Of a stretch of 61,229 nucleotides of DNA, positions 1 through 61,229 are shown one piece after another. The translations under genes and the position numbers were made by a program. The DNA comes from Arenibacter latericius DSM 15913 (lineage in GTDB: Bacteria; Bacteroidota; Bacteroidia; Flavobacteriales; Flavobacteriaceae): assembly GCF_000424985.1 (NCBI RefSeq), contig NZ_AUKX01000035.1, positions 1 to 61,229 of the forward strand, given 5' to 3'. Every line of letters begins with the position of its first letter. Within the stretch, counting starts at the first letter, position 1. The notes below the pieces were generated by a model. That model saw nothing but the letters and a program-made list of their open reading frames with translations. It had not been told where the DNA came from and did not search any database.

Positions 1-30
1 GAGGCTGTCTAAAAAGGCAGCCTCTTTTTT
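1..30 (+). repeat. Left terminal repeat of the IS with a terminator-like hairpin
   Basis: Bases 1-7 pair perfectly with 18-24 around a 10-base loop, followed by a run of six T (25-30). The arm overlaps the terminal inverted repeat. The arrangement looks like an intrinsic terminator that would stop outside transcription from entering the transposase gene. The fold is seen in the sequence; the insulating role is inferred. Confidence 0.7.
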
Positions 31-75
31 GTGCTTTATATTTTAAGAAAAGTACTGTTTTTCGTATCTTAAGGT

Positions 76-1620
76 ATGAAAAGAAAAGTTGCATGGAAGA
101 CCAACAGTCAGGCACAATTGAGTCTTCTTCCACCCAGTTATGATGATCTTGTTCCAGAGCACCATCCTGTACGTATCGTCAACAACATTTTGGACCAGAT
201 AGATATTACCTCCATAGAAAGAACCTATAAAGGCGGTGGCACCTCAAGCTATCATCCTCGGGATTTGCTCAAAATCTTAGTCTACGCCTACCTTCGCAAC
301 TTGTATTCATCCCGTAAGATCGAACAGGCATTGGGCGAGAATGTTCATTTCATGTGGCTCAGTGGCTGTATCCGGCCTGACCATAATACCATCAGTAATT
401 TTCGTTCAGGAAAACTCAAAGGAAAGTTCAAAAAGATCTTTAACCAAGTTGTCATTCTGCTGGCAGAACAAGGCTACTTGAGTTTAAAAGACATCTTTGT
501 CGATGGCACCAAGATCGAGGCCAATGCCAATCGTTATACTTTTGTGTGGGGAAAGAGCATCAAGACCTCACGCACGCGTATTGAAAATCAACTCAAGAGT
601 TTATGGAGATATGTAGAGACCGTATATGCAGAGGAAGAACAAATGCCTAACCAGCCGGATAACTTTAAAGCAATAGACCCTAATGAAGTATCACAAACGA
701 TCGATAAGATCAACAAGGCACTTCAAGGGAAGGATATTGATAAAAAAGTAAGGCAAAAACTCAATTACGCCAAGAAGAACTGGCCAAAGAATATTGCCAA
801 GTACAATACCTACGAGCAACAAATGGGCGGACGCAACTCCATGAGCAAGACGGATCCCGACGCGACCTTTATGAGGATGAAAGAGGACCACATGCTAAAT
901 GGTCAGCTCAAACCTGGGTACAATCTACAAGCAGCCACCAATAATCAGTTTATAGCAAACTATACCCTTGCACGGACCACGACAGATACTACCACACTTA
1001 TCGGGCATACCGAAGATTTTATAGCAGGTTATGGAAAACCACCTGAGACACTAACGGCCGATGCAGGCTATGGAAGCGATGAAAACTACACCTACCTCGA
1101 AGATAATAACATTGAGGCCTTTGTGAAATACAATTACTTCCACAAGGAACAGTTGGATGAAAAACGTAGTAAGCACAAAAAACCATTTGCAGCGAATAGG
1201 CTCTTTTACAATAATGAAACAGACACCTATTATTGCCCCATGGGACAGTCCATGGAAAACATAGGAAGCTATGTAAAAAAGACTGCTAATGGATACCAGC
1301 AAAAAATAAACAGATACCAGGCTAAAAACTGTACAGGCTGTCAGCTTAGAAGCCTGTGCCATAAATCTCAAGGCAATCGGATCGTTGAGAGAAACCACAA
1401 GCTGGTCAGACTTAAAGCAATGGCGAAACAAAAGTTACTAAGTCCAGAAGGTATTGCTCACAGAAAACAAAGATGTTGGGATGTGGAGGCAGTATTTGGC
1501 AACATAAAACACAATATGAACTTTAGAAGGTTTATGTTAAGAGGTCTGGATAAAGTAGAAACAGAAATAGGTCTAATTGCAATGGCGCACAACCTTAAAA
1601 AAGTGAGTTTAGCGATGTAA
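76..1620 (+). CDS. IS1182-type DDE transposase
   Basis: This 514-aa protein catalyses cut-and-paste movement of the surrounding insertion sequence. An N-terminal DUF772-like helical DNA-binding region (about residues 15-125) precedes the RNase H-like core. The likely catalytic acids are D143 (in FVDGTK), D329 (in TADAGYGS) and E471 (in WDVEAVFGN). Between D329 and E471 lies a Cys-rich stretch (YYCPMG, then CTGCQLRSLC) typical of the group. The length suits IS1182 transposases, and no frameshift or internal stop is present. It starts 51 bases after the left-end hairpin, so its promoter must lie inside the element. Confidence 0.92.
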   Translation: MKRKVAWKTNSQAQLSLLPPSYDDLVPEHHPVRIVNNILDQIDITSIERTYKGGGTSSYHPRDLLKILVYAYLRNLYSSRKIEQALGENVHFMWLSGCIRPDHNTISNFRSGKLKGKFKKIFNQVVILLAEQGYLSLKDIFVDGTKIEANANRYTFVWGKSIKTSRTRIENQLKSLWRYVETVYAEEEQMPNQPDNFKAIDPNEVSQTIDKINKALQGKDIDKKVRQKLNYAKKNWPKNIAKYNTYEQQMGGRNSMSKTDPDATFMRMKEDHMLNGQLKPGYNLQAATNNQFIANYTLARTTTDTTTLIGHTEDFIAGYGKPPETLTADAGYGSDENYTYLEDNNIEAFVKYNYFHKEQLDEKRSKHKKPFAANRLFYNNETDTYYCPMGQSMENIGSYVKKTANGYQQKINRYQAKNCTGCQLRSLCHKSQGNRIVERNHKLVRLKAMAKQKLLSPEGIAHRKQRCWDVEAVFGNIKHNMNFRRFMLRGLDKVETEIGLIAMAHNLKKVSLAM

Positions 1621-1707
1621 GAATCGCTTTGACTCATTTTAACTAGCCACTAATCACCTAATTAACAAACCAAGATCAAAATAATATCAGAAAAACCAAA
1701 AAATAAA

Positions 1708-1737
1708 AGGTCGCCTAAATAGTTTTTAGACGACCTC
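1708..1737 (-). repeat. Right terminal repeat of the IS with hairpin
   Basis: Bases 1723-1737 are the inverted counterpart of 1-15. Bases 1708-1713 pair with 1731-1736, so the right end also forms a hairpin. Sequence after 1737 changes character, which marks the element boundary. Confidence 0.75.
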
Positions 1738-1928
1738 ATCTAAATATAAATTTGTACAACTTAAAAACAGATTGAATTCTTTCTAAAGTGTTCCATGTTT
1801 GCCATGCCCCTGCGGCCATCGGACCAACCTTCCGAACCTTTTCTTTTCCCTACCCACATTTTACCCATCCACTAGGGGAGGATTCCTCCCGCAGTATTTC
1901 CCGACCGCCTCGGGGCCGCACCAAAGCA

Positions 1929-1956
1929 CAAGGGGTGAAAAACCCCTTGCCCTTTT
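1929..1956 (+). terminator. Hairpin followed by a T tract
   Basis: A perfect 7-bp stem (1929-1935/1943-1949) with a 7-base loop is followed after two bases by CTTTTT. It looks like an intrinsic terminator reading rightwards. It may end a gene now lost or interrupted by the IS, or it may insulate the mobilization region. Confidence 0.5.
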
Positions 1957-2141
1957 TAACCCTTGCTATGTAATCGACCTATTTAATCCTTTTTCCACCA
2001 TCTTTTCGAATAGAATATAAGACCATATTAAACCAGGACTGGTCTTATATGGTCTCATATGGCTTTATATGGTTTCGAGGTGTAAAATGCTGGAAATAAG
2101 TTTTTTAGGTTGTGTTTTGATGTATTATATTTATATAGAAA

Positions 2142-2188
2142 TATCCGTTTTTAACGGATAGCAAGTTATGTTTTGCGCTACGCAAAAC
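2142..2188 (+). repeat. Two adjacent perfect inverted repeats before the relaxase gene
   Basis: Two 8-bp perfect stems stand side by side: 2142-2149/2153-2160 (loop TTT) and 2170-2177/2181-2188 (loop CTA). They end 58 bases before the relaxase ATG. Small hairpins in this position are typical relaxase-recognition structures; they could also regulate the relaxase gene. The stems are directly visible and the role is inferred. Confidence 0.6.
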
Positions 2189-2245
2189 TCCTACTTCTAG
2201 CGAAGTGAAAAGTTGCCCTCGGCAGTAATAAACAACAAAAAGATC

Positions 2246-4531
2246 ATGATCGCACGACTCCTATATCGCAACAAAGTGCAAGGCGTACTGAAGTACGTAC
2301 TGGAGAAACCGGAATCTACCATTCTTGGCTTCCACAATACCTATTCCGAAACGGATACCAATCTTAAGGTCTTCGAACAGGTGCTTGTCTTTTTGGGCTT
2401 TCGCCATGCCTCCGAAAAACGCTATGTACATGCAACCCTGAACCTTCCCCTTGGTGAACACCTGGACGATACTACCTTTTTGGCCCTTTCCAAAGCCTAT
2501 ATGGAATACATGGGCTATGGGGAACAGCCCTATATGGTGGTACGGCACCACGATACCGAGCACGAGCACGTGCACATTGTCTCCAGTACCATCAGGGAAG
2601 ACTGTACCCAGATCAACCTATCCTTTGACTATAGAAGGAGCATGGCCGCCCAGAAATACTTGGAGAAAGAGTTTGGTCTTTCCCCCTCGCCAAATATGAA
2701 GACGGTCCGAGAGCTTCCCAAACTGGAAACGCCCCAGCTTAATCCCCAGGATGGTAACGGGGTGCGCTACTATATGCAGGACATTTTGAACAACACCCTG
2801 CAAAAGCATAAGGTGCGGAGTTTTGAGGAGCTTGGCAAACTACTGGAAAAGTACCATATCCAACTGAAGGTAGTGGAGCGTTCCGGTAGGGTAGGGGTGG
2901 CTTATGGCATTGCTACCAGGGAAGGGTACCGATCCCGTTTTATTGGCGGTTATACCGTACACCCCCAATTCTCCGGTCCCAAACTCCAACAGCTCTTCGA
3001 GCGTAATCAACAATCGGCCCTATTGCCCATGGTAAAAAAACGCTTGGAAAAGCAAGTGCGCACCACCTATAAATTATTCAGGACCCTTCGCCCCGAGCAC
3101 CTCCCGGACATCCTAGGCGCCCATCAAAAGCTGGATTGTAGGCTAAACTACAGCGACCAGGGGCAGGTGATCGATTTCACCATCCATGATAAATCGGGCT
3201 ATGTGCTGCGCAGCGATGAGATCGCCAGTGACCTTGGTATCCATGAGAACCCCGAATTCTTCCAAACCGAACACACCCAAATGTATATGGATAGCAGGCA
3301 ATTGGAAATGGAGATCCAACGCTGCTTAAGGGAATCCTTCCAAAAGACCTATCGAGATTTAAGGTACAAGCCCCTGTTCTCGGAGCATATCCTGAAAACT
3401 CCTTTAGATGTTTTGGTTAGGGAAATGATGAAATCGGAGCGCTTTCTCTTCCTTAAGAAATACTTGCATACCGATAACCGGACCTTATGGAAGGTAATCG
3501 CCTCTCACTACTATCCTTTTAGTGAGAAGCTATATACTTCCGCCATTAATAATGAAAAAGAGCAGTTGCAAAAGAAGGCCGACCTTATCCAACGGGCCAG
3601 GGACCAGCTGTTCATCTATGCCCCGGACCAAAGGGAGGTCCTTGGTGCGCTTGTCCAAAGTCTGGGTGTACGATACAATGAGGGAACACTGACTTATGTG
3701 AATTCCAAGCTCCACCAAGTGCCGATCGATCTGGGCAACAACCTATTACAGACGAGTGCAAACCCAACTACCCCTCCTAGTTTTACACGTGAAAGTGAAA
3801 AGTTGTTGGAAGGGCTGCTGCACGGCAAATCCGCCAAAGAGATAAAACCGGGTCCCACCGCCCTATTTTTGCCCATGGTATTCCCGAAGCTCTATAACGC
3901 CATGGCCCCAACCTTTAGAGAGCGATTCGATACCTTGGCCCTACAGGCCTACCATCGGTATGCCGAACGGATGCAGGCGTCTTTTGAGAAATCGCCCAAG
4001 GACTATATCGCCTTTTTCAATGCCCGGGGCTTTTATTTTGAGGAGCAGGGTGGAAAACTCCGTATAGGCTCCATGTACTCCAAACATTCGGTAACGATCG
4101 CCCTTTCAACGAAAATGCAGGACTATTTACTATCGTTCCCTGAGCTGCCCAACGCTATGACCACACAGCCGCTCATCCTAAATCATATAATAGCCAAAGG
4201 ACAGGACAATTTAAAAAGCCTTTGGATGGGCCATTTAATGGAACGCGGACTTTATAAACAAGCGGCGTATAGTTACGTATTGGAAGGTGTATTACCCAAT
4301 TTGCCGTCCGAACTAGTGGAGCACCATATGGCAAACGGATTCAAGGAGGCCTTGGTGGCCGCTGCCACGGAGCGGGACCGTCAGGCACAGGCCAGGATAC
4401 TCCGAGCAGGTTGGAATGCTCTAGATACGCTCATGGGCCCTACTTCTTATAAAGAGGAAGAAGCCTATAACGGATTTAAAGATGAGCTTACGGATTATTC
4501 TAAATACAAGGGGAGTTGGTTTTCGATGTAG
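2246..4531 (+). CDS. Relaxase/mobilization nuclease (MOBP-like)
   Basis: This 761-aa protein would nick DNA at an origin of transfer and stay covalently bound to the strand during conjugative mobilization. The N-terminal ~170 residues match the Relaxase domain (PF03432 type). The three-histidine metal motif lies in HHDTEHEHVHIV, with H106, H108 and H110. The C-terminal ~550 residues have no motif I recognise. I chose the ATG at 2246 because relaxases of this phylum begin MIA-x; an in-frame TTG at 2213 would add 11 residues. Base composition is clearly richer in GC than the flanking core genes, which suggests transfer. No MobC-like accessory gene is visible upstream; the IS may have replaced it. 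Confidence 0.85.
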   Translation: MIARLLYRNKVQGVLKYVLEKPESTILGFHNTYSETDTNLKVFEQVLVFLGFRHASEKRYVHATLNLPLGEHLDDTTFLALSKAYMEYMGYGEQPYMVVRHHDTEHEHVHIVSSTIREDCTQINLSFDYRRSMAAQKYLEKEFGLSPSPNMKTVRELPKLETPQLNPQDGNGVRYYMQDILNNTLQKHKVRSFEELGKLLEKYHIQLKVVERSGRVGVAYGIATREGYRSRFIGGYTVHPQFSGPKLQQLFERNQQSALLPMVKKRLEKQVRTTYKLFRTLRPEHLPDILGAHQKLDCRLNYSDQGQVIDFTIHDKSGYVLRSDEIASDLGIHENPEFFQTEHTQMYMDSRQLEMEIQRCLRESFQKTYRDLRYKPLFSEHILKTPLDVLVREMMKSERFLFLKKYLHTDNRTLWKVIASHYYPFSEKLYTSAINNEKEQLQKKADLIQRARDQLFIYAPDQREVLGALVQSLGVRYNEGTLTYVNSKLHQVPIDLGNNLLQTSANPTTPPSFTRESEKLLEGLLHGKSAKEIKPGPTALFLPMVFPKLYNAMAPTFRERFDTLALQAYHRYAERMQASFEKSPKDYIAFFNARGFYFEEQGGKLRIGSMYSKHSVTIALSTKMQDYLLSFPELPNAMTTQPLILNHIIAKGQDNLKSLWMGHLMERGLYKQAAYSYVLEGVLPNLPSELVEHHMANGFKEALVAAATERDRQAQARILRAGWNALDTLMGPTSYKEEEAYNGFKDELTDYSKYKGSWFSM

Positions 4532-4762
4532 ATAGGTCTCATTATCGGCGTATAGAAAAATAGCATAATACCTGTTTAATCCCCAGTCAAATTTGGTAGT
4601 ATAGAATAGGATGTGAAGTCCCATTTTATTAAGGAGTCAATAATCCCCAATCAAGTAATACGAATAAAACCAAATGGTTGATTGGAAAATTCAGATGGAT
4701 TGAAGAACTTACGCCTCATGCGATTTAGGGACTAAATTAATTGGTAATAATATAAAATAGCT

Positions 4763-5440
4763 ATGCTGTACATAATACCAACAAAAAAAGGAATGGGCGT
4801 GGAGCTCTGGGGGACTTATGAGGATTTAGATCGGTTATACGACTTGATCGGTAAATTTTGGAATGATGAAAATCAACTGTACGGTAAAGGCTATGAAAAT
4901 AGGGGGAAACTTATTAGTAGTTTTTCCTATGAAATACGGAAAGCCTACAGCAATCAAAGGCTTCATAGGACTAAAAGTCACTTTTCTCCAGAAGAACAAG
5001 CTTACTACGGTACGCCATTATCCTGGGTGCATTTTCTGTTTTCCTTAACTGCTATTAAATATAATATGCGGTTTTACCAGACCAATAAGCTTGACGTTGC
5101 CACAATATTACAGATTGAATACTGGTTAGATCATGCAATGAATACGTATGACGAAGTTGGGGCTAAGGCCTTAATTGGCTTTATAGAGGATGGACTCTAC
5201 GGTGGAAATGACCTCATATATCAATATATGAGGAGTATAAACCTAGATTACTTTTTGCTAGGTGGGGGTAAGCGGGCATTCCGAAAATTACCTACTCTTT
5301 TAAAACGGGGCACTTACTTTTCTTCGGAATATAATGAATATGCTAAGGTTTTGACAGATGAGGCCAAAAGGCTCGGATGTGAAGCCACCGATTTGGAAAT
5401 TGATGATGACGATATCGATTATGCGGGTATCCAATGGTAG
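4763..5440 (+). CDS. Hypothetical protein (possibly DUF6904 family)
   Basis: This is a 225-aa soluble protein without signal peptide or membrane segment. It begins MLYIIPTKKGMGVELWGTYEDL and ends in an acidic tail (DLEIDDDDIDYAG). It resembles the uncharacterised DUF6904 group, but I am not certain of that assignment. Its last 22 bases overlap the 3' end of a truncated transposase on the opposite strand, so the original downstream flank has been lost to an insertion and deletion. It lies between a relaxase gene and IS remains, so it is probably cargo of the mobile segment. No function can be assigned; an immunity or stress role would be a guess. Confidence 0.6.
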   Translation: MLYIIPTKKGMGVELWGTYEDLDRLYDLIGKFWNDENQLYGKGYENRGKLISSFSYEIRKAYSNQRLHRTKSHFSPEEQAYYGTPLSWVHFLFSLTAIKYNMRFYQTNKLDVATILQIEYWLDHAMNTYDEVGAKALIGFIEDGLYGGNDLIYQYMRSINLDYFLLGGGKRAFRKLPTLLKRGTYFSSEYNEYAKVLTDEAKRLGCEATDLEIDDDDIDYAGIQW

Positions 5441-6048
5441 CACTTTATAATCAACCAGCTCAAAGGATTTTTCTGCCTTGCCGTTAAACCATATTTAAAT
5501 TTTGATGTTTTGCTCTCACGGTGCAAACTAAAGTCGATCGGGATAATGACACTTCCGTTCCAATACCCTGCCACAAGTAGTTTGAAGCCTAGGTAATAGG
5601 TTTTTGATACATGGTTGTAAATCTTTGAGACCCCTTCAATGGTCTTCCCTGTTTCTGAAAGATCGGTATCATTGAACACTAAGCATCTTGTAGCGTCGGC
5701 CGAAGGCGTGACAAGTTCGTCCTTTAATAGGTATTGCTTTACGAACTGAGCTAAAAAAGCTCTCCAATTAATTTTTTGATTTGCTAAGATACGATAGTAC
5801 GAATCTTTTCCATAAGGACTTAATTCCGTGTCTTTATGGGTCGCAAGCCCATGAGTTGAGTCAATCCCAATAAGTGGTAAAACTAAAAGTGTGGAGATCA
5901 AACTCTCGAATGAATACCCTGCTTTTTTACACCAACTGAACCGGCTTTTAATTTTATTGAACCCTAAAATGTTTAGATGCGCCTGTAAATATTCTGAACT
6001 GAGCCAAACCTTATTGAACTTCCCTTTTATTTTCTTGGACTTTTGCAA
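5419..6048 (-). pseudogene. Truncated DDE transposase (IS4-like)
   Basis: This 209-aa frame holds only the N-terminal half of a DDE transposase. It has a helical N-terminal domain and then the first catalytic acid region (VFNDTDLSETGKTIEGVSK) with the following GFKLLVAGYWNG and IPIDFSLHRE strands. After the motif KYGLTARQ, the expected continuation is replaced by about 17 unrelated residues. These come from reading the hypothetical gene's 3' end antisense. The breakpoint therefore lies near 5465-5480. The second Asp and the Glu are missing, so it cannot transpose. The IS4-like label is tentative. Confidence 0.75.
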
Positions 6049-6104
6049 TATCTTCGTGTTGTAGCATGTTTTGTACTTTGTGTGTCATAACTTAAAGATA
6101 CAAT

Positions 6105-6129
6105 AAAACCAAGGGATCCCCTTGGTTTT
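6105..6129. terminator. Strong 11-bp hairpin beside the truncated transposase
   Basis: Arms 6105-6115 and 6119-6129 are perfect complements around the 3-base loop ATC. Short T-rich sequence follows on the plus strand. It could be a bidirectional terminator, or part of the surviving end of the truncated IS just upstream of its transposase start (6048). Confidence 0.55.
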
Positions 6130-6305
6130 CATGCTATTTTTCTTCGTTTAAACCCCCTAAATAATGGGTGCGAAACTTGAGAAATGGATTTTGTTTCTGC
6201 TGGAAAATCACCCGTTACTAGGTCTTTGCATTTTAATGTTGCTCCAAGTTTATTTGGGCTAAAGTATGAGGTAGTAACAGCTAAGGTAAGAGTAACAGTA
6301 TAATT

Positions 6306-6332
6306 TTTTTACATTTTACCTAAATGTAAAAA
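6306..6332 (+). promoter_or_regulatory. 11-bp inverted repeat upstream of the Fic gene
   Basis: TTTTTACATTT (6306-6316) and its exact complement (6322-6332) flank a 5-base spacer. The stem is AT-rich with no T run of its own beyond the arm, so an operator is as likely as a terminator. It lies 136 bases before the Fic start chosen here. Confidence 0.5.
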
Positions 6333-6402
6333 AGGGTGCTTTATGACAACTATCAATCCCTTGTTGCAAAAAAAGATGAATATTTTACAATAATAATTCT
6401 GT

Positions 6403-6432
6403 TAATGCAAATAAAGACATTATTTTGCATTA
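6403..6432 (+). promoter_or_regulatory. 9-12-9 dyad upstream of the Fic gene, probable operator
   Basis: TAATGCAAA (6403-6411) and TTTGCATTA (6424-6432) are perfect inverted repeats separated by 12 bases. The half-site centres are 21 bp apart, which is two helical turns. The dyad ends 35 bases before the Fic start codon, where a dimeric repressor would block transcription. The Fic protein itself ends in a winged-helix-like domain, so autoregulation is possible. Confidence 0.55.
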
Positions 6433-6467
6433 GTATTTTTTTTAAGCAAATGATAATAGAAAATAAA

Positions 6468-7592
6468 ATGAAGTCTTTCAAATCTGGTACATACATCAAT
6501 CAGGGTACATATAAAAGTTTTCAGCCCAATATTATAAATAAACAATGGATGTTGGACGATATGGAAATTATAGATTTACTTTCTAAAGCCGATAGGCACT
6601 TAGGACGTTTAGATATGTACAGTGAGCATATTCCAGATGTTGACTTGTTTATTAGTATGCACGTGCTTAAAGAGGCTACTCAAAGTAGTAAAATTGAGGG
6701 TACAGAAACCAATATGGAAGAGGCGCTATTAGATAAAGAAGATGTTAGCCGCGAAAAACGAGACGATTGGGAAGAAGTGCAAAACTATATAGAGGCAATG
6801 CAAAAAGCCATTAAGATGCTTGAAGAGATACCGTTTTCCAGTAGGTTAATAAGGCAAACTCATAAGATTTTATTACAAGGTGTAAGGGGTGAACATAAAT
6901 TACCAGGCGAGTTCCGTACCAGCCAAAATTGGATTGGTGGGGCATCTATAAACGATGCGACTTTTATTCCCCCTATACACAATAGTATAGCAGATTTAAT
7001 GAGCGATTTAGAAAAGTTTACGCATAACGAAGAGTTATTCTTTCCAGACCTCTTAAAAATTGGTATCATACATTATCAGTTTGAAACAATACACCCCTTT
7101 TTAGACGGAAATGGTCGTGTAGGCCGTTTACTAATTACGCTCTATTTAGTCAATAAAGAAATATTAAAAAAGCCAATTCTTTATTTATCAGATTTTTTCG
7201 AACGTAATAAAACCTTGTACTATGATAACTTAATGCGAGTGCGTACACACCACGATATCAAGCAATGGTTAAAATTCTTTTTAGTGGGTGTTATTGAAAC
7301 CGCAAAAAAAGGAGTGAACACCTTCGATGAAATTTTAAAACTAAAAAAGAAGGTAGAAATTAATACGCAAACACTTGGTTCTCGCGCTACAAATGCTCAA
7401 AAAATAGTACAATACTTATTTAAACATCCAATGATTGATGTAGATAAGGTAGTTAAAATAACTGGTGTTTCTAAGCGAACAGCATATAACTTAATTGACG
7501 ATTTAGAGCAATTAGAAATTATTAAAGAAATCACAGGAAGCAAAAGAGGTAAATTATATGTTTTCGATGCTTATTTAAAATTATTTAGATGA
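6468..7592 (+). CDS. Fic family protein with inhibitory helix and C-terminal HTH
   Basis: This 374-aa protein probably transfers AMP from ATP to hydroxyl side chains of a target protein. The Fic core motif HPFLDGNGRVGR occupies residues 209-220, with catalytic H209. An inhibitory-helix motif of the S/TxxxE(G/N) type is present at S73-E77-G78, which places it in the class with an internal N-terminal inhibitor. Residues about 310-374 look like a winged-helix DNA-binding domain (ITGVSKRTAYNLIDDL). The start at 6468 fits conserved Fic N-termini; upstream in-frame codons would add an unlikely hydrophobic leader overlapping the dyad. No separate antitoxin gene adjoins it. It is a probable self-regulated accessory gene. 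Confidence 0.88.
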   Translation: MKSFKSGTYINQGTYKSFQPNIINKQWMLDDMEIIDLLSKADRHLGRLDMYSEHIPDVDLFISMHVLKEATQSSKIEGTETNMEEALLDKEDVSREKRDDWEEVQNYIEAMQKAIKMLEEIPFSSRLIRQTHKILLQGVRGEHKLPGEFRTSQNWIGGASINDATFIPPIHNSIADLMSDLEKFTHNEELFFPDLLKIGIIHYQFETIHPFLDGNGRVGRLLITLYLVNKEILKKPILYLSDFFERNKTLYYDNLMRVRTHHDIKQWLKFFLVGVIETAKKGVNTFDEILKLKKKVEINTQTLGSRATNAQKIVQYLFKHPMIDVDKVVKITGVSKRTAYNLIDDLEQLEIIKEITGSKRGKLYVFDAYLKLFR

Positions 7593-7684
7593 AGTAACCA
7601 CGATAAAATCTGACAGTTAAGAATTATATTTAAAGAGTCAAAACAACAATTATTAATCCTTAAAACCGTCAGACGAACTCGTAG

Positions 7685-9250
7685 CTATAACAAACAACAT
7701 TTTTTATACTTTTTCCCGCTGCCGCAGGGACAGGGCTCATTCCGTCCAATTTTCGGTTCCGCTATTATAGGCATTTGTGAGGAATGTAGAAAATCAAAGA
7801 AATCTTCTGGAGGACTACCCAATTCCTCCCTGTAGCCGGCCCAAGTATTTGTTATGATGTCGTAACGGTCTGCCATGGGCAGAATTTCATTTCTTTTATC
7901 TCGGGGGCATGGTTGTTCAAAGGCTTCAATCACTTCCTGCCAGTCCCCGCAAATACCCTGGGACACTAACCCCCGGTCAAATAACTGTTTTATTTCCGGC
8001 ACTAATTCGGCACCATCGATATCGATTACATTGCATATCAACAGCGCTATCACATCGCTGTCAATCACATTATCCTCTAGGCTGCTGTCCAAGAAAAACT
8101 GTATGACCTCCCTGAACCAGGTCAAAACTTCATCGCGCCTTTCGGGATGGTGTAAGGCAAGCTGTTCCAATACATCCGTGATGGTAGTGCGGGCATAGGT
8201 GTCCAACCCGGGTGTATACATGAATTCTTTACATGCTTCCAGGTTATTGACGGCAATTTTGTAGATAGGTTCCCAAATTGCCGAAGTAAGAAAGTCACCT
8301 AAAAAGAGCTCGAAATATGCATCGGATTGGCTCAGAACATCCAAAATGACATCCAAGCTGTCGGTTGCCTGGAGTTCTCCCAATAGGTAAATGGCATGGA
8401 TTACAAAATTCATCTCCTCCTCGTCCCATCCGTTTTCTTCAATGGATTTTATAAAATAGCCATAACGGGCAATACTATCGAGTAACACCATTTCAAGGTC
8501 ATTGATAAGTGTGTCCTTGGGGAGCGAAAGTATTTTGTTCAATTTTTCTTCACCGATGTGGAGTCCATGGGTGTAGAGCCATTCTATTTCCTCGTGATGG
8601 AAAGCGGGAGCTTCTTGGGTAGGATAAATTTTTTGAGGACTAGTCGTTACCGATATTCTAGTTTTTTGTTCCTCTTCATACCGGGCTTGGCTTGCTTTTA
8701 ACGAGGCCGTATAGAATCGTTTCCAGGCCATTTCTGTTTCTTCGGAATCAGGTGCCAGTTCTTGCATTAAATTGAGTCGGACCTCCGCTTGATCCAGGTC
8801 ACCGATAGCGGAATAATAAAGGGTTGCGCATTTATAAAATGAAATGACCTCATTTATATGAAAGGTGTCGCGGTCTGGATAGAGCGATTGTATCTCCATG
8901 TTGGTGCCTAAAACTTCAGGCATTTTATCGTATTCCTGATTGAAGTAATATTCGCTTGCCAAGTTTAGCTTTCCGAATAGGTAATCGGGGTGTTCCGCAA
9001 TAACCCACCTATTGGTCTCGTGCATCTTCTTGGTATCGTTCAGTTGGCCATACAGAACGGATAAATAATTTTTCAACTGAGGATTATTGGGATAGCGCTC
9101 TATAGCGTCCAGCAATTTTTGCACGCTCGATCTTTTTCCTTTTAACGCCAGTTTGTGAAACCATTCCAACTTGCGCGAAAGTTCAGGAGTAATTCCATTT
9201 TGTTTGTCCAACAAGTTTGGATCGGTGGTTATGTTGTAGTTTATTTCCAT
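7685..9250 (-). CDS. DUF1186 protein with C-terminal SEC-C zinc motif
   Basis: This is a 521-aa cytosolic protein. The N-terminal ~200 residues are helical and TPR-like ([34 protein letters not shown]). The middle (about 220-460) resembles DUF1186, an all-helical domain of unknown function. The last 20 residues (502-521) are a SEC-C zinc-binding motif with C507, C509, C518 and C519, like the SecA tail that contacts SecB and ribosomes. The gene stands alone between the Fic gene and the tRNA. Its GC content is above that of the core genes. Function is unknown; the SEC-C tail suggests a protein or RNA contact role. Confidence 0.8.
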
Positions 9251-9493
9251 GTAGGGATGGTTGCGGGGTGTTGATTGACGATTTTATTTGCTCCCTTCAA
9301 ATTACTAAGAGTCATTTTGATAATAAATATCAAATTTAGACTTTACTAACAATAATCAAAAACTTTTAGGAGGTATAAATCATGATTTTTTTTGGATCAA
9401 ACACAACAACTGTCCGTGCTGCCTTAAATATATAAATCCCAGAAAAGAGACTAAATCTTAAAAAATGTTGTACATATGTTGTACAGTAGAAAT
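9251..9493. other. Noncoding gap, nothing recognised
   Basis: AT-rich sequence between the DUF1186 gene start and the tRNA terminator. The only visible feature is a repeated GTTGTACA octamer near 9466-9484. No gene or attachment repeat is identifiable. Confidence 0.4.
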
Positions 9494-9522
9494 AAAAAAA
9501 GGGCTTCAATCTCTTGAAACCC
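9494..9522 (-). terminator. Intrinsic terminator of the tRNA gene
   Basis: On the minus strand a 9-bp stem (9514-9522 with 9501-9509, one G-U pair) and a 4-base loop are followed by a run of seven T. It lies 14 bases after the tRNA 3' end. Confidence 0.8.
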
Positions 9523-9535
9523 TTGTCTTTCCTAG

Positions 9536-9608
<73 letters not shown>

Positions 9609-9681
9609 ATATGGGTTTCCAAAATAATCAACTTAGCTTTTAACTCTCAGTTCATAATGCTGACTGAATTATTTCGGACTG

Positions 9682-9712
9682 CAAAGATACACGCTTTTTA
9701 CGATTACCCAAA
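9682..9712 (-). promoter_or_regulatory. Bacteroidetes-type promoter of tRNA-fMet
   Basis: On the minus strand TTTG (9712-9709) and TATCTTTG (9689-9682) are separated by 19 bases between TTG and TA. This is an exact match to the phylum consensus TTG-N19-TAnnTTTG. The transcript would start near 9675, giving a leader of about 65 bases before the tRNA. Confidence 0.8.
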
Positions 9713-9987
9713 CTTATTTTGAATAAAATACTGAAAAAAATTCATTCAATGTTTAAGTGTCAGATTATCAAGACTTAAATGAAGGGGGTGTCTTTACGAA
9801 TTTTGGTTGTGTGAAAATAGGGAACTTCACCAATCTGATATACTGTTATTGTGGTTTATGTGAAATAATGTTAGCTTTTAGTAAATCTTTTGTTTTAAAA
9901 TGCAAAGTTGTGTTCCATCTTGTCAAATTCTTTATATTTTGTAGCGTTTTAAATAAAAAGTATATAAACTAATTAGCCCGACTATTT

Positions 9988-11469
9988 ATGGATAACTATG
10001 GATTTCTCTCCATCTTGCCGCCCATCATTGCTATAATTCTTGCATTAAGAACGAAACAGGTTTACATAGCCTTGCTATTGGGAATCTGGTTTTCTTGGAT
10101 AATAATCTATGATTGGAATTTTCTTACTGGTACCTTGGCAACCGTAGAAGGTCTTGTTAATGTTTTTAAATCCCCAGGGAATACAAGAACAATAATGTTT
10201 AGTGCGTTGGTTGGGGCATTACTTTTATTTATTCAGTATTCTAAGGGGGTAGAAGGCTTTATTAATGTGTTAAATAAAGTTATTCTCTATTTCGAAAAAA
10301 AACAAACTGGGTATAGTAGAGTGGTGGTGCAACTCATGGCCTTACTTACAGGTATATTGTTGTTTGTAGAAACTAGTATTAGTTCTTTAACGGTAGGAAC
10401 GCTTTATAGGCCAGTGTTTGATAAGTTGAAGATCCCTAGGGAAAAACTTGCTTATATTGCCGATTCTAGTTCCGCTCCTTCTTCTATTTTAATTCCTTTT
10501 AATGCTTGGGGTGCTTTTATAATGGGATTATTGTTAGCGCAGGGGATAGAGGATCCCTTTGGAACTATGTTGTCTTCTATGGGGTATAATTTTTACCCAA
10601 TCCTTGCAATATTATTCGTGTTTTTAGTGATTGTTTTTAATAAGGATATTGGTCCCATGGCCAAGGCTGAAAAGCGGACACGTGAAACGGGGAAATTAAT
10701 GAATGATAATGCACAGCCAATGTTATCTAGTACGGTAACCTCCTTTGAATCTAAGGAAGGTATAAAGGCAAAAGCATATAATATGATTGTGCCATTGGCT
10801 ACCATGGTTTTAATGATGCCTTTTTTTCTTACTTATACCGGATGGGATGCTGTCCCTGATGCTGACTCCTTTGGAGATCACGTATTTAAGGCTATTGGAA
10901 ATGGATCAGGATCATCTTCCGTACTTTATTCTGTGCTAACAGCGATCCTAGTAGCAATGGTGCTGTATAGGTCTCAAGGGATTATGAGAATTAAGGAAAT
11001 GGTAGAGTTGGTGTTAAAAGGAATTAGTGAACTTATGCCATTGGCCTTGTTAATGTTGTTAGCCTTCGCAATAGGCGATGCATCAAGCGAATTAGGAACT
11101 GGGGAGTTTGTGGCCAATTGGTCTAAAGAATGGCTGTCTCCTGCTTTTTTGCCGGCGATCATTTTTGTAATTAGTTCTTTTATTGCTTTTTCAACGGGAA
11201 CATCCTGGGGTACTTTTGCAATTATGATGGCAATTGCAGTGCCTATGGCAGATATTCATGGGGTGCCATTGCCATTTGTTGTGGCTGCAACACTTGGAGG
11301 AGGGATATTTGGTGATCATTGTTCTCCTATTTCGGATACCTCTATTATATCATCTATGGCTTCTGGGAGCGATCATATAGATCATATTAATACGCAAATG
11401 CCCTACGCTTTAATTGGTGGGGTGATTACTGTGATACTATACGTTATTTTAGGGTTAATTATCATCTAG
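9988..11469 (+). CDS. NhaC-like Na+/H+ antiporter family membrane protein
   Basis: This 493-aa inner-membrane protein has about 11-12 hydrophobic segments and belongs to the Na_H_antiporter family (PF03553 type). Members exchange sodium or amino acids for protons. Recognisable features are the buried polar stretches SSSAPSSILIPFNAWGAF and GGGIFGDHCSPISDTSIISS, the latter typical of NhaC transport sites. There is no signal peptide apart from the first membrane segment. The gene is followed 48 bases later by era, which has its own promoter box. Substrate cannot be decided from sequence. Confidence 0.85.
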   Translation: MDNYGFLSILPPIIAIILALRTKQVYIALLLGIWFSWIIIYDWNFLTGTLATVEGLVNVFKSPGNTRTIMFSALVGALLLFIQYSKGVEGFINVLNKVILYFEKKQTGYSRVVVQLMALLTGILLFVETSISSLTVGTLYRPVFDKLKIPREKLAYIADSSSAPSSILIPFNAWGAFIMGLLLAQGIEDPFGTMLSSMGYNFYPILAILFVFLVIVFNKDIGPMAKAEKRTRETGKLMNDNAQPMLSSTVTSFESKEGIKAKAYNMIVPLATMVLMMPFFLTYTGWDAVPDADSFGDHVFKAIGNGSGSSSVLYSVLTAILVAMVLYRSQGIMRIKEMVELVLKGISELMPLALLMLLAFAIGDASSELGTGEFVANWSKEWLSPAFLPAIIFVISSFIAFSTGTSWGTFAIMMAIAVPMADIHGVPLPFVVAATLGGGIFGDHCSPISDTSIISSMASGSDHIDHINTQMPYALIGGVITVILYVILGLIII

Positions 11470-11484
11470 AACCAAGGATTCTAT

Positions 11485-11492
11485 TACCTTTG
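11485..11492 (+). promoter_or_regulatory. TAnnTTTG promoter box of era
   Basis: TACCTTTG lies 26 bases before the era start. A matching TTG at the usual distance upstream is not visible, so only the -7 element is supported. Confidence 0.5.
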
Positions 11493-11517
11493 TGTTAACG
11501 TAAATTAAAATTGAAGT

Positions 11518-12399
11518 ATGTCTCATAAAGCTGGTTTTGTAAATATTATAGGAAATCCCAACGTAGGGAAATCTACCCTCATGAATGCTTTCGTGGGAGA
11601 AAAATTATCTATCATAACCTCTAAAGCACAAACTACCAGACACCGAATATTGGGTATTGTAAATGGGGAGGATTTTCAAATGGTTTTGTCTGATACCCCT
11701 GGGATTATAAAACCTGCCTATGAGCTGCAGTCTTCTATGATGGACTTTGTTAAATCGGCCTTTGAAGATGCAGATGTGTTGGTTTATATGGTTGAGATAG
11801 GGGAAAAGGCCTTAAAAGATGAGCGTTTTTTCGAGAAAATTAAAAATAGTACTATTCCTGTATTGTTATTGCTGAATAAAATTGATATCTCTGAACAAGG
11901 GGTGCTAGAAGAGCAGGTGCAATATTGGCAAGAGCTATTGCCTAATGCTGAAATTCACCCTATATCCGCATTGCAGAATTTTAATGTGACAGAAGTATTT
12001 CATAGGATCTTAGAATTATTGCCAGTGGGTCCAGCATATTACCCTAAAGATCAGCTAACGGATAAGCCAGAGCGTTTCTTTGTAAATGAGACTATTAGGG
12101 AGAAAATACTTCAGTTTTATAAGAAAGAAATCCCATACGCTGTTGAAATAGATACAGAGGAATTTTTTGAAGATGAAAAGATAATACGTATGCGCTCTGT
12201 AATTATGGTAGAACGTGATACCCAAAAAGGTATTATTATCGGTCATAAAGGTGCTGCTCTAAAGAGAGTGGGGATAGAGGCAAGGAAAGATTTAGAAAAA
12301 TTCTTTGATAAGCAAGTTCACTTAGAATTATATGTGAAAGTGAATAAGAACTGGAGGAATGATCCTAATCAGCTGAAAAGATTTGGGTACAACAATTAA
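11518..12399 (+). CDS. era: GTPase Era
   Basis: Era is an essential GTPase that binds the 3' end of 16S rRNA and assists 30S subunit maturation. In this 293-aa protein the G1 motif GNPNVGKS lies at 12-19, G3 DTPG at 59-62 and G4 NKID at 120-123. The C-terminal KH domain carries the GxxG loop in IIIGHKGAALKRVG. Length and order match the family. It is followed by a convergent small membrane-protein gene only 9 bases away, and by the second ribosome GTPase, Der, beyond that. Confidence 0.97.
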   Translation: MSHKAGFVNIIGNPNVGKSTLMNAFVGEKLSIITSKAQTTRHRILGIVNGEDFQMVLSDTPGIIKPAYELQSSMMDFVKSAFEDADVLVYMVEIGEKALKDERFFEKIKNSTIPVLLLLNKIDISEQGVLEEQVQYWQELLPNAEIHPISALQNFNVTEVFHRILELLPVGPAYYPKDQLTDKPERFFVNETIREKILQFYKKEIPYAVEIDTEEFFEDEKIIRMRSVIMVERDTQKGIIIGHKGAALKRVGIEARKDLEKFFDKQVHLELYVKVNKNWRNDPNQLKRFGYNN

Positions 12400-12408
12400 G
12401 TCTTTTAT

Positions 12409-12912
12409 TTAGGTGTCTTTTGTATGAATGCCTATTCGTTGCATTAAATACTGGTGTAGTAACTGCATTTGGGGTTTGCCCTTTCTTTTACCTGCTCTGC
12501 CAAAAAAATACAATGCAATCCATATAATTACCATAAAGATCATAAGGCCAATTTGTAGTCCGTAGGGTTTCTCTAAGGCGTGACTAGAGTAGGCCCAAGT
12601 TCCTATAATTATAAAAAGGGTTGCCACTACAAAATGTATGAACATAAAAAATGTCCATAGGGTTGGGTTGGGGCCAAATAGACCGTAAACTATACTTCCG
12701 TCTTCTTCTTGGTCAACGATTTCAATTTGTAATTGTGGCGACCAGAAGTTAGATTCGCTCTTGTGGAATCTTATAAAAACATGATGGTCCGAGATCTTCG
12801 TTATAAATGGATGCTCCTCCGAATTTTTAAACAATTCCAAAATAAAGTTGGCGTTTTTATTCAGTATGAGTTGAAACCTAGGGCGTAAGACAATAGTGTT
12901 GGGGAGGGCCAT
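12409..12912 (-). CDS. Hypothetical two-helix membrane protein
   Basis: This is a 167-aa protein of unknown function. The N-terminal ~85 residues are soluble and rich in beta-type sequence (FQLILNKNANFILELFKN, then HHVFIRFHKSESNFWSPQLQIEIV). They are followed by two membrane segments (about 90-111 and 122-142) and a short basic tail. It sits between era and der on the opposite strand, and its start lies 84 bases from der, so the two are divergent. I do not recognise a named domain. It is conserved-looking rather than random, with normal codon use. Confidence 0.75.
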   Translation of the reverse strand: MALPNTIVLRPRFQLILNKNANFILELFKNSEEHPFITKISDHHVFIRFHKSESNFWSPQLQIEIVDQEEDGSIVYGLFGPNPTLWTFFMFIHFVVATLFIIIGTWAYSSHALEKPYGLQIGLMIFMVIIWIALYFFGRAGKRKGKPQMQLLHQYLMQRIGIHTKDT

Positions 12913-12972
12913 CGTAGAAGGAAACTATTAATAAAGGAGAAAAGATACTGTTTTTACCTCAATTATTAATAG

Positions 12973-12980
12973 TACTTTTG
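12973..12980 (+). promoter_or_regulatory. TAnnTTTG promoter box of der
   Basis: TACTTTTG lies 16 bases before the der start codon, giving a very short leader. No clear -33 TTG is seen. Confidence 0.5.
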
Positions 12981-12996
12981 CATCAAATTTAAGTAT

Positions 12997-14301
12997 ATGA
13001 GTGCTATAGTTGCCATTGTAGGAAGGCCTAATGTGGGTAAGTCCACTTTTTTTAACCGTCTTATTCAGAGAAGAGAGGCCATTGTTGATGCCGTGAGTGG
13101 CGTTACACGCGATCGCCATTACGGGAAGAGTGATTGGAACGGAGTAGAGTTTTCAGTGATTGATACTGGAGGATATGTATTGGGAAGTGATGATGTTTTT
13201 GAAAAAGAAATAGATAAACAAGTAGAATTAGCTATAGATGAGGCCGATGCCATAGTATTTATGGTGGATGTAGAGTCGGGACTAACTGGTATGGATGAGG
13301 ATGTAGCCAAGCTGATGCGACGGGTAGATAAGCCGGTGTTTCTAGTGGTAAATAAAGTGGATAACGCCAAGAGAGCTCAAGAGGCAGTGGAGTTTTATTC
13401 ACTTGGTCTTGGAGAGTATTATACCATTTCTAGTATCAACGGTAGTGGTACTGGAGACCTTCTGGATGCGTTGGTTAAAGAATTGCCGGAAAGAACTAAG
13501 CAGCCAGACGACTTACCTCGCTTTGCGGTGGTGGGTAGGCCAAACGCAGGGAAATCCTCGTTTATAAACGCCCTTATTGGAGAAGAAAGATATATCGTTA
13601 CAGACGTTGCCGGAACCACTAGGGATAGTATCGATACTAAATACAACCGTTTTGGATTTGAGTTTAACCTGGTAGATACCGCTGGTATTAGGCGTAAGTC
13701 TAAGGTGCGCGAAGATTTGGAGTTTTACTCTGTAATGCGTTCCGTAAGGGCTATTGAGCATTCTGATGTTTGTATCCTTATGCTTGATGCTACACGTGGT
13801 TTTGATGGGCAGGTAGAGAATATCTTTTGGCTGGCCCAGCGTAATAATAAGGGAATCGTTATTCTTGTGAACAAGTGGGACCTTGTAGAAAATAAGGAAA
13901 CCAATACTATTAAGGCGTATACTCAGAAAATAAAAGAAGCCATCTCCCCTTTTGTAGATGTACCAATCCTTTTTATATCTGTACTTACTAAGCAACGTAT
14001 ATTTAAGGCAATTGAGACGGCAGTTAAGGTCTATGAGAATCGCTCTAAAAAAGTAGCTACTAGAAAGCTTAATGATGTGATGCTGCCTTTAATAGAGAAT
14101 TATCCGCCACCAGCGTATAAGGATAAGTATGTGAAAATTAAATTTTGTACGCAATTGCCTACTCCTTATCCTCAATTTGCTTTTTTCTGTAATTTACCGC
14201 AATATGTAAGGGATCCTTACAAGCGATTTTTAGAAAATAAGCTGAGGGAGAATTTCGACTTTACTGGAGTACCAGTATCGGTATTTATGAGGAAAAAGTA
14301 A
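12997..14301 (+). CDS. der: Ribosome biogenesis GTPase Der (EngA)
   Basis: Der has two tandem G domains and acts in assembly of the 50S ribosomal subunit. In this 434-aa protein the first G1 motif is GRPNVGKS (9-16) with DTGG and NKVD following. The second is GRPNAGKSS (about 180) with DTAG and NKWD. The C-terminal KH-like domain (about 350-434) completes the family architecture. Length is typical. It is transcribed from its own promoter box and followed by an unrelated outer-membrane protein gene. Confidence 0.97.
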
Positions 14302-14432
14302 AAACATTTTTTGGATTAGAGACTCCCCGTCTCTAATCTATTAAAGTTCTGTTAACCATTTGGGGTTTCTTGGGTGTTGGGTTATTTTTGGTCGTTTGTG
14401 AAAACGTCAATAATTCAACGCCAACTTACCAA

Positions 14433-17168
14433 ATGTATAAATTAGTTTTATCTACTCTTCTTGCCTTTTTATTTCTTCAATTTTCTTATTCTCAAGACTT
14501 TATACTAAGCGGTAAAGTTGTGGATGCTATAGATGATACGCCTTTGGAGGCCTCTACCATTTATGCGGAATCTATTAAAGATAGTACCTTAATTTCTTAT
14601 ACCATTTCCAATCAAAAGGGAGAATTTGAACTGGAAGGTAAAACCCATTTAAAGGATGTAAAGCTGTTTGTAACCTACAATGGCTATAAGTCTTTGGTGA
14701 TGGAGGTTAAGCTAAAGGAAAATGTTGACTTGGGGAAGGTGAAATTGGAGGTGCAGGCCGAAGAATTAGATGAGGTGCGTCTTGTAGGGCACAGAATACC
14801 AATTGCCATAAAAAAAGATACCCTTGAGTTTAATGCCGATTCTTTTAAAACTAGGCCCGATGCCACGGTAGAAGATGTATTGAAGAAATTACCTGGGGTA
14901 GAAGTAGATTCGGACGGTAAAATTACTGTGAACGGAAAAGAAGTAGACCGAGTGCTAGTTAATGGGCAAGTGTTTTTTAGTAATGACCCTAAGGTGGCTA
15001 CTAAGAGCTTGCCTAAAGAAATTATCAGTAAAATTCAAATATCCGATACCAAAACAAAAAAGGAGGAATTTACTGGAGATGATGCAGATGGAGAGAATAA
15101 AACCATTAACCTAACCATTAAAAAAGATAAGAACAAAGGGTATATGGGGCGCGCCGCTGCAGGTTATGGTACAGATGACAGGTATCAGCTTAGTGGACTA
15201 CTCAATTATTTTAACGATACAAAACGCGTAAGTTTTATTGGGGGTGCTAATAACATTAACAATTCTGGTTTCTCATACGATGAGATTTATGATATGGTGG
15301 GGAATTCTGGGGCTAGGGGTTCTAGCCTTCTGAATAATTTTGGGAACGGGATTACTACTTCCTCTAATTTGGGAGCTAGTTATGCGAATGCAAAAAAAGG
15401 AAAATATAAGATAGACGGTAATTACTTTTTTGCATACAGTGATTCTTATAATGATCAGAAGACCAATAGGGAAAATATTCTACCAGATCGAAGGTATTTT
15501 ACTGAGAATGTATCCAATTTTGTTGGGTCAACAAACTCTAATAAAGGGTCGGCGAATTTGGAATTTGATCTTGATGAAACCCTTAGGATATCTGTACAGC
15601 CTAATATGAGTGTCAATTGGAATAACTCCAATAATAGAAATAATACAATAAGTAAGAATGAAGATGGGGAGCTGATAAACTCTAATGAACGAGTGTCTAT
15701 AAGCGACGACTATCAGAGGAATTTCTCCAATAGGGTTAGCCTCATGAAAAAACTAGATACCATTGGTACTATCTTAAGTTTTTCTTTCTCTAATAATAAT
15801 TCTGAAAATAAAAGTACCTCTAGCTTAAACTCAGTCCGAGAAATTTATGGTGATAATGCCAGTTTAGAAATCTTGGATCAATTATCGGAAGTGAATAATA
15901 GGCGCGATTCTTATGAGTTAGAAGCTTCCTATAGACAACCCTTGGGCAATAAAGTGTTTGTTAATATAGGATACCAGTTTTCTCATGATAAAAGGGGAGA
16001 TAATATAGAGGTAATGGATTACGACGATAATACTAATGGTTACAATCTCTTTAATGAAACGTTGAGTTCCGATTTTAATTTTACCAACCAACAACAAACC
16101 CCTTCATTAGGAATCCAGAGTCAAGGTGAGAAGCTTAATTTTAGAATTAGTGCTAATTATGTCTTTACAGACCTTACGAATACGGATTATTTAAGGGACA
16201 GTAACTTTTCCAATTCTTATGAAAATATAACATTTAACGGCAATATAAATTATTCATTAGGAAAAAATAAGAGATTATCACTGAGGTATAATTCTAGATT
16301 GAATATCCCTAATGTAAATCAGTTGCAGCCAGTACCCAACGTAAATAATCCGCTAAATGTTGTAATCGGTAATCCAAACTTGCAACCTGGTTTAAACCAC
16401 CGTATTAGTTTTAATTATAATAATTATAATTGGAGAGAACGCAGTGGTGTTTACGTGTATTCTGGATTTAACATTCAAGATGATTGGGTTTCTGCTGTAA
16501 CAACCACAGATGAAGACTTCTTAAGAACTACTAGGTTTACCAATGTAAACGGAAATTATAATGGCTATGGAGGCTTTGGTTATTCCAAAGAGATTAAGAA
16601 AGATAGTTTATATACCTTTAGAATAAACGTAAGGCCTGGTGTTAGTATTAATCAACGCGTTAGTTTTAGTAATGGAGTAGAGCTTAAAGGGAAAAGTTAT
16701 AGTTTTTCTCCTTTTGTATCTACGACGTATAATTATAAAGAGCTCTTAGAAATAGAACCTGGGTACGGTATTTCCCTAAATAAGACTAAATACAACCTAG
16801 ACCGTTTAGAGGATATTACCTATACCTCTCAAAACGCTACGTTAAGGGTAACAAGTTATTGGCCTAAGAATTTAATTTGGGGTAATGATTTACGATATAG
16901 TTATAATGATAATGTGGGGCCAGGATTTAAAAAGGATGCTTTATTCTGGAATATGAGCCTAGGTCTTCAGGTATTAAAGGAGAAGGGTACAATAAAAATA
17001 TTAGCATATGACCTGTTAGATCAGAATATAAATACCCGTAGAACAACTGGGGAAGATTTTATTCAAGATTACCAGGGTACTATGCTAAAACGCTATTTTA
17101 TGGCTAGTTTTAGCTATAAGTTTGATCAATTCGGAGGGAAGAGAGAAAGTCGTGGGAGACGATTCTAA
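14433..17168 (+). CDS. Outer-membrane beta-barrel protein with carboxypeptidase-like domain
   Basis: This is a 911-aa exported protein of the TonB-receptor-like outer membrane beta-barrel group (OMP_b-brl_3 type). A signal peptide (residues 1 to about 20, ending YSQ) precedes a CarboxypepD_reg-like domain (about 24-100) and a plug region (VEDVLKKLPGVEVDSDGKITVNGKEVDRVLVNG). A long barrel follows, with alternating aromatic strands. I start it at the ATG at 14433 because it immediately precedes the signal peptide; an in-frame ATG at 14370 adds residues that do not fit. No SusD partner follows, so the ligand is unknown; peptides or metal complexes are possible. Confidence 0.88.
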   Translation: MYKLVLSTLLAFLFLQFSYSQDFILSGKVVDAIDDTPLEASTIYAESIKDSTLISYTISNQKGEFELEGKTHLKDVKLFVTYNGYKSLVMEVKLKENVDLGKVKLEVQAEELDEVRLVGHRIPIAIKKDTLEFNADSFKTRPDATVEDVLKKLPGVEVDSDGKITVNGKEVDRVLVNGQVFFSNDPKVATKSLPKEIISKIQISDTKTKKEEFTGDDADGENKTINLTIKKDKNKGYMGRAAAGYGTDDRYQLSGLLNYFNDTKRVSFIGGANNINNSGFSYDEIYDMVGNSGARGSSLLNNFGNGITTSSNLGASYANAKKGKYKIDGNYFFAYSDSYNDQKTNRENILPDRRYFTENVSNFVGSTNSNKGSANLEFDLDETLRISVQPNMSVNWNNSNNRNNTISKNEDGELINSNERVSISDDYQRNFSNRVSLMKKLDTIGTILSFSFSNNNSENKSTSSLNSVREIYGDNASLEILDQLSEVNNRRDSYELEASYRQPLGNKVFVNIGYQFSHDKRGDNIEVMDYDDNTNGYNLFNETLSSDFNFTNQQQTPSLGIQSQGEKLNFRISANYVFTDLTNTDYLRDSNFSNSYENITFNGNINYSLGKNKRLSLRYNSRLNIPNVNQLQPVPNVNNPLNVVIGNPNLQPGLNHRISFNYNNYNWRERSGVYVYSGFNIQDDWVSAVTTTDEDFLRTTRFTNVNGNYNGYGGFGYSKEIKKDSLYTFRINVRPGVSINQRVSFSNGVELKGKSYSFSPFVSTTYNYKELLEIEPGYGISLNKTKYNLDRLEDITYTSQNATLRVTSYWPKNLIWGNDLRYSYNDNVGPGFKKDALFWNMSLGLQVLKEKGTIKILAYDLLDQNINTRRTTGEDFIQDYQGTMLKRYFMASFSYKFDQFGGKRESRGRRF

Positions 17169-17419
17169 GCCTTATATCTCTTTCTGTTTAATTGACTCGT
17201 TTGTGAGTGTTGTAGCGGTATAGCTTTGCTTTACTGCTAGTATATGTTCTTAAATCTCTAGTGTAAATCATACTGAATTATCGGGATAGTTGTCTTGTAT
17301 AATGGTGTTGATCTAATGCCAATATGGCGAATAGTTTTCTAGATTAAATTCCTTTGAAGTAGGTATCTTGAACAGAATCTTGTAACTTTAAAGTACTTCT
17401 GTCTGTAAATAAACACGAT
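17169..17419. other. Noncoding gap, nothing recognised
   Basis: About 250 AT-rich bases between the beta-barrel gene and the VOC gene. No hairpin terminator, repeat or promoter box stands out. Confidence 0.4.
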
Positions 17420-17809
17420 ATGGCTTCTAAAAATCCTGTGGTTTGGTTTGAAATATATGTAAGCGAAATGGAAAGAGCCCAAGCCTTCTATGAGGCTGTT
17501 TTGGGAATTCAATGTAGCAAGCTTCCCATGCCCGATGAGATTCAAGGTAATATGATGATGGCGGCATTCCCAATGAATATGAATGGCCCTGGAGCAAGTG
17601 GTGCCTTAGTTAAAATGGATGGTTTTAATGCTGGTGGGAATAGTACTATCGTGTATTTTCATTGTGATGATTGCGCTGTGGAAGAGAGTAGGGTAGAAAA
17701 GGCTGGGGGTAAAGTTTTTGAAACCAAACATTCCATTGGGGAATATGGATTTATATCCTTGGCTTATGATACAGAGGGTAATATGTTTGGGCTACACTCC
17801 ATGTTATAA
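17420..17809 (+). CDS. VOC family (glyoxalase/bleomycin-resistance-like) protein
   Basis: This 129-aa protein has the paired beta-alpha-beta-beta-beta modules of the vicinal oxygen chelate fold. The first begins NPVVWFEIYVSEMERAQAFYEAVLGI and the second STIVYFHCDDCAVEESRVEKAGG. Candidate metal ligands are E13 (in WFEIYV), H79 (FHCDD) and the C-terminal GLHS histidine. Members include glyoxalases, dioxygenases and antibiotic-binding proteins, so the substrate cannot be told. It is a single gene, convergent with the TPM operon. Confidence 0.85.
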   Translation: MASKNPVVWFEIYVSEMERAQAFYEAVLGIQCSKLPMPDEIQGNMMMAAFPMNMNGPGASGALVKMDGFNAGGNSTIVYFHCDDCAVEESRVEKAGGKVFETKHSIGEYGFISLAYDTEGNMFGLHSML

Positions 17810-17935
17810 AATCAAAAAGCTATTTTCTAATAAGGGTGCTATTTGTAATTACCAGCTAGAAGAGGGGTGTTGCAAGTAGGTTAGCGAGTTATATTCTTTA
17901 GTAATATTTAGGGGTGTTTAAATTAAGAAGACCTC

Positions 17936-18709
17936 TTACCAACTGCCTCCTGCACCACCTCCGCCGAAACCACCACCAAAGCCGCCACCACCGCCAAATC
18001 CTCCTCCAGAGGAGCCGGTTCTACGTCCGCTACGTCCCATATTACTTAGAATGATCATATCCCAAATATCTAGTCCTGAGGATCTTCCGCCGCCCTTTCC
18101 ACCGTTATTGCCTCTATTTCCTCTTTTGGAAAGAATAATCATAAAAACAATGAATATAATAATGGGTAGCACTGAAGAAAACGGAGGTCCTTGTGATTCG
18201 CCAAGCTTGCGTTCCTCTTTATACTTACCGCTTAAAACTTTAATTATGGCATCGCTACCCTTATTTAACCCCGCGTAGTAATCGTTCTTTTTAAACTCGG
18301 GTATAATTATGTTTCTAGTTATACTCCCTACAGTGCCAGCGGTAAGTCTATCTTCTACACCATAACCCGGGGATATCCAAATATTGCGTTCTTTTTCAGC
18401 TAATAAGATAAAAACACCGTTGTCCTTATCTGCTTGTCCAATTCCCCACTTATGAGCCCATCTAGGGGTTAGTAATCCAATGTTTTCCCCGTTTATAGTG
18501 TTCACTATAGCAATAACTATTTGCGTTGAAGTGGAATCTGCATATGCAAGAAGCTTGGTTTTTAACGCTTGTTCTTCTGCAGGGGATAACAGTTTAGCGT
18601 AATCATAAACACTGGTAGGTGTTTTAGGTACTTCGGGAATATCGAACTGTGCGAAAATGCTAGTGCAACACGCTATAAGAATCCAGGATAAAAGTGTTCT
18701 TTTAAACAT
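17936..18709 (-). CDS. TPM domain membrane protein with Gly-rich tail
   Basis: This is a 257-aa exported protein. A signal peptide (1 to about 20, ending FAQ) is followed by a TPM (TLP18.3/Psb32/MOLO-1) domain at about 30-155, with VYDYAKLLSPAEEQAL and PGYGVEDRLTAG. A membrane helix (about 176-194) and a long glycine/serine-rich tail complete it. It is the last gene of a five-gene operon, 11 bases after the other TPM gene. TPM proteins are thought to act in envelope or membrane-protein quality control, often with LemA, but no biochemical role is settled. Confidence 0.87.
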   Translation of the reverse strand: MFKRTLLSWILIACCTSIFAQFDIPEVPKTPTSVYDYAKLLSPAEEQALKTKLLAYADSTSTQIVIAIVNTINGENIGLLTPRWAHKWGIGQADKDNGVFILLAEKERNIWISPGYGVEDRLTAGTVGSITRNIIIPEFKKNDYYAGLNKGSDAIIKVLSGKYKEERKLGESQGPPFSSVLPIIIFIVFMIILSKRGNRGNNGGKGGGRSSGLDIWDMIILSNMGRSGRRTGSSGGGFGGGGGFGGGFGGGGAGGSW

Positions 18710-18720
18710 TAATTTGTGTT

Positions 18721-19158
18721 TTACCCTTTTGAAATTTCATCAGAAAGTTCATTAGTATCATCTTTAGCCCATGGGAAATGCGTTTTAAGCTCTTTGCCAG
18801 CAAGTAAAATACCTTCTGTTAGTCCTTGTTTAAACCTTTTTTCTTTAAAATGGGAGATTATAAGGTTTTTGGTAGTGTCCCAGAAATTTTCTGGAACTAC
18901 TTGGTCTATCCCTTTTCCTCCACAGATTGCAAATGTGTGATCTTTTGCGGCTATATAAATTAACACGCCATTGTCATTCTTAGTATTATCCATTTTTAAA
19001 AGATGGAATACCTCTTTGGCGCGTTCTAATGGGTCTTTCCCGTGTCCATTCTCAATGTGCACACGTATTTCCCCAGAAGTGTTTCGTTCAGCTATGCGAA
19101 TAGCTTCAACAACTTCCTGTTCTTCTATAGCGGTTAATAAATTTTCACATGCAGACAT
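18721..19158 (-). CDS. TPM domain protein
   Basis: A 145-aa protein consisting almost wholly of a TPM domain, with IRIAERNTSGEIRVHIENGHGKDPLERAKEVF and YIAAKDHTFAICGGKGIDQVVPENFW. It lacks a signal peptide or membrane helix, unlike its downstream neighbour. It may be cytoplasmic or membrane-associated. It is spaced 12 bases from lemA and 11 from the second TPM gene. The LemA-TPM-TPM order is common in Bacteroidetes. Confidence 0.87.
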   Translation of the reverse strand: MSACENLLTAIEEQEVVEAIRIAERNTSGEIRVHIENGHGKDPLERAKEVFHLLKMDNTKNDNGVLIYIAAKDHTFAICGGKGIDQVVPENFWDTTKNLIISHFKEKRFKQGLTEGILLAGKELKTHFPWAKDDTNELSDEISKG

Positions 19159-19170
19159 TTTTGCTTCTTT

Positions 19171-19767
19171 TTAAAAATCAAATTCAACGTCTACAGGTTT
19201 TTCGGCACCTGGCTCTGAATCAAAATAAGGTTTATTATCAAACCCTAACCAACCGGCTAAAATAGAATTTGGGAACGTTTTTACGTGGGTGTTGTATGGT
19301 TTTATCGCCTCGTTAAATCGTGTTCTATTGGTTTGTATGGTGTTTTCTGTGCTAGTAAGCTCATCCTGGAGTTTTAAAAAGTTTTGGTTTGCTTTTAACT
19401 CTGGATATCTTTCCACGGTTACTAGAAGTCTAGACAGTGCACTGCTTAATCCACCCTGTGCTTGGTTAAACTCTTGTAATTGTTCCGCAGTGATATTAGA
19501 GGGGTCAATCGTGGTTTGGGTGGCTTTGGAACGAGCTTCTATAACCTCTGTAAGAGTATTACGCTCAAAATCAGCGGCGCCTTGTACCGTTTTAACAAGA
19601 TTCCCAATGAGGTCGTTACGGCGTTGGTATGCTGTTTGTACATTACCCCAAGCCTCACTTACATTTTCATTTAATTTTACAGCGGTATTATTAAAGCCTA
19701 CGCCCCAACGGTAGAACCCAAAAGCAATAATTACAATAACAATAACGGGGATTAACCATTTTTTCAT
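19171..19767 (-). CDS. LemA family protein
   Basis: This is a 198-aa protein with one N-terminal membrane helix (about 4-20) followed by the helical LemA domain. It includes the typical VQTAYQRRNDLIGNLVKTVQG and AIKPYNTHVKTFPNSILAGWLGF segments. LemA proteins have an N-out topology and an unknown envelope function. It is the third gene in the M23-MerR-LemA-TPM-TPM operon, 28 bases after merR. The family assignment is secure, the function is not. Confidence 0.92.
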   Translation of the reverse strand: MKKWLIPVIVIVIIAFGFYRWGVGFNNTAVKLNENVSEAWGNVQTAYQRRNDLIGNLVKTVQGAADFERNTLTEVIEARSKATQTTIDPSNITAEQLQEFNQAQGGLSSALSRLLVTVERYPELKANQNFLKLQDELTSTENTIQTNRTRFNEAIKPYNTHVKTFPNSILAGWLGFDNKPYFDSEPGAEKPVDVEFDF

Positions 19768-19795
19768 AAGTATTATTTTTTATAAAGGTTAGTGT

Positions 19796-20125
19796 TTATA
19801 GTTGATTTTTAATTCTGATCAATTCGGCTTTTACCTTTTCTAATTTTTGAATGACATCAAAAGTACTTAAGGTTTTAAGTCGGTTTTCCTTTAATTGGAT
19901 TTTTGCTCCCTCTAGTGTAAAGCCTCGTTGCTTTACCAAATGATAAATTAATTGAAGGTTTTTAATGTCCTCGGGAGTGAACTTCCTATTCCCCTTAGCA
20001 TTTTTTTTGGGTTTAAGCACATCAAACTCCTTTTCCCAAAAGCGAATAAGGGAGGTGTTAACCTTAAAGGCTTTGGCAACTTCGCCTATTCCGTAATATC
20101 TTTTTTCAGGGAGATCTATATGCAT
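19796..20125 (-). CDS. MerR family transcriptional regulator
   Basis: A 109-aa DNA-binding protein with the MerR winged helix (YYGIGEVAKAFKVNTSLIRFWEKEF, then NRKFTPEDIKNLQLIYHLVKQRGFTLEGAK) and a short C-terminal helix for dimerisation. No cysteines or ligand domain are present, so it is not a metal sensor. Its ATG overlaps the TAA of the M23 gene by one base, which implies translational coupling. It is a candidate regulator of its own operon and of envelope genes, but the target is not shown by the sequence. Confidence 0.9.
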   Translation of the reverse strand: MHIDLPEKRYYGIGEVAKAFKVNTSLIRFWEKEFDVLKPKKNAKGNRKFTPEDIKNLQLIYHLVKQRGFTLEGAKIQLKENRLKTLSTFDVIQKLEKVKAELIRIKNQL

Positions 20126-21102
20126 TAATCTAAAGATTGATTTTCTTGTGTAGCATATTTCAGCATATTTTCAAATTCTTCAGCGCTTAAACTTCCGTAG
20201 TAGAAATTAATCGGGTTTATACGTTGATTGTCTTTCCATACCTCATAATGTAAGTGAGGTGCTTCCGATCTTCCTGTATTTCCTACAAAACCAATGAGGT
20301 CTCCTCGCTCTACTTTTTGCCCCTTTTTTACGTTGTACTGACTTAGATGGGCGTATAAGGTCATATAACCATAACCGTGATCTATCCTAATATGTTTTCC
20401 ATATCCAGAAGAATTATTATCTGCTCTTTCTATTCTACCATCTCCGGAGGCATAGATGGGAGTGCCTTTTGGTGAGGTGAAATCCATTCCCCAATGCATC
20501 TTACGAGCCTTGGTAAAGGGGTCTGTACGCCATCCGTAACCTGAAGCCATTCTAGTAAGGTCTTCATTTTTTATTGGCTGTATGGCAGGAATTGCCGCTA
20601 GAAGCTTTTCTTTTTCTTCTGCTAATTTGGTAATCTCGTCTAAGGACTTCGATTGGATTACCATTTGTTTTTGTATAATTTCTAATCGCTTAGTACTCGC
20701 TATAATCATTTCGGAGTTATTATAACCCTCAAGTGATTTATATCGGTTTACGCCACCAAATCCAACTCTTCTTTGCTCTTCCGGTATCGGATTAGCTTCA
20801 AAATATAACCTATAAAGATTATTGTCCCTTTCTTCGATATTGCTCAAAACCTGCTCTATCTGAGTCATTTTTCTGTTGAGAATTTCAAACTGAAGCTCGT
20901 AATTCTTAAGTTCTCGCTGTAATGAAAGCTCATGCGGGGTATTAATTAGATTGGTATTTAATAGAAATATCAATCCTAAAAAACCAAAAAGTAAAGAGCC
21001 TAAAAAAAAGAAGGCTATATTTCTATACTTTTTCGCTTTTTTGGGTTCTATCTTTCGATAAGATAGGGTGTCCGGGTCGTAATAATATTTTACCTTAGAC
21101 AT
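20125..21102 (-). CDS. M23 (LytM-like) metallopeptidase, membrane anchored
   Basis: This is a 325-aa envelope protein. A membrane helix (about 27-50) is followed by a coiled coil (about 58-180) and a C-terminal LytM/M23 domain (about 185-310). Zinc and catalytic residues are visible in MHWGMDF (HxxxD) and APHLHYEV (HxH). The domain usually cleaves peptidoglycan cross-bridges or activates amidases; with the HxH and HxxxD complete, it is probably active. It is first in the five-gene operon and divergent from alaS, with facing promoter boxes between them. Confidence 0.9.
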   Translation of the reverse strand: MSKVKYYYDPDTLSYRKIEPKKAKKYRNIAFFFLGSLLFGFLGLIFLLNTNLINTPHELSLQRELKNYELQFEILNRKMTQIEQVLSNIEERDNNLYRLYFEANPIPEEQRRVGFGGVNRYKSLEGYNNSEMIIASTKRLEIIQKQMVIQSKSLDEITKLAEEKEKLLAAIPAIQPIKNEDLTRMASGYGWRTDPFTKARKMHWGMDFTSPKGTPIYASGDGRIERADNNSSGYGKHIRIDHGYGYMTLYAHLSQYNVKKGQKVERGDLIGFVGNTGRSEAPHLHYEVWKDNQRINPINFYYGSLSAEEFENMLKYATQENQSLD

Positions 21103-21117
21103 GTATGTAATTTATTC

Positions 21118-21125
21118 TATTTTTG
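21118..21125 (+). promoter_or_regulatory. TAnnTTTG promoter box of alaS
   Basis: TATTTTTG lies 81 bases upstream of alaS, which gives a leader of roughly 75 bases. The box overlaps the leader of the divergent M23 operon. Confidence 0.45.
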
Positions 21126-21148
21126 TGGCGGTAATTAACAGCTACCCG

Positions 21149-21156
21149 CAAAGTTA
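21149..21156 (-). promoter_or_regulatory. TAnnTTTG promoter box of the M23 operon
   Basis: TAACTTTG on the minus strand lies 46 bases before the M23 start. With the alaS box 24 bases away on the other strand, the two transcripts would overlap at their 5' ends. Confidence 0.5.
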
Positions 21157-21206
21157 AGAAATGTTTTCTAGCATCAGTTAAATATATAAAAAGCTTACCA
21201 ATTTAG

Positions 21207-23822
21207 ATGAGATCCCAAGAGATTAGAGCCAAGTTTTTAGAATTTTTTAAGGAAAGAACCCATAAAATTGTTCCTTCTGCGCCTATGGTCATCAAAGATG
21301 ATCCAACCTTGATGTTCACCAATGCCGGAATGAATCAGTTTAAGGAGTTTTTCCTAGGTAATTCCGTACCTAAACATACAAGAGTCGCAGATTCCCAAAA
21401 GTGCCTTAGGGTGAGTGGAAAACACAATGACCTAGAAGAGGTGGGTAAAGATACCTATCACCATACTATGTTTGAGATGTTGGGGAATTGGAGTTTTGGA
21501 GATTACTTTAAAGAAGAAGCAATTGCCTGGGCTTGGGAGTTTTTAACTGAGGTATGTAAAATAGATAAAGACTGTCTCTACGTAACCGTTTTTGAAGGGA
21601 GTAAGGATGCCGATAACCTAGGTCAAGATACTGAAGCTTTAGAATTGTGGCGCAAGCATGTGGCAGAAGATAGAATATTGTTCGGTAATAAGGCAGATAA
21701 CTTTTGGGAAATGGGGGATCAAGGTCCCTGCGGACCTTGTTCGGAAATTCATGTAGATATTAGGTCTCAGGAAGAGAAAGAAAAGGTTTCTGGTGCTTCT
21801 TTGGTTAATATGGACCATCCGGAAGTAGTGGAAATATGGAATCTGGTATTTATGCAGTACAACAGGAGAGCTAATGGGAATCTGGAGCCATTACCTGCAA
21901 AGCATGTAGATACAGGTATGGGCTTTGAGCGACTCTGTATGGTGATGCAAAATGTTCGTTCTAACTATGATACTGATATATTTACCCCGCTTATTAGAGA
22001 AGTGGAGACTATAGCTAATGCCAAATATGGAAAGGATGAAAAGGTTGATATAGCTATTCGGGTTATAGTAGATCATATTAGAGCAGTGGCCTTTTCTATT
22101 GCAGACGGACAATTGCCTAGTAATACCGGAGCAGGTTATGTAATTCGTAGGATTCTGAGAAGAGCTATTAGATATGGGTTTACCTTTTTGGATACTAAGG
22201 ATCCTTTTATGTACCGATTGGTTAAGGTGCTTGCCGATAAAATGGGGGAAGCTTTCCCCGAGCTTAGAGTACAAAAACAATTGATAGAGAACGTGATTAA
22301 GGAAGAGGAACAGTCTTTCTTAAAAACTTTAGAGCAAGGTTTGGTATTGCTAGATACTATGATCTCTATTAACAAAGGACTTACCGTAGATGGTAGAAAG
22401 GCCTTTGAACTTTATGATACCTATGGTTTTCCTATAGACCTTACGGCACTTATTTTAAGCGAGAGAGGTTATCAATTAGATGAAAAGGGGTTTAAGGAGG
22501 CCATGCAAGAACAAAAAGCCCGCTCTAGGTCGGCCTCCGAAGTTTCTAAAGACGACTGGGTAGTTTTGTCCAATGATTTAGAACAGGAGTTTGTGGGGTA
22601 TGATTTGTTGGAAACCTCGGTTAAATTGGTGAAATATAGAAAGGTTACCTCCAAAAAAGAGGGGGAACAATACCAAATGGTGTTTAATTTAACTCCGTTT
22701 TATCCAGAAGGTGGTGGCCAGGTAGGTGATAAAGGTTATTTAGAAGCATCTAATGGAAACGTATACTATATCTTAGATACAAAAAGGGAAAATAATGAAA
22801 TTGTTCATTTTACTAAGGAATTGCCAGTTGAAGTAAATGAAAGTCTTAAAGCGGTTGTTGATAAAAAACAACGCTGGAGAACGGCTTGTAATCACACTGC
22901 TACCCACTTATTGCATCAGGCGTTACGCGAGGTGTTAGGTGAACACGTAGAGCAGAAAGGTTCTGCAGTACACTCAAAATATTTGCGATTCGATTTTTCT
23001 CATTTTGCTAAACTTACAGTAAGCGAGATACGGGATGTAGAAAGTTTTGTTAATTCACGTATCTATGGCAACTTGCCTCTAGAAGAGCAACGAGGGGTTA
23101 CTATGGAAGAAGCCCTAAAGCAAGGTGCTATGGCTCTCTTTGGAGAGAAATATGGGGATACGGTAAGGACCATCCGCTTTGGGCAATCTATTGAGCTTTG
23201 TGGAGGGACCCATGTGAAGAATACAAGAGATATTTGGCATTTTAAAATTAGATCAGAAGGCGCAGTAGCTTCAGGAATACGTAGGATAGAAGCGATTACC
23301 TCAGACGCCGTTAAAGATTTTTATTCGGAGAATAATAGGTTGATGCTCGAGATTAAAGATCTATTGAATAATGCAGCAGACCCAGTGAAGGCGGTAGCTT
23401 CTCTGCAAGAAGAGAATGCATCACTTAAAAAACAAATTGAAGGGTTTTTAAAGGATAAAGCCAAGAATTTAAAAGGGGACCTTTTAAACGAGTTAACCGA
23501 GGTAAACGGAGTGCAGTTCCTTGCGAAGAAGGTAGATTTAGATGCCGCTGGTATTAAAGACCTGTCTTTTGAAATGGGAAGTAATAAGGATAACTTATTC
23601 TTATTATTCGCTACAGAGCAAGATGGGAAGGCTTTATTATCTTGTTATATTTCCAAAGAAGTGGTGGCTGAAAAGAACTTAAATGCTGGAACCATAGTAC
23701 GGGAATTGGGGAAATTTATTCAAGGTGGAGGAGGAGGTCAGCCTTTCTTCGCTACCGCTGGTGGAAAAAACCCTGCAGGTATTCCAGAAGTATTAAATAA
23801 GGCAAAGGAATATTTAAACTAA
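21207..23822 (+). CDS. alaS: Alanine-tRNA ligase
   Basis: AlaRS charges tRNA-Ala and clears mischarged Ser and Gly. This 871-aa protein has the class II catalytic domain at the N-terminus (motif 1 [16 protein letters not shown]) and the tRNA-recognition region. The editing domain follows with HTATHLLH and the CGGTHV zinc motif, then a C-terminal C-Ala/DHHA1 domain ([15 protein letters not shown]). Length and order match the family. It leads a plus-strand set with GSCFA and DUF4230 genes. Confidence 0.97.
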
Positions 23823-23910
23823 TGTCAAGCATTTTATTGGAGCGATAAAGGTAAAAAGCGCTTTAGTAAATCGTACGACGCAGATTGGTTTTAATGAAGT
23901 GCGGAAGAGA

Positions 23911-24861
23911 ATGAAGTTACAGACCTATATACCATTAGATAAGGCAAAGGGCCCAATGGACTACCAAAGCAGGGTAGTTTTGTTGGGCTCCTGTTTTTCA
24001 AAAAATATTGGGGACAAGCTAGATTATTTTAAATTTCGGACACTTTGTAATCCATTTGGGACGCAATTTCATCCCAAAGCTATAGAGCAGTTGGTGAGTA
24101 GGTCTATTGAAAAGGAAAATTACACCGAAGAGGATGTTTTTTTGCATGATGGAATATGGCACTGTTTTGATGCGCATTCCGATTTGTCGGCAGCATCTAA
24201 AGATCAATTGCTCCAAAATTTAAATTCGGGCCTAAACGTTGCATTTAATCATATTACAAAGGCTACACACATAATTATTACTTTGGGAACAGCTTGGGCG
24301 TATAGGCACAATGCAACAGATAAAGTGGTTGCTAACTGCCATAAGGTGCCACAAAAGGAGTTTTCTAAAGAAATAGTCTCCATAGAGTCCAATGTAAAGA
24401 GTCTTAGGAAAATTGTGGAAGGTATTAGAAGTGTAAATAAAAAGGCTCAACTTATTTTTACGGTTTCCCCAGTAAGGCACCTCAAGGACGGTTTTGTGGA
24501 GAATCAACTTAGCAAAGCAAACTTAATTACCTCTATCCATTCACTTCTTAATAGTATGGAACCTAAAGGGCATTACTTTCCGTCTTATGAAATTATGATG
24601 GATGAATTGCGAGACTACCGTTTTTATAACACAGATATGATTCATCCCAACACTTTGGCTATAGATTATATATGGGAGAAATTTATTTATGTTTGGATGT
24701 CAGAGTCTGTATTTCGTGTGATGGAAAGAGTTGCTAAAGTTCAAAAGGGGTTGCAGCATAGGCCATTTAACTTATGTTCGGCACAGCATAAGCAGTTTCT
24801 AGATAAACAACAACAAAAAATAAGGGAACTCCAAAAAGAGTACCCATTTATGAGATTTTAA
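23911..24861 (+). CDS. GSCFA domain protein
   Basis: This 316-aa protein carries the diagnostic motif (LLGSCFSKNIGDKL) near residues 26-39. It also shows further blocks resembling SGNH-type hydrolases (ITLGTAWAYRH, TVSPVRH, DMIHPN), so an esterase-like activity with the Ser of GSC and the Asp/His of DMIHP is plausible. No signal peptide is seen. I chose ATG 23911; a GTG at 23899 would add four residues. It lies 88 bases after alaS and 2 bases before the DUF4230 gene. The substrate is unknown. Confidence 0.87.
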   Translation: MKLQTYIPLDKAKGPMDYQSRVVLLGSCFSKNIGDKLDYFKFRTLCNPFGTQFHPKAIEQLVSRSIEKENYTEEDVFLHDGIWHCFDAHSDLSAASKDQLLQNLNSGLNVAFNHITKATHIIITLGTAWAYRHNATDKVVANCHKVPQKEFSKEIVSIESNVKSLRKIVEGIRSVNKKAQLIFTVSPVRHLKDGFVENQLSKANLITSIHSLLNSMEPKGHYFPSYEIMMDELRDYRFYNTDMIHPNTLAIDYIWEKFIYVWMSESVFRVMERVAKVQKGLQHRPFNLCSAQHKQFLDKQQQKIRELQKEYPFMRF

Positions 24862-24863
24862 GG

Positions 24864-25490
24864 ATGAGAAATATTATAATAGGAATCGTATTAACCTTAA
24901 CAGTGGTATTAGTTTTTCGTTCCTGCTCCGAAGATAAAAAGAAGACTTCTATTTTAGAGGAGAATTCCATGTTAATACAAGAGCAAGTAAATAACGTGGC
25001 TAAACTTATCGTTACCGAGGGGCATTTTGCCGAAGTGTATAACTATAAAGATTCGCAACAGCTATTTGGACCATTGATTACTGCAGATAAAAAAGCGCTA
25101 GTAGTGGTTAATGCAGAGGTAACTGTAGCCTATGATTTAAGTAAGATTGATTTTGAAGTAGACAAGGAGTCTAAAACCTTGTTTATCCGAAGTATTCCTA
25201 AAGCAGAGATTAAAATTTATCCCGATTTTGAATACTACGATGTTACCGCAGATTTCCTGAACCAATTTAATGCGGGAGATTATAATAAGATAAAAAGAAA
25301 CGTAAATGCTTCTTTAATGAAGAAAATAGACGCTTCTTCCCTAAAGTCTAATGCAGAAAACCGACTGATAAGTGAGTTGTCTAAGTTTTTAGTGCTAACG
25401 AATACCATGGGGTGGACTCTAGTGTATGGTGATAGTACTATTGAGAGTTTAGAGGAATTAAAACCTACCAACAAAATTATTAAGAATTAG
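24864..25490 (+). CDS. DUF4230 membrane-anchored protein
   Basis: This 208-aa protein has a single N-terminal membrane segment or lipoprotein-like signal (VLTLTVVLVFRSCSED; a lipobox is imperfect). A periplasmic DUF4230 domain follows, with EGHFAEVYNYKDSQ and KKALVVVNAEVTVAYDLSKIDF. The family is uncharacterised. It starts 2 bases after the GSCFA gene and is likely co-transcribed with it. It is convergent with the esterase gene 13 bases further on. Confidence 0.85.
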   Translation: MRNIIIGIVLTLTVVLVFRSCSEDKKKTSILEENSMLIQEQVNNVAKLIVTEGHFAEVYNYKDSQQLFGPLITADKKALVVVNAEVTVAYDLSKIDFEVDKESKTLFIRSIPKAEIKIYPDFEYYDVTADFLNQFNAGDYNKIKRNVNASLMKKIDASSLKSNAENRLISELSKFLVLTNTMGWTLVYGDSTIESLEELKPTNKIIKN

Positions 25491-25503
25491 CTGAGGTTAA
25501 TAC

Positions 25504-26769
25504 TTACTTAAAGTGGGTATTAGCCCACTTAATATACTGTTCCCAATCATAATCCGTAACATCATGCTTGCCTGTACGTATATGGTAGGCAACAGTGTTA
25601 TGGATAGGTGAGTTGGTATTTGGCATTTCCATGTTACCAATACCTTTCTTGCCGTATAATTCATAAACTGATGATGCATATTTGGTGGATAAAAATTCAC
25701 CTTTTGGATCTGCCCATCTATCTTCTTTTGCGCTTGCTACATAAAGAGGTCTTGGTGCTATAAGGGCCAAAAGTTGGTGTTGGTCTACAGCTAATGCCCC
25801 CTCATTATTATTGTATTCTTTAAAGTTGGTGCAGAACCAATGAGGAAAGCGTTCGTTTATAACTGCTATGGTTTCCCCAAATGTTCTTTTGGACATTGAG
25901 GCACCACCACATCCCGAATTGTTAGATATAACACCAGCAAATCTTTGGTCGTTAGCTCCAGCCCATAGGGCAGATTTTCCTAACCTAGAATGTCCAAAAA
26001 CAATAACTTTTGAAGCATCAACCTCAGGATTTATTTCAAAATAATCCATTGCCTTGCTCAAGCCCCAGGCCCATGCGGCAATACTTCCCCACTCTTCTAG
26101 TTTTGGCTGATTTTGATTTTCACTATATAAAAGATGGTGTATTCCGTCTGATAAATCATTTTTATCTGGATCAACCTCCCCATAGTAAATAGTAGCGAGG
26201 CCATAACCGGCATTTATGATTTTTTCAATTGCCCACCTATTGGTGCGTTTGCCTCTAGAGGCTGCAGTTAAGGTGTTGTTTTCAATTCCAAACTCCTCAT
26301 TATTGTTGGACCATGCAGAAGAAATTATTACCGCTTCGTCTTCAGTAATCGTATGATTTCCATAAAAGTTATAGCCTAAAAAGAGGGCTGCATTTTTCAC
26401 ATGTTTTGGGAGGTAAAGTAAAATGGTAAAACTCAATTTTTTATTGTTATGAGTAAAAGTGAGTTCTACCTGTCTGCGCAGGGCTTTTCCATTAAGCGCA
26501 TTGTCGTCCTGCTCTAAGATATGGTAGGAGTCTATTTTTAGATTTTTAGGCACCCGTCCATAAACATTGTCTTTAAAAAAAGCATGTAGTTCTGGTCGTC
26601 TTAATTTTTCCCAATCAGCAGTAGTACTAATGGTTTTGCCTTTAAAGGTGATTAAAGGGTTAGGGACCTCAAATAAAGGAACTTCGTTTTCATTATAAAT
26701 GGTTTGGGCTTTGGAAATAGACATGGAGACAAGGAATAAGAGTATTGTAAGTAGGACCGGTATTTTCAT
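25504..26769 (-). CDS. CE15-like glucuronoyl esterase family hydrolase
   Basis: This is a 421-aa exported alpha/beta hydrolase. The signal peptide (about 1-22, ending KAQ) precedes the fold. The nucleophile elbow GHSRLG has S261 with the adjacent R262 that marks CE15 esterases. The SNNSGCGGASMSKRTFGE and HWFC blocks follow, and the likely catalytic H331 lies in DQHQLLALIAPR. CE15 enzymes cleave esters of glucuronic acid linking plant lignin to xylan; marine bacterial members act on other uronate esters. No other carbohydrate genes adjoin it, so the substrate is open. Confidence 0.85.
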   Translation of the reverse strand: MKIPVLLTILLFLVSMSISKAQTIYNENEVPLFEVPNPLITFKGKTISTTADWEKLRRPELHAFFKDNVYGRVPKNLKIDSYHILEQDDNALNGKALRRQVELTFTHNNKKLSFTILLYLPKHVKNAALFLGYNFYGNHTITEDEAVIISSAWSNNNEEFGIENNTLTAASRGKRTNRWAIEKIINAGYGLATIYYGEVDPDKNDLSDGIHHLLYSENQNQPKLEEWGSIAAWAWGLSKAMDYFEINPEVDASKVIVFGHSRLGKSALWAGANDQRFAGVISNNSGCGGASMSKRTFGETIAVINERFPHWFCTNFKEYNNNEGALAVDQHQLLALIAPRPLYVASAKEDRWADPKGEFLSTKYASSVYELYGKKGIGNMEMPNTNSPIHNTVAYHIRTGKHDVTDYDWEQYIKWANTHFK

Positions 26770-26826
26770 AACATTATTAATTAATGGTCATCTACACTCT
26801 GTATAATTTTAGATTTCGACAAAAGT

Positions 26827-28578
26827 CTAAATTACTAAATTTTTATCTACTAGTTCCAACCCGTCATCTATTAAACGTCCTACGCTAGGTTTGTTGCGCT
26901 TTACATTGGCGAGATGTGCTGAAATTTCATTGGCAAACTCGCTATCTCCATTATTCATTGCCAACTCGTATAATTCCACGGGTAGTAGCCAATCTTCGGG
27001 GTGGTTCGATAAGAGTTCTTGGAATACCTTATTTCGGGAAATAGTGGTGTTTTCACCCTCTCTAAACTCTCTAACTTGTTTGTAGAGTTGCTCTAATTGG
27101 AGATCTAATTTAGTTTTAGGTGTTTTGATAGTGGTATCGGAAATTTTGTGAGTAATTAGGTCAAAACTAGATAAGTCTGCCGGACCATTGAAAACAGAAA
27201 CAATAGATTGACCAACTGCCATATTATATAATCCTTGTTCTGGATGGAAGAGTATTTGATCGTGGTGTTTTACAGTGCAATTAGAAAAGGAGATTAAGAT
27301 AATTTCTCCTTTTAAGTTTCTTGTCCCAGTTATGATCTTTCCGCTAACGGTGATGCCTCCAATAAACTCTAGGGTAACCACTTCACCTTCGTAAATATTA
27401 TAAGCCTTTAAGTCTCTTGGGCTCATATCCTCAATAGCGATATTTATTCCCTTTAGTTTTCCTATCGGAGCGCCAAATCCATTAGGGTAATGCTTAGTTC
27501 CATGTCCTATAAGTTCCTTCTCTCTATAAGAAAGTGCCGTCTTGCCTTCGGTGAAAAAATAAATAGGCTTCCCTTCATGAGCAATAGCCCTAGTGAAATT
27601 CCCGGAAATTTGAATGCCTGTGCTTAATTCTATGGTGCCTAATTCTTTGGACTCCACTAACTTTTCTAAACCGCTTAATCCGCCCTTGCGGAGGGCCATT
27701 GTATTGGCAAATTCTTCTAGTACTTGGTTGAGGTAGGCAAAGTCTGGGGTTACAAAAAGTTGAGGTTGGGGTTTGGTTATATCAAAGGAAGTATGTACCG
27801 CCTCAAGCGAATAGGGTATCTTCTTTACTTCATCTGTCATGCACCAAGCACTTTCACCAATAGAGGATAAAAGACCAGCTCCATATATTTTAGGGTTTTC
27901 TAGGGTGCCTATAAGTCCGTATTCTACGGTCCACCAATGTAAATTTCTAATGAGAGCCATTTCACTAGGCTCTCCCATATTTTGCTGAAGTTCCTCAATT
28001 CTTTTTTCTGCTTTTTCAATGAGGTCTTGGGGTGTTCCTTCCGCTTCCTTTATAATGGAAAGATGTCTTACAGCTTCATAGAGTTCATAATCTTTTTTGC
28101 TAGAAAGGGCTTTGCTGCCAATTTCCCCAAACCTTCTTAAATACTCTGCATATTCGGGATTGGCAATAATAGGCGCATGGCCTGCACCTTCATGAATAAT
28201 ATCTGGTGCGGGGGTATATTCTATGTGTTCTAGCTGTCTAATGTCAGAAGCAATAACCAAAATATTATAAGCCTGAAATTCCATAAATGCACTAGGGGGA
28301 ATAAATCCATCTACCGCTACCGCTGCCCAACCAATTTCTTTTAGAATACGATTCATTCCGTACATATTGGGAATGTGGTCTATGGCAATCCCCGTTTTAT
28401 GAAGGCCATCTACATAGCTTTTATGAGCTACCTTACTGAGATAGTCAACGTTTTTTCTCATTACATAACGCCAAACAGCCTGATTTATCGCGGTGTATTC
28501 CTCATAGTTTTGAGGCTTTATATATTGCTTTAAATGTTTGGGTAGCTTATCTAATATGAAATTGCTTTCAAAGGTCAT
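26827..28578 (-). CDS. Aromatic amino acid hydroxylase (phenylalanine 4-monooxygenase-like)
   Basis: This 583-aa iron- and pterin-dependent enzyme would hydroxylate phenylalanine, or another aromatic amino acid. The iron ligands H129 and H134 lie in IIHEGAGHAPI, and E219 in HWWTVEYGLIGT. The catalytic domain covers about 20-320. The remaining ~260 residues, with PNGFGAPIGKLKGIN and a helical tail, exceed the ~260-300 aa of ordinary bacterial phenylalanine hydroxylases. The long form appears to be the Bacteroidetes type. No pterin recycling gene adjoins it. Confidence 0.9.
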   Translation of the reverse strand: MTFESNFILDKLPKHLKQYIKPQNYEEYTAINQAVWRYVMRKNVDYLSKVAHKSYVDGLHKTGIAIDHIPNMYGMNRILKEIGWAAVAVDGFIPPSAFMEFQAYNILVIASDIRQLEHIEYTPAPDIIHEGAGHAPIIANPEYAEYLRRFGEIGSKALSSKKDYELYEAVRHLSIIKEAEGTPQDLIEKAEKRIEELQQNMGEPSEMALIRNLHWWTVEYGLIGTLENPKIYGAGLLSSIGESAWCMTDEVKKIPYSLEAVHTSFDITKPQPQLFVTPDFAYLNQVLEEFANTMALRKGGLSGLEKLVESKELGTIELSTGIQISGNFTRAIAHEGKPIYFFTEGKTALSYREKELIGHGTKHYPNGFGAPIGKLKGINIAIEDMSPRDLKAYNIYEGEVVTLEFIGGITVSGKIITGTRNLKGEIILISFSNCTVKHHDQILFHPEQGLYNMAVGQSIVSVFNGPADLSSFDLITHKISDTTIKTPKTKLDLQLEQLYKQVREFREGENTTISRNKVFQELLSNHPEDWLLPVELYELAMNNGDSEFANEISAHLANVKRNKPSVGRLIDDGLELVDKNLVI

Positions 28579-28610
28579 TGAGTCTGAATTAACTGATTAA
28601 TTAAAGATAC

Positions 28611-28658
28611 AAAAAAAGCCACGCCTTAAGGAAGTTTTACTTCTCTAAGGCGTGGCTT
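28611..28658 (-). terminator. Intrinsic terminator after the DUF4136 gene
   Basis: A perfect 13-bp stem (28616-28628/28646-28658) with a 17-base loop is followed on the minus strand by a run of T. It lies about 100 bases beyond the DUF4136 stop and before the hydroxylase start. Confidence 0.85.
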
Positions 28659-28760
28659 AACAGAAAATTATTGTGGTCTTTAACTCTTTGTTCCTAGCTG
28701 ATTATAATAACAAATTACAGCATAAGTTTTAAATAATAGGTGATGTTCTAGTGAGGTCTC

Positions 28761-29318
28761 CTATTTGTTATCGGATCCTGGGGGATAAGCTTTTAGAATT
28801 TCGGCAACAAATTCTTTTATTCTCGCTTCTTTCTTTTCAATATCTTTTATGTTGTGAAGGCTACCAACTCCTCTTCCTTGCCATACCAATTCTTTGTTTT
28901 TTGCGTCTATAATATCTATGTATAAAGAACCTTCTGTTCTTGTGCTTACATTACTGTTATTGTAAGGTCCTCCCCAAAAATATGGGTTCCATCCCCAACC
29001 ATAATAACCGCCATTCCAATAGTTGCTATAGACATCTACTTGCTGTCTTTCTTTTGTAAAAATGCTGAGAAGTATGTCTGGGTCATTAGATTTCACGAAT
29101 CCACGAGAGTTCATTTCAAAATCTATAGCTTTTAGAATTCTTTTTTTGTCTAGATCGGAAATTTGTGCCTTGTCTATACCCGTCTTGTAAAAAGCGTAAG
29201 TTTTAAAGTTGTCAAAATTTGCTTCCCTATCGTAATCTGTTAATACTTGTACCGAGGTACATGAACCTAATAGAAGCAAAGCGAAAATAGGAACGATTAA
29301 AAATCTAAGATTCTTCAT
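28761..29318 (-). CDS. DUF4136 lipoprotein
   Basis: A 185-aa predicted lipoprotein with lipobox LLLGSC near residue 19-20. The DUF4136 domain follows (VLTDYDREANFDNFKTYAFYK; LYIDIIDAKNKELVWQGRG). An aromatic, Gly-rich insert (YWNGGYYGWGWNPYFWGG) sits in the middle. I chose the ATG at 29318, right before the signal; the ORF also has an upstream in-frame ATG that would give an unlikely leader. Members are envelope proteins of unknown function, conserved in Bacteroidetes. Confidence 0.87.
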   Translation of the reverse strand: MKNLRFLIVPIFALLLLGSCTSVQVLTDYDREANFDNFKTYAFYKTGIDKAQISDLDKKRILKAIDFEMNSRGFVKSNDPDILLSIFTKERQQVDVYSNYWNGGYYGWGWNPYFWGGPYNNSNVSTRTEGSLYIDIIDAKNKELVWQGRGVGSLHNIKDIEKKEARIKEFVAEILKAYPPGSDNK

Positions 29319-29392
29319 AGCTGTTATTTTTGAATTCGTAGTCATTATAATTCTAATAAATAATCTCAAAAACCGTGCCGAATGAGTAGTTA

Positions 29393-29554
29393 TTAGTTTC
29401 TTCGGTTAGTACGCGGATTATAGCCATAAGGGCAATGTCTACAGCCACTTTCACAACAGTATCCTCTTTTTAAGAGATATTGCTTAGTGAAAACTTTATA
29501 CCCTTCTTCCGAAAGATAAAAATCCCCTTCTTCTATTGGTATTAATTTTTTCAT
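29393..29554 (-). CDS. DUF5522 small Cys-rich protein
   Basis: A 53-aa protein with a conserved cysteine cluster (GYCCESGCRHCPYGYNPR) that may bind metal. It belongs to the DUF5522 group, whose function is unknown. The start at 29554 gives the compact family form; an upstream in-frame start would add 12 residues. It lies 74 bases upstream of the DUF4136 start on the same strand. Confidence 0.8.
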   Translation of the reverse strand: MKKLIPIEEGDFYLSEEGYKVFTKQYLLKRGYCCESGCRHCPYGYNPRTNRRN

Positions 29555-29704
29555 CAGTGTAAATTTATAGGATTTTAATGAATAACCCACCTATTATACA
29601 TTTGATTGGGAATATTTGTGCTATTCTCACGTAGTGTTTTGTGTAGTTAACCCCAAAGAGGCAGTTTTAAATCGATTAGAGTTCATTTTTCAAATAAGGA
29701 CTTA

Positions 29705-29712
29705 TATCTTTG
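29705..29712 (+). promoter_or_regulatory. TAnnTTTG promoter box of the 29738-33121 operon
   Basis: TATCTTTG lies 25 bases before the first gene of the hemL operon, on the same strand. Confidence 0.5.
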
Positions 29713-29737
29713 AATATGTTGTTATTTTTTTAGGTCT

Positions 29738-30076
29738 ATGATCATTGTATTTAAACATCTTTTTTATAAAAACTATGTAGGATTGTCGTTATGGCCATTT
29801 ATTATATTGAAGCATACTGCCCTAAAAAAAGATACAGTGCTCATCAATCATGAGAAGATACACCTTAAGCAGCAACGAGAATTATTAATTATTCCTTTTT
29901 ATCTCATCTACTTACTAGAAGGCTTAATTCGGTTTTTCATTTATTTTAATGCCTATAAGGCTTATAGAAACATTAGTTTTGAGCGAGAGGCATATCAGAA
30001 TGAATCCAACTTACTTTATTTGCAACAACGAAGTCCGTATAGTTTTATTAAATATCTTTGGGGTGAAAAGATATAG
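29738..30076 (+). CDS. Small membrane protein with HExxH and ExxA motifs
   Basis: This 112-aa protein has HEKIH at 38-42, then a hydrophobic stretch (about 49-70), then EREA at 82-85. HExxH followed by ExxA is the zinc-binding signature of gluzincin peptidases such as M48 and M56 (BlaR1/HtpX type), here in an unusually small frame. I do not recognise a named family, and a catalytic role is only inferred. It opens a four-gene operon, two bases before the desulfhydrase gene. Confidence 0.72.
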   Translation: MIIVFKHLFYKNYVGLSLWPFIILKHTALKKDTVLINHEKIHLKQQRELLIIPFYLIYLLEGLIRFFIYFNAYKAYRNISFEREAYQNESNLLYLQQRSPYSFIKYLWGEKI

Positions 30077-30078
30077 AT

Positions 30079-30984
30079 GTGTCAGTAATTCATCAACAAG
30101 TAAAACTTTCCTTATTAAAAGATAAGCAGGTTTCCCTAGTTGTAAAAAGGGAAGATTTGATACATCCTTTTATTTCAGGGAATAAATTCCGAAAATTAAA
30201 ATACAACCTTTTAGAAGCTCAAAAACAGGGGTACCATACCCTTGTTACCTTTGGTGGTGCTTATTCTAACCATATTGCGGCCACTGCTTATGCAGGCAAA
30301 GAGACTGGTTTGCGTACTGTTGGTATAATACGGGGAGAAGAATTAAAAGGTGGGTATAAAAGTAACCCTACCCTTGCCCAGGCTAGAAAAAACGGAATGG
30401 AATTTATCTTTATTTCTAGAGATCAATTTAGGGATAAGACTAGCCCTATATTTTTACAGAGTTTACAAGATAGTATAGGGGAATTCTATCTGGTACCAGA
30501 AGGGGGAACCAACGATTTGGCTATAAAAGGATGTGAGGAGATATTGGGAGAGAGCGATATTAACTATGACTATCTGTGTTGTAGTGTAGGTACAGGAGGT
30601 ACTGTAGCGGGAATAATTAATGCATCTGGTGCTACTCAAAAGGTAATAGGCTTTGCTTCCCTAAAAGGTGATTTTCTAACAAAAGATATTCGTAATTTTG
30701 TCACCAAAGACAATTGGGAAATAAGAACCGATTATCACTTTGGCGGTTATGCCAAAATATCCGGAGAACTAATATCGTTTATAAATTGGTTTAAGCGAGA
30801 GACCGGCATTCCCACAGACCCTATTTACACCGGCAAGTTGTTTTATGGTGTTTTGGATTTGATAAAACAGGGTTACTTTAAACCAGGAACGTCCATCTTG
30901 GTAGTACATACAGGGGGATTGCAAGGGGTTGAAGGAATGAATATAATTTTAAAAAAGCGACAGCAACCATTGATAGAAGTATGA
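30079..30984 (+). CDS. PLP-dependent ACC deaminase/D-cysteine desulfhydrase family enzyme
   Basis: This 301-aa enzyme belongs to fold type II PLP proteins. K36 in SGNKFRKL is the likely PLP lysine, and VGTGGTVAG is the phosphate-binding loop. The family includes 1-aminocyclopropane-1-carboxylate deaminase and D-cysteine desulfhydrase. Bacteroidetes members more often act on D-cysteine, but sequence cannot separate them. It starts at GTG; the ATG two bases earlier is in another frame and soon stops. Its ATGA overlaps the next gene. Confidence 0.85.
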   Translation: MSVIHQQVKLSLLKDKQVSLVVKREDLIHPFISGNKFRKLKYNLLEAQKQGYHTLVTFGGAYSNHIAATAYAGKETGLRTVGIIRGEELKGGYKSNPTLAQARKNGMEFIFISRDQFRDKTSPIFLQSLQDSIGEFYLVPEGGTNDLAIKGCEEILGESDINYDYLCCSVGTGGTVAGIINASGATQKVIGFASLKGDFLTKDIRNFVTKDNWEIRTDYHFGGYAKISGELISFINWFKRETGIPTDPIYTGKLFYGVLDLIKQGYFKPGTSILVVHTGGLQGVEGMNIILKKRQQPLIEV

Positions 30985-31826
30985 TAAAAAGAATAGTAGC
31001 GGTAGTTATTTTTGGATCCTTAATGATCGCTTGTGGATCTAAAAAACGGGTGTCTCACACAAAGAAAACAACAGAGAGAACGGTAAAAAAGCCTGCAGAA
31101 AGAGCAGCTGTAAAGGAATATAAACAAGAAGAAAGTGTGCTTTATCCACTTCCAGAAGATACAGGAGACTTCGTTCAGTTTTCTATTAACTCTGTAGAAG
31201 AGTATATAGCATCCTTTGCTGATATTGCTCGTTTTGAAATGAAAGCTTATGGTATTCCTGCCAGTATAACTTTGGCTCAGGGAATCTTAGAGAGTGGAGC
31301 AGGGAGAGGATCCCTTACCCAGAGGACCAATAATCATTTTGGAATAAAATGTCATACCGGTTGGGAAGGCGATTATGATTTTCATGATGATGATGAAAAG
31401 GGGGAGTGCTTTAGGAAATACAACCATCCTATGTATTCCTTTAGAGATCGAAGTATCTTTTTATCTACGCGTGCTCGATATGCTTTTTTATTTGATTTAG
31501 AGCACGACGATTATGTGGGCTGGGCAAAAGGATTAAAAAAAGCAGGTTATGCTACGGATAGAAAATATCCGGATAAGTTGATTTCAGTTATAAAACGATA
31601 TGGGTTAGATAAGTACGACCAGGAGGTTATAAAAACTGGAAGAATAGTAAAAAAGGAACCCAAGCAATATAACTTTGAAACCTACGTGGTAAAGAAAGGG
31701 GATACTTTGTACTCTATTGCAAGAAGATACTTTGTTACTGTTTCAGAACTGATGGAGTTGAATAATATGAAGAGTAGTGATTTGGCGATAGGCCAAAGAC
31801 TTACTGTTAAAGCTGTAAAAAAATAG
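30981..31826 (+). CDS. Glucosaminidase (GH73) lipoprotein with LysM
   Basis: A 281-aa lipoprotein (lipobox MIAC, C18) with a basic, Thr/Lys-rich linker. A GH73-type N-acetylglucosaminidase domain (about 75-200: [30 protein letters not shown], with E in ILESGAG the likely catalytic residue) is followed by a C-terminal LysM (about 233-278) that binds peptidoglycan. It cuts cell-wall glycan strands. It overlaps the PLP enzyme by 4 bases and is followed 5 bases later by hemL. Confidence 0.92.
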
Positions 31827-31831
31827 GTAAA

Positions 31832-33121
31832 ATGATATATAAAAGAAGTAGTGCCTTGTTTGCCGAAGCGCAAAAATTTATTCCAGGAGGGGTAAACTCT
31901 CCAGTTAGAGCGTTTAAAGCTGTGGGAGGGAATCCCATATTTGTTAAAGAGGCTAAGGGTGCTTATTTGTATGATGAAGATGGTAACCGCTTAATAGATT
32001 ATATAGCTTCTTGGGGGCCCTTAATCTTGGGGCATGCCTACGAGCCTGTGATTAATGCGGTGATAGAAAAGGCAAAAAAAGGGACCTCCTTTGGAATGCC
32101 AACAGAAATAGAAACTCAATTAGCAGAACTAGCGGTTTCTATGGTGCCTAATATAGATAAGATCCGTTTTGTAAATAGTGGTACCGAAGCCTGTATGAGT
32201 GCTGTTAGGTTAGCTAGAGGTTATACCGGAAGGGATAAGGTTATAAAATTCGCGGGATGTTACCACGGACACTCAGACTCCTTTCTAATTCAGGCGGGTA
32301 GTGGAGCGGTTACCTTTGGTACTCCAAATAGTCCTGGAGTAACACAAGGTACTGCAAAAGATACTCTTTTGGCTACCTACAATAATTTGGAAAGTGTAAA
32401 ATCTTTAGTAACTGCGAATAAAGGCGAAATTGCCGCTATTATCATAGAACCCATAGCAGGGAATATGGGATGTATTATTCCAGAGGAAAGTTTTATGAAA
32501 GGCTTAAGAGATATTTGTACTCAAGAGGGGATATTATTGATTTTTGATGAGGTAATGACTGGGTTTAGACTTGCCAAAGGTGGTGCCCAGGAAGTATTAG
32601 GAATAGATGCCGATATCGTAACCTTTGGGAAAGTTATAGGTGGAGGTTTGCCTGTAGGCGCCTTTGCGGCTAGGGATGAGATTATGGGGTATTTGGCTCC
32701 AGACGGACCGGTTTATCAAGCAGGTACACTTAGCGGTAACCCTTTAGCTATGAGTGCTGGATTGGCTATGCTAACCGAATTAAATAATAATCCAGATGTG
32801 TTTAGAAGTCTTGCTGATAAAACCGCCTACTTGGGAACTGGATTGGCTAAGGTGCTGACGGATAATAATATTCCCTTCCAAAAAAATAGATTTGGTTCTA
32901 TGATGTCTATTCACTTTACGGATGAACCTGTAGTTGATTTTGAAAGCGCTGTTAAAGGGAATAATGATAATTTTAAAAAGTATTTCCACGGAATGTTGAG
33001 AGAGGGTGTTTATCTTCCTCCTAGTGCCTATGAAAGTTACTTTTTAAATGATGCACTTACTTATGAGGATTTGGATGCTACCATTGCTGCCCTTTCCAAT
33101 ATTGTTGACGATTTAAAATAA
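31832..33121 (+). CDS. hemL: Glutamate-1-semialdehyde 2,1-aminomutase
   Basis: HemL converts glutamate-1-semialdehyde into 5-aminolevulinate for heme synthesis. In this 429-aa protein the PLP lysine is K267 in [15 protein letters not shown]. The start region ([12 protein letters not shown]-like [13 protein letters not shown]) and CYHGHSDS block fit the family. Length is typical. It closes the operon with the desulfhydrase and GH73 genes, an association I would not have predicted. A large hairpin terminator follows. Confidence 0.96.
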
Positions 33122-33132
33122 TAAGCAATTAA

Positions 33133-33206
33133 ATTTGGTATTCGCCTTCTAAGTCCCCTCCTTTTTACAGGAAGGAGCTTGGAAGGCAGACTACCAAATA
33201 TTTTTT
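33133..33206 (+). terminator. Large nested hairpin terminator after hemL
   Basis: Stems 33133-33140/33192-33199, 33144-33149/33182-33187, 33151-33153/33178-33180 and 33158-33163/33072-range bases 33172-33177 nest into one ~67-base hairpin. It is followed by a T run (33200-33206). It separates hemL from the convergent Spy-like gene and may work in both directions. Confidence 0.75.
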
Positions 33207-33209
33207 TAG

Positions 33210-33653
33210 TTATTGTTTCGATCTTTGATTTCTTTTATGTCCTTTGCTTCTCCCTTTTCTTTTATGCATTCTGTCTGCTTTTAAACTTTCCCACTTCTCA
33301 AATTGATCCTTAGTAAGTATTTTTTGCAATTGCTGATTTTGCGCAATTTGATGATCTAATCGTTCATTTCTAAGAGCATAGCGTTCTTCCGAAGTCAGCT
33401 TTTTCATCTCTCCGCTTTCTTTTTTTGCTCTCATCTCTTTCATTTTCTCCATACGAAGAGTCGCGTTTTCTACATTTAACTTTTGGATTTGTGCTTGTTG
33501 AGCATCATTTAAACCTAGAGCCAAAGTCATTTTTTTGGTTTGAAGAGTAGCCACCTGCTCGGGGCTCATATCCATCATTCCTTTTCTGTGATCATTTTGT
33601 GCGAAAGCTGTAAAGCCTATCATTAATAAGACTGTAAAAATTAACTTTTTCAT
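33210..33653 (-). CDS. Spy/CpxP-like exported Met-rich protein
   Basis: A 147-aa periplasmic protein with a signal peptide (about 1-18, ending FAQ). Long amphipathic helices follow, rich in Met, Lys and Gln (MSPEQVATLQTKKMTLALGLNDAQQAQIQKL; LTKDQFEKWESLKADRMHKRK). It resembles the Spy/CpxP LTxxQ-type family or DUF4890, which act as periplasmic chaperones or stress sensors. The C-terminus is strongly basic. The name is by similarity of pattern only. Confidence 0.7.
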   Translation of the reverse strand: MKKLIFTVLLMIGFTAFAQNDHRKGMMDMSPEQVATLQTKKMTLALGLNDAQQAQIQKLNVENATLRMEKMKEMRAKKESGEMKKLTSEERYALRNERLDHQIAQNQQLQKILTKDQFEKWESLKADRMHKRKGRSKGHKRNQRSKQ

Positions 33654-33911
33654 TATCTGAAATTTTAAGGTGTTTAATACTAAGACAGTAGAAATGAAGT
33701 TTGGTTTAGTTAGGGTTTCCAGCTTTAGTAAAGTTTAACAGCAATTTATAATGATTGAGGGTGGGTAAATTGCCTCATAATTAATTAGAAGCGCTATGCG
33801 TTGGGGTTGTATCCAATAGCGGAGAGTATCAGCTAAAGAAGTAACCAAAAGTATTCCCAGATTTCCTTTACTATTATTTTTAGATTACAGAATTCTTGGA
33901 AAAGGGTGAAA
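33654..33911. other. Noncoding gap, nothing recognised
   Basis: AT-rich sequence upstream of the Spy-like gene. A short imperfect hairpin near 33792-33820 is the only structure noticed; no gene or promoter box is clear. Confidence 0.35.
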
Positions 33912-33947
33912 ATAAAAAAGCCATCCTATTAAAATAGAACGGCCTTT
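33912..33947 (-). terminator. Probable terminator of the small membrane-protein genes
   Basis: On the minus strand an imperfect hairpin (about 33947 down to 33919) is followed by TTTTTTATTTT. It lies 58 bases beyond the stop of the 51-aa gene. Confidence 0.6.
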
Positions 33948-34004
33948 GTTTGTATTAAATGATTGGTTTTTCTGTATTTATAACAGCCTTCGGGACTTAA
34001 TTCG

Positions 34005-34160
34005 TTATTCCAAGCTTGCAATAGTATTGTCAACTTTCTCGTTGTTTTCTATGGTTAGCACTTCTTTTTCATTATAGCTGTCTTCTTGCAGATGATTGCA
34101 AATTAAGGCTGAAGCAACGAAAGCGATAAGGTAAAAAAGACTTTTAATTCTGTAGTTCAT
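34005..34160 (-). CDS. 51-aa membrane protein, paralogue of its neighbour
   Basis: A 51-aa protein, MNYRIKSLFYLIAFVASALI then an acidic tail. One hydrophobic helix (about 6-20) is followed by a soluble region rich in Asn, Glu and Asp. The first 19 residues align without gaps to the 68-aa gene at 34277-34483 (consensus MxYxxKSLxYxIxFxASAL), so the two are tandem paralogues. The alignment supports it as a real gene despite its size. Function is unknown. Confidence 0.65.
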   Translation of the reverse strand: MNYRIKSLFYLIAFVASALICNHLQEDSYNEKEVLTIENNEKVDNTIASLE

Positions 34161-34276
34161 AACGTAGAGGAATTGGTTATACCCTCTAAATTATGGTAAG
34201 TATTGAAAATCTAGGTGAGAATGTTGTGAATTAGCGTATTTTTGTGGTGTAGATGCGTAAAAGGGTATTTTGCCTA

Positions 34277-34483
34277 TTAAAATTCTGAAAATTGAGGCTC
34301 CTCACTAGCTTTATAGGCCTCGCTAATTCGCTGGTTGGGGGTAATAGTGTCTTTCTCCTTTATTGGTATTTCAACAGATTGTATTGGGGTAGGTTGCTCA
34401 TTATCTATATCCAAATAGTAATAAAATAAAGCCGATGCTATAAAACAGATAAAATATAGAAGACTTTTAACTTTGTAAGACAC
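34277..34483 (-). CDS. 68-aa membrane protein, paralogue of its neighbour
   Basis: A 68-aa protein starting at GTG with one membrane helix (about 6-24) and an acidic, Pro/Thr-containing tail. It shares its N-terminus with the 51-aa protein downstream; both sit on the same strand 116 bases apart. The GTG start is set by that alignment. Function is unknown; small paired membrane proteins are often stress-linked, but nothing here proves it. Confidence 0.65.
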   Translation of the reverse strand: MSYKVKSLLYFICFIASALFYYYLDIDNEQPTPIQSVEIPIKEKDTITPNQRISEAYKASEEPQFSEF

Positions 34484-34624
34484 TATTTTGGATTTAGAAA
34501 TACCACGTCAAATGTAGGAATAATCTTTAATATTTTTGCGATAAGTGTCAGATTTTGTGAAACTTTCATGTTTTTAATTATGTTTTCGGGAGGTAGTTGA
34601 GGTGAATTTTGGGTGGTATGTAAA

Positions 34625-34662
34625 AAAAAGGCTAGGGTGTTTTAAAGTACCCTAGCCTTTTT
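34625..34662 (-). terminator. Intrinsic terminator after the zinc metalloprotease gene
   Basis: A perfect 14-bp stem (34625-34638/34649-34662) with a 10-base loop has T on one side and A on the other, so it works in both directions. It follows the metalloprotease stop by 22 bases on the minus strand. Confidence 0.9.
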
Positions 34663-34683
34663 AATAATGCTGTTCTTTACTTA

Positions 34684-37185
34684 TTATTTGGGATCTAAAA
34701 TATGGTCGATCCTTGTTGCCGCATCTTGCAAGTGATATTTACTCATAGCATCTGAAGTTCGGCCAATTGCATTTTTAATATCCCGTCTTAGTATATTTAA
34801 TTCTGCTCTGGCTATAGATCGTATGTCGGACTGACTTGTATTTATGGCAGTAGATTTCTGGTAACCACCCCTACTAGATTTTTTACCTTCACTTTCTGCA
34901 ACCATTAAATAAGCTAAACGATCTATATGTGCTTTTTGTAGGTTTCTTCTATAGGTGTCTATAGTTTTACCATTTCTAATTTCCGACCAAATTCCCTTTC
35001 TAAGGTCGTTCATCATAGTTATAAGGCTATAGGCTTCTTTCCCATTCATAGCCTCATTTTCAATCAGCCTAGCCATTCTGCCTAAGCTTAGAATGTTATT
35101 TAAGGTTCTTTCCTGCATATTTCTTATGCGCTCTACAGAACCAGAATACTCTATTTTGCTAAAAATGTTTTGGTCAATAAGCCATTCTGGTGTTTTAAAG
35201 AGTTGATCTTGAATAAAAGCCATGCAGTTTTGTTGATGGGTTTTATCTACTGGAGTGTACACAGGGCCTTCCTGATCGAACGTCTTTAGATTCTCATATA
35301 CACCACCTATATTATTGCTTACATGCCCCATGTATCTGTTTAATTGGCCAATAACTTGTCCGTACATAATATTTAGGTCCTCATAATCTTTTCCGTCTTC
35401 AGCGGTCCATTCTACGAGTTTTGGAACAATTAGTTTTAGGTTGTTTATTCCATAAGTGCTTGCTTTAATTGCATCGTCACCTAAGTCTTCAGTTTGCGAA
35501 CTAGGGTCTACTACATCGCCTACTTGTTGGTGACCGAAACGATAGAGAGGGTCTCCGGCATGCTTTAAGATCCAGCTATCTAATATCTCTTTCTCTTCGG
35601 TTTCCGATTTATCTAAGATTGGACGGTAACCCCAACTAATGGCATATTTATCATAAATACCAATATTAGGCATTAGGGCAACGTCTTTATCTCCTGGTTG
35701 TGCTATATAATTAAATCTAGCATAATCCATAATAGAAGGTGCCGTACCGTATTTTTTGGTGAATGTAGCAGATCTTAATGAGTCAACAGGGTAAGCAGAA
35801 CTACTTCCCATGTTGTGGGGTAATCCTAAAGTATGACCAACTTCATGGGAGGATACAAAACGTATTAAACGGCCCATTACTTCATCCTTAAAAGCAACAC
35901 CTCTAGCGTCTGGATTAATAGCAGCAGTCTGTACAAAATACCAGTTTCTTAGCAAAGACATTACATTGTGGTACCAGTTTATATCAGATTCTAATATTTC
36001 ACCAGTCCTAGGGTCGCTTACATGAGGCCCATTAGCATTAGGTATAGGAGAGGCTAAATAACGAACTACAGAATACCTAACATCTTCAGGAGACCAATCT
36101 GGATCTTCTTCAATTGATGGTGGATCCTTTGCTAAGATGGCGTTTTTAAAACCTGCAGCTTCAAAAGCTACTTGCCAATCTTCAATTCCCTGTTTTATAA
36201 AAGGCACCCATTTTTCTGGGGTAGCTCTGTCTATATAATAAACAATCGGTTTCTTCGGTTCTACCAATTCACCTCTTTTGAACTTTTCAATATCCTCGTC
36301 CTTTACCTCTAATCTCCAACGATCTAAAAAGGCAATCCGCTTGCTTTCTTGTACATCAAGACCATAATCTATCTGACTACTTGTAAACCAACCAACACGA
36401 GGGTCAAACTTTCTTCGCTTCATAGGTTCTTCTGGAAGTAGCACCATAGAATTGTTAATTTCTATAGAGATAGATCCCACAGTAGCATTAGATGGCGGAT
36501 TGCTTGCAGCGTAGGTTTTTACGTGTCTTGCCTCTATGTTTAGAGGAAAACTTTTAAGTGACTCTATATAGCTTCTAGAGGTTTCTAAACGGGAAACTTT
36601 ATATTGTTTTCGGTAATATTCTGGCATCCCTAAAGCCTTTACATCCTGCTCAAATAGTTCGTTTACCTCAATAACGGTGGCTAATTTGGTAGAATCTTTT
36701 TTGTTTATCGCTTTTATGTCGAATGCATATAAAACTGGCTCAAAATTAGAGTTCACTACCGCTTCATAAATCGGGAGTGAGTCAGATGCCACTACATCGT
36801 GACTAACCACTCTAAGAAGTACCTTTTCATCCTTCTTTTCCCATCTAAGGACTTTGGTGTTAATCTTTCCTCCGCCAAATCCTATTCCACTTGCGGTCTT
36901 GGAAATTCTGCTAACCATTAGCATTTCTTTTGTGAACAGGCTATCTGGAATTTCATAATAGTATTTGTTATCTACTTTATGCACGTTAAAAAGCCCCTTA
37001 TCTGTGATAGCTTCTTTGGTGATAACCTTTTCATAGGGCTCAATTCCTCCTTTTTTTGATTTCTCTGAACCTTTTGCCTGTTCTGTCTTTTTAGATTTCT
37101 TTTTAAAAATCTGGGCTTCCGTAGTTGTAATAAAGCCCAATAACAAAAATGCGCAGAGCATTTTTGGGAGTTGATTTGTAAACAT
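34684..37185 (-). CDS. Exported zinc metalloprotease (DUF5117/DUF4953 type)
   Basis: An 833-aa protein with a signal peptide (about 1-24, ending TEAQ) and a Lys-rich start of the mature part. A DUF5118/DUF5117-like N-terminal region (about 50-290) precedes a zincin core, HEVGHTLGLPH at H447, H451 and H457 (HExxHxxGxxH), then a Met-turn-like SIMDYARFNY. The C-terminal half matches DUF4953. It is a predicted extracytoplasmic peptidase of metzincin type. Its substrate is unknown. The gene stands alone, after a long untranscribed-looking gap. Confidence 0.9.
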   Translation of the reverse strand: MFTNQLPKMLCAFLLLGFITTTEAQIFKKKSKKTEQAKGSEKSKKGGIEPYEKVITKEAITDKGLFNVHKVDNKYYYEIPDSLFTKEMLMVSRISKTASGIGFGGGKINTKVLRWEKKDEKVLLRVVSHDVVASDSLPIYEAVVNSNFEPVLYAFDIKAINKKDSTKLATVIEVNELFEQDVKALGMPEYYRKQYKVSRLETSRSYIESLKSFPLNIEARHVKTYAASNPPSNATVGSISIEINNSMVLLPEEPMKRRKFDPRVGWFTSSQIDYGLDVQESKRIAFLDRWRLEVKDEDIEKFKRGELVEPKKPIVYYIDRATPEKWVPFIKQGIEDWQVAFEAAGFKNAILAKDPPSIEEDPDWSPEDVRYSVVRYLASPIPNANGPHVSDPRTGEILESDINWYHNVMSLLRNWYFVQTAAINPDARGVAFKDEVMGRLIRFVSSHEVGHTLGLPHNMGSSSAYPVDSLRSATFTKKYGTAPSIMDYARFNYIAQPGDKDVALMPNIGIYDKYAISWGYRPILDKSETEEKEILDSWILKHAGDPLYRFGHQQVGDVVDPSSQTEDLGDDAIKASTYGINNLKLIVPKLVEWTAEDGKDYEDLNIMYGQVIGQLNRYMGHVSNNIGGVYENLKTFDQEGPVYTPVDKTHQQNCMAFIQDQLFKTPEWLIDQNIFSKIEYSGSVERIRNMQERTLNNILSLGRMARLIENEAMNGKEAYSLITMMNDLRKGIWSEIRNGKTIDTYRRNLQKAHIDRLAYLMVAESEGKKSSRGGYQKSTAINTSQSDIRSIARAELNILRRDIKNAIGRTSDAMSKYHLQDAATRIDHILDPK

Positions 37186-37604
37186 GAGTTAGTTGTTTTT
37201 TGTGCTTTTTCAATTTTATCAAAGAACTGAATTAAATTTAAATTTTGGAAGTGCGTTGGTTATATTCAATAATCATTAGTAAAAGTAAATGTTGTGTGGG
37301 AATAATGTAAGGATGGTGTTTACTTTTTAAATATATAGTAGATAAATGTTGATTTTCATTGTGTAAATGATGACAGTGATATTTTTATTTTTCCTATTGA
37401 GATGTGATAATGTATTAATTACTAGAACTCATTATTAAGAGGGTAGCGCTACTTTTCTAGAATTTGGATGGACTGATTTCTATGGCATTTTTAATATTAG
37501 GGTCTGTCTCCTATCCTTTTTATGGTAAGAGAAGTGTTATTAGATTCCTGTATTTGGGACTATTTCTAAATATATCTTAGAATTCTATTTAACTCTGTTC
37601 AAAA
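37186..37604. other. Noncoding gap between metalloprotease and cytochrome operon
   Basis: These 419 bases are AT-rich and without a likely gene. A 10-bp palindrome (37443-37452, GTAGCGCTAC) is the only conspicuous element. It could belong to the metalloprotease promoter on the minus strand. Confidence 0.4.
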
Positions 37605-39002
37605 CTAAAATACAATAGTATCGGTGGCAATTTTGGGGAGGTGGTAATTCCCATAATCAATATTTAAACCATTAGGTAGGTCCTCGTTTTTAGATTCGGG
37701 TTGTTTAACCAGGGAATTAAAAAGGAAGAGATTTTTTAAATGTTTAAATGAAGTAATATTAGAAAGGTGTTCCCCATTAAACTTAGAGTGAGTTAAATTA
37801 AGGGTCCTTAGGTGCTCCAAAGGTGCTAACTTTTCAATGTTTTTTCCTGTTATATTGGTATGACTTAAATTTAGCGTGGTGAGATGTGGAAATGTCGCAA
37901 TATGCTCAAAAATGGCATCTGTTACTTCTGTACTTCCTAAATCTAGATAAACTATTTGTTGTTTTACTGAGTTCAGCAATTTTATGTCATCATCGGAGAA
38001 GGAGGGCATGTTAATGCAAGAGACCCGGATTAAATTATTTGACTCGCTAATTGGCTCTATGTGGAATCCGTGTTTTCTTATCGCTTTTATAGTATCCTCA
38101 GGTATAGCTTCTACCTTAACATCTGGATATTCAGAAGTATTTTCCTTGCGGAAAAAGGAGGTAAACAAATGTTTTTTAAGTTCTAACTCTCCAATGTTTT
38201 TATCAAGGGATGAGCCTGTTTCTATCCAAGCCTTAATCACTTCAATTTCTTCCTTAGATAATTGTGTCTTTTCTTTAGGTGGCATATGGTCTTCATGGTC
38301 TTGTGGAAGAATGAGTCTCGCATAAAGAGGACTGTTTTTAGCATCTTTCGGAATTATAACATCTCCATTTTCACCCCCTTTTAAAATGCCTTCAGCATCG
38401 TTTAATTGTAGGTCTCCTTTACTTTTATTAGGACTGTGGCAGCTTAAACATTTATTGTTTAAAATGGGTTGTATAACTTGATTGTAAAAATTAGATTCTT
38501 CCCAAGATGCCTCCTCTAGTTTGGGCATTTCATAAGAATTAACTTTAAATCCCAAAGCAATTTTTATACTAGTAGGCAAAGGTTCTAAGAGATAGTCGGA
38601 TCCATGAGTAATGCTGCCACCAAGATGACCGGTCATTGAAATTAGAAATAATAGAGAAAAAGATAATATAATTTTAGGTATTCGCTGTAAAAACTCCACC
38701 TTGGAATTTTCTTTAACCCTTAGGTACATTAGCCCAGAAAATAGAGCAGTGGCTATTCCCACCCATAAATGAATTTTCACGGTATCAAATGAGTACCCCT
38801 CACCTATATAAAGTAAATATCCACTAATACAGGCAATTGTTGCTGCTATAAAGCCCCATAGAAAAACCTGTGCAATTACTTCCTCTTGTTTATTTTCCTT
38901 GCGATCTATCCATTGAAGTAATAAAGCAGTAATTATAAATCCTATTGGTAAATGAACGACTATGGGATGTAAACGCCCTATGAGTTGTTGGATGACTTCC
39001 AT
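37605..39002 (-). CDS. DUF2231 membrane protein with cytochrome c motif and LRR
   Basis: This 465-aa fusion has four or so membrane helices of DUF2231 type (about 12-135) with conserved H12 and H17. A PSCyt1-like heme region follows with CLSCH at 185-189, and a C-terminal leucine-rich repeat region (about 350-450) holding units such as LTTLNLSHTNITGKNIEKLA. It is a candidate membrane electron carrier for the exported enzymes encoded with it. It is the last gene of the four-gene operon, 3 bases after the TIM-barrel gene. The function is unknown; the fusion order is directly visible. Confidence 0.85.
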   Translation of the reverse strand: MEVIQQLIGRLHPIVVHLPIGFIITALLLQWIDRKENKQEEVIAQVFLWGFIAATIACISGYLLYIGEGYSFDTVKIHLWVGIATALFSGLMYLRVKENSKVEFLQRIPKIILSFSLLFLISMTGHLGGSITHGSDYLLEPLPTSIKIALGFKVNSYEMPKLEEASWEESNFYNQVIQPILNNKCLSCHSPNKSKGDLQLNDAEGILKGGENGDVIIPKDAKNSPLYARLILPQDHEDHMPPKEKTQLSKEEIEVIKAWIETGSSLDKNIGELELKKHLFTSFFRKENTSEYPDVKVEAIPEDTIKAIRKHGFHIEPISESNNLIRVSCINMPSFSDDDIKLLNSVKQQIVYLDLGSTEVTDAIFEHIATFPHLTTLNLSHTNITGKNIEKLAPLEHLRTLNLTHSKFNGEHLSNITSFKHLKNLFLFNSLVKQPESKNEDLPNGLNIDYGNYHLPKIATDTIVF

Positions 39003-39005
39003 AAA

Positions 39006-39887
39006 TTAATTACTCAATTTTAGACGTTTTTTTATCGCTTCCATCATAAATACATTGGCTTCCCATTGGTCAGACAATGGGATTCTCGTATAGGGTAAGG
39101 TAGGCATATAATCTGCAGGGCCAAATTCTGTGGTGACGGTAAATATGCCCTTATTTTCTTTCCAACCTTTTTTGATGATGGCTTCCCAAATATCCAAATG
39201 TTTTTCCAAAGCATTTGTCCATTCAGGGGCTTTGGGATCGTTCACCTGAGGTCCCTGGCTATGGCCAATACGTGCATGAATGTGATGCGACCGGTCAATA
39301 ACTGGTGCAAGCAAATTTTCCTGTCCTTGAAGTAAGGATTCATGAACCATCATCCAATGACTCACGTCCAAGGTGAGTTTTAAATTGGGGATTTGTGTTA
39401 AAAATTTATTGGTTTCTGGAAGGCTATAGCTAAATCGGCCCCTGTGCGTTTCATGATAAACGGGAATATTATATTTTGAACTCAGGGAATTGGCGGCTTC
39501 TATAAATGCTTGGTTTTGTTCAAAAGTAAAAAAATCGCTACCGGTATGACAGTTGACTAAAAAAGGATTCCATTTCAGAATTTCTTCTAAGTTATTCGTA
39601 TAGTCCTCTAAACTTTCTTTAAATGGCAAACCTTTATTGGTGCCATGTAAAAAAATAAATTTAAGCTCATGTCTTGCGATTGCCTCTTTTAAATTGTTTT
39701 GTGCATCAATTTTAGATGGTCGCCAAACTTCTATGCCGTCATACCCTGCTGCTTTTACACGCGCGCAAAACGCATCATAATTTAATTGATTACCCCAATC
39801 TGTTTGAAAAAACAATATTTTTTCCTGAGCTAGGGAGGTGGAGACAAAACTAATAAGGAGAATTATAAAGATTTTAATTGAATGCAT
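39006..39887 (-). CDS. Exported sugar phosphate isomerase/epimerase-like TIM barrel
   Basis: A 293-aa protein of the AP_endonuc_2 TIM-barrel group, with a signal peptide (about 1-20, ending LAQ). Metal-site-type acids and histidines appear in GYDGIEVWRP, NCHTGSD, YHETHRG, DVSHW and HIHARIGHSQG. The family normally includes cytosolic sugar isomerases and epimerases; the exported form implies a substrate outside the cytoplasm. It sits between the DUF1501 and DUF2231 genes, 21 and 3 bases away. Confidence 0.85.
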   Translation of the reverse strand: MHSIKIFIILLISFVSTSLAQEKILFFQTDWGNQLNYDAFCARVKAAGYDGIEVWRPSKIDAQNNLKEAIARHELKFIFLHGTNKGLPFKESLEDYTNNLEEILKWNPFLVNCHTGSDFFTFEQNQAFIEAANSLSSKYNIPVYHETHRGRFSYSLPETNKFLTQIPNLKLTLDVSHWMMVHESLLQGQENLLAPVIDRSHHIHARIGHSQGPQVNDPKAPEWTNALEKHLDIWEAIIKKGWKENKGIFTVTTEFGPADYMPTLPYTRIPLSDQWEANVFMMEAIKKRLKLSN

Positions 39888-39908
39888 AATGATAGTGTAG
39901 TTGGTTAG

Positions 39909-41417
39909 TTAGGCTAGAATTTCGTGTATTACGTGTCCTTCTACATCAGTTAATCGGAATGGTCTGCCCTGAAATTCATAGGTAAATTGCTCATGGTTAA
40001 ACCCTAATAGATGTAGAATAGTAGCATGTACATCGTGAACGGAAACTTGTCCCTCTAGGGCAGAAAAACCAATTTCATCTGTAACTCCCCAACTGGCTCC
40101 TTTTTTTATTCCGCCTCCTGCCATCCACATGGTAAAGGCATCCCCATGGTGGTCCCGTCCTAAATAGGCCATTTTTTGACCTTCCCTGTTTTCTAACATT
40201 GGCGTTCGTCCAAACTCCCCTCCCCATACCACTAAGGTTTCTTCTAATAACCCTCTTTGTTTTAAATCTAGGAGTAGGGCTGATATAGGTCGGTCTATTT
40301 CCGTACACTTATTTCTAAGGCCAAGATCAATAGAAGTATCGTGTCCTGTTCCATGGCTATCCCAGCCCCAATCGAACAACTGAACAAACCGAACTCCGTC
40401 TTCTACTAGTTTTCTTGCTAGCAGACAGTTATTAGCAAAAGACTCCTTCCCTGGCTCAACTCCGTACATTTCTCTGATATATTCTGGTTCGTTGTTGATG
40501 TTCATTACTTCTGGAACGGCAGTTTGCATCCTATATGCCATTTCGTACTGATTAATACGGGCTAAAATCTCCGGGTCGGCATATTCATTAAATTCGGCTT
40601 TGTTTATTTTATTTATAGCATCAATGGTACTCTTTTTTAAATTTCTACTGATACCTTTTGGGTCTTCTATATAAAGTACTGGGTCTCCTATAGAACGACA
40701 TTGTACTCCCTGGTAAACCGATGGTAAAAATCCGCTTCCCCATACACTCTTCCCTGCATCAGGTGTTTTTCCACCCGAAGTTAGTACTACAAAACCGGGT
40801 AGATTTTGGTTTTCCGATCCTAAGCCGTAAGTGACCCATGACCCAATACTAGGCCTTCCTAATCGTGGGCCACCGGTATGCATAAATAGTTGAGCAGGAC
40901 CGTGATTAAACTGATCTGTATTTACAGCTTTTAAAAAGGCTACTTCATCTACTACTTTAGAAAAATGGGGCAGAAAGTTAGAAACCCAATTCCCCGATTC
41001 TCCATGTCGTTTAAACTCAGCTTGTGGACCTAGCAGTTTAGGTGTTCCCCTAATGAATGCGAATTTTTTTCCCTCTAATAGGGATTGCGGGGTAGCCTGT
41101 CCGTCCAATTTGTGAAGTGTAGGCTTATAGTCGAACATCTCTAACTGTGAAGGAGCCCCGGCCATATGTAGGTAAATAACCGATTTTACTTTTGCTGGGA
41201 ATGGTGGCGGCATCGAAGCCAAGGGGTTTATATCGCGCTCCGTAAGTGCTATTTTTCCATTATCACTATCGCCTAGAAAGGAATTACAGCCCATAAACAT
41301 GGAGCCAAGGGCTAATCCGCCCATCCCTGCAACACATTCCTTAATAAAATGCCTTCGGGTTTTTGCCTGTATATCCCTGTTTATCTTTTCTTTTATAAGT
41401 CGGTCTAAACTGTTCAT
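39909..41417 (-). CDS. DUF1501 protein with Tat-type signal
   Basis: A 502-aa exported protein. A twin-arginine motif RRHFIKE (21-27) is followed by a hydrophobic stretch and a lipobox-like MGC (C44), so it may be a Tat-translocated lipoprotein. The DUF1501 domain has YLHMAGAPSQLEMFDYKP, DWGWDSHG and GGEFGRTPMLE, all with metal-binding-type Asp, Glu and His. DUF1501 is related to the alkaline phosphatase/sulfatase fold, but no activity is established. It pairs with the PSCyt gene 2 bases upstream, as in planctomycetes. Confidence 0.9.
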   Translation of the reverse strand: MNSLDRLIKEKINRDIQAKTRRHFIKECVAGMGGLALGSMFMGCNSFLGDSDNGKIALTERDINPLASMPPPFPAKVKSVIYLHMAGAPSQLEMFDYKPTLHKLDGQATPQSLLEGKKFAFIRGTPKLLGPQAEFKRHGESGNWVSNFLPHFSKVVDEVAFLKAVNTDQFNHGPAQLFMHTGGPRLGRPSIGSWVTYGLGSENQNLPGFVVLTSGGKTPDAGKSVWGSGFLPSVYQGVQCRSIGDPVLYIEDPKGISRNLKKSTIDAINKINKAEFNEYADPEILARINQYEMAYRMQTAVPEVMNINNEPEYIREMYGVEPGKESFANNCLLARKLVEDGVRFVQLFDWGWDSHGTGHDTSIDLGLRNKCTEIDRPISALLLDLKQRGLLEETLVVWGGEFGRTPMLENREGQKMAYLGRDHHGDAFTMWMAGGGIKKGASWGVTDEIGFSALEGQVSVHDVHATILHLLGFNHEQFTYEFQGRPFRLTDVEGHVIHEILA

Positions 41418-41419
41418 CG

Positions 41420-44155
41420 CTAGGATTTAGTTAAAAATTCGTCCAAATTCATAATGGAGTTAGCCACTACGGTCAGTGCAGCTAATTTTGCATCTCCATT
41501 TACATCATTAGGTATAAATTCTTTTATATTGTCCGGATTAATTTTGAAATCGGATAGGGATTGATCGTACAATTCCTTTAGAACTTCGAGCTTTTCTTGA
41601 TTGATATCTGTCAGAACTGCTCTGCTATATCCCTTGCTTATTCCTATCTCTACTTCCTTGCTTTGTTCCATATATTTTGCCAAATGATAGGCGGTTTCCA
41701 AATACACAGGGTCGTTAAGGGTGACCAATGCTTGTAGTGGGGTATTCGTTACCGTTCTTCTTACTGTAGATACCTCCCTACTCCCTGCATCAAATGTTAA
41801 AAATGAAGGGTAGGGGCTAGTTCTTTTTAGGTAGGTGTACAATCCTCTCCTATATTTATCTTCCCCCTTGCTTTCTACCCAATTACCTCCGTTATAAACA
41901 GTTTGCCATATTCCATCTGGTTGTGGGGGCATTACACTGGGGCCATACATTTTAGCACTCAACAGTCCTGAAACCGCTAGGGCTTGATCTCTTATCTGCT
42001 CTGCACTTAGGCGTATTCTAGGACCTCTAGCATAAAGTGTGTTGTTAGGATCCAAATTAAATAGCTTTGCATTACTCTTAGAGCTTTGCTGGTAGGTGCC
42101 AGACATAACAATGTCCTTAACCAATGCCTTAATACTCCATTGATGCTCGTTCATAAATCTTAGAGCTAACCAATCTAATAATTCAGGGTGGGAAGGGGGA
42201 TCAGATTGTGAACCCATATCCTCTAATGTAGCTACTATACCTCTCCCATAAAGCTGATGCCATACACGATTAACAAGGGTGCGTGCAGTAAGGGGATTTT
42301 CTTTACTGACTAACCATTTGGAGAGTCCCAATCTATTTTTTGGCCATGCGTCATTCCATTTGTTCAGACTTTGTGGGGTGGCTGGTTCAACAGTATCTGT
42401 TTTCATAAGCCAATTGCCACGCTCAAAAACTTGGGTAGTTCTTTTTTGATAGTCGGGGTTTTCTATTACAATTGGTAAAGTGGGTACATGGGAATTTATT
42501 AGCTCCATAAAGTTGTCTTCCATATTAGCTTGTGCAACATTTTCGGAATTAACTTCAGGTAGAAATGCAAACCAAGTGATATAGCTAGTAGGGCTGGTTG
42601 AAGGTATTTTATCATTGTTTACCTCTATATATAGGTTTATTTTCCCTTCTACTTTTTTAAAGGGGAATTTTTGTATTACTCTTCCCTTTGTTTTATTGAT
42701 GGTAAACTGAGCTAAAATTTCACCTTCAGAATTATCTTGGCGAATAGTCATTTTGGTACCGTCTATTCCGGAGGAATACCTTAGGTAAATGAAATTGGAG
42801 TTTTGGGTATACACATCATCAAGGTGGCACGAGCCATTGTCTCGTAGGGCTAGCCATTTGGTGTCGGCTAAATTTCCATTGGTATAATTATACGCTAAAT
42901 GGGCATGGTAAACAGGCTCTAAATACTTTATGAATTCCTTATAGGAATTAGCGACCTCTTTGTTGTTATTGTTAGAGATCCACTCATAAATCTGATCTAT
43001 TTGCGACTTTTGATTTTCGTTGTAAAATCTAAGGTTAGGCTCATCTTCAGAAGTATCCTCATCTCTAGAATTATTGAAAAATGCCATAAGATTATAATAC
43101 TCCCTATGTTTAAATGGGTCGTAGGTGTGGGAGTGACATTGTACACAGCCAATGGTGGTGCTTTGCCATACTTCAAAAGTGGTGTTTACCCGGTCTATTA
43201 CAGATGCTACTCTAAACTCTTCATCTTCCGTTCCTCCTTCGTCATTACTCATTGTATTTCTATGGAAGGCAGTAGCAATTAATTGGTCATCAGTTGGGTT
43301 GGGCAATAAATCTCCTGCTAATTGTTCTATAGTAAACTGGTTAAAGGGCATGTCTTTATTGAAAGCCTTAATAACCCAATCACGATATCTCCACATGGTT
43401 CTTCCCATATCTTTTTCATAGCCTTTTGTGTCGGCATAACGAGCGTGGTCTAACCACCAACTCGCCCATTTTTCACCAAAGGAAACATCGGCTAATAAGA
43501 TGTCTACCAATTGTTCATAGGTGATTTTTCCCGAGTTAAAATTCTCGTATAAACCAGCTTTTGGTGGGAGTCCTGTAATGTCTAACGCTAATCGTCTTGC
43601 AATAACACTAGATGCAGCAGGTACACTAGGTTCTATTCCGTTTTGCTCTAGCTTTCTTAGAATAAAATGGTCAATACTATTTTTTACAAAATCATCTGTC
43701 TTATAATTAGCTAAACTTGCCAATTGAGTGGTGGTAGGCACTTCTACCTCTTCGGGTAAGGTATATGCCCAATGTTGACCCCATTTAGCACCTTCATCTA
43801 TCCATCTAGTTAATAAATCAATTTCTTCCTCTGATAGTTTGGGCTTTTGATACGGCATACGGAGTTCTGGATCGTCCTCATGCAAAAGTTGTATCATACG
43901 ACTCTTTGTGGCATTACCCGGAATTATTGCAGGAGTACCCGATTCGGTGTTAGCAAAAGCTTCTTCTTCAAACAATAAGCTAAATCCACCATTTTTTTTA
44001 ACACCTCCGTGACAGGTGATACAGTTCTTATTTAGGATGGGTTTTATCTGAGTGCTAAAATCTACAGTTTCTTCTGGTTTAAAAATATCCCACGTAAAAA
44101 GCCCTAGGACAATAAACCCAGCAATAAATAAAAGTATGTATAGTCTATTTTTCAA
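41420..44155 (-). CDS. PSCyt1-DUF1549-DUF1553 multidomain cytochrome
   Basis: A 911-aa exported protein with an N-terminal membrane anchor (about 5-22). PSCyt1 holds CITCH at 45-49, followed by the DUF1549 (PSCyt2) region with a second heme-type CVQCH at 337-341 and the WWLDHARYADTKGYEKD block. DUF1553 (PSD1) fills the C-terminus (MNRVWHQLYGRGIV-like LVNRVWHQLYGRGIVAT). These domains are of unknown function and are best known from Planctomycetes. It is the first gene of the operon, preceded by a ~400-base gap. Confidence 0.92.
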   Translation of the reverse strand: MKNRLYILLFIAGFIVLGLFTWDIFKPEETVDFSTQIKPILNKNCITCHGGVKKNGGFSLLFEEEAFANTESGTPAIIPGNATKSRMIQLLHEDDPELRMPYQKPKLSEEEIDLLTRWIDEGAKWGQHWAYTLPEEVEVPTTTQLASLANYKTDDFVKNSIDHFILRKLEQNGIEPSVPAASSVIARRLALDITGLPPKAGLYENFNSGKITYEQLVDILLADVSFGEKWASWWLDHARYADTKGYEKDMGRTMWRYRDWVIKAFNKDMPFNQFTIEQLAGDLLPNPTDDQLIATAFHRNTMSNDEGGTEDEEFRVASVIDRVNTTFEVWQSTTIGCVQCHSHTYDPFKHREYYNLMAFFNNSRDEDTSEDEPNLRFYNENQKSQIDQIYEWISNNNNKEVANSYKEFIKYLEPVYHAHLAYNYTNGNLADTKWLALRDNGSCHLDDVYTQNSNFIYLRYSSGIDGTKMTIRQDNSEGEILAQFTINKTKGRVIQKFPFKKVEGKINLYIEVNNDKIPSTSPTSYITWFAFLPEVNSENVAQANMEDNFMELINSHVPTLPIVIENPDYQKRTTQVFERGNWLMKTDTVEPATPQSLNKWNDAWPKNRLGLSKWLVSKENPLTARTLVNRVWHQLYGRGIVATLEDMGSQSDPPSHPELLDWLALRFMNEHQWSIKALVKDIVMSGTYQQSSKSNAKLFNLDPNNTLYARGPRIRLSAEQIRDQALAVSGLLSAKMYGPSVMPPQPDGIWQTVYNGGNWVESKGEDKYRRGLYTYLKRTSPYPSFLTFDAGSREVSTVRRTVTNTPLQALVTLNDPVYLETAYHLAKYMEQSKEVEIGISKGYSRAVLTDINQEKLEVLKELYDQSLSDFKINPDNIKEFIPNDVNGDAKLAALTVVANSIMNLDEFLTKS

Positions 44156-44570
44156 GATGGTTTAGGTTACAATAACTTCACATATTAAAACATAAAAGAG
44201 AAATAACTAAGCTTTCTCTAAATGTTATTCATCATATTAGATTGATTAATAGGATGTAGCGTAACAATTATAGCGATAAATTAATCTAAATTCTACAGTT
44301 TAAACGACATATATTGATACTATTTTGCGTTTAACTAGGATGTTGTCGTTTGGTTAGGTGCAATTGTCGATAGTAGAATTATCCAGTTTATGGTTATTAA
44401 ATATAAGGAATTATATGGCTGCTTAAATATTCTAGAGGGTAAGTAATGATGTAGAATAATGGAGAAGGCAAACATCATAAGAGGAAAATAGGATGCTGGT
44501 TTTATAATGGGGGTGGTTATAGGTGCTTTAAATTTATGTCATTTAAACACTATAATTTTAAATGTTAAAA
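44156..44570. other. Noncoding gap upstream of the PSCyt operon
   Basis: AT-rich sequence without a clear gene. It must hold the operon promoter, but no TAnnTTTG box stands out on the minus strand. An 8-bp inverted repeat at 44302-44309/44344-44351 is no stronger than chance. Confidence 0.4.
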
Positions 44571-44604
44571 AGAAAAAAGGGTCGAGAATTAATTCCCAAC
44601 CCTT
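44571..44604 (-). terminator. Probable terminator of lysS
   Basis: On the minus strand a hairpin (about 44604-44577, imperfect in the middle) is followed by TTTTTTCTTTTT. It lies 48 bases beyond the lysS stop. Confidence 0.65.
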
Positions 44605-44652
44605 GATATTATTACCCAATTCTTTTGTGCGCTGAATTGGCTTAAGTATTTC

Positions 44653-46344
44653 TTACTTCTTTAAGACTACTATTTTTGTATCTCCTTCCGTAGTTACTTT
44701 TAGTAGTTCGTGCTTAGAAAGAGCTTTCATAGACTTGTCCCATTTCTTGCCGCTTAAAGCTGCTTTTTCTTTTAGCTCATTTAAGTTCATAGAGCCAGCA
44801 GGTTTTAGAAGTGCAAGAATTTCTTTTTCCTCATCTGTTAATTCTACCTCTTTTCTTTCAGGGCGCATTTGAGGGAAAAATAAGACCTCTTGTATGGAGG
44901 CATTATTGGTCATCAGCATCACCAAACGGTCTATTCCAATGCCAATTCCACTAGTTGGAGGCATACCATACTCCAAAGATCTAATAAAATCTTGATCGAT
45001 AAACATCGCTTCATCATCTCCTTTTTCGGAGAGTTGAAGTTGGTCTTCAAATCTTTCACGCTGATCTATAGGGTCGTTTAGCTCAGAATAGGCATTTGCT
45101 AATTCCTTTCCGTTTACCATCAATTCAAAACGTTCGGTTAAAGCCGGATTGCTTCGGTGCTCTTTGGTAAGCGGACTCATTTCTTTTGGGTAGTCAGTGA
45201 TGAAAGTAGGCTGTATATAGTGGTGCTCACATTTTTCACCAAAAATTTCATCAATCAACTTACCAATTCCCATAGTATCGTCTACTTCAAGATTTAACTT
45301 TTTGGCAACCTCTCTAAGTTCATTCTCGTCCATGCCAGCAACATCAAATCCAGTGTGTGTTTTAATGGCTTCTAAAATAGGAACTCTTGGATAAGGAGCT
45401 TTGAACTCAATTTCATTTTTCCCAACTAATACTTTTGAAGTACCGTTAGAGTCCATTGCTACTTTTTCTAATAGCGTTTCTGTCATGTCCATCATCCAAT
45501 TGTAATCCTTGTAGGCTACATAAAGTTCCATAACCGTAAACTCTGGATTATGGGTGCGGTCCATACCTTCGTTCCTAAAGTCCTTAGCAAATTCATAAAC
45601 ACCATCAAATCCGCCAACAATTAATCTTTTTAGGTATAACTCATTGGCTATCCTTAAATATAAGGGAATGTTTAACGCATTGTGATGAGTTACAAACGGA
45701 CGGGCAGCAGCACCACCAGGAATGGGCTGTAGAATAGGTGTTTCTACTTCCAAATAACCTGCATCATTGAAAAATTGACGTATGCTATTGGTAATCTTAG
45801 TACGTTTTATAAAGTTTTGCTTTACCTCAGGGTTTACAATTAGGTCTACATAACGCTGACGGTAACGTAACTCAGGATCATTAAACTGATCGTGTACCTT
45901 GCCATCTGGATCAACTTTTGGAAGGGGTAACGGTCTTAAAGACTTGCTTAGAAGGGTAAATTTCTTTACCATAACCGTTTTCTCTCCTACTTGAGTGGTG
46001 AAAAGAGTTCCCTCTACTCCAATAATATCCCCAATATCCAAAAGCTTTTTATACACCTCATTGTACAAGGTCTTATCTTCCCCCGGACAAATCTCATCCC
46101 GGTTAAAATATACTTGTATTCTTCCTTCGCTATCTTGCAATTCTGCAAAGGAGGCCTTTCCCTGTATCCTTCGGGACATTAGCCTTCCGGAAAGAATTAC
46201 CTCTTTGTCTTCTTCATAATTTTCCTTGATGGTCTTGGACGTGCTATTAACAGGGTATAGCGCAGCAGGATAAGGGTCTATTCCCATTTCCCGTAACTTG
46301 CCAAGTTTTTCTCTTCTGATTACTTCTTGTTCCGAAAGTTGCAT
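44653..46344 (-). CDS. lysS: Lysine-tRNA ligase (class II)
   Basis: LysRS charges tRNA-Lys. The 563-aa protein has the OB-fold anticodon-binding domain (about 55-150) and the class II catalytic domain (about 170-500), with [29 protein letters not shown] and [12 protein letters not shown]-terminal extension of about 65 residues ([19 protein letters not shown]...VVLKK) exceeds the standard length and looks like a small helical domain. It has its own promoter at 46364-46394 and terminator. Confidence 0.97.
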
Positions 46345-46363
46345 ACAATAATGATTAAGGCTG

Positions 46364-46394
46364 CAAATATAGCTACTCTGGGTTAATCTATCAA
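46364..46394 (-). promoter_or_regulatory. Bacteroidetes-type promoter of lysS
   Basis: On the minus strand TTG (46394-46392) and TATATTTG (46371-46364) are 20 bases apart, a good fit to the TTG-N17-23-TAnnTTTG consensus. The leader is about 14-20 bases. Confidence 0.7.
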
Positions 46395-46501
46395 TCCGTT
46401 AATAGTATTGTTGTATTCCCTTTCATGTTTTTTACAGCTTCTTGTAACAAAAACATTATATTTTCGTCCTATGAATACATCAATCAAAATCAAAAAAGTA
46501 A

Positions 46502-46657
46502 ATGGGCTGTTTTAGAGTATTGTTCGCCATAATCTTCCCACCACTGTCGGTTATTGATAAAGGTTGTGGGTCATTTATAATTGTTTTTCTACTTACCTTA
46601 TGTGGATGGGTACCAGGTGTAATTGCCGCTTTGGTAATCCTTAACAATCCTAATTAA
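46502..46657 (+). CDS. YqaE/Pmp3 family small membrane protein
   Basis: A 51-aa protein, MGCFRVLFAIIFPPLSVIDK then GCGSFIIVFLLTLCGWVPG and IAALVILNN. It has two hydrophobic helices with the IFPPLSV and GWVPGVIAA motifs that identify the Pmp3/YqaE family, linked to membrane potential and salt or cold stress. It is short enough to be missed by length filters. It ends 36 bases before lipB on the same strand. Confidence 0.85.
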   Translation: MGCFRVLFAIIFPPLSVIDKGCGSFIIVFLLTLCGWVPGVIAALVILNNPN

Positions 46658-46681
46658 GTCTCTAATTTTGGACGGAGTTTG

Positions 46682-46689
46682 TATCTTTG
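46682..46689 (+). promoter_or_regulatory. TAnnTTTG promoter box abutting the lipB start
   Basis: TATCTTTG ends only 4 bases before the lipB ATG at 46694, so transcription would start at or within a few bases of the start codon. The mRNA would be leaderless or nearly so. It also supports starting lipB here rather than at 46679, which would lie inside the promoter. Confidence 0.6.
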
Positions 46690-46693
46690 CGGT

Positions 46694-47410
46694 ATGAATA
46701 AAAAGATTCTCTTAGAAGATTTAGGCAATAGGGATTATAAGGAAACCTGGGACTATCAGGAAGAGCTATTTAAATCTATAATCGACTTAAAGGTAAAGAA
46801 TAGAAGGGAAGAGGCCGAACAGGAAACTCCTAACCATTTTTTATTTGTAGAACACCCTCATGTGTACACCTTGGGGAAAAGTGGGGACATTAGTAACCTA
46901 TTAGTAGATGAAGCCTATTTGGCAGAGAAAGGTGCTACTTTTTACAAGATAAACAGAGGAGGGGATATTACATATCATGGACCGGGTCAGGTTGTAGGCT
47001 ACCCTATTCTAGATCTAGATAATTTTTTTACCGATATTCATAAATATCTGCGACTATTAGAGGATATGATAATTCTCACTTTGGCAGAATATGGTATAAA
47101 AGGGGAGCGATCTGAAGGAGAGACTGGAGTTTGGATTGATGTAGGCACTCCCTTTGTTCGTAAAATATGTGCCATGGGTGTACGTGCTAGTCGTTGGGTG
47201 ACCATGCACGGATTTGCTCTAAATGTTAATACCGATTTAGGATATTTTGACTTAATGATTCCGTGTGGGATTAGGGGCAAGGCCGTAACATCTTTAAACG
47301 TAGAATTAGGAGTGAAGGAAGTAGATACGGAAGAAGTGAAAGAAAAACTATTAAAACATTTTTCTGCCCTTTTTGAAGCAGAATTTCAACTTGCATATAA
47401 TAAGGTATAA
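46694..47410 (+). CDS. lipB: Octanoyltransferase
   Basis: LipB moves octanoyl groups from acyl carrier protein to lipoyl domains. This 238-aa protein has HPHVYTLGKSG, then NRGGDITYHGPGQVVGYPI, RKICAMGVRASRWVTMHGFALNVNTDL and IPCGIRGKAVTSL. The last two hold the Lys and the Cys of the LipB active site. ATG 46694 is chosen over an upstream TTG because of the promoter box. A hairpin terminator follows at 47418. Confidence 0.95.
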   Translation: MNKKILLEDLGNRDYKETWDYQEELFKSIIDLKVKNRREEAEQETPNHFLFVEHPHVYTLGKSGDISNLLVDEAYLAEKGATFYKINRGGDITYHGPGQVVGYPILDLDNFFTDIHKYLRLLEDMIILTLAEYGIKGERSEGETGVWIDVGTPFVRKICAMGVRASRWVTMHGFALNVNTDLGYFDLMIPCGIRGKAVTSLNVELGVKEVDTEEVKEKLLKHFSALFEAEFQLAYNKV

Positions 47411-47417
47411 AGAAAAA

Positions 47418-47445
47418 AACCGAGACTTAAATCTCGGTTCTTATT
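47418..47445 (+). terminator. Intrinsic terminator of lipB
   Basis: A perfect 8-bp stem (47418-47425/47432-47439) with a 6-base loop and a short T-rich tail begins 8 bases after the lipB stop. Confidence 0.8.
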
Positions 47446-47534
47446 TGTTTAGTTGGGTTTGAAGGTCTCGACACTTAGGTCGCTTTGTAATTATTGTTTT
47501 CTCCCCAATGTTTCATAGGATATCTATTTTAGGA

Positions 47535-48233
47535 CTATTGGTTGTATTTAGTAAGCTCCATCTGGCTACTTAAAGCCCCTTTTTTATTATACATTTCTTG
47601 TTTTACCATTCCTATGCCTTCTGCTAGCCATATTTTAGAGCGCATGTTTTGCTTTACACCCATGGTCTCAGAAAGGTTGTCTTCAGTTAGAACATAACAA
47701 TCAAAAGTCCCAGCAGGAGTAGTGATACTCTCTTTTTTCTCTACCTTTCTATTCGTTTGGTCTACCCTCATGGTCATATTCATCCCAGTCATCTTAATAT
47801 TTACGGTTACATTGGCATCTTTTAATTCTTGGCCTACGCTTAAGCTATTGGGGATGTCAATATCAGTACCAGAAATATCCATTTCCATTCCCATATCGGT
47901 GTATTGCTTTATCATTTGGGATGGAACAAGTGAATTGTAGTCTATTTTAACACCATCTCCCGTACAGCTGAATTTAAAATCGGAAACCATAACTTCCTTG
48001 CCCTTCTTGTCGGTAAATTTCATATTCATAGTTGCTATGGTAGTCCCTCCAGAGTTTGATACCTCTTTAACGTAATAATCAGTAGTGCCGTCTGGCTTAC
48101 CTTTTCTATCGCTCATAGTGTATTGAAAACTTACACCTTCTTCCATGGGATAGAATTTACTGCAATTGTTCTGAGAAAAGCCCAAAAAGGTTATTAACAC
48201 GGAAAACAATATGATGGTATTTCTTTTTTTCAT
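47535..48233 (-). CDS. Exported TapB/DUF3108-like protein
   Basis: A 232-aa exported protein with signal peptide (about 1-20, ending GFSQ) and a beta-rich mature part (EEGVSFQYTMSDRKGKPDGTTDYYVKEV; ITTPAGTFDCYVLTEDNLSETMG; IWLAEGIGMVKQEMYN). This lipocalin-like pattern resembles DUF3108/TapB-like envelope proteins. I use the ATG at 48233 because it precedes the signal peptide; an upstream in-frame ATG is less likely. It lies downstream of the OmpA-like gene on the same strand. Confidence 0.75.
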   Translation of the reverse strand: MKKRNTIILFSVLITFLGFSQNNCSKFYPMEEGVSFQYTMSDRKGKPDGTTDYYVKEVSNSGGTTIATMNMKFTDKKGKEVMVSDFKFSCTGDGVKIDYNSLVPSQMIKQYTDMGMEMDISGTDIDIPNSLSVGQELKDANVTVNIKMTGMNMTMRVDQTNRKVEKKESITTPAGTFDCYVLTEDNLSETMGVKQNMRSKIWLAEGIGMVKQEMYNKKGALSSQMELTKYNQ

Positions 48234-48311
48234 AATTTTAAATGTTAGGTTTAGTGTATAATCTATAATATAGAGCATCAAAAGGTGGAGTTAAATTCGT
48301 TGGCTGTTCGA

Positions 48312-49646
48312 TTAAAATTTTACAAACTCTACTCTTCTGTTTTGTGCTTTGCCAGCGGCAGAGCTATTATCCCCGACGGGTTCAGCTTCACCTTTACCGT
48401 CAATCTGTAACCGACTTTCCGATATTCCGAAATCGTTGCTCAGGGTCTGCTTAACAGAAGCGGCTCTTTTCTTAGATAGTTCAAGGTTAGTAACATCGCT
48501 ACCGTCTGCATCGGTATGACCTATAATCCGTACATTTATTCCCGATTCTTGCTGCAGGGCATCGGCAATTTTTTTTAAGGTGCCATAAGATTCTGGTTTA
48601 ATCTTATCAGATCCGGAATCGAATAAAATTCCTGTTGTTGAAAATTTCCCTTCCTTTAATAATTTGCTGCGAAGGTCCTCGCCGCCTTCTGCCACTTTTA
48701 TATTGGTTATAAAAATAGGTTGATCCTTGTTTTCGCTATTTACATTATGTAAGATAAACTTAACGTGTTTAATTAGACCTGATCCAATAAATCGTGGAAG
48801 GTCTACCAATTTTCGTTCGTTCATCCACATACGATATCGCGTACCATTTACAGCTACAGCCACATGAGAAAGTTGTAGTACCTCATTGCGCACGTCTTTC
48901 ATAACAAAGTTTCTAATAGTATTTTCATTGTTAATGCGATTATTAACGTAAATCCCAGCATCGCTATGTTGGGCTAGGGGAATTCCCATTTCTGCGTAAT
49001 TGGCGCCATGTTTAAAAGAATTGTTATCGTCTAAAAGTAGTGTTAACCGAGAGTTTATACTTGTATTCCTATCGAGTCCAGAGGTGATCATATCAAATTC
49101 AATAGTGAAGTCCTTGGGTAATGTTCCAGGGAGCTCAGGAATAAAAGTAGTCCTATGCGATAATTTTAACCATTTATCGGGACTGTCGTTAAAGGTAACG
49201 ACCTCGCCAGATCCATTGGTGTTCCATTTGGCAGGAAAATCACCAACATTATCCACCGAGAAATCGTCGTAAAGTAACACTCTATCCCCAGCAACAAATT
49301 CGTAATTAGTATAGAACTTTAGTGTTTTGGAGCCTTCATTTACCTCACTGGATGAATGATTTGTTCCTGCCGAGGTATTTTCATTTGGGGAAGTGTTTCC
49401 TTCTTGGGTTATTGGTGGATTGGTTTCAGGGTTAGGAGCCTTGGTTCCAGGTTCTAAAACGTCATCTAAAGCTTCATCTGTTTTTTTGCTGACTTCCCTA
49501 TCTACGCGACGTTCAACAGTGCGTTCTGCAGCTTTTTCGGCTACTTTGCCTAGTTTTTTTAAAAATTGAGCATTGGTTGGATTGGTAAATGAAAAAAGTA
49601 ATAAACAGCAAAAAGCTGTTTTTGGTATAAACACTCTAAGTTGCAT
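48312..49646 (-). CDS. OmpA family protein with jelly-roll-like domain
   Basis: A 444-aa exported protein. A signal peptide (about 1-27) is followed by a charged coiled region (about 30-65), a Thr/Asn/Pro-rich linker, and a ~210-residue domain resembling a LamG or concanavalin-like jelly roll (VLLYDDFSVDNVGDFPAKW). The C-terminal OmpA peptidoglycan-binding domain (about 335-444) has the GHTDADGSDVTNLELSKKRA motif. It anchors the outer membrane to peptidoglycan. The middle domain suggests ligand or sugar binding, which is inferred. Confidence 0.88.
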   Translation of the reverse strand: MQLRVFIPKTAFCCLLLFSFTNPTNAQFLKKLGKVAEKAAERTVERRVDREVSKKTDEALDDVLEPGTKAPNPETNPPITQEGNTSPNENTSAGTNHSSSEVNEGSKTLKFYTNYEFVAGDRVLLYDDFSVDNVGDFPAKWNTNGSGEVVTFNDSPDKWLKLSHRTTFIPELPGTLPKDFTIEFDMITSGLDRNTSINSRLTLLLDDNNSFKHGANYAEMGIPLAQHSDAGIYVNNRINNENTIRNFVMKDVRNEVLQLSHVAVAVNGTRYRMWMNERKLVDLPRFIGSGLIKHVKFILHNVNSENKDQPIFITNIKVAEGGEDLRSKLLKEGKFSTTGILFDSGSDKIKPESYGTLKKIADALQQESGINVRIIGHTDADGSDVTNLELSKKRAASVKQTLSNDFGISESRLQIDGKGEAEPVGDNSSAAGKAQNRRVEFVKF

Positions 49647-50097
49647 AATTTTTAATTTTATTGGTTCTTATAATTTTATGACAGGCGTCATACTTCTTTT
49701 AAAAATAAGGATATAGATAGATTTAATTAAATAGACTGTATGTAATGCACGATTTATTGTACTAATTGCATGATTAACAAAAAAGTAAGTTTTATATTTC
49801 AATTTAAAGTAAGTGAAGACTTACATTTTGCTGATTTGTAAGCTCTTATCAGAGGAATCTTTGGAGGTGGTAACTTTAGTAATATTCTTTTAATTACTAC
49901 GTTGTTTGGATAAAAAAGGACAGATCGCTATAGGAAAATATTTATTTTAAAGCGTATAACAGTTCGTTTTTTGCTTTGTGGCTGTTAAGGGAGAAATAGT
50001 TTTCTCTACACTTTAAAAGTAACCTAAAGGAATTTGTTAAGAAGTAGACAGGTATGGCAAATCCCTAATACCTTTTTAATGCGTCTTGTTAAAATCA
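49647..50097. other. Noncoding gap, nothing recognised
   Basis: About 450 AT-rich bases upstream of the OmpA-like gene. No gene, TAnnTTTG box or strong repeat was seen. Confidence 0.35.
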
Positions 50098-50131
50098 CTT
50101 GGGCTAGGTAATACAGTTTGCCTAGCCCAAG
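50098..50131 (-). terminator. Intrinsic terminator of the 819-aa lipoprotein gene
   Basis: A perfect 11-bp stem (50098-50108/50121-50131) lies 8 bases after the lipoprotein stop on the minus strand, followed by a T-rich stretch. Confidence 0.8.
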
Positions 50132-50138
50132 GATTGTT

Positions 50139-52598
50139 TTAATTTATTCTATAAACAATAATAGAATTATTTTGGTCTTTAGCAACCAATTCTAATTTAT
50201 GATCGTTATCCATATCACTGAGGTCTATAAGCGAACTACCCGGTACAGGAAAGTCGGAAATGGGTTTTGCCTGACTGTCGAATAAATATATCTTTTGGTT
50301 CTGAATATCGGTAACGCTGACATATATTTTATCGTTTAGGTAGAATATTCTAGGCTTAGAGTACATCCCTAACTCTAATTCAACCTTCTTCCCTCTTATA
50401 GATAATTCATTGTCATTCATAATTACCATAGTGTTGCTAGTAGCATCAATACCATGATCTGCCAATAAATTTAGGTTGGCCGAACTCATTTTTCCATTTT
50501 GATCTATTTGGTACAGTCGGCCTTCGGTATCAGTCAACGTAAACTTGTTTTTGTGGACGCGTACTTCATTGTCAGAAAAGGCAATATTTTCTTTCACTGG
50601 GATTCGTGTTGTTCCAGTTCTCGATAAGATATTCAGTTTCCCGCCCTCTTCTTTAAAGACTAGATAGTCCTTTCTTCCTATTCTAAAATGTTTGGCGATA
50701 CCTTGAATGGCTTGGTCGGCCTGCTTAAATTTAAACCCAGAAACTATCTTCCCTTGTCTATTATACATATAAATCTTATTGCCGTGGGATAACACAAATC
50801 TATAATCTTTTCTTCGTTCATAATCAAACACAGCTAAGGGATTTAAAATACCTCCTTCATAAGAAAATGAGAATGGGGGTACTTCTTTTCCATTTCTGTC
50901 TAGGATTAAAAATTGATTGTCAGTTGTAAAAGCCAATTGTAAGCGTCCGTTCTTATATAAGTCAACTTGTTCTATGCGACCTTGTATTCTACCATTAAGC
51001 TGTTTTTTCCATAATATTTTACCATCCGTAGAAATAAGATAGAGTTTGTTTTGTTGGTCTTGGACTACTATTTCTTCTTTGTTGGTATGGTGGTTTTTTA
51101 CAAATTGAGGAACTGTAGCAACTTCACTATCCAACGTAAGAGTAAATAGTGGAGTGGTTTTATTCATAGAAGTTTCGTGAGCAATTTTTTGGAATAAGAT
51201 ATTAGTGTGATGAAAATGGTCTTCCGAAACCATTTGTGCAGCAAATGAATATTCTGAAAGTTCCTTGGTCTTAACTTTCTGGGTTATTTCTTTTGAAAAA
51301 TAGTGATCTAAATAATATTCTATTCCGCTGGCGTTGGCAACAAATAGTATGGTAGATTCATCTGCCAATTGTTCTTTAGCTGTTTTGTAGGTAGCCGTTT
51401 TGTTAAAAGTGGCGTTATTTTTATAATTAGCGATAATGGTTTTTAAGCTTTCCGCCGAGCTGCCAAATACAAACGCATTCTCTATAATGGTGTAAAAGTT
51501 TGCAGAATAGTTTTTTATAAGAGGATCAAAATAAAGATTTAAAAAGTCGTTCTTGGAAAGAGTAACAATCTCATGACCTTGGTATTCTTCCGCGCTCGTC
51601 TTTATATCATCAAAATATTTGTGAATCTTCTCCGATCCATTAGTGTATAACAAAACAGATAGATCTCCTTTTAAATGGATTAAGCCTATTTCTTCAACGG
51701 CATCAAAAGTATTGTCGATTAAAATAGACCTGTCTAAGTGCTTTTTTTGATTGCTAGCGAAGGCACTATAATCATCAAAAGTATAAGATAGTATTGCCTC
51801 CGCGGCCATAGGTGCCAGGCTAGGGGTTCTGTTAACAAGTGCATGGGTGTTCCTAAATAGATCGCTAACTTTTGGAGTAGTTTCGTTGGCTGTGATTATT
51901 CCATTTAGTTTTATATGATCTTTGTTGGATTTAAAATCTATATAAACCCATTCTGTAAATTTAGAAATATCCACATTCACCCCATCGGCCAAAATGCTAG
52001 AGAGTAGCGAAGTGCTTTTTTTTGTGTTTATAAAGATATTGGCACTACTTTCATTATTGGTAACTTCATTTAGTTTATTGAGCGATGGATTTATGCTTAA
52101 GTTCTTTTCCTTGCGAAGCAAATTTTCTAATAACATCTTAGCAGAGCTGATGATGATTTTGTTGTTAAGCTCTATAGAAAAGAAGGTGTTATCTTCAATA
52201 CTATACTTTTCAATGGTTTGTCCTTCATATGTAATTTGCTCTACCGTTTTATCAGTAGCTTCTTCTAAGTTAAAGAGTTCACTGGAATAATGCGTTACGT
52301 ATAGGATTTCAAAATTTCCCTTTCCTAATTCTACAAAGGCAAGGACGCTTTCCATATCGGTCTGGAGGTAATCTAGGGGTTGTATCTTCTTTACAATAGA
52401 AGAATACGTTTTAGTGGGAGCAAAAGATTTTAACAGGTCATTGTCTCCTAAATCACTAGAAAAGGCCGTCTTGTCATTTATTTTAATAATAACCGCACTA
52501 TTTTGAGGAACATAAGACAATAGGGGGGACGTTATACTTTTCTCTTTAGTACAACCAATAAAGAATAATAAGGAAACAATTGCTAATTTTAATTTCAT
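50139..52598 (-). CDS. Large lipoprotein with beta-propeller-like C-terminus
   Basis: An 819-aa lipoprotein (lipobox FIGC, C16). The N-terminal ~480 residues resemble DUF3352-like exported domains. The C-terminal ~300 residues hold short repeated strand blocks (LYLISTDGKILWKKQLNGRIQ; FLILDRNGKEV; IYMYNRQGKIVSGF) like a WD or PQQ-type beta propeller. I choose the ATG at 52598, directly before the signal. It lies just after rnhB on the same strand, 47 bases away. I cannot name a function. Confidence 0.75.
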   Translation of the reverse strand: MKLKLAIVSLLFFIGCTKEKSITSPLLSYVPQNSAVIIKINDKTAFSSDLGDNDLLKSFAPTKTYSSIVKKIQPLDYLQTDMESVLAFVELGKGNFEILYVTHYSSELFNLEEATDKTVEQITYEGQTIEKYSIEDNTFFSIELNNKIIISSAKMLLENLLRKEKNLSINPSLNKLNEVTNNESSANIFINTKKSTSLLSSILADGVNVDISKFTEWVYIDFKSNKDHIKLNGIITANETTPKVSDLFRNTHALVNRTPSLAPMAAEAILSYTFDDYSAFASNQKKHLDRSILIDNTFDAVEEIGLIHLKGDLSVLLYTNGSEKIHKYFDDIKTSAEEYQGHEIVTLSKNDFLNLYFDPLIKNYSANFYTIIENAFVFGSSAESLKTIIANYKNNATFNKTATYKTAKEQLADESTILFVANASGIEYYLDHYFSKEITQKVKTKELSEYSFAAQMVSEDHFHHTNILFQKIAHETSMNKTTPLFTLTLDSEVATVPQFVKNHHTNKEEIVVQDQQNKLYLISTDGKILWKKQLNGRIQGRIEQVDLYKNGRLQLAFTTDNQFLILDRNGKEVPPFSFSYEGGILNPLAVFDYERRKDYRFVLSHGNKIYMYNRQGKIVSGFKFKQADQAIQGIAKHFRIGRKDYLVFKEEGGKLNILSRTGTTRIPVKENIAFSDNEVRVHKNKFTLTDTEGRLYQIDQNGKMSSANLNLLADHGIDATSNTMVIMNDNELSIRGKKVELELGMYSKPRIFYLNDKIYVSVTDIQNQKIYLFDSQAKPISDFPVPGSSLIDLSDMDNDHKLELVAKDQNNSIIVYRIN

Positions 52599-52613
52599 AG
52601 AAAGAACTTTGCG

Positions 52614-52621
52614 CAAAAATA
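52614..52621 (-). promoter_or_regulatory. TAnnTTTG promoter box of the lipoprotein gene
   Basis: TATTTTTG on the minus strand lies 15 bases before the ATG, which supports that start and a separate transcript from rnhB. Confidence 0.5.
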
Positions 52622-52645
52622 GGATTTTTAAATATCAGGATTTAG

Positions 52646-53224
52646 TTAGTCCGTTATGAGTCGGAACGATTTTCGGTGGTATTTGGTTATTCCATACTTT
52701 TTTATTGCTTCCCGGTGTTCTGCTGTTGGGTAGCCTTTGTTTTTATTCCAATTGTACATGGGGAATTCCAAATGTATTTCTTCCATATATTGGTCTCTTG
52801 CTGTTTTAGCTAAAACCGAGGCAGCTGCAATACTTTGGAATTTGGCATCTCCTTTAACAATACAGGCAAAAGGGATATCCTTGTATGGTTTAAACCTATT
52901 ACCATCTATAATTATAAATTCAGGAGGTAATTTTAATTGGTCTAGTGCTTTGTGCATAGCCAAAAAAGAGGCGTTTAAAATATTGACATCGTCAATCTCT
53001 CCCGGAAAAATATGTGCAATACCATAACTTATTGCATTAGCCTCTATAGTAGGCTTGATGAGATCTCTTTTTTTGGGGGTTAACAATTTAGAGTCGTTTA
53101 AGGTGTCGTTGGAATAATTTGGCGGCAATATTACTGCCGCAGCAGTTACCGGTCCTGCAAGACAACCTCTTCCGGCCTCATCCGTCCCCGCTTCAAGAGA
53201 AGTGGTGTAATAGGGTTTTAGCAT
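52646..53224 (-). CDS. rnhB: Ribonuclease HII
   Basis: RNase HII cuts RNA in RNA-DNA hybrids and removes single ribonucleotides from DNA. The 192-aa protein has the catalytic D15 and E16 in GTDEAGRG, then IIIDGNRF and [17 protein letters not shown]. Length is typical for the short bacterial form. Flavobacteria commonly place it near envelope genes, so the adjacent lipoprotein need not be functionally linked. Confidence 0.95.
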
Positions 53225-53749
53225 TTATGAATTATGTTCTATTATGTTTATATAAATCCGTCGTTAGGTCTTGGCTTTATAAACCAATTTAACCTTTTAG
53301 TACTCCCTTATTTTAACTCCAATGCCAAATATAAAAATTTAAAAAAAGGAATAGCAAGTTTGCTTAACCTTCAGTTGACTAATTGATTATTGTGTCTACT
53401 CTAAATGAACAGTGTTTGTTTAAGAATTAGAATCCTACCTCAGTAAAAGGGGTGGAATGTTGGTAGTATTTTGTAGGAAGATATTAAGCTGTCGGAAATT
53501 GTAAAGGTTAAAAAGTTATGAGTGATGCCCACAATCCTAAGGCAGTGTGTCTGATGTCAACCTATTCTATATTACATTGTTATCTAATACTGTTAAAAAT
53601 TTGATTATTTGATAAAAACACATCATTATTTTAACATATCAAAATTATAATGTTAAAAAAAATATCAAATTCTTTTATTTATTCCTAAATTATATGAATC
53701 TTTCAATGGGTTTCTCCTGTTGTAGGTGGTTAACTCTTAAAATAAAGGT
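53225..53749. other. Noncoding stretch upstream of susC
   Basis: This 525-base gap must hold the susC promoter. No TAnnTTTG box stands out. It contains a 9-12-9 inverted repeat at 53629-53658 and two direct copies of TGTTAAAAA (53591-53599, 53651-53659). No gene is visible. Confidence 0.45.
53629..53658 (+). promoter_or_regulatory. 9-12-9 dyad upstream of susC, candidate operator
   Basis: TTTTAACAT (53629-53637) and ATGTTAAAA (53650-53658) are perfect inverted repeats with a 12-base spacer, about 92 bases before susC. It is AT-rich, so some chance similarity is expected. Confidence 0.35.
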
Positions 53750-56700
53750 ATGAAATCAAAACTAACTTGGATTATAGCTCCTATCATGGGGCTATTAATG
53801 AGTTTTTCCTATTCTCAGGAAAAAACAATTTCCGGTACTGTGTCCGATCAGAGTGGGCAGCCCCTACCTGGGGTTAATATTGTGGTACAAGGAACTACCA
53901 CTGGTACCCAGACCGATTTTGATGGTAACTATACTATAGAAGGTGAAGTGGGGCAGACGTTGTTGTTCAGTTTTATTGGACAAAAAAGCGTTTCCAAACT
54001 TATTGGGGCTTCATCTGTAATAGACGTTACCATGGAAGAAGATACAGAGGCGTTAGAAGAGGTAGTAGTAACTGCATTGGGTATTTCGCGGGATAAAAAA
54101 TCCTTGGGATATTCTACACAAGAAGTGCAGGGGGAAGATTTAAATACGGTAAAGAGCGGGAATTTTGTAAATGCGCTCTCTGGGAAAGCTTCGGGTATTC
54201 AGATTAAAAAGAATAACAACTTAGGAGGGTCTACCAATGTGGTGATTAGGGGAAATGCCTCCTTAACTGGTAGCAATCAGGCTTTATTCGTTATAGATGG
54301 TGTTCCTGTAAATAATACAAATACCAATTCTAAATATCAAGGTCAAGCAAGTGGTAACTATTATGATTATGGAAATACTGCTGCAGATATAAATCCAGAT
54401 GATATTGAGACGGTAAACGTGTTAAAAGGGGCGGCCGCTTCTGCCCTTTATGGATCTAGGGCTGCAAATGGGGTTATAATGATTACCACCAAAAAAGGAA
54501 AACAAGCACAAGGAATGGGGGTTACTATTAACTCTGGTATAACAATAGGCTCTATTGATAAAAGTACATTTGCTAAATATCAAAATCAATATGGAGCAGG
54601 TTACGGAGCATATTACGATGGTCCTGGTGGTTTTTGGTATGAAGAAGATGTTACTGGCGATGGAAATGATGATCAAGTGGTGGTTTATACCGAAGATGGT
54701 TCTTATGGAGCTCCTTTCGATTCAAATTTAATGGTGTATCAATGGGATTCATTTGATCCGGAATCTCCAAATTATAGGAAGGCAACTCCATGGGTGAATG
54801 CTAAAAATGGACCGATAACTTTTTTCGAAACTCCAATCACTACAACTAATTCGGTTGCTTTTGCTAAATCCTACGAGGATGACGGGTCTTTTCGATTAAA
54901 TTATACCAACTTCGATCAGAGTGGAATAATGCCTAATAGCTCTATTAAAAAGCATAATTTTTCTTTAAGCGGATCCTTTAAGCTGTCGGATCGATTAACT
55001 GTTAATGGATATGCGAATTACATTAATACCAAAGCCCACGGGCGTAATTCTACAGGATATAGCGATAACCTTATGAGTAATTTTAAGCAATGGTGGCAGA
55101 CCAATGTCGATCTTAAGGAACAGCGAGAAATTTATTTTGCTACGAGAAGAAATGTTACTTGGAATCCCGCTACTAGTGATGCGGGATCACCGCCAATCTT
55201 TTGGGATAACCCATATTGGACTAGATACGAGAACTATCAAAACGATTCTAGAAATCGTTTCATAGGAAATGTTTCTCTAGATTATGAATTTACAGATTGG
55301 TTAAATTTTACGGCTAGGGTGGCAACAGATACGTATTCTGAAGTGCAAGAAGAGAGAAGAGCCAATGGTAGTGTGCCAACAAGCTTTGGTATTCCCGATA
55401 GCGGTGGAAATAGAGGAAATGTAGATTCAGGTTATGGAAGAAGAAATCTTCAGGTTACGGAGACCAACTACGATTTTATGTTTAATGTTCAAAAGGACAT
55501 TACTGATAATTTAAATTTAAAAGGTATAGTAGGTGTCAATATTAGGAGAAGTGATTTTGAGTCCATCTATTCTGCTACTAGTGGAGGTTTAAGTGTTCCT
55601 AAGCTATATTCTCTTCAAAATAGTACAGGGCCATTAGCACTTCCTGTGGAAAGAGATGAGAAGATTGGCGTGGATGGAATCTATGCAAGCGCATCCTTAG
55701 GGTATAATAGTATGATTTATATAGATGCCACTATAAGGAGAGATCATTCTTCTACCTTACCAGAGGATAATAGTACTTTTTATTATCCCTCCATAGCTAC
55801 TAGCTTTGTTTTTACTAAACTTTTAAACGCAGATTTTGTAAGTTTCGGTAAGCTGAGAGCTAACTATGCGGAAGTGGGTAATAGTGCTCCCTTCGATTTT
55901 CTATACGATACCTATAATGTAAATATACCACCAGGTGCACCTAGTACCTCTGTGGATAATCAAAAGAAGAATCCCAATCTAAAACCTGAGAAAACTAAAA
56001 GCTTTGAAGTTGGATTGGAAATGCGCTTTTTGCGTAATAGGTTGAGTTTTGATGTGGCATATTATAAAACCAATTCCATTGACCAAATTTTTGGGGTGCC
56101 TGTTTCTAGAGCAACCGGTTTTCAAGAAAAGATTTTAAACGCAGGTGAAATTGAAAATAAAGGAGTGGAGGTATCTGTAACAGGAAGCCCTATTAGAACC
56201 GAAGATTTTAATTGGACCGCAAGCGTTAACTGGACACAGAATAAAAATGAAGTAGTAGCATTGGAAGATGGAATTCAAAACCTACAGTTGGGTGATTTCC
56301 AAGGGGGAGTTACCCTAAATGCTGAGGTAGGAAAGCCTTACGGTGTAATACATGGTACAGATTATACCTTCCTTAATGGGCAAAGAGTTGTAGACCCAGA
56401 TAATGGGCAATTTATTAAAACGTCTACTTCCGATCAAACTATTGGAGATACCAACCCAGATTGGTTGATGGGTATTTCCAATAAATTTAGCTATAAAAAT
56501 TTATCTCTTAGCTTTTTGATTGATATACAGCAAGGTGGCAGTATATTTTCGTTGGATCAATATTATGGCCTTGCAACGGGGTTGTATGAGGAGACTGCAT
56601 TTATAAATGACTTAGGGAATCCTGTAAGGAATACCTTGGCCGACGGTGGAGGTTTTATCAATGAAGGTGTGAATCCAGATGGGGCAGCTAACAGCTCAAG

Positions 56701-57013
56701 GATTAGAGCAGATAGGTTTGGTGCACTAGGGTATAGAAGAGGTTTGCCAGATAGAGCTTTTGTTTACGATGCTAGTTATGTGAAGCTTAGAGAAGTTGCG
56801 CTTATTTATAACCTTCCAAGCAAATTGTTAGAAAATACTTTCCTGACGAATGCAAGCTTAAGCGTTATTGGATCTAACCTGTGGATTATTCATAAAAACA
56901 TTCCTCATGAAGATCCAGAAGGTGGTCTGTCTGCAGGTAACTTGCAAGGATATTCTGTTGGTTCATTACCTACCACAAGGGATTTTGGGGTCAATCTTAA
57001 ATTACAATTCTAA
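53750..57013 (+). CDS. SusC/RagA TonB-dependent outer membrane transporter
   Basis: A 1087-aa outer membrane transporter. A signal peptide (1-22) is followed by a carboxypeptidase-like regulatory domain (ISGTVSDQSGQPLPGVNIVVQGTTTGTQTDFDGNY, about 28-105). The SusC plug follows (LEEVVVTALGISRDKKSLGYSTQEV; GKASGIQIKKNNNLGGSTNVVIRGNASL; LKGAAASALYGSRAANGVIMITTKKG) and then a long barrel. It takes up glycan or peptide ligands with its SusD partner, encoded 11 bases downstream. No glycosidase or regulator is nearby, so the ligand is unknown. Confidence 0.96.
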   Translation: MKSKLTWIIAPIMGLLMSFSYSQEKTISGTVSDQSGQPLPGVNIVVQGTTTGTQTDFDGNYTIEGEVGQTLLFSFIGQKSVSKLIGASSVIDVTMEEDTEALEEVVVTALGISRDKKSLGYSTQEVQGEDLNTVKSGNFVNALSGKASGIQIKKNNNLGGSTNVVIRGNASLTGSNQALFVIDGVPVNNTNTNSKYQGQASGNYYDYGNTAADINPDDIETVNVLKGAAASALYGSRAANGVIMITTKKGKQAQGMGVTINSGITIGSIDKSTFAKYQNQYGAGYGAYYDGPGGFWYEEDVTGDGNDDQVVVYTEDGSYGAPFDSNLMVYQWDSFDPESPNYRKATPWVNAKNGPITFFETPITTTNSVAFAKSYEDDGSFRLNYTNFDQSGIMPNSSIKKHNFSLSGSFKLSDRLTVNGYANYINTKAHGRNSTGYSDNLMSNFKQWWQTNVDLKEQREIYFATRRNVTWNPATSDAGSPPIFWDNPYWTRYENYQNDSRNRFIGNVSLDYEFTDWLNFTARVATDTYSEVQEERRANGSVPTSFGIPDSGGNRGNVDSGYGRRNLQVTETNYDFMFNVQKDITDNLNLKGIVGVNIRRSDFESIYSATSGGLSVPKLYSLQNSTGPLALPVERDEKIGVDGIYASASLGYNSMIYIDATIRRDHSSTLPEDNSTFYYPSIATSFVFTKLLNADFVSFGKLRANYAEVGNSAPFDFLYDTYNVNIPPGAPSTSVDNQKKNPNLKPEKTKSFEVGLEMRFLRNRLSFDVAYYKTNSIDQIFGVPVSRATGFQEKILNAGEIENKGVEVSVTGSPIRTEDFNWTASVNWTQNKNEVVALEDGIQNLQLGDFQGGVTLNAEVGKPYGVIHGTDYTFLNGQRVVDPDNGQFIKTSTSDQTIGDTNPDWLMGISNKFSYKNLSLSFLIDIQQGGSIFSLDQYYGLATGLYEETAFINDLGNPVRNTLADGGGFINEGVNPDGAANSSRIRADRFGALGYRRGLPDRAFVYDASYVKLREVALIYNLPSKLLENTFLTNASLSVIGSNLWIIHKNIPHEDPEGGLSAGNLQGYSVGSLPTTRDFGVNLKLQF

Positions 57014-57024
57014 AAATAATAAAG

Positions 57025-58584
57025 ATGAAAAAAATAGCAATATTAATTACTGCCGTGATTTTTGCTTCGTGTTCCTCGGATTTGGAAAATCTTAATGAGA
57101 ACATTAAAGATCCAGTGTCAGTACCAGGAGAAAGTTTGTTTACAGGTGCTCAGAAAAGTTTGGTGGATCAAGTGGTAGATTTAAATGTGAATAATAATAA
57201 TACTAAACTTTGGGCTCAGTATTTACAGGAAACCACCTATACCGATGAAAGTAATTATGACCAGGTTACTAGGACTATACCGGAAAGGCATTGGAGTGTA
57301 TTGTATAAAGATGTTTTAAAAGATTTGGATGAAGCAAAGAAAGTTATTGCAGAAACCACATATCCCACTCCGGAAGAAGAGGCATTAAAACCCAATAAAC
57401 TGGTTGTTGTAGAGATTTTAGAAATATATGCTTACAGTATTCTGGTAGAAACATTTGGAGATGTGCCATACACCCAAGCATTGGATATAGACAATCTATT
57501 GCCCGCATATGACGATGGCGAGACAATCTATAAGGATTTAATAGCTAGATTGACATCTGCAATTGGTGCGTTAGATGTGGATACAGGAAGTTTTGGTAGT
57601 AGCGATAGAATTTACGCCGGTGATGTTGCGAAATGGAAATTATTTGCAGCTTCCTTAAAATTAAGGATGGGCATACTTCTATCTGATATAGATTCGGATT
57701 TTGCTAAAACCACCGTAGAAAGCGCTGTAGCGTCTGGAGTGTTTACAAGCAATGCCGACAATGCAACATATACCTATCTTGGTGCTGACCCAAATACAAA
57801 TCCAATTCACGATAATTTAATTTTAAGTGGTCGAAAAGATTTTGTTGCGGCTACAACCATTATAGATATTATGCAGCCAAGAAGTTATGAGTACCTCGAA
57901 GATTCCAATGAAGATGGGGTGATTGATGAAGATGATGAACGTACCGTAGTGCCTGGATCTGTCACAAGTACCGATCCAAGGATGAAGTATTATTTTGCAG
58001 ATAATGTAGATGCAGACCCTTCAGTTGAGGAAGTGGTGTATTTTGGAGGTGAAATAGGAAGCACTGCAAATTATTCCTCTCATTCCCATGTTTCAGCACA
58101 AATAGAAGAAGCAACTTTTCCAGGGGTAATTCTAGATTATGCGGAAGTTCGATTTTTATTGGCAGAAGCGAAGGCTAGATTATTTGATGTTGATGGAACG
58201 GTTGAAGAGCATTATAATGCCGCGATTACGGCCTCTATTGTAGATTGGGGTGGTACCGAAACAGAGGCGTTGGCTTATTTATTAAATCCTAAAGTAAATT
58301 ATGACTTAGCTATTTTGGCAAGTTCAGCCGCAACTCCTTGGAAAGAAGTAATAGGGACCCAAAAGTGGATTGCATTATACAATCGCGGATTGGAGGCTTG
58401 GACCTCTATAAGGTTATTAGATTATCCTATTATGGCAGAACCTGCAGATGCGGTTTCGGGTTTCCCTAATAGGTATACCTATCCTATTATAGAGCAAACT
58501 TTAAACGGGGCAAACTATAGTACGGCTTCCTCAGCTATTGGAGGTGATGAGGCAGAAACTAAATTGTTTTGGGACCTTAATTAA
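57025..58584 (+). CDS. SusD/RagB lipoprotein
   Basis: A 519-aa surface lipoprotein (lipobox FASC, C16) of SusD-like_2 type with the tetratricopeptide-like helical fold (VVVEILEIYAYSILVETFGDVPYTQALD; WKLFAASLKLRMGILLSD). It caps the SusC channel and binds the ligand. It is 11 bases after susC and ends the pair with a hairpin terminator. Its subfamily (with FPNRYTYP) is often found for ligands other than starch. Confidence 0.95.
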   Translation: MKKIAILITAVIFASCSSDLENLNENIKDPVSVPGESLFTGAQKSLVDQVVDLNVNNNNTKLWAQYLQETTYTDESNYDQVTRTIPERHWSVLYKDVLKDLDEAKKVIAETTYPTPEEEALKPNKLVVVEILEIYAYSILVETFGDVPYTQALDIDNLLPAYDDGETIYKDLIARLTSAIGALDVDTGSFGSSDRIYAGDVAKWKLFAASLKLRMGILLSDIDSDFAKTTVESAVASGVFTSNADNATYTYLGADPNTNPIHDNLILSGRKDFVAATTIIDIMQPRSYEYLEDSNEDGVIDEDDERTVVPGSVTSTDPRMKYYFADNVDADPSVEEVVYFGGEIGSTANYSSHSHVSAQIEEATFPGVILDYAEVRFLLAEAKARLFDVDGTVEEHYNAAITASIVDWGGTETEALAYLLNPKVNYDLAILASSAATPWKEVIGTQKWIALYNRGLEAWTSIRLLDYPIMAEPADAVSGFPNRYTYPIIEQTLNGANYSTASSAIGGDEAETKLFWDLN

Positions 58585-58607
58585 GGAATAAACAATGTGT
58601 TTAATAT

Positions 58608-58640
58608 AAAACCTGCAATTTTTAATTGCGGGTTTTTTAT
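58608..58640 (+). terminator. Intrinsic terminator of susCD
   Basis: A near-perfect 12-bp stem (58609-58620/58624-58635, one wobble pair) and TTTTTT follow the susD stop by about 24 bases. Confidence 0.85.
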
Positions 58641-58778
58641 TTCCTATACCTTTACAATTGATTAAAAAGGGGAATAAGAATTTTAAAGTTAAAGGACGGG
58701 TGCTCGTCTTAAATTCAAGAGATGAGGTGTTGTTCTTCTGTTTTTTGAAGTTTAGTATTTCGTTAAGGACAAAAAAAT

Positions 58779-58786
58779 TAACTTTG
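58779..58786 (+). promoter_or_regulatory. TAnnTTTG promoter box of the Porin_10 gene
   Basis: TAACTTTG lies 18 bases before the porin start, so this gene has its own transcript. Confidence 0.5.
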
Positions 58787-58804
58787 TCGGCGTAAGTTTA
58801 CAGA

Positions 58805-60793
58805 ATGAAACATTTATTGACGCTTTTACTAGTGTTTTTTGGTCAAGCCCTTTGGGCTCAAGAAGATTCTATTCAATCTGATAGGGAAATGGAAATCCCT
58901 ACTGCTGGTGGTATGAATAGAAAGATGCCTTCAAAACGGGGTGGTGGGGCTAAGGTTCAAGAAATAACTATCAAGGATTATAAGATTATTAACTACCAAA
59001 GAGATACTACTTTTTTAGATACCACCATATCAATTCAAAAAGAGTATAAATACAATTTTTTACGTCGAGATAACTTTGAGCTTATGCCTTTTGCCAATGT
59101 AGGGCAACCTTATAATAAATTAGGGGTAGATTTAGATGCTAAAGATATCTATCCGCGATTAGGGGCTAATGCTAAGCATTTTAATTATTTGGAGGCAAGA
59201 GAAGTCGATTATTATAATGTAGCTACCCCCATGTCGGACCTCATGTTTAAAACAACCTTTGAGCAGGGTCAGCTTTTAGATGCTTTGTTGACCTTTAATA
59301 CTTCTAGAAGACTCAATTTCTCTATAGGGTATAAAGGGTTTAGGTCGTTGGGTAAATATCAATATAGTCAGGCCGAGGCGGGGAGTTTTAAAACGACTAC
59401 CAATTACGTTACACAGAACGGACGCTATAATTTAAGAGCGCATATTGCTGCACAAAATCTACAAACAGAAGAAAATGGCGGACTAGCCAATAAGGAATTG
59501 CAATTTGAGTCCAATGATCCTGAGTTTAGAGATCGCTCAAGGTTAGATGTATTATTTTCAAATGCGAACAACCGACTGTTAGGGAAGCGATACTTTTTAG
59601 ATCACCAATATATATTGTTCGGTAAGCAATCAGATTCTGGCAAAGTAAAGACCACTGCGCTTACTATTGGGCACCAATTTAATTATGAGACAAAATATTA
59701 TCAATACCAACAAACCTCCAATAATGCCTATTTTGGAGAGTCCTTTTCATCCGATATTGATGATAAGGCACATCTAAAGACAATGAATAATCAGCTTAGT
59801 GCTCAGTTTTCAAATAAAACCTTAGGGGTGCTTACGGGGCATTTAGATTTTCATCAGTACAATTATTACTTTAATTCGGTATTGCAAACAGATACCCAGC
59901 TTATTCAGAGTCAACTAAAGGGAGGTGAAATAGCGGTTGGTGCGAAGTATGTGAAAAATATAGGAGGATTTCAATTGAATGGAGCCCTGCGTTCTAATAT
60001 TTCTGGGGACCTTTCCGGTACTATGCTTGATGCCTTTGCGAGTTACCGCATCAATGAAAATCATGCGCTTAAGTTTTCTGTTCACTCTTCCTTTAAGATG
60101 CCCAATTTTAATTACCTGTTGTACCAAAGCGATTATCGCAATTACAATTGGCAGCACACTTCAGATTTTAAGAAAGTGGGTAATAATGGATTTCAGTTCG
60201 ATCTAGAATCTAGCCTTTGGGGTAATCTAATGGCGAAGTATACTACCTTAAGTAACTACACTTATTTTGCATCAGACCCGTCGGAAACAATAGTTCAAGG
60301 TAGTGAACAGGCTTTTATTAAACCGTTTCAAGAATCGGGTACTATTAATCTAGTTAAGTTAAAATATGAAAAGGAGTTTAAGTGGAAGGGATTTGCACTT
60401 AACAATACTATAATGTATCAGAATGTGTCGCAACCAAATGCAGTTTTAAACCTGCCCGATTTTGTGACTAGGAATACTTTGTATTACTCCAATTATGGGT
60501 TTAAAAAAGCTTTATATTTTCAAACGGGGGTAACACTTAAGTACTTTACGGAATATACTATGGATGCCTATAACCCGGTCTTGGGGGAGTTCTATTCCCA
60601 AGACACGGAGAAATTGGGTGGCTTTCCTATGTTAGATTTCTTTATCAATGCTCGTATTCAGCAGACTAGGGTGTTTCTAAAAGCAGAGCACTTCAATTCT
60701 CTGTTCTCCGATAATAAGTTTTACGCAGCGCCAAACTATCCATATAGGGATTTTGTAATCCGTTTTGGATTGGTATGGAACTTCTTTTCTTAG
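58805..60793 (+). CDS. Putative porin (Porin_10 family)
   Basis: A 662-aa outer membrane protein with a signal peptide (1-18, ending WAQ), a basic Gly-rich segment (MNRKMPSKRGGG) and a beta-barrel rich in alternating aromatic strands ending in a terminal F (WNFFS). It fits the Bacteroidetes Porin_10 group. A role in diffusion of small molecules is likely but untested. It is the last gene in the window. Confidence 0.82.
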   Translation: MKHLLTLLLVFFGQALWAQEDSIQSDREMEIPTAGGMNRKMPSKRGGGAKVQEITIKDYKIINYQRDTTFLDTTISIQKEYKYNFLRRDNFELMPFANVGQPYNKLGVDLDAKDIYPRLGANAKHFNYLEAREVDYYNVATPMSDLMFKTTFEQGQLLDALLTFNTSRRLNFSIGYKGFRSLGKYQYSQAEAGSFKTTTNYVTQNGRYNLRAHIAAQNLQTEENGGLANKELQFESNDPEFRDRSRLDVLFSNANNRLLGKRYFLDHQYILFGKQSDSGKVKTTALTIGHQFNYETKYYQYQQTSNNAYFGESFSSDIDDKAHLKTMNNQLSAQFSNKTLGVLTGHLDFHQYNYYFNSVLQTDTQLIQSQLKGGEIAVGAKYVKNIGGFQLNGALRSNISGDLSGTMLDAFASYRINENHALKFSVHSSFKMPNFNYLLYQSDYRNYNWQHTSDFKKVGNNGFQFDLESSLWGNLMAKYTTLSNYTYFASDPSETIVQGSEQAFIKPFQESGTINLVKLKYEKEFKWKGFALNNTIMYQNVSQPNAVLNLPDFVTRNTLYYSNYGFKKALYFQTGVTLKYFTEYTMDAYNPVLGEFYSQDTEKLGGFPMLDFFINARIQQTRVFLKAEHFNSLFSDNKFYAAPNYPYRDFVIRFGLVWNFFS

Positions 60794-61229
60794 TTTAGAA
60801 TTAGGCTATTATTTATTTGGGCGTTCCCTTCCTTCGTTAGGTCGCGCTCTTCGTTATATCCCTTGCGTTGCTGCGGGGATGCCACTGCGATCGCTAACGC
60901 AGCTTGTTGAGGTTTTTTTATTAGCTGATACCGACTAGATGGTAGCTGTGTTCTTTTATAGGAGCTGCCACATTATTGGAGGATAGGGTTCGGATGCCCT
61001 ACTACTACTACTACTAATGAAGGAGCTGCCTCATCAATTGATGATAGGTTATTAATGTGCGACCGCGATGCGGCCGTCGGGATGCTGTCGTGACAAAGTC
61101 ACGATGCGCTCTCGCTGGTAGGTGGGGTCTGCTGGCGCAGAACCACGATGGTGTGGGGGTCCGCTAGCGTGGAACCTGGGGTTCCTGCGTATAGAGTGGC
61201 TATCTTTTAATAAAGGTCTGCCTTATCAT
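60794..61229. repeat. GC-rich noncoding repeat region at the window end
   Basis: These 436 bases hold no gene. They contain a perfect 7-bp hairpin (61088-61094/61098-61104), a (CTA)6 run (60999-61016), and two imperfect copies of a ~27-base repeat starting GGAGCTGCC (60961 and 61022). A possible third copy is cut by the window end (61214). Two copies of a 19-base hairpin lie at 61126-61144 and 61158-61176. GC content is clearly above the flanking genes. It resembles an intergenic repetitive element; its identity is unknown. Confidence 0.6.

Follow-up and report, generated by a model that had tools for sequence, protein, structure and literature searches.

Four adjacent genes of Arenibacter latericius DSM 15913 form a conserved unit, and we propose, with about an even chance of being right, that they encode a carbohydrate-directed redox module outside the cytoplasm, in which C and D oxidise a glycan-derived sugar, electrons pass via M to quinone and T remodels the product. 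The genes lie in contig NZ_AUKX01000035.1 (61,229 nucleotides, referred to as the window) and are called C (PSCyt1-DUF1549-DUF1553), D (DUF1501), T (TIM barrel) and M (DUF2231-PSCyt1-LRR). The architecture of the module is supported by the data presented below; we infer its chemistry, which way the electrons flow and what the substrate is.

The sequence and the ORF list place all four genes where the first-pass annotation had put them, on the minus strand and separated by 2 (C/D), 21 (D/T) and 3 (T/M) bases, and Pfam matches bear out its family assignments (Table 1). Exactly three CxxCH sites are present, as it had counted, at residues 45–49 and 337–341 of C and 185–189 of M. Its view that all four products are extracytoplasmic or membrane-bound agrees with the signals or hydrophobic segments predicted in C, D and T and the membrane domain of M. 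The TTG start of C is plausible because an ATG-started relative (locus L025) has the same kind of beginning. Terminator-like sites across the region numbered 4, compared with a mean of 6.2 in shuffled sequences, and are thus not in excess.

Table 1. Features of the four-gene set and its upstream side (window positions)
Feature	Position	Strand	Basis
C, 911 aa, TTG start, predicted membrane-anchored PSCyt1-DUF1549-CBM6-like-DUF1553 protein	41420..44155	-	ORF list, Pfam, model
PSCyt1 heme-c domain of C (residues 45–101), CITCH at residues 45–49	43853..44023	-	Pfam, motif
DUF1549 (PSCyt2) domain of C (residues 161–364), holds second CxxCH (residues 337–341)	43064..43675	-	Pfam, motif
Predicted CBM6-like beta-sandwich of C, residues about 413–535, missed by Pfam	42551..42919	-	Model
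DUF1553 (PSD1) domain of C (residues 607–862)	41570..42337	-	Pfam
D, 502 aa, predicted Tat-exported DUF1501 protein, sulfatase/alkaline-phosphatase-type fold	39909..41417	-	ORF list, Pfam, fold match
Predicted Tat signal with lipobox-like Cys, D residues 21–44	41286..41357	-	Sequence, alignment
His172 of D, at place of sulfatase formylglycine Cys	40902..40904	-	Alignment
T, 293 aa, predicted exported xylose-isomerase-like TIM barrel	39006..39887	-	ORF list, Pfam, alignment
M, 465 aa, DUF2231 membrane domain-PSCyt1-LRR	37605..39002	-	ORF list, Pfam, alignment
DUF2231 membrane domain of M (residues 11–131)	38610..38972	-	Pfam, alignment
PSCyt1 heme-c domain of M (residues 185–244), CLSCH at residues 185–189	38271..38450	-	Pfam, motif
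Leucine-rich repeats of M (residues about 352–407)	37782..37949	-	Pfam
Terminator-like hairpin, 12 pairs, between lysS and operon (upstream of C)	44577..44604	-	

The claim that the four families belong together had been tied beforehand to their co-occurrence elsewhere, and the outcome went in its favour: 76 of the best 80 named T loci have an intact C-D-T-M set (75 on ORF calls, plus L111, completed by tblastn), mostly in Flavobacteriaceae and Algoriphagus. Locus L083 has T-M without C-D, and in L040 T-M remains while C is lost and D truncated. A search of 247 Bacteroidota genomes gave 21 relatives of T. Among the nine strongest, all with E 2.4e-98 or better, eight adjoin a DUF1501 match and the other has in-frame stops; since three of the eight (G000, G001 and G032) belonged to the query alignment, the count outside it is five of six. 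The four-gene version occurs once in this genome and is conserved in cultured Flavobacteriaceae. A place for T in the obligatory core did not hold up. Three close relatives carry C-D-M in genomes lacking any T match, and because C-D is also found joined by an NHL beta-propeller gene plus M, by M only, or by no M at all, T falls outside that core. Judged from these gene orders, the wider core is C-D(-M), into which T may or may not be inserted.

In 60 other Bacteroidota loci, from 27 genomes, 63 of 66 Ds have C as the gene immediately upstream; no D was called in L129. Such sets had been described as mostly planctomycete, a statement that needs amending, as strong DUF1501 matches (>460 bits) are present in 29 of the 247 Bacteroidota genomes, the window's genome included. 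Among named sequences, those closest to T and D come from Arenibacter and other Flavobacteriaceae, and no preferential presence in PVC bacteria was seen among them. Plasmids of alga-derived gammaproteobacteria carry C-D as well, although of the five plasmid records one is from a planctomycete. These distributions bear on the suggestion, made for Planctomycetes-Verrucomicrobia, that the DUF1501 module serves internal membranes. In the available parts of the sources, the module is reported preferentially from PVC bacteria with internal membranes (Kamneva 2012 via PMC4452313, PMC4960237). Such a role, already weakened, now looks extremely improbable in view of the Bacteroidota genomes, the near-constant pairing with C and, apart from the one planctomycete record, the plasmids.

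The genes around the set give a mixed picture. Against the sugar reading, the window's operon is flanked by housekeeping-type genes (lysS, a protease) and has no glycoside hydrolases beside it, and the recurrent flanks of the 80 T loci are likewise housekeeping-type genes plus an SLC13-type transporter; a GH2-like family, recognised by eye, recurs at only 4 of the 80. The transporter is found downstream of M at 32 of 80 loci, directly after M in 24, and is not a fixed member: none lies there in the window, and the best match in the genome (46%) is on another contig. In favour of a sugar link, a second C-D-M set in the same genome has a GH95 gene upstream with one ORF between, and the plasmid C-D relatives have GH43/GH115/GH98, fucP and GH88 as neighbours. 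In Saccharobesus, cytochrome c' and b561 genes come after C-D and may be an unrelated neighbouring pair. For the T-less loci, a rough enrichment test covered 118 flanking proteins from 33 of 54 loci. GH families were absent from the 25 commonest among these, sulfatases numbered two, and LacI accounted for 5 of the 118 (three from one genome, two from one genus), compared with 88 across 20 genomes (about 92.7 Mb).

The heme sites of C are strictly kept. Two CxxCH motifs occur in 74 of 74 C proteins longer than 850 aa from named loci, the mean in 2,000 shuffles of C being 0.0 as printed, and the second motif, together with H343, Y345, D346 and P347, is invariant in 41 of 41. A lipobox-like Cys precedes the first motif in only 19 of the 74; the window's C has an N-terminal hydrophobic segment in its place. 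In the structure model, the region between DUF1549 and DUF1553 resembles a CBM6-like carbohydrate-binding fold, newly described here; at E 0.01, CBM6 was not among the Pfam families found in 41 C proteins. A second fold comparison covered mainly residues 361–535; its lower-ranked matches were discarded as unrelated proteins sharing a common beta-sandwich. Laminin_G_3 occupies the corresponding slot in five of five long sister Cs tested and in a Catenovulum C, and in some sister Cs the slot holds no recognised domain. The sequence of C alone matched nothing in the PDB, and its profile gave a weak match to FoxE (E 0.0044). A match to CTI, covering 44 residues of the cytochrome region, was set aside.

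D matches DUF1501 over residues 78–501 (E 1.8e-149). RR-x-F near the N-terminus followed by a lipobox-like Cys is found in 76 of 76 D proteins longer than 480 aa, and TatC is encoded in the genome. Comparison with S1 sulfatases gave an hhalign probability of 93.7 (E 1.8e-7) over the later two thirds of D, and a weak model (pLDDT 55.7) matched sulfatases and phosphodiesterases. The D sequence alone had no PDB match; its profile reached LtaS at E 0.037. On alignment and model, D is predicted to be a divergent sulfatase-fold protein and not merely a domain of unknown kind. S1 sulfatases carry the formylglycine motif C/S-x-P-x-R, which was not found in D. Instead, D shares their fold with His172 replacing the formylglycine-forming Cys in 146 of 146 sequences, a count that omits the very divergent L164_10 (included in a quick tree of 16 hand-picked named loci).

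One CxxCH is present in 76 of 77 M proteins longer than 430 aa from named loci. In an alignment of 113 M sequences, H12, H17, H78, H126 and H133, in or near hydrophobic segments, are invariant, and M240-P241 is kept throughout. Since these rows were picked for length >430 and exactly one CxxCH, Cys conservation among them is built in by the selection, unlike that of the His residues. Among the PDB matches listed for M, LRR proteins were matched via the repeats. The one long M tested carries an F5/8 type C domain.

T matches AP_endonuc_2 (E 4.5e-10, 40.1 bits against a cut-off of 31.1), and E146, D174, H177, H202, H204, R206 and E254 are invariant in 17 of 17. The acid and His residues among them (E146, D174, H202/H204 and E254) fit what we take to be a xylose-isomerase-like metal-site pattern, with ligand roles assigned by analogy. 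The N-terminus of T is hydrophobic, its 12-residue Kyte-Doolittle mean reaching at least 2.0 in 74 of 79 and at least 1.5 in all 79, and the leaders of 11 aligned operon Ts are Tat-type in six and Sec-type in five; six of six paralogues have no leader. Searches of the PDB with T and its profiles returned weak matches to mostly unrelated chains, the best being 4kw2, an 'uncharacterized protein' (E 0.0013), and Art22 (E 0.025–0.036).

Two sugar-oxidation systems offer likenesses. The LacABC dehydrogenase is of the flavin type; Pfam at E 0.01 gave neither a flavin or NAD dehydrogenase nor a DUF1080 match for any of the four operon proteins, and C-D might stand in for such a dehydrogenase. As far as the available part of the paper goes, LacABC lactose 3-dehydrogenase with its DUF1080 hydrolase resembles our proposal in that membrane-bound periplasmic sugar oxidation is followed by a dedicated enzyme acting on the oxidised sugar (PMC9007349). 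The T profiles matched no solved lyase in the PDB. The alpha subunit of the 3-keto-C-glycoside lyase PuCGE is presumably an AP_endonuc_2 barrel; T differs in being exported and in having no evident beta-subunit gene next to it. The likeness, in the accessible part of the report, is a metal-dependent alpha subunit acting on a 3-keto sugar (PMC13273386).

DUF1549 and DUF1553 are present in 41 copies each in Rhodopirellula baltica, according to the section consulted (PMC2754498), and nothing is known of the functions of such PSCyt-PSD genes according to the passages available from He 2017 (PMC5615132). The latter describe PSCyt2-PSD1 proteins with a conserved neighbour family and, in some, sugar-binding modules, features shared with our set, in which a DUF1549-DUF1553 protein likewise lies directly beside a DUF1501 protein and export signals are present. 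In contrast to the PVC module, the present relative is from Flavobacteriaceae, forms a four-gene unit that includes an exported TIM barrel and a DUF2231-cytochrome-LRR protein, and has a predicted CBM6-like fold missed by sequence models. The four-gene set is a new form of the already known DUF1501 module. No paper in the open-licence literature was found to pair DUF1501 with DUF1553, titles and abstract openings contained no description of the four-gene set, and the accessible text on related terms offered no function beyond 'redox' or carbohydrate guesses.

Other roles for the set were weighed as well. Electrons might run in reverse, from quinol through M to C, which would activate or reduce something at the glycan surface, in the way suggested for CBM-linked cytochromes feeding lytic polysaccharide monooxygenases. 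C does carry its CBM6-like fold on the same polypeptide as its heme domains, and the available text on Cellvibrio Cbp2D describes a CBM fused to a cytochrome c in one glycan-breakdown protein, with an X183 domain that could start copper reduction of Lpmo10B (PMC12542752). That text gives Cbp2D a CBM2, FN3 and a YceI-like X158 and does not mention DUF1549/DUF1553, D, T or M for it. We consider reversed flow unlikely, as an exported isomerase-like barrel would better suit small-sugar handling.

Alternatively, D could be the true enzyme, a sulfatase-fold hydrolase or transferase on esterified glycans, with C and M mainly binding or anchoring it and the hemes sensory or structural. Besides its fold match, D shows the highest conservation of the three proteins compared across chosen representatives (67–80% identity to the window protein, against 50–77% for C and 34–68% for M), but the invariant His at the nucleophile position and the retention of heme sites in C and M make this quite unlikely. 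Exported proteins with several heme sites beside a membrane domain with conserved His would also suit a cytochrome-c-peroxidase-like system protecting against peroxide or oxygen; since none of the four proteins matched a peroxidase family in Pfam, and lectin/CBM-like domains and sugar-gene neighbours would have no obvious place in it, such protection is very unlikely.

In the sugar-oxidation reading that we prefer, the CBM-like domain of C would hold a glycan-derived saccharide near a C-D active site, where C with D would oxidise, or oxidatively open, it. Electrons would pass from the C hemes to the heme c of M, to its His-rich membrane domain (perhaps with a b-type heme) and to the quinone pool. 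T would isomerise, epimerise or beta-eliminate the oxidised sugar, like the enzymes acting after C3 oxidation in the 3-keto-glycoside route, and its product would then be taken up. Of the extracytoplasmic sugar redox idea in the first-pass annotation, the sugar link has gained ground through the C model, the lectin domains of sister Cs and the plasmid GH neighbours; its chemistry, electron direction and substrate stay conditional. It is conceivable, if doubtful, that C-D is a new kind of flavin-free, heme-dependent saccharide oxidase, pairing a cytochrome of the DUF1549/DUF1553 kind, whose lectin slot is interchangeable, with a sulfatase-fold partner that has His for formylglycine. In that case M would belong to a novel class of cytochromes linked to quinone, and what becomes of the product would depend on the accessory gene lying between D and M, a TIM barrel or an NHL propeller.

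The four-gene set directs attention to glycan chemistry and away from cell plan, and its compact version in cultured Flavobacteriaceae opens the question of function to ordinary genetics. If true, the proposal would add a redox route to marine glycan turnover.

The cytochrome protein with PSCyt1, DUF1549 and DUF1553 (C), the DUF1501 protein (D), the xylose-isomerase-like TIM barrel (T) and the DUF2231 membrane protein (M) are encoded in that order on the minus strand, spaced by 2, 21 and 3 bases and with three CxxCH sites in total, so that the packing, motif count and coordinates read in the first-pass annotation were borne out. Upstream lies lysS, with a 12-pair terminator-like hairpin between, and downstream a Met-zincin protease gene. 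Of 80 named loci, 15 have a similar protease gene close to the operon; in some relatives, though not in the window, an SLC13-type transporter separates the two.

Coordinates of the operon and of other features (domains by Pfam for the four operon genes)
Feature	Location	Strand	Content
C	window 41420-44155	minus	PSCyt1, DUF1549, DUF1553
D	window 39909-41417	minus	DUF1501
T	window 39006-39887	minus	xylose-isomerase-like TIM barrel
M	window 37605-39002	minus	DUF2231, PSCyt1, leucine-rich repeats
Protease gene	window 34684-37185		Met-zincin (DUF5117/DUF4953)
Second TIM-barrel relative	L035 (contig 15 of the window's genome) 9564-10379		35%
Genes around the second C-D-M cluster	L001 1666-2800, 6967-7515, 14435-15329		BNR-like, beta-helix-like, FG-GAP-like (by eye)
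Remnant operon, Arenibacter amylolyticus	L040 8593-8970		T and M intact
T-M without C-D, Pricia MAG	L083 582-6423		T, M
Gene between D and M	L172 6746-7999		ApeA_NTD1, HEPN_Apea

Named genomes scanned with 11 aligned T orthologues yielded 308 relatives. Among the best 80 of these, C-D-T-M was consecutive on one strand in 75 and, since L111 proved complete by tblastn, intact in 76, a proportion conditional on T because the loci were found through it; the four families do co-occur elsewhere, and the refuting outcome named in the first pass did not arise. One locus (L089) meets a contig edge right after T; in L040 C is gone and so is the greater part of D, L083 carries T-M with C-D absent, and L091 has T alone. 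In L083, T-M follows a cytochrome c biogenesis-like gene and precedes FAD-oxidoreductase-like genes (named by eye). When D and T were each searched in the same 247 Bacteroidota genomes, T gave 21 matches, and a DUF1501 match adjoined eight of the nine strongest (E 2.4e-98 or better); the fair figure is 5/6, because three of the eight (the window's genome, G001 and G032) were already in the query alignment. The exception lies in G198 and contains in-frame stop codons. Among the matches listed, with at most seven candidates scored per genome, no DUF1501 match adjoined any of the 12 weaker T matches. The flanks are not constant: lysS flanks the operon in 29/80 T loci, and an SLC13-type transporter (family by Pfam on one relative) lies downstream of M in 32/80. 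We conclude that the conserved, extracytoplasmic four-gene unit is real.

Leaders were present in all 11 aligned operon T orthologues (five Sec-type, six Tat-type); the six T relatives from elsewhere all begin at the barrel, and at least four of them adjoin phytanoyl-CoA dioxygenase-like genes, judged by eye rather than by family search. Residues E146, D174, H177, H202, H204 and E254 of T are invariant in 17/17. In M, H12, H17, H78, H126 and H133 are invariant in 113/113 proteins. Basic stretches at what would be its first and third loops, read by the positive-inside rule, would place both ends and the invariant histidines outside, beside the heme-c domain; we treat this topology as inferred, since only three of the four expected helices reach the hydropathy cut-off.

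The window's genome encodes TatC, and its two DUF1501 and four PSCyt1 matches all fall in two places, this operon and a cluster on contig 52, which is C-D-M without T and has a GH95 gene upstream of C, separated by one ORF. Several genes around that cluster look split or shortened, through either assembly errors or decay. The second TIM-barrel relative of this genome adjoins two RR-leader proteins, oxidoreductase-like by eye, and shows an in-frame TAA in one search and none in another.

A survey of the wider core covered 60 additional DUF1501 loci in 27 genomes of Bacteroidota. Of the 66 Ds called there, 63 have C directly upstream; what comes after D varies, being M, T plus M, a different gene plus M, or no M at all. 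The size classes of C differ in the segment between DUF1549 and DUF1553, which holds Laminin_G_3 in 5/5 long Cs tested (1050-1084 aa) and no recognised domain in 3/3 short ones tested (729-784 aa). The single long M tested has an F5/8 type C domain. Several loci have, between D and M, a gene whose product bears an RR-type leader, and the one tested has NHL repeats; in one locus that position holds a protein of a defence-like type. The T-linked Ds group together in a quick tree of 83 D proteins, with 4 changes where shuffling gives 19.6 on average; three members of this group have no T gene ahead of M, and their genomes lack a T match at E 1e-15.

PSCyt/PSD genes, their conserved neighbours and CBM fusions are described in Verrucomicrobia by He 2017 (PMC5615132), who call their functions wholly uncharacterised. 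DUF1501 clusters were linked to PVC internal membranes by Kamneva 2012, in the citing passages of PMC4452313 and PMC4960237; their presence on plasmids of gammaproteobacteria and in Bacteroidota genomes argues against this being their general role. For the family as a whole, a carbohydrate link draws support from domains and from some of the neighbouring genes. A tblastn search with D matched five of 72,556 plasmid records, from Catenovulum (two), Saccharobesus, Haliscomenobacter and Singulisphaera. On the Catenovulum and Saccharobesus plasmids, whose listed sources are algae or algal mud, C-D sits among or near GH43, GH115, GH98, GH88 and fucP; on that of Haliscomenobacter TonB-receptor and SusD-type genes lie nearby. 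Saccharobesus litoralis has a C that lacks a PSCyt1 match; after its C-D come one small gene and then cytochrome c' and cytochrome b561 genes, which may substitute for M in function or be chance neighbours. LacI regulators account for five of the 118 flanking proteins; by comparison, 20 genomes (~92.7 Mb in all) contain 88, which gives an expectation of about 0.1 if roughly one gene per kilobase is assumed. This excess is no independent test because three of the five come from one genome and two from one genus (loci L136 and L152 in G001, L144 and L146 in genus g119). Counting against a sugar link, the recurrent flanks of T-type operons are mostly of housekeeping type. For this operon, the link is supported by a predicted CBM6-like fold between DUF1549 and DUF1553 in the C model. 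The four-gene unit is a new variant of a known module lacking explanation, and our best guess, given an even chance, is that it would oxidise a sugar and pass the electrons to quinone.
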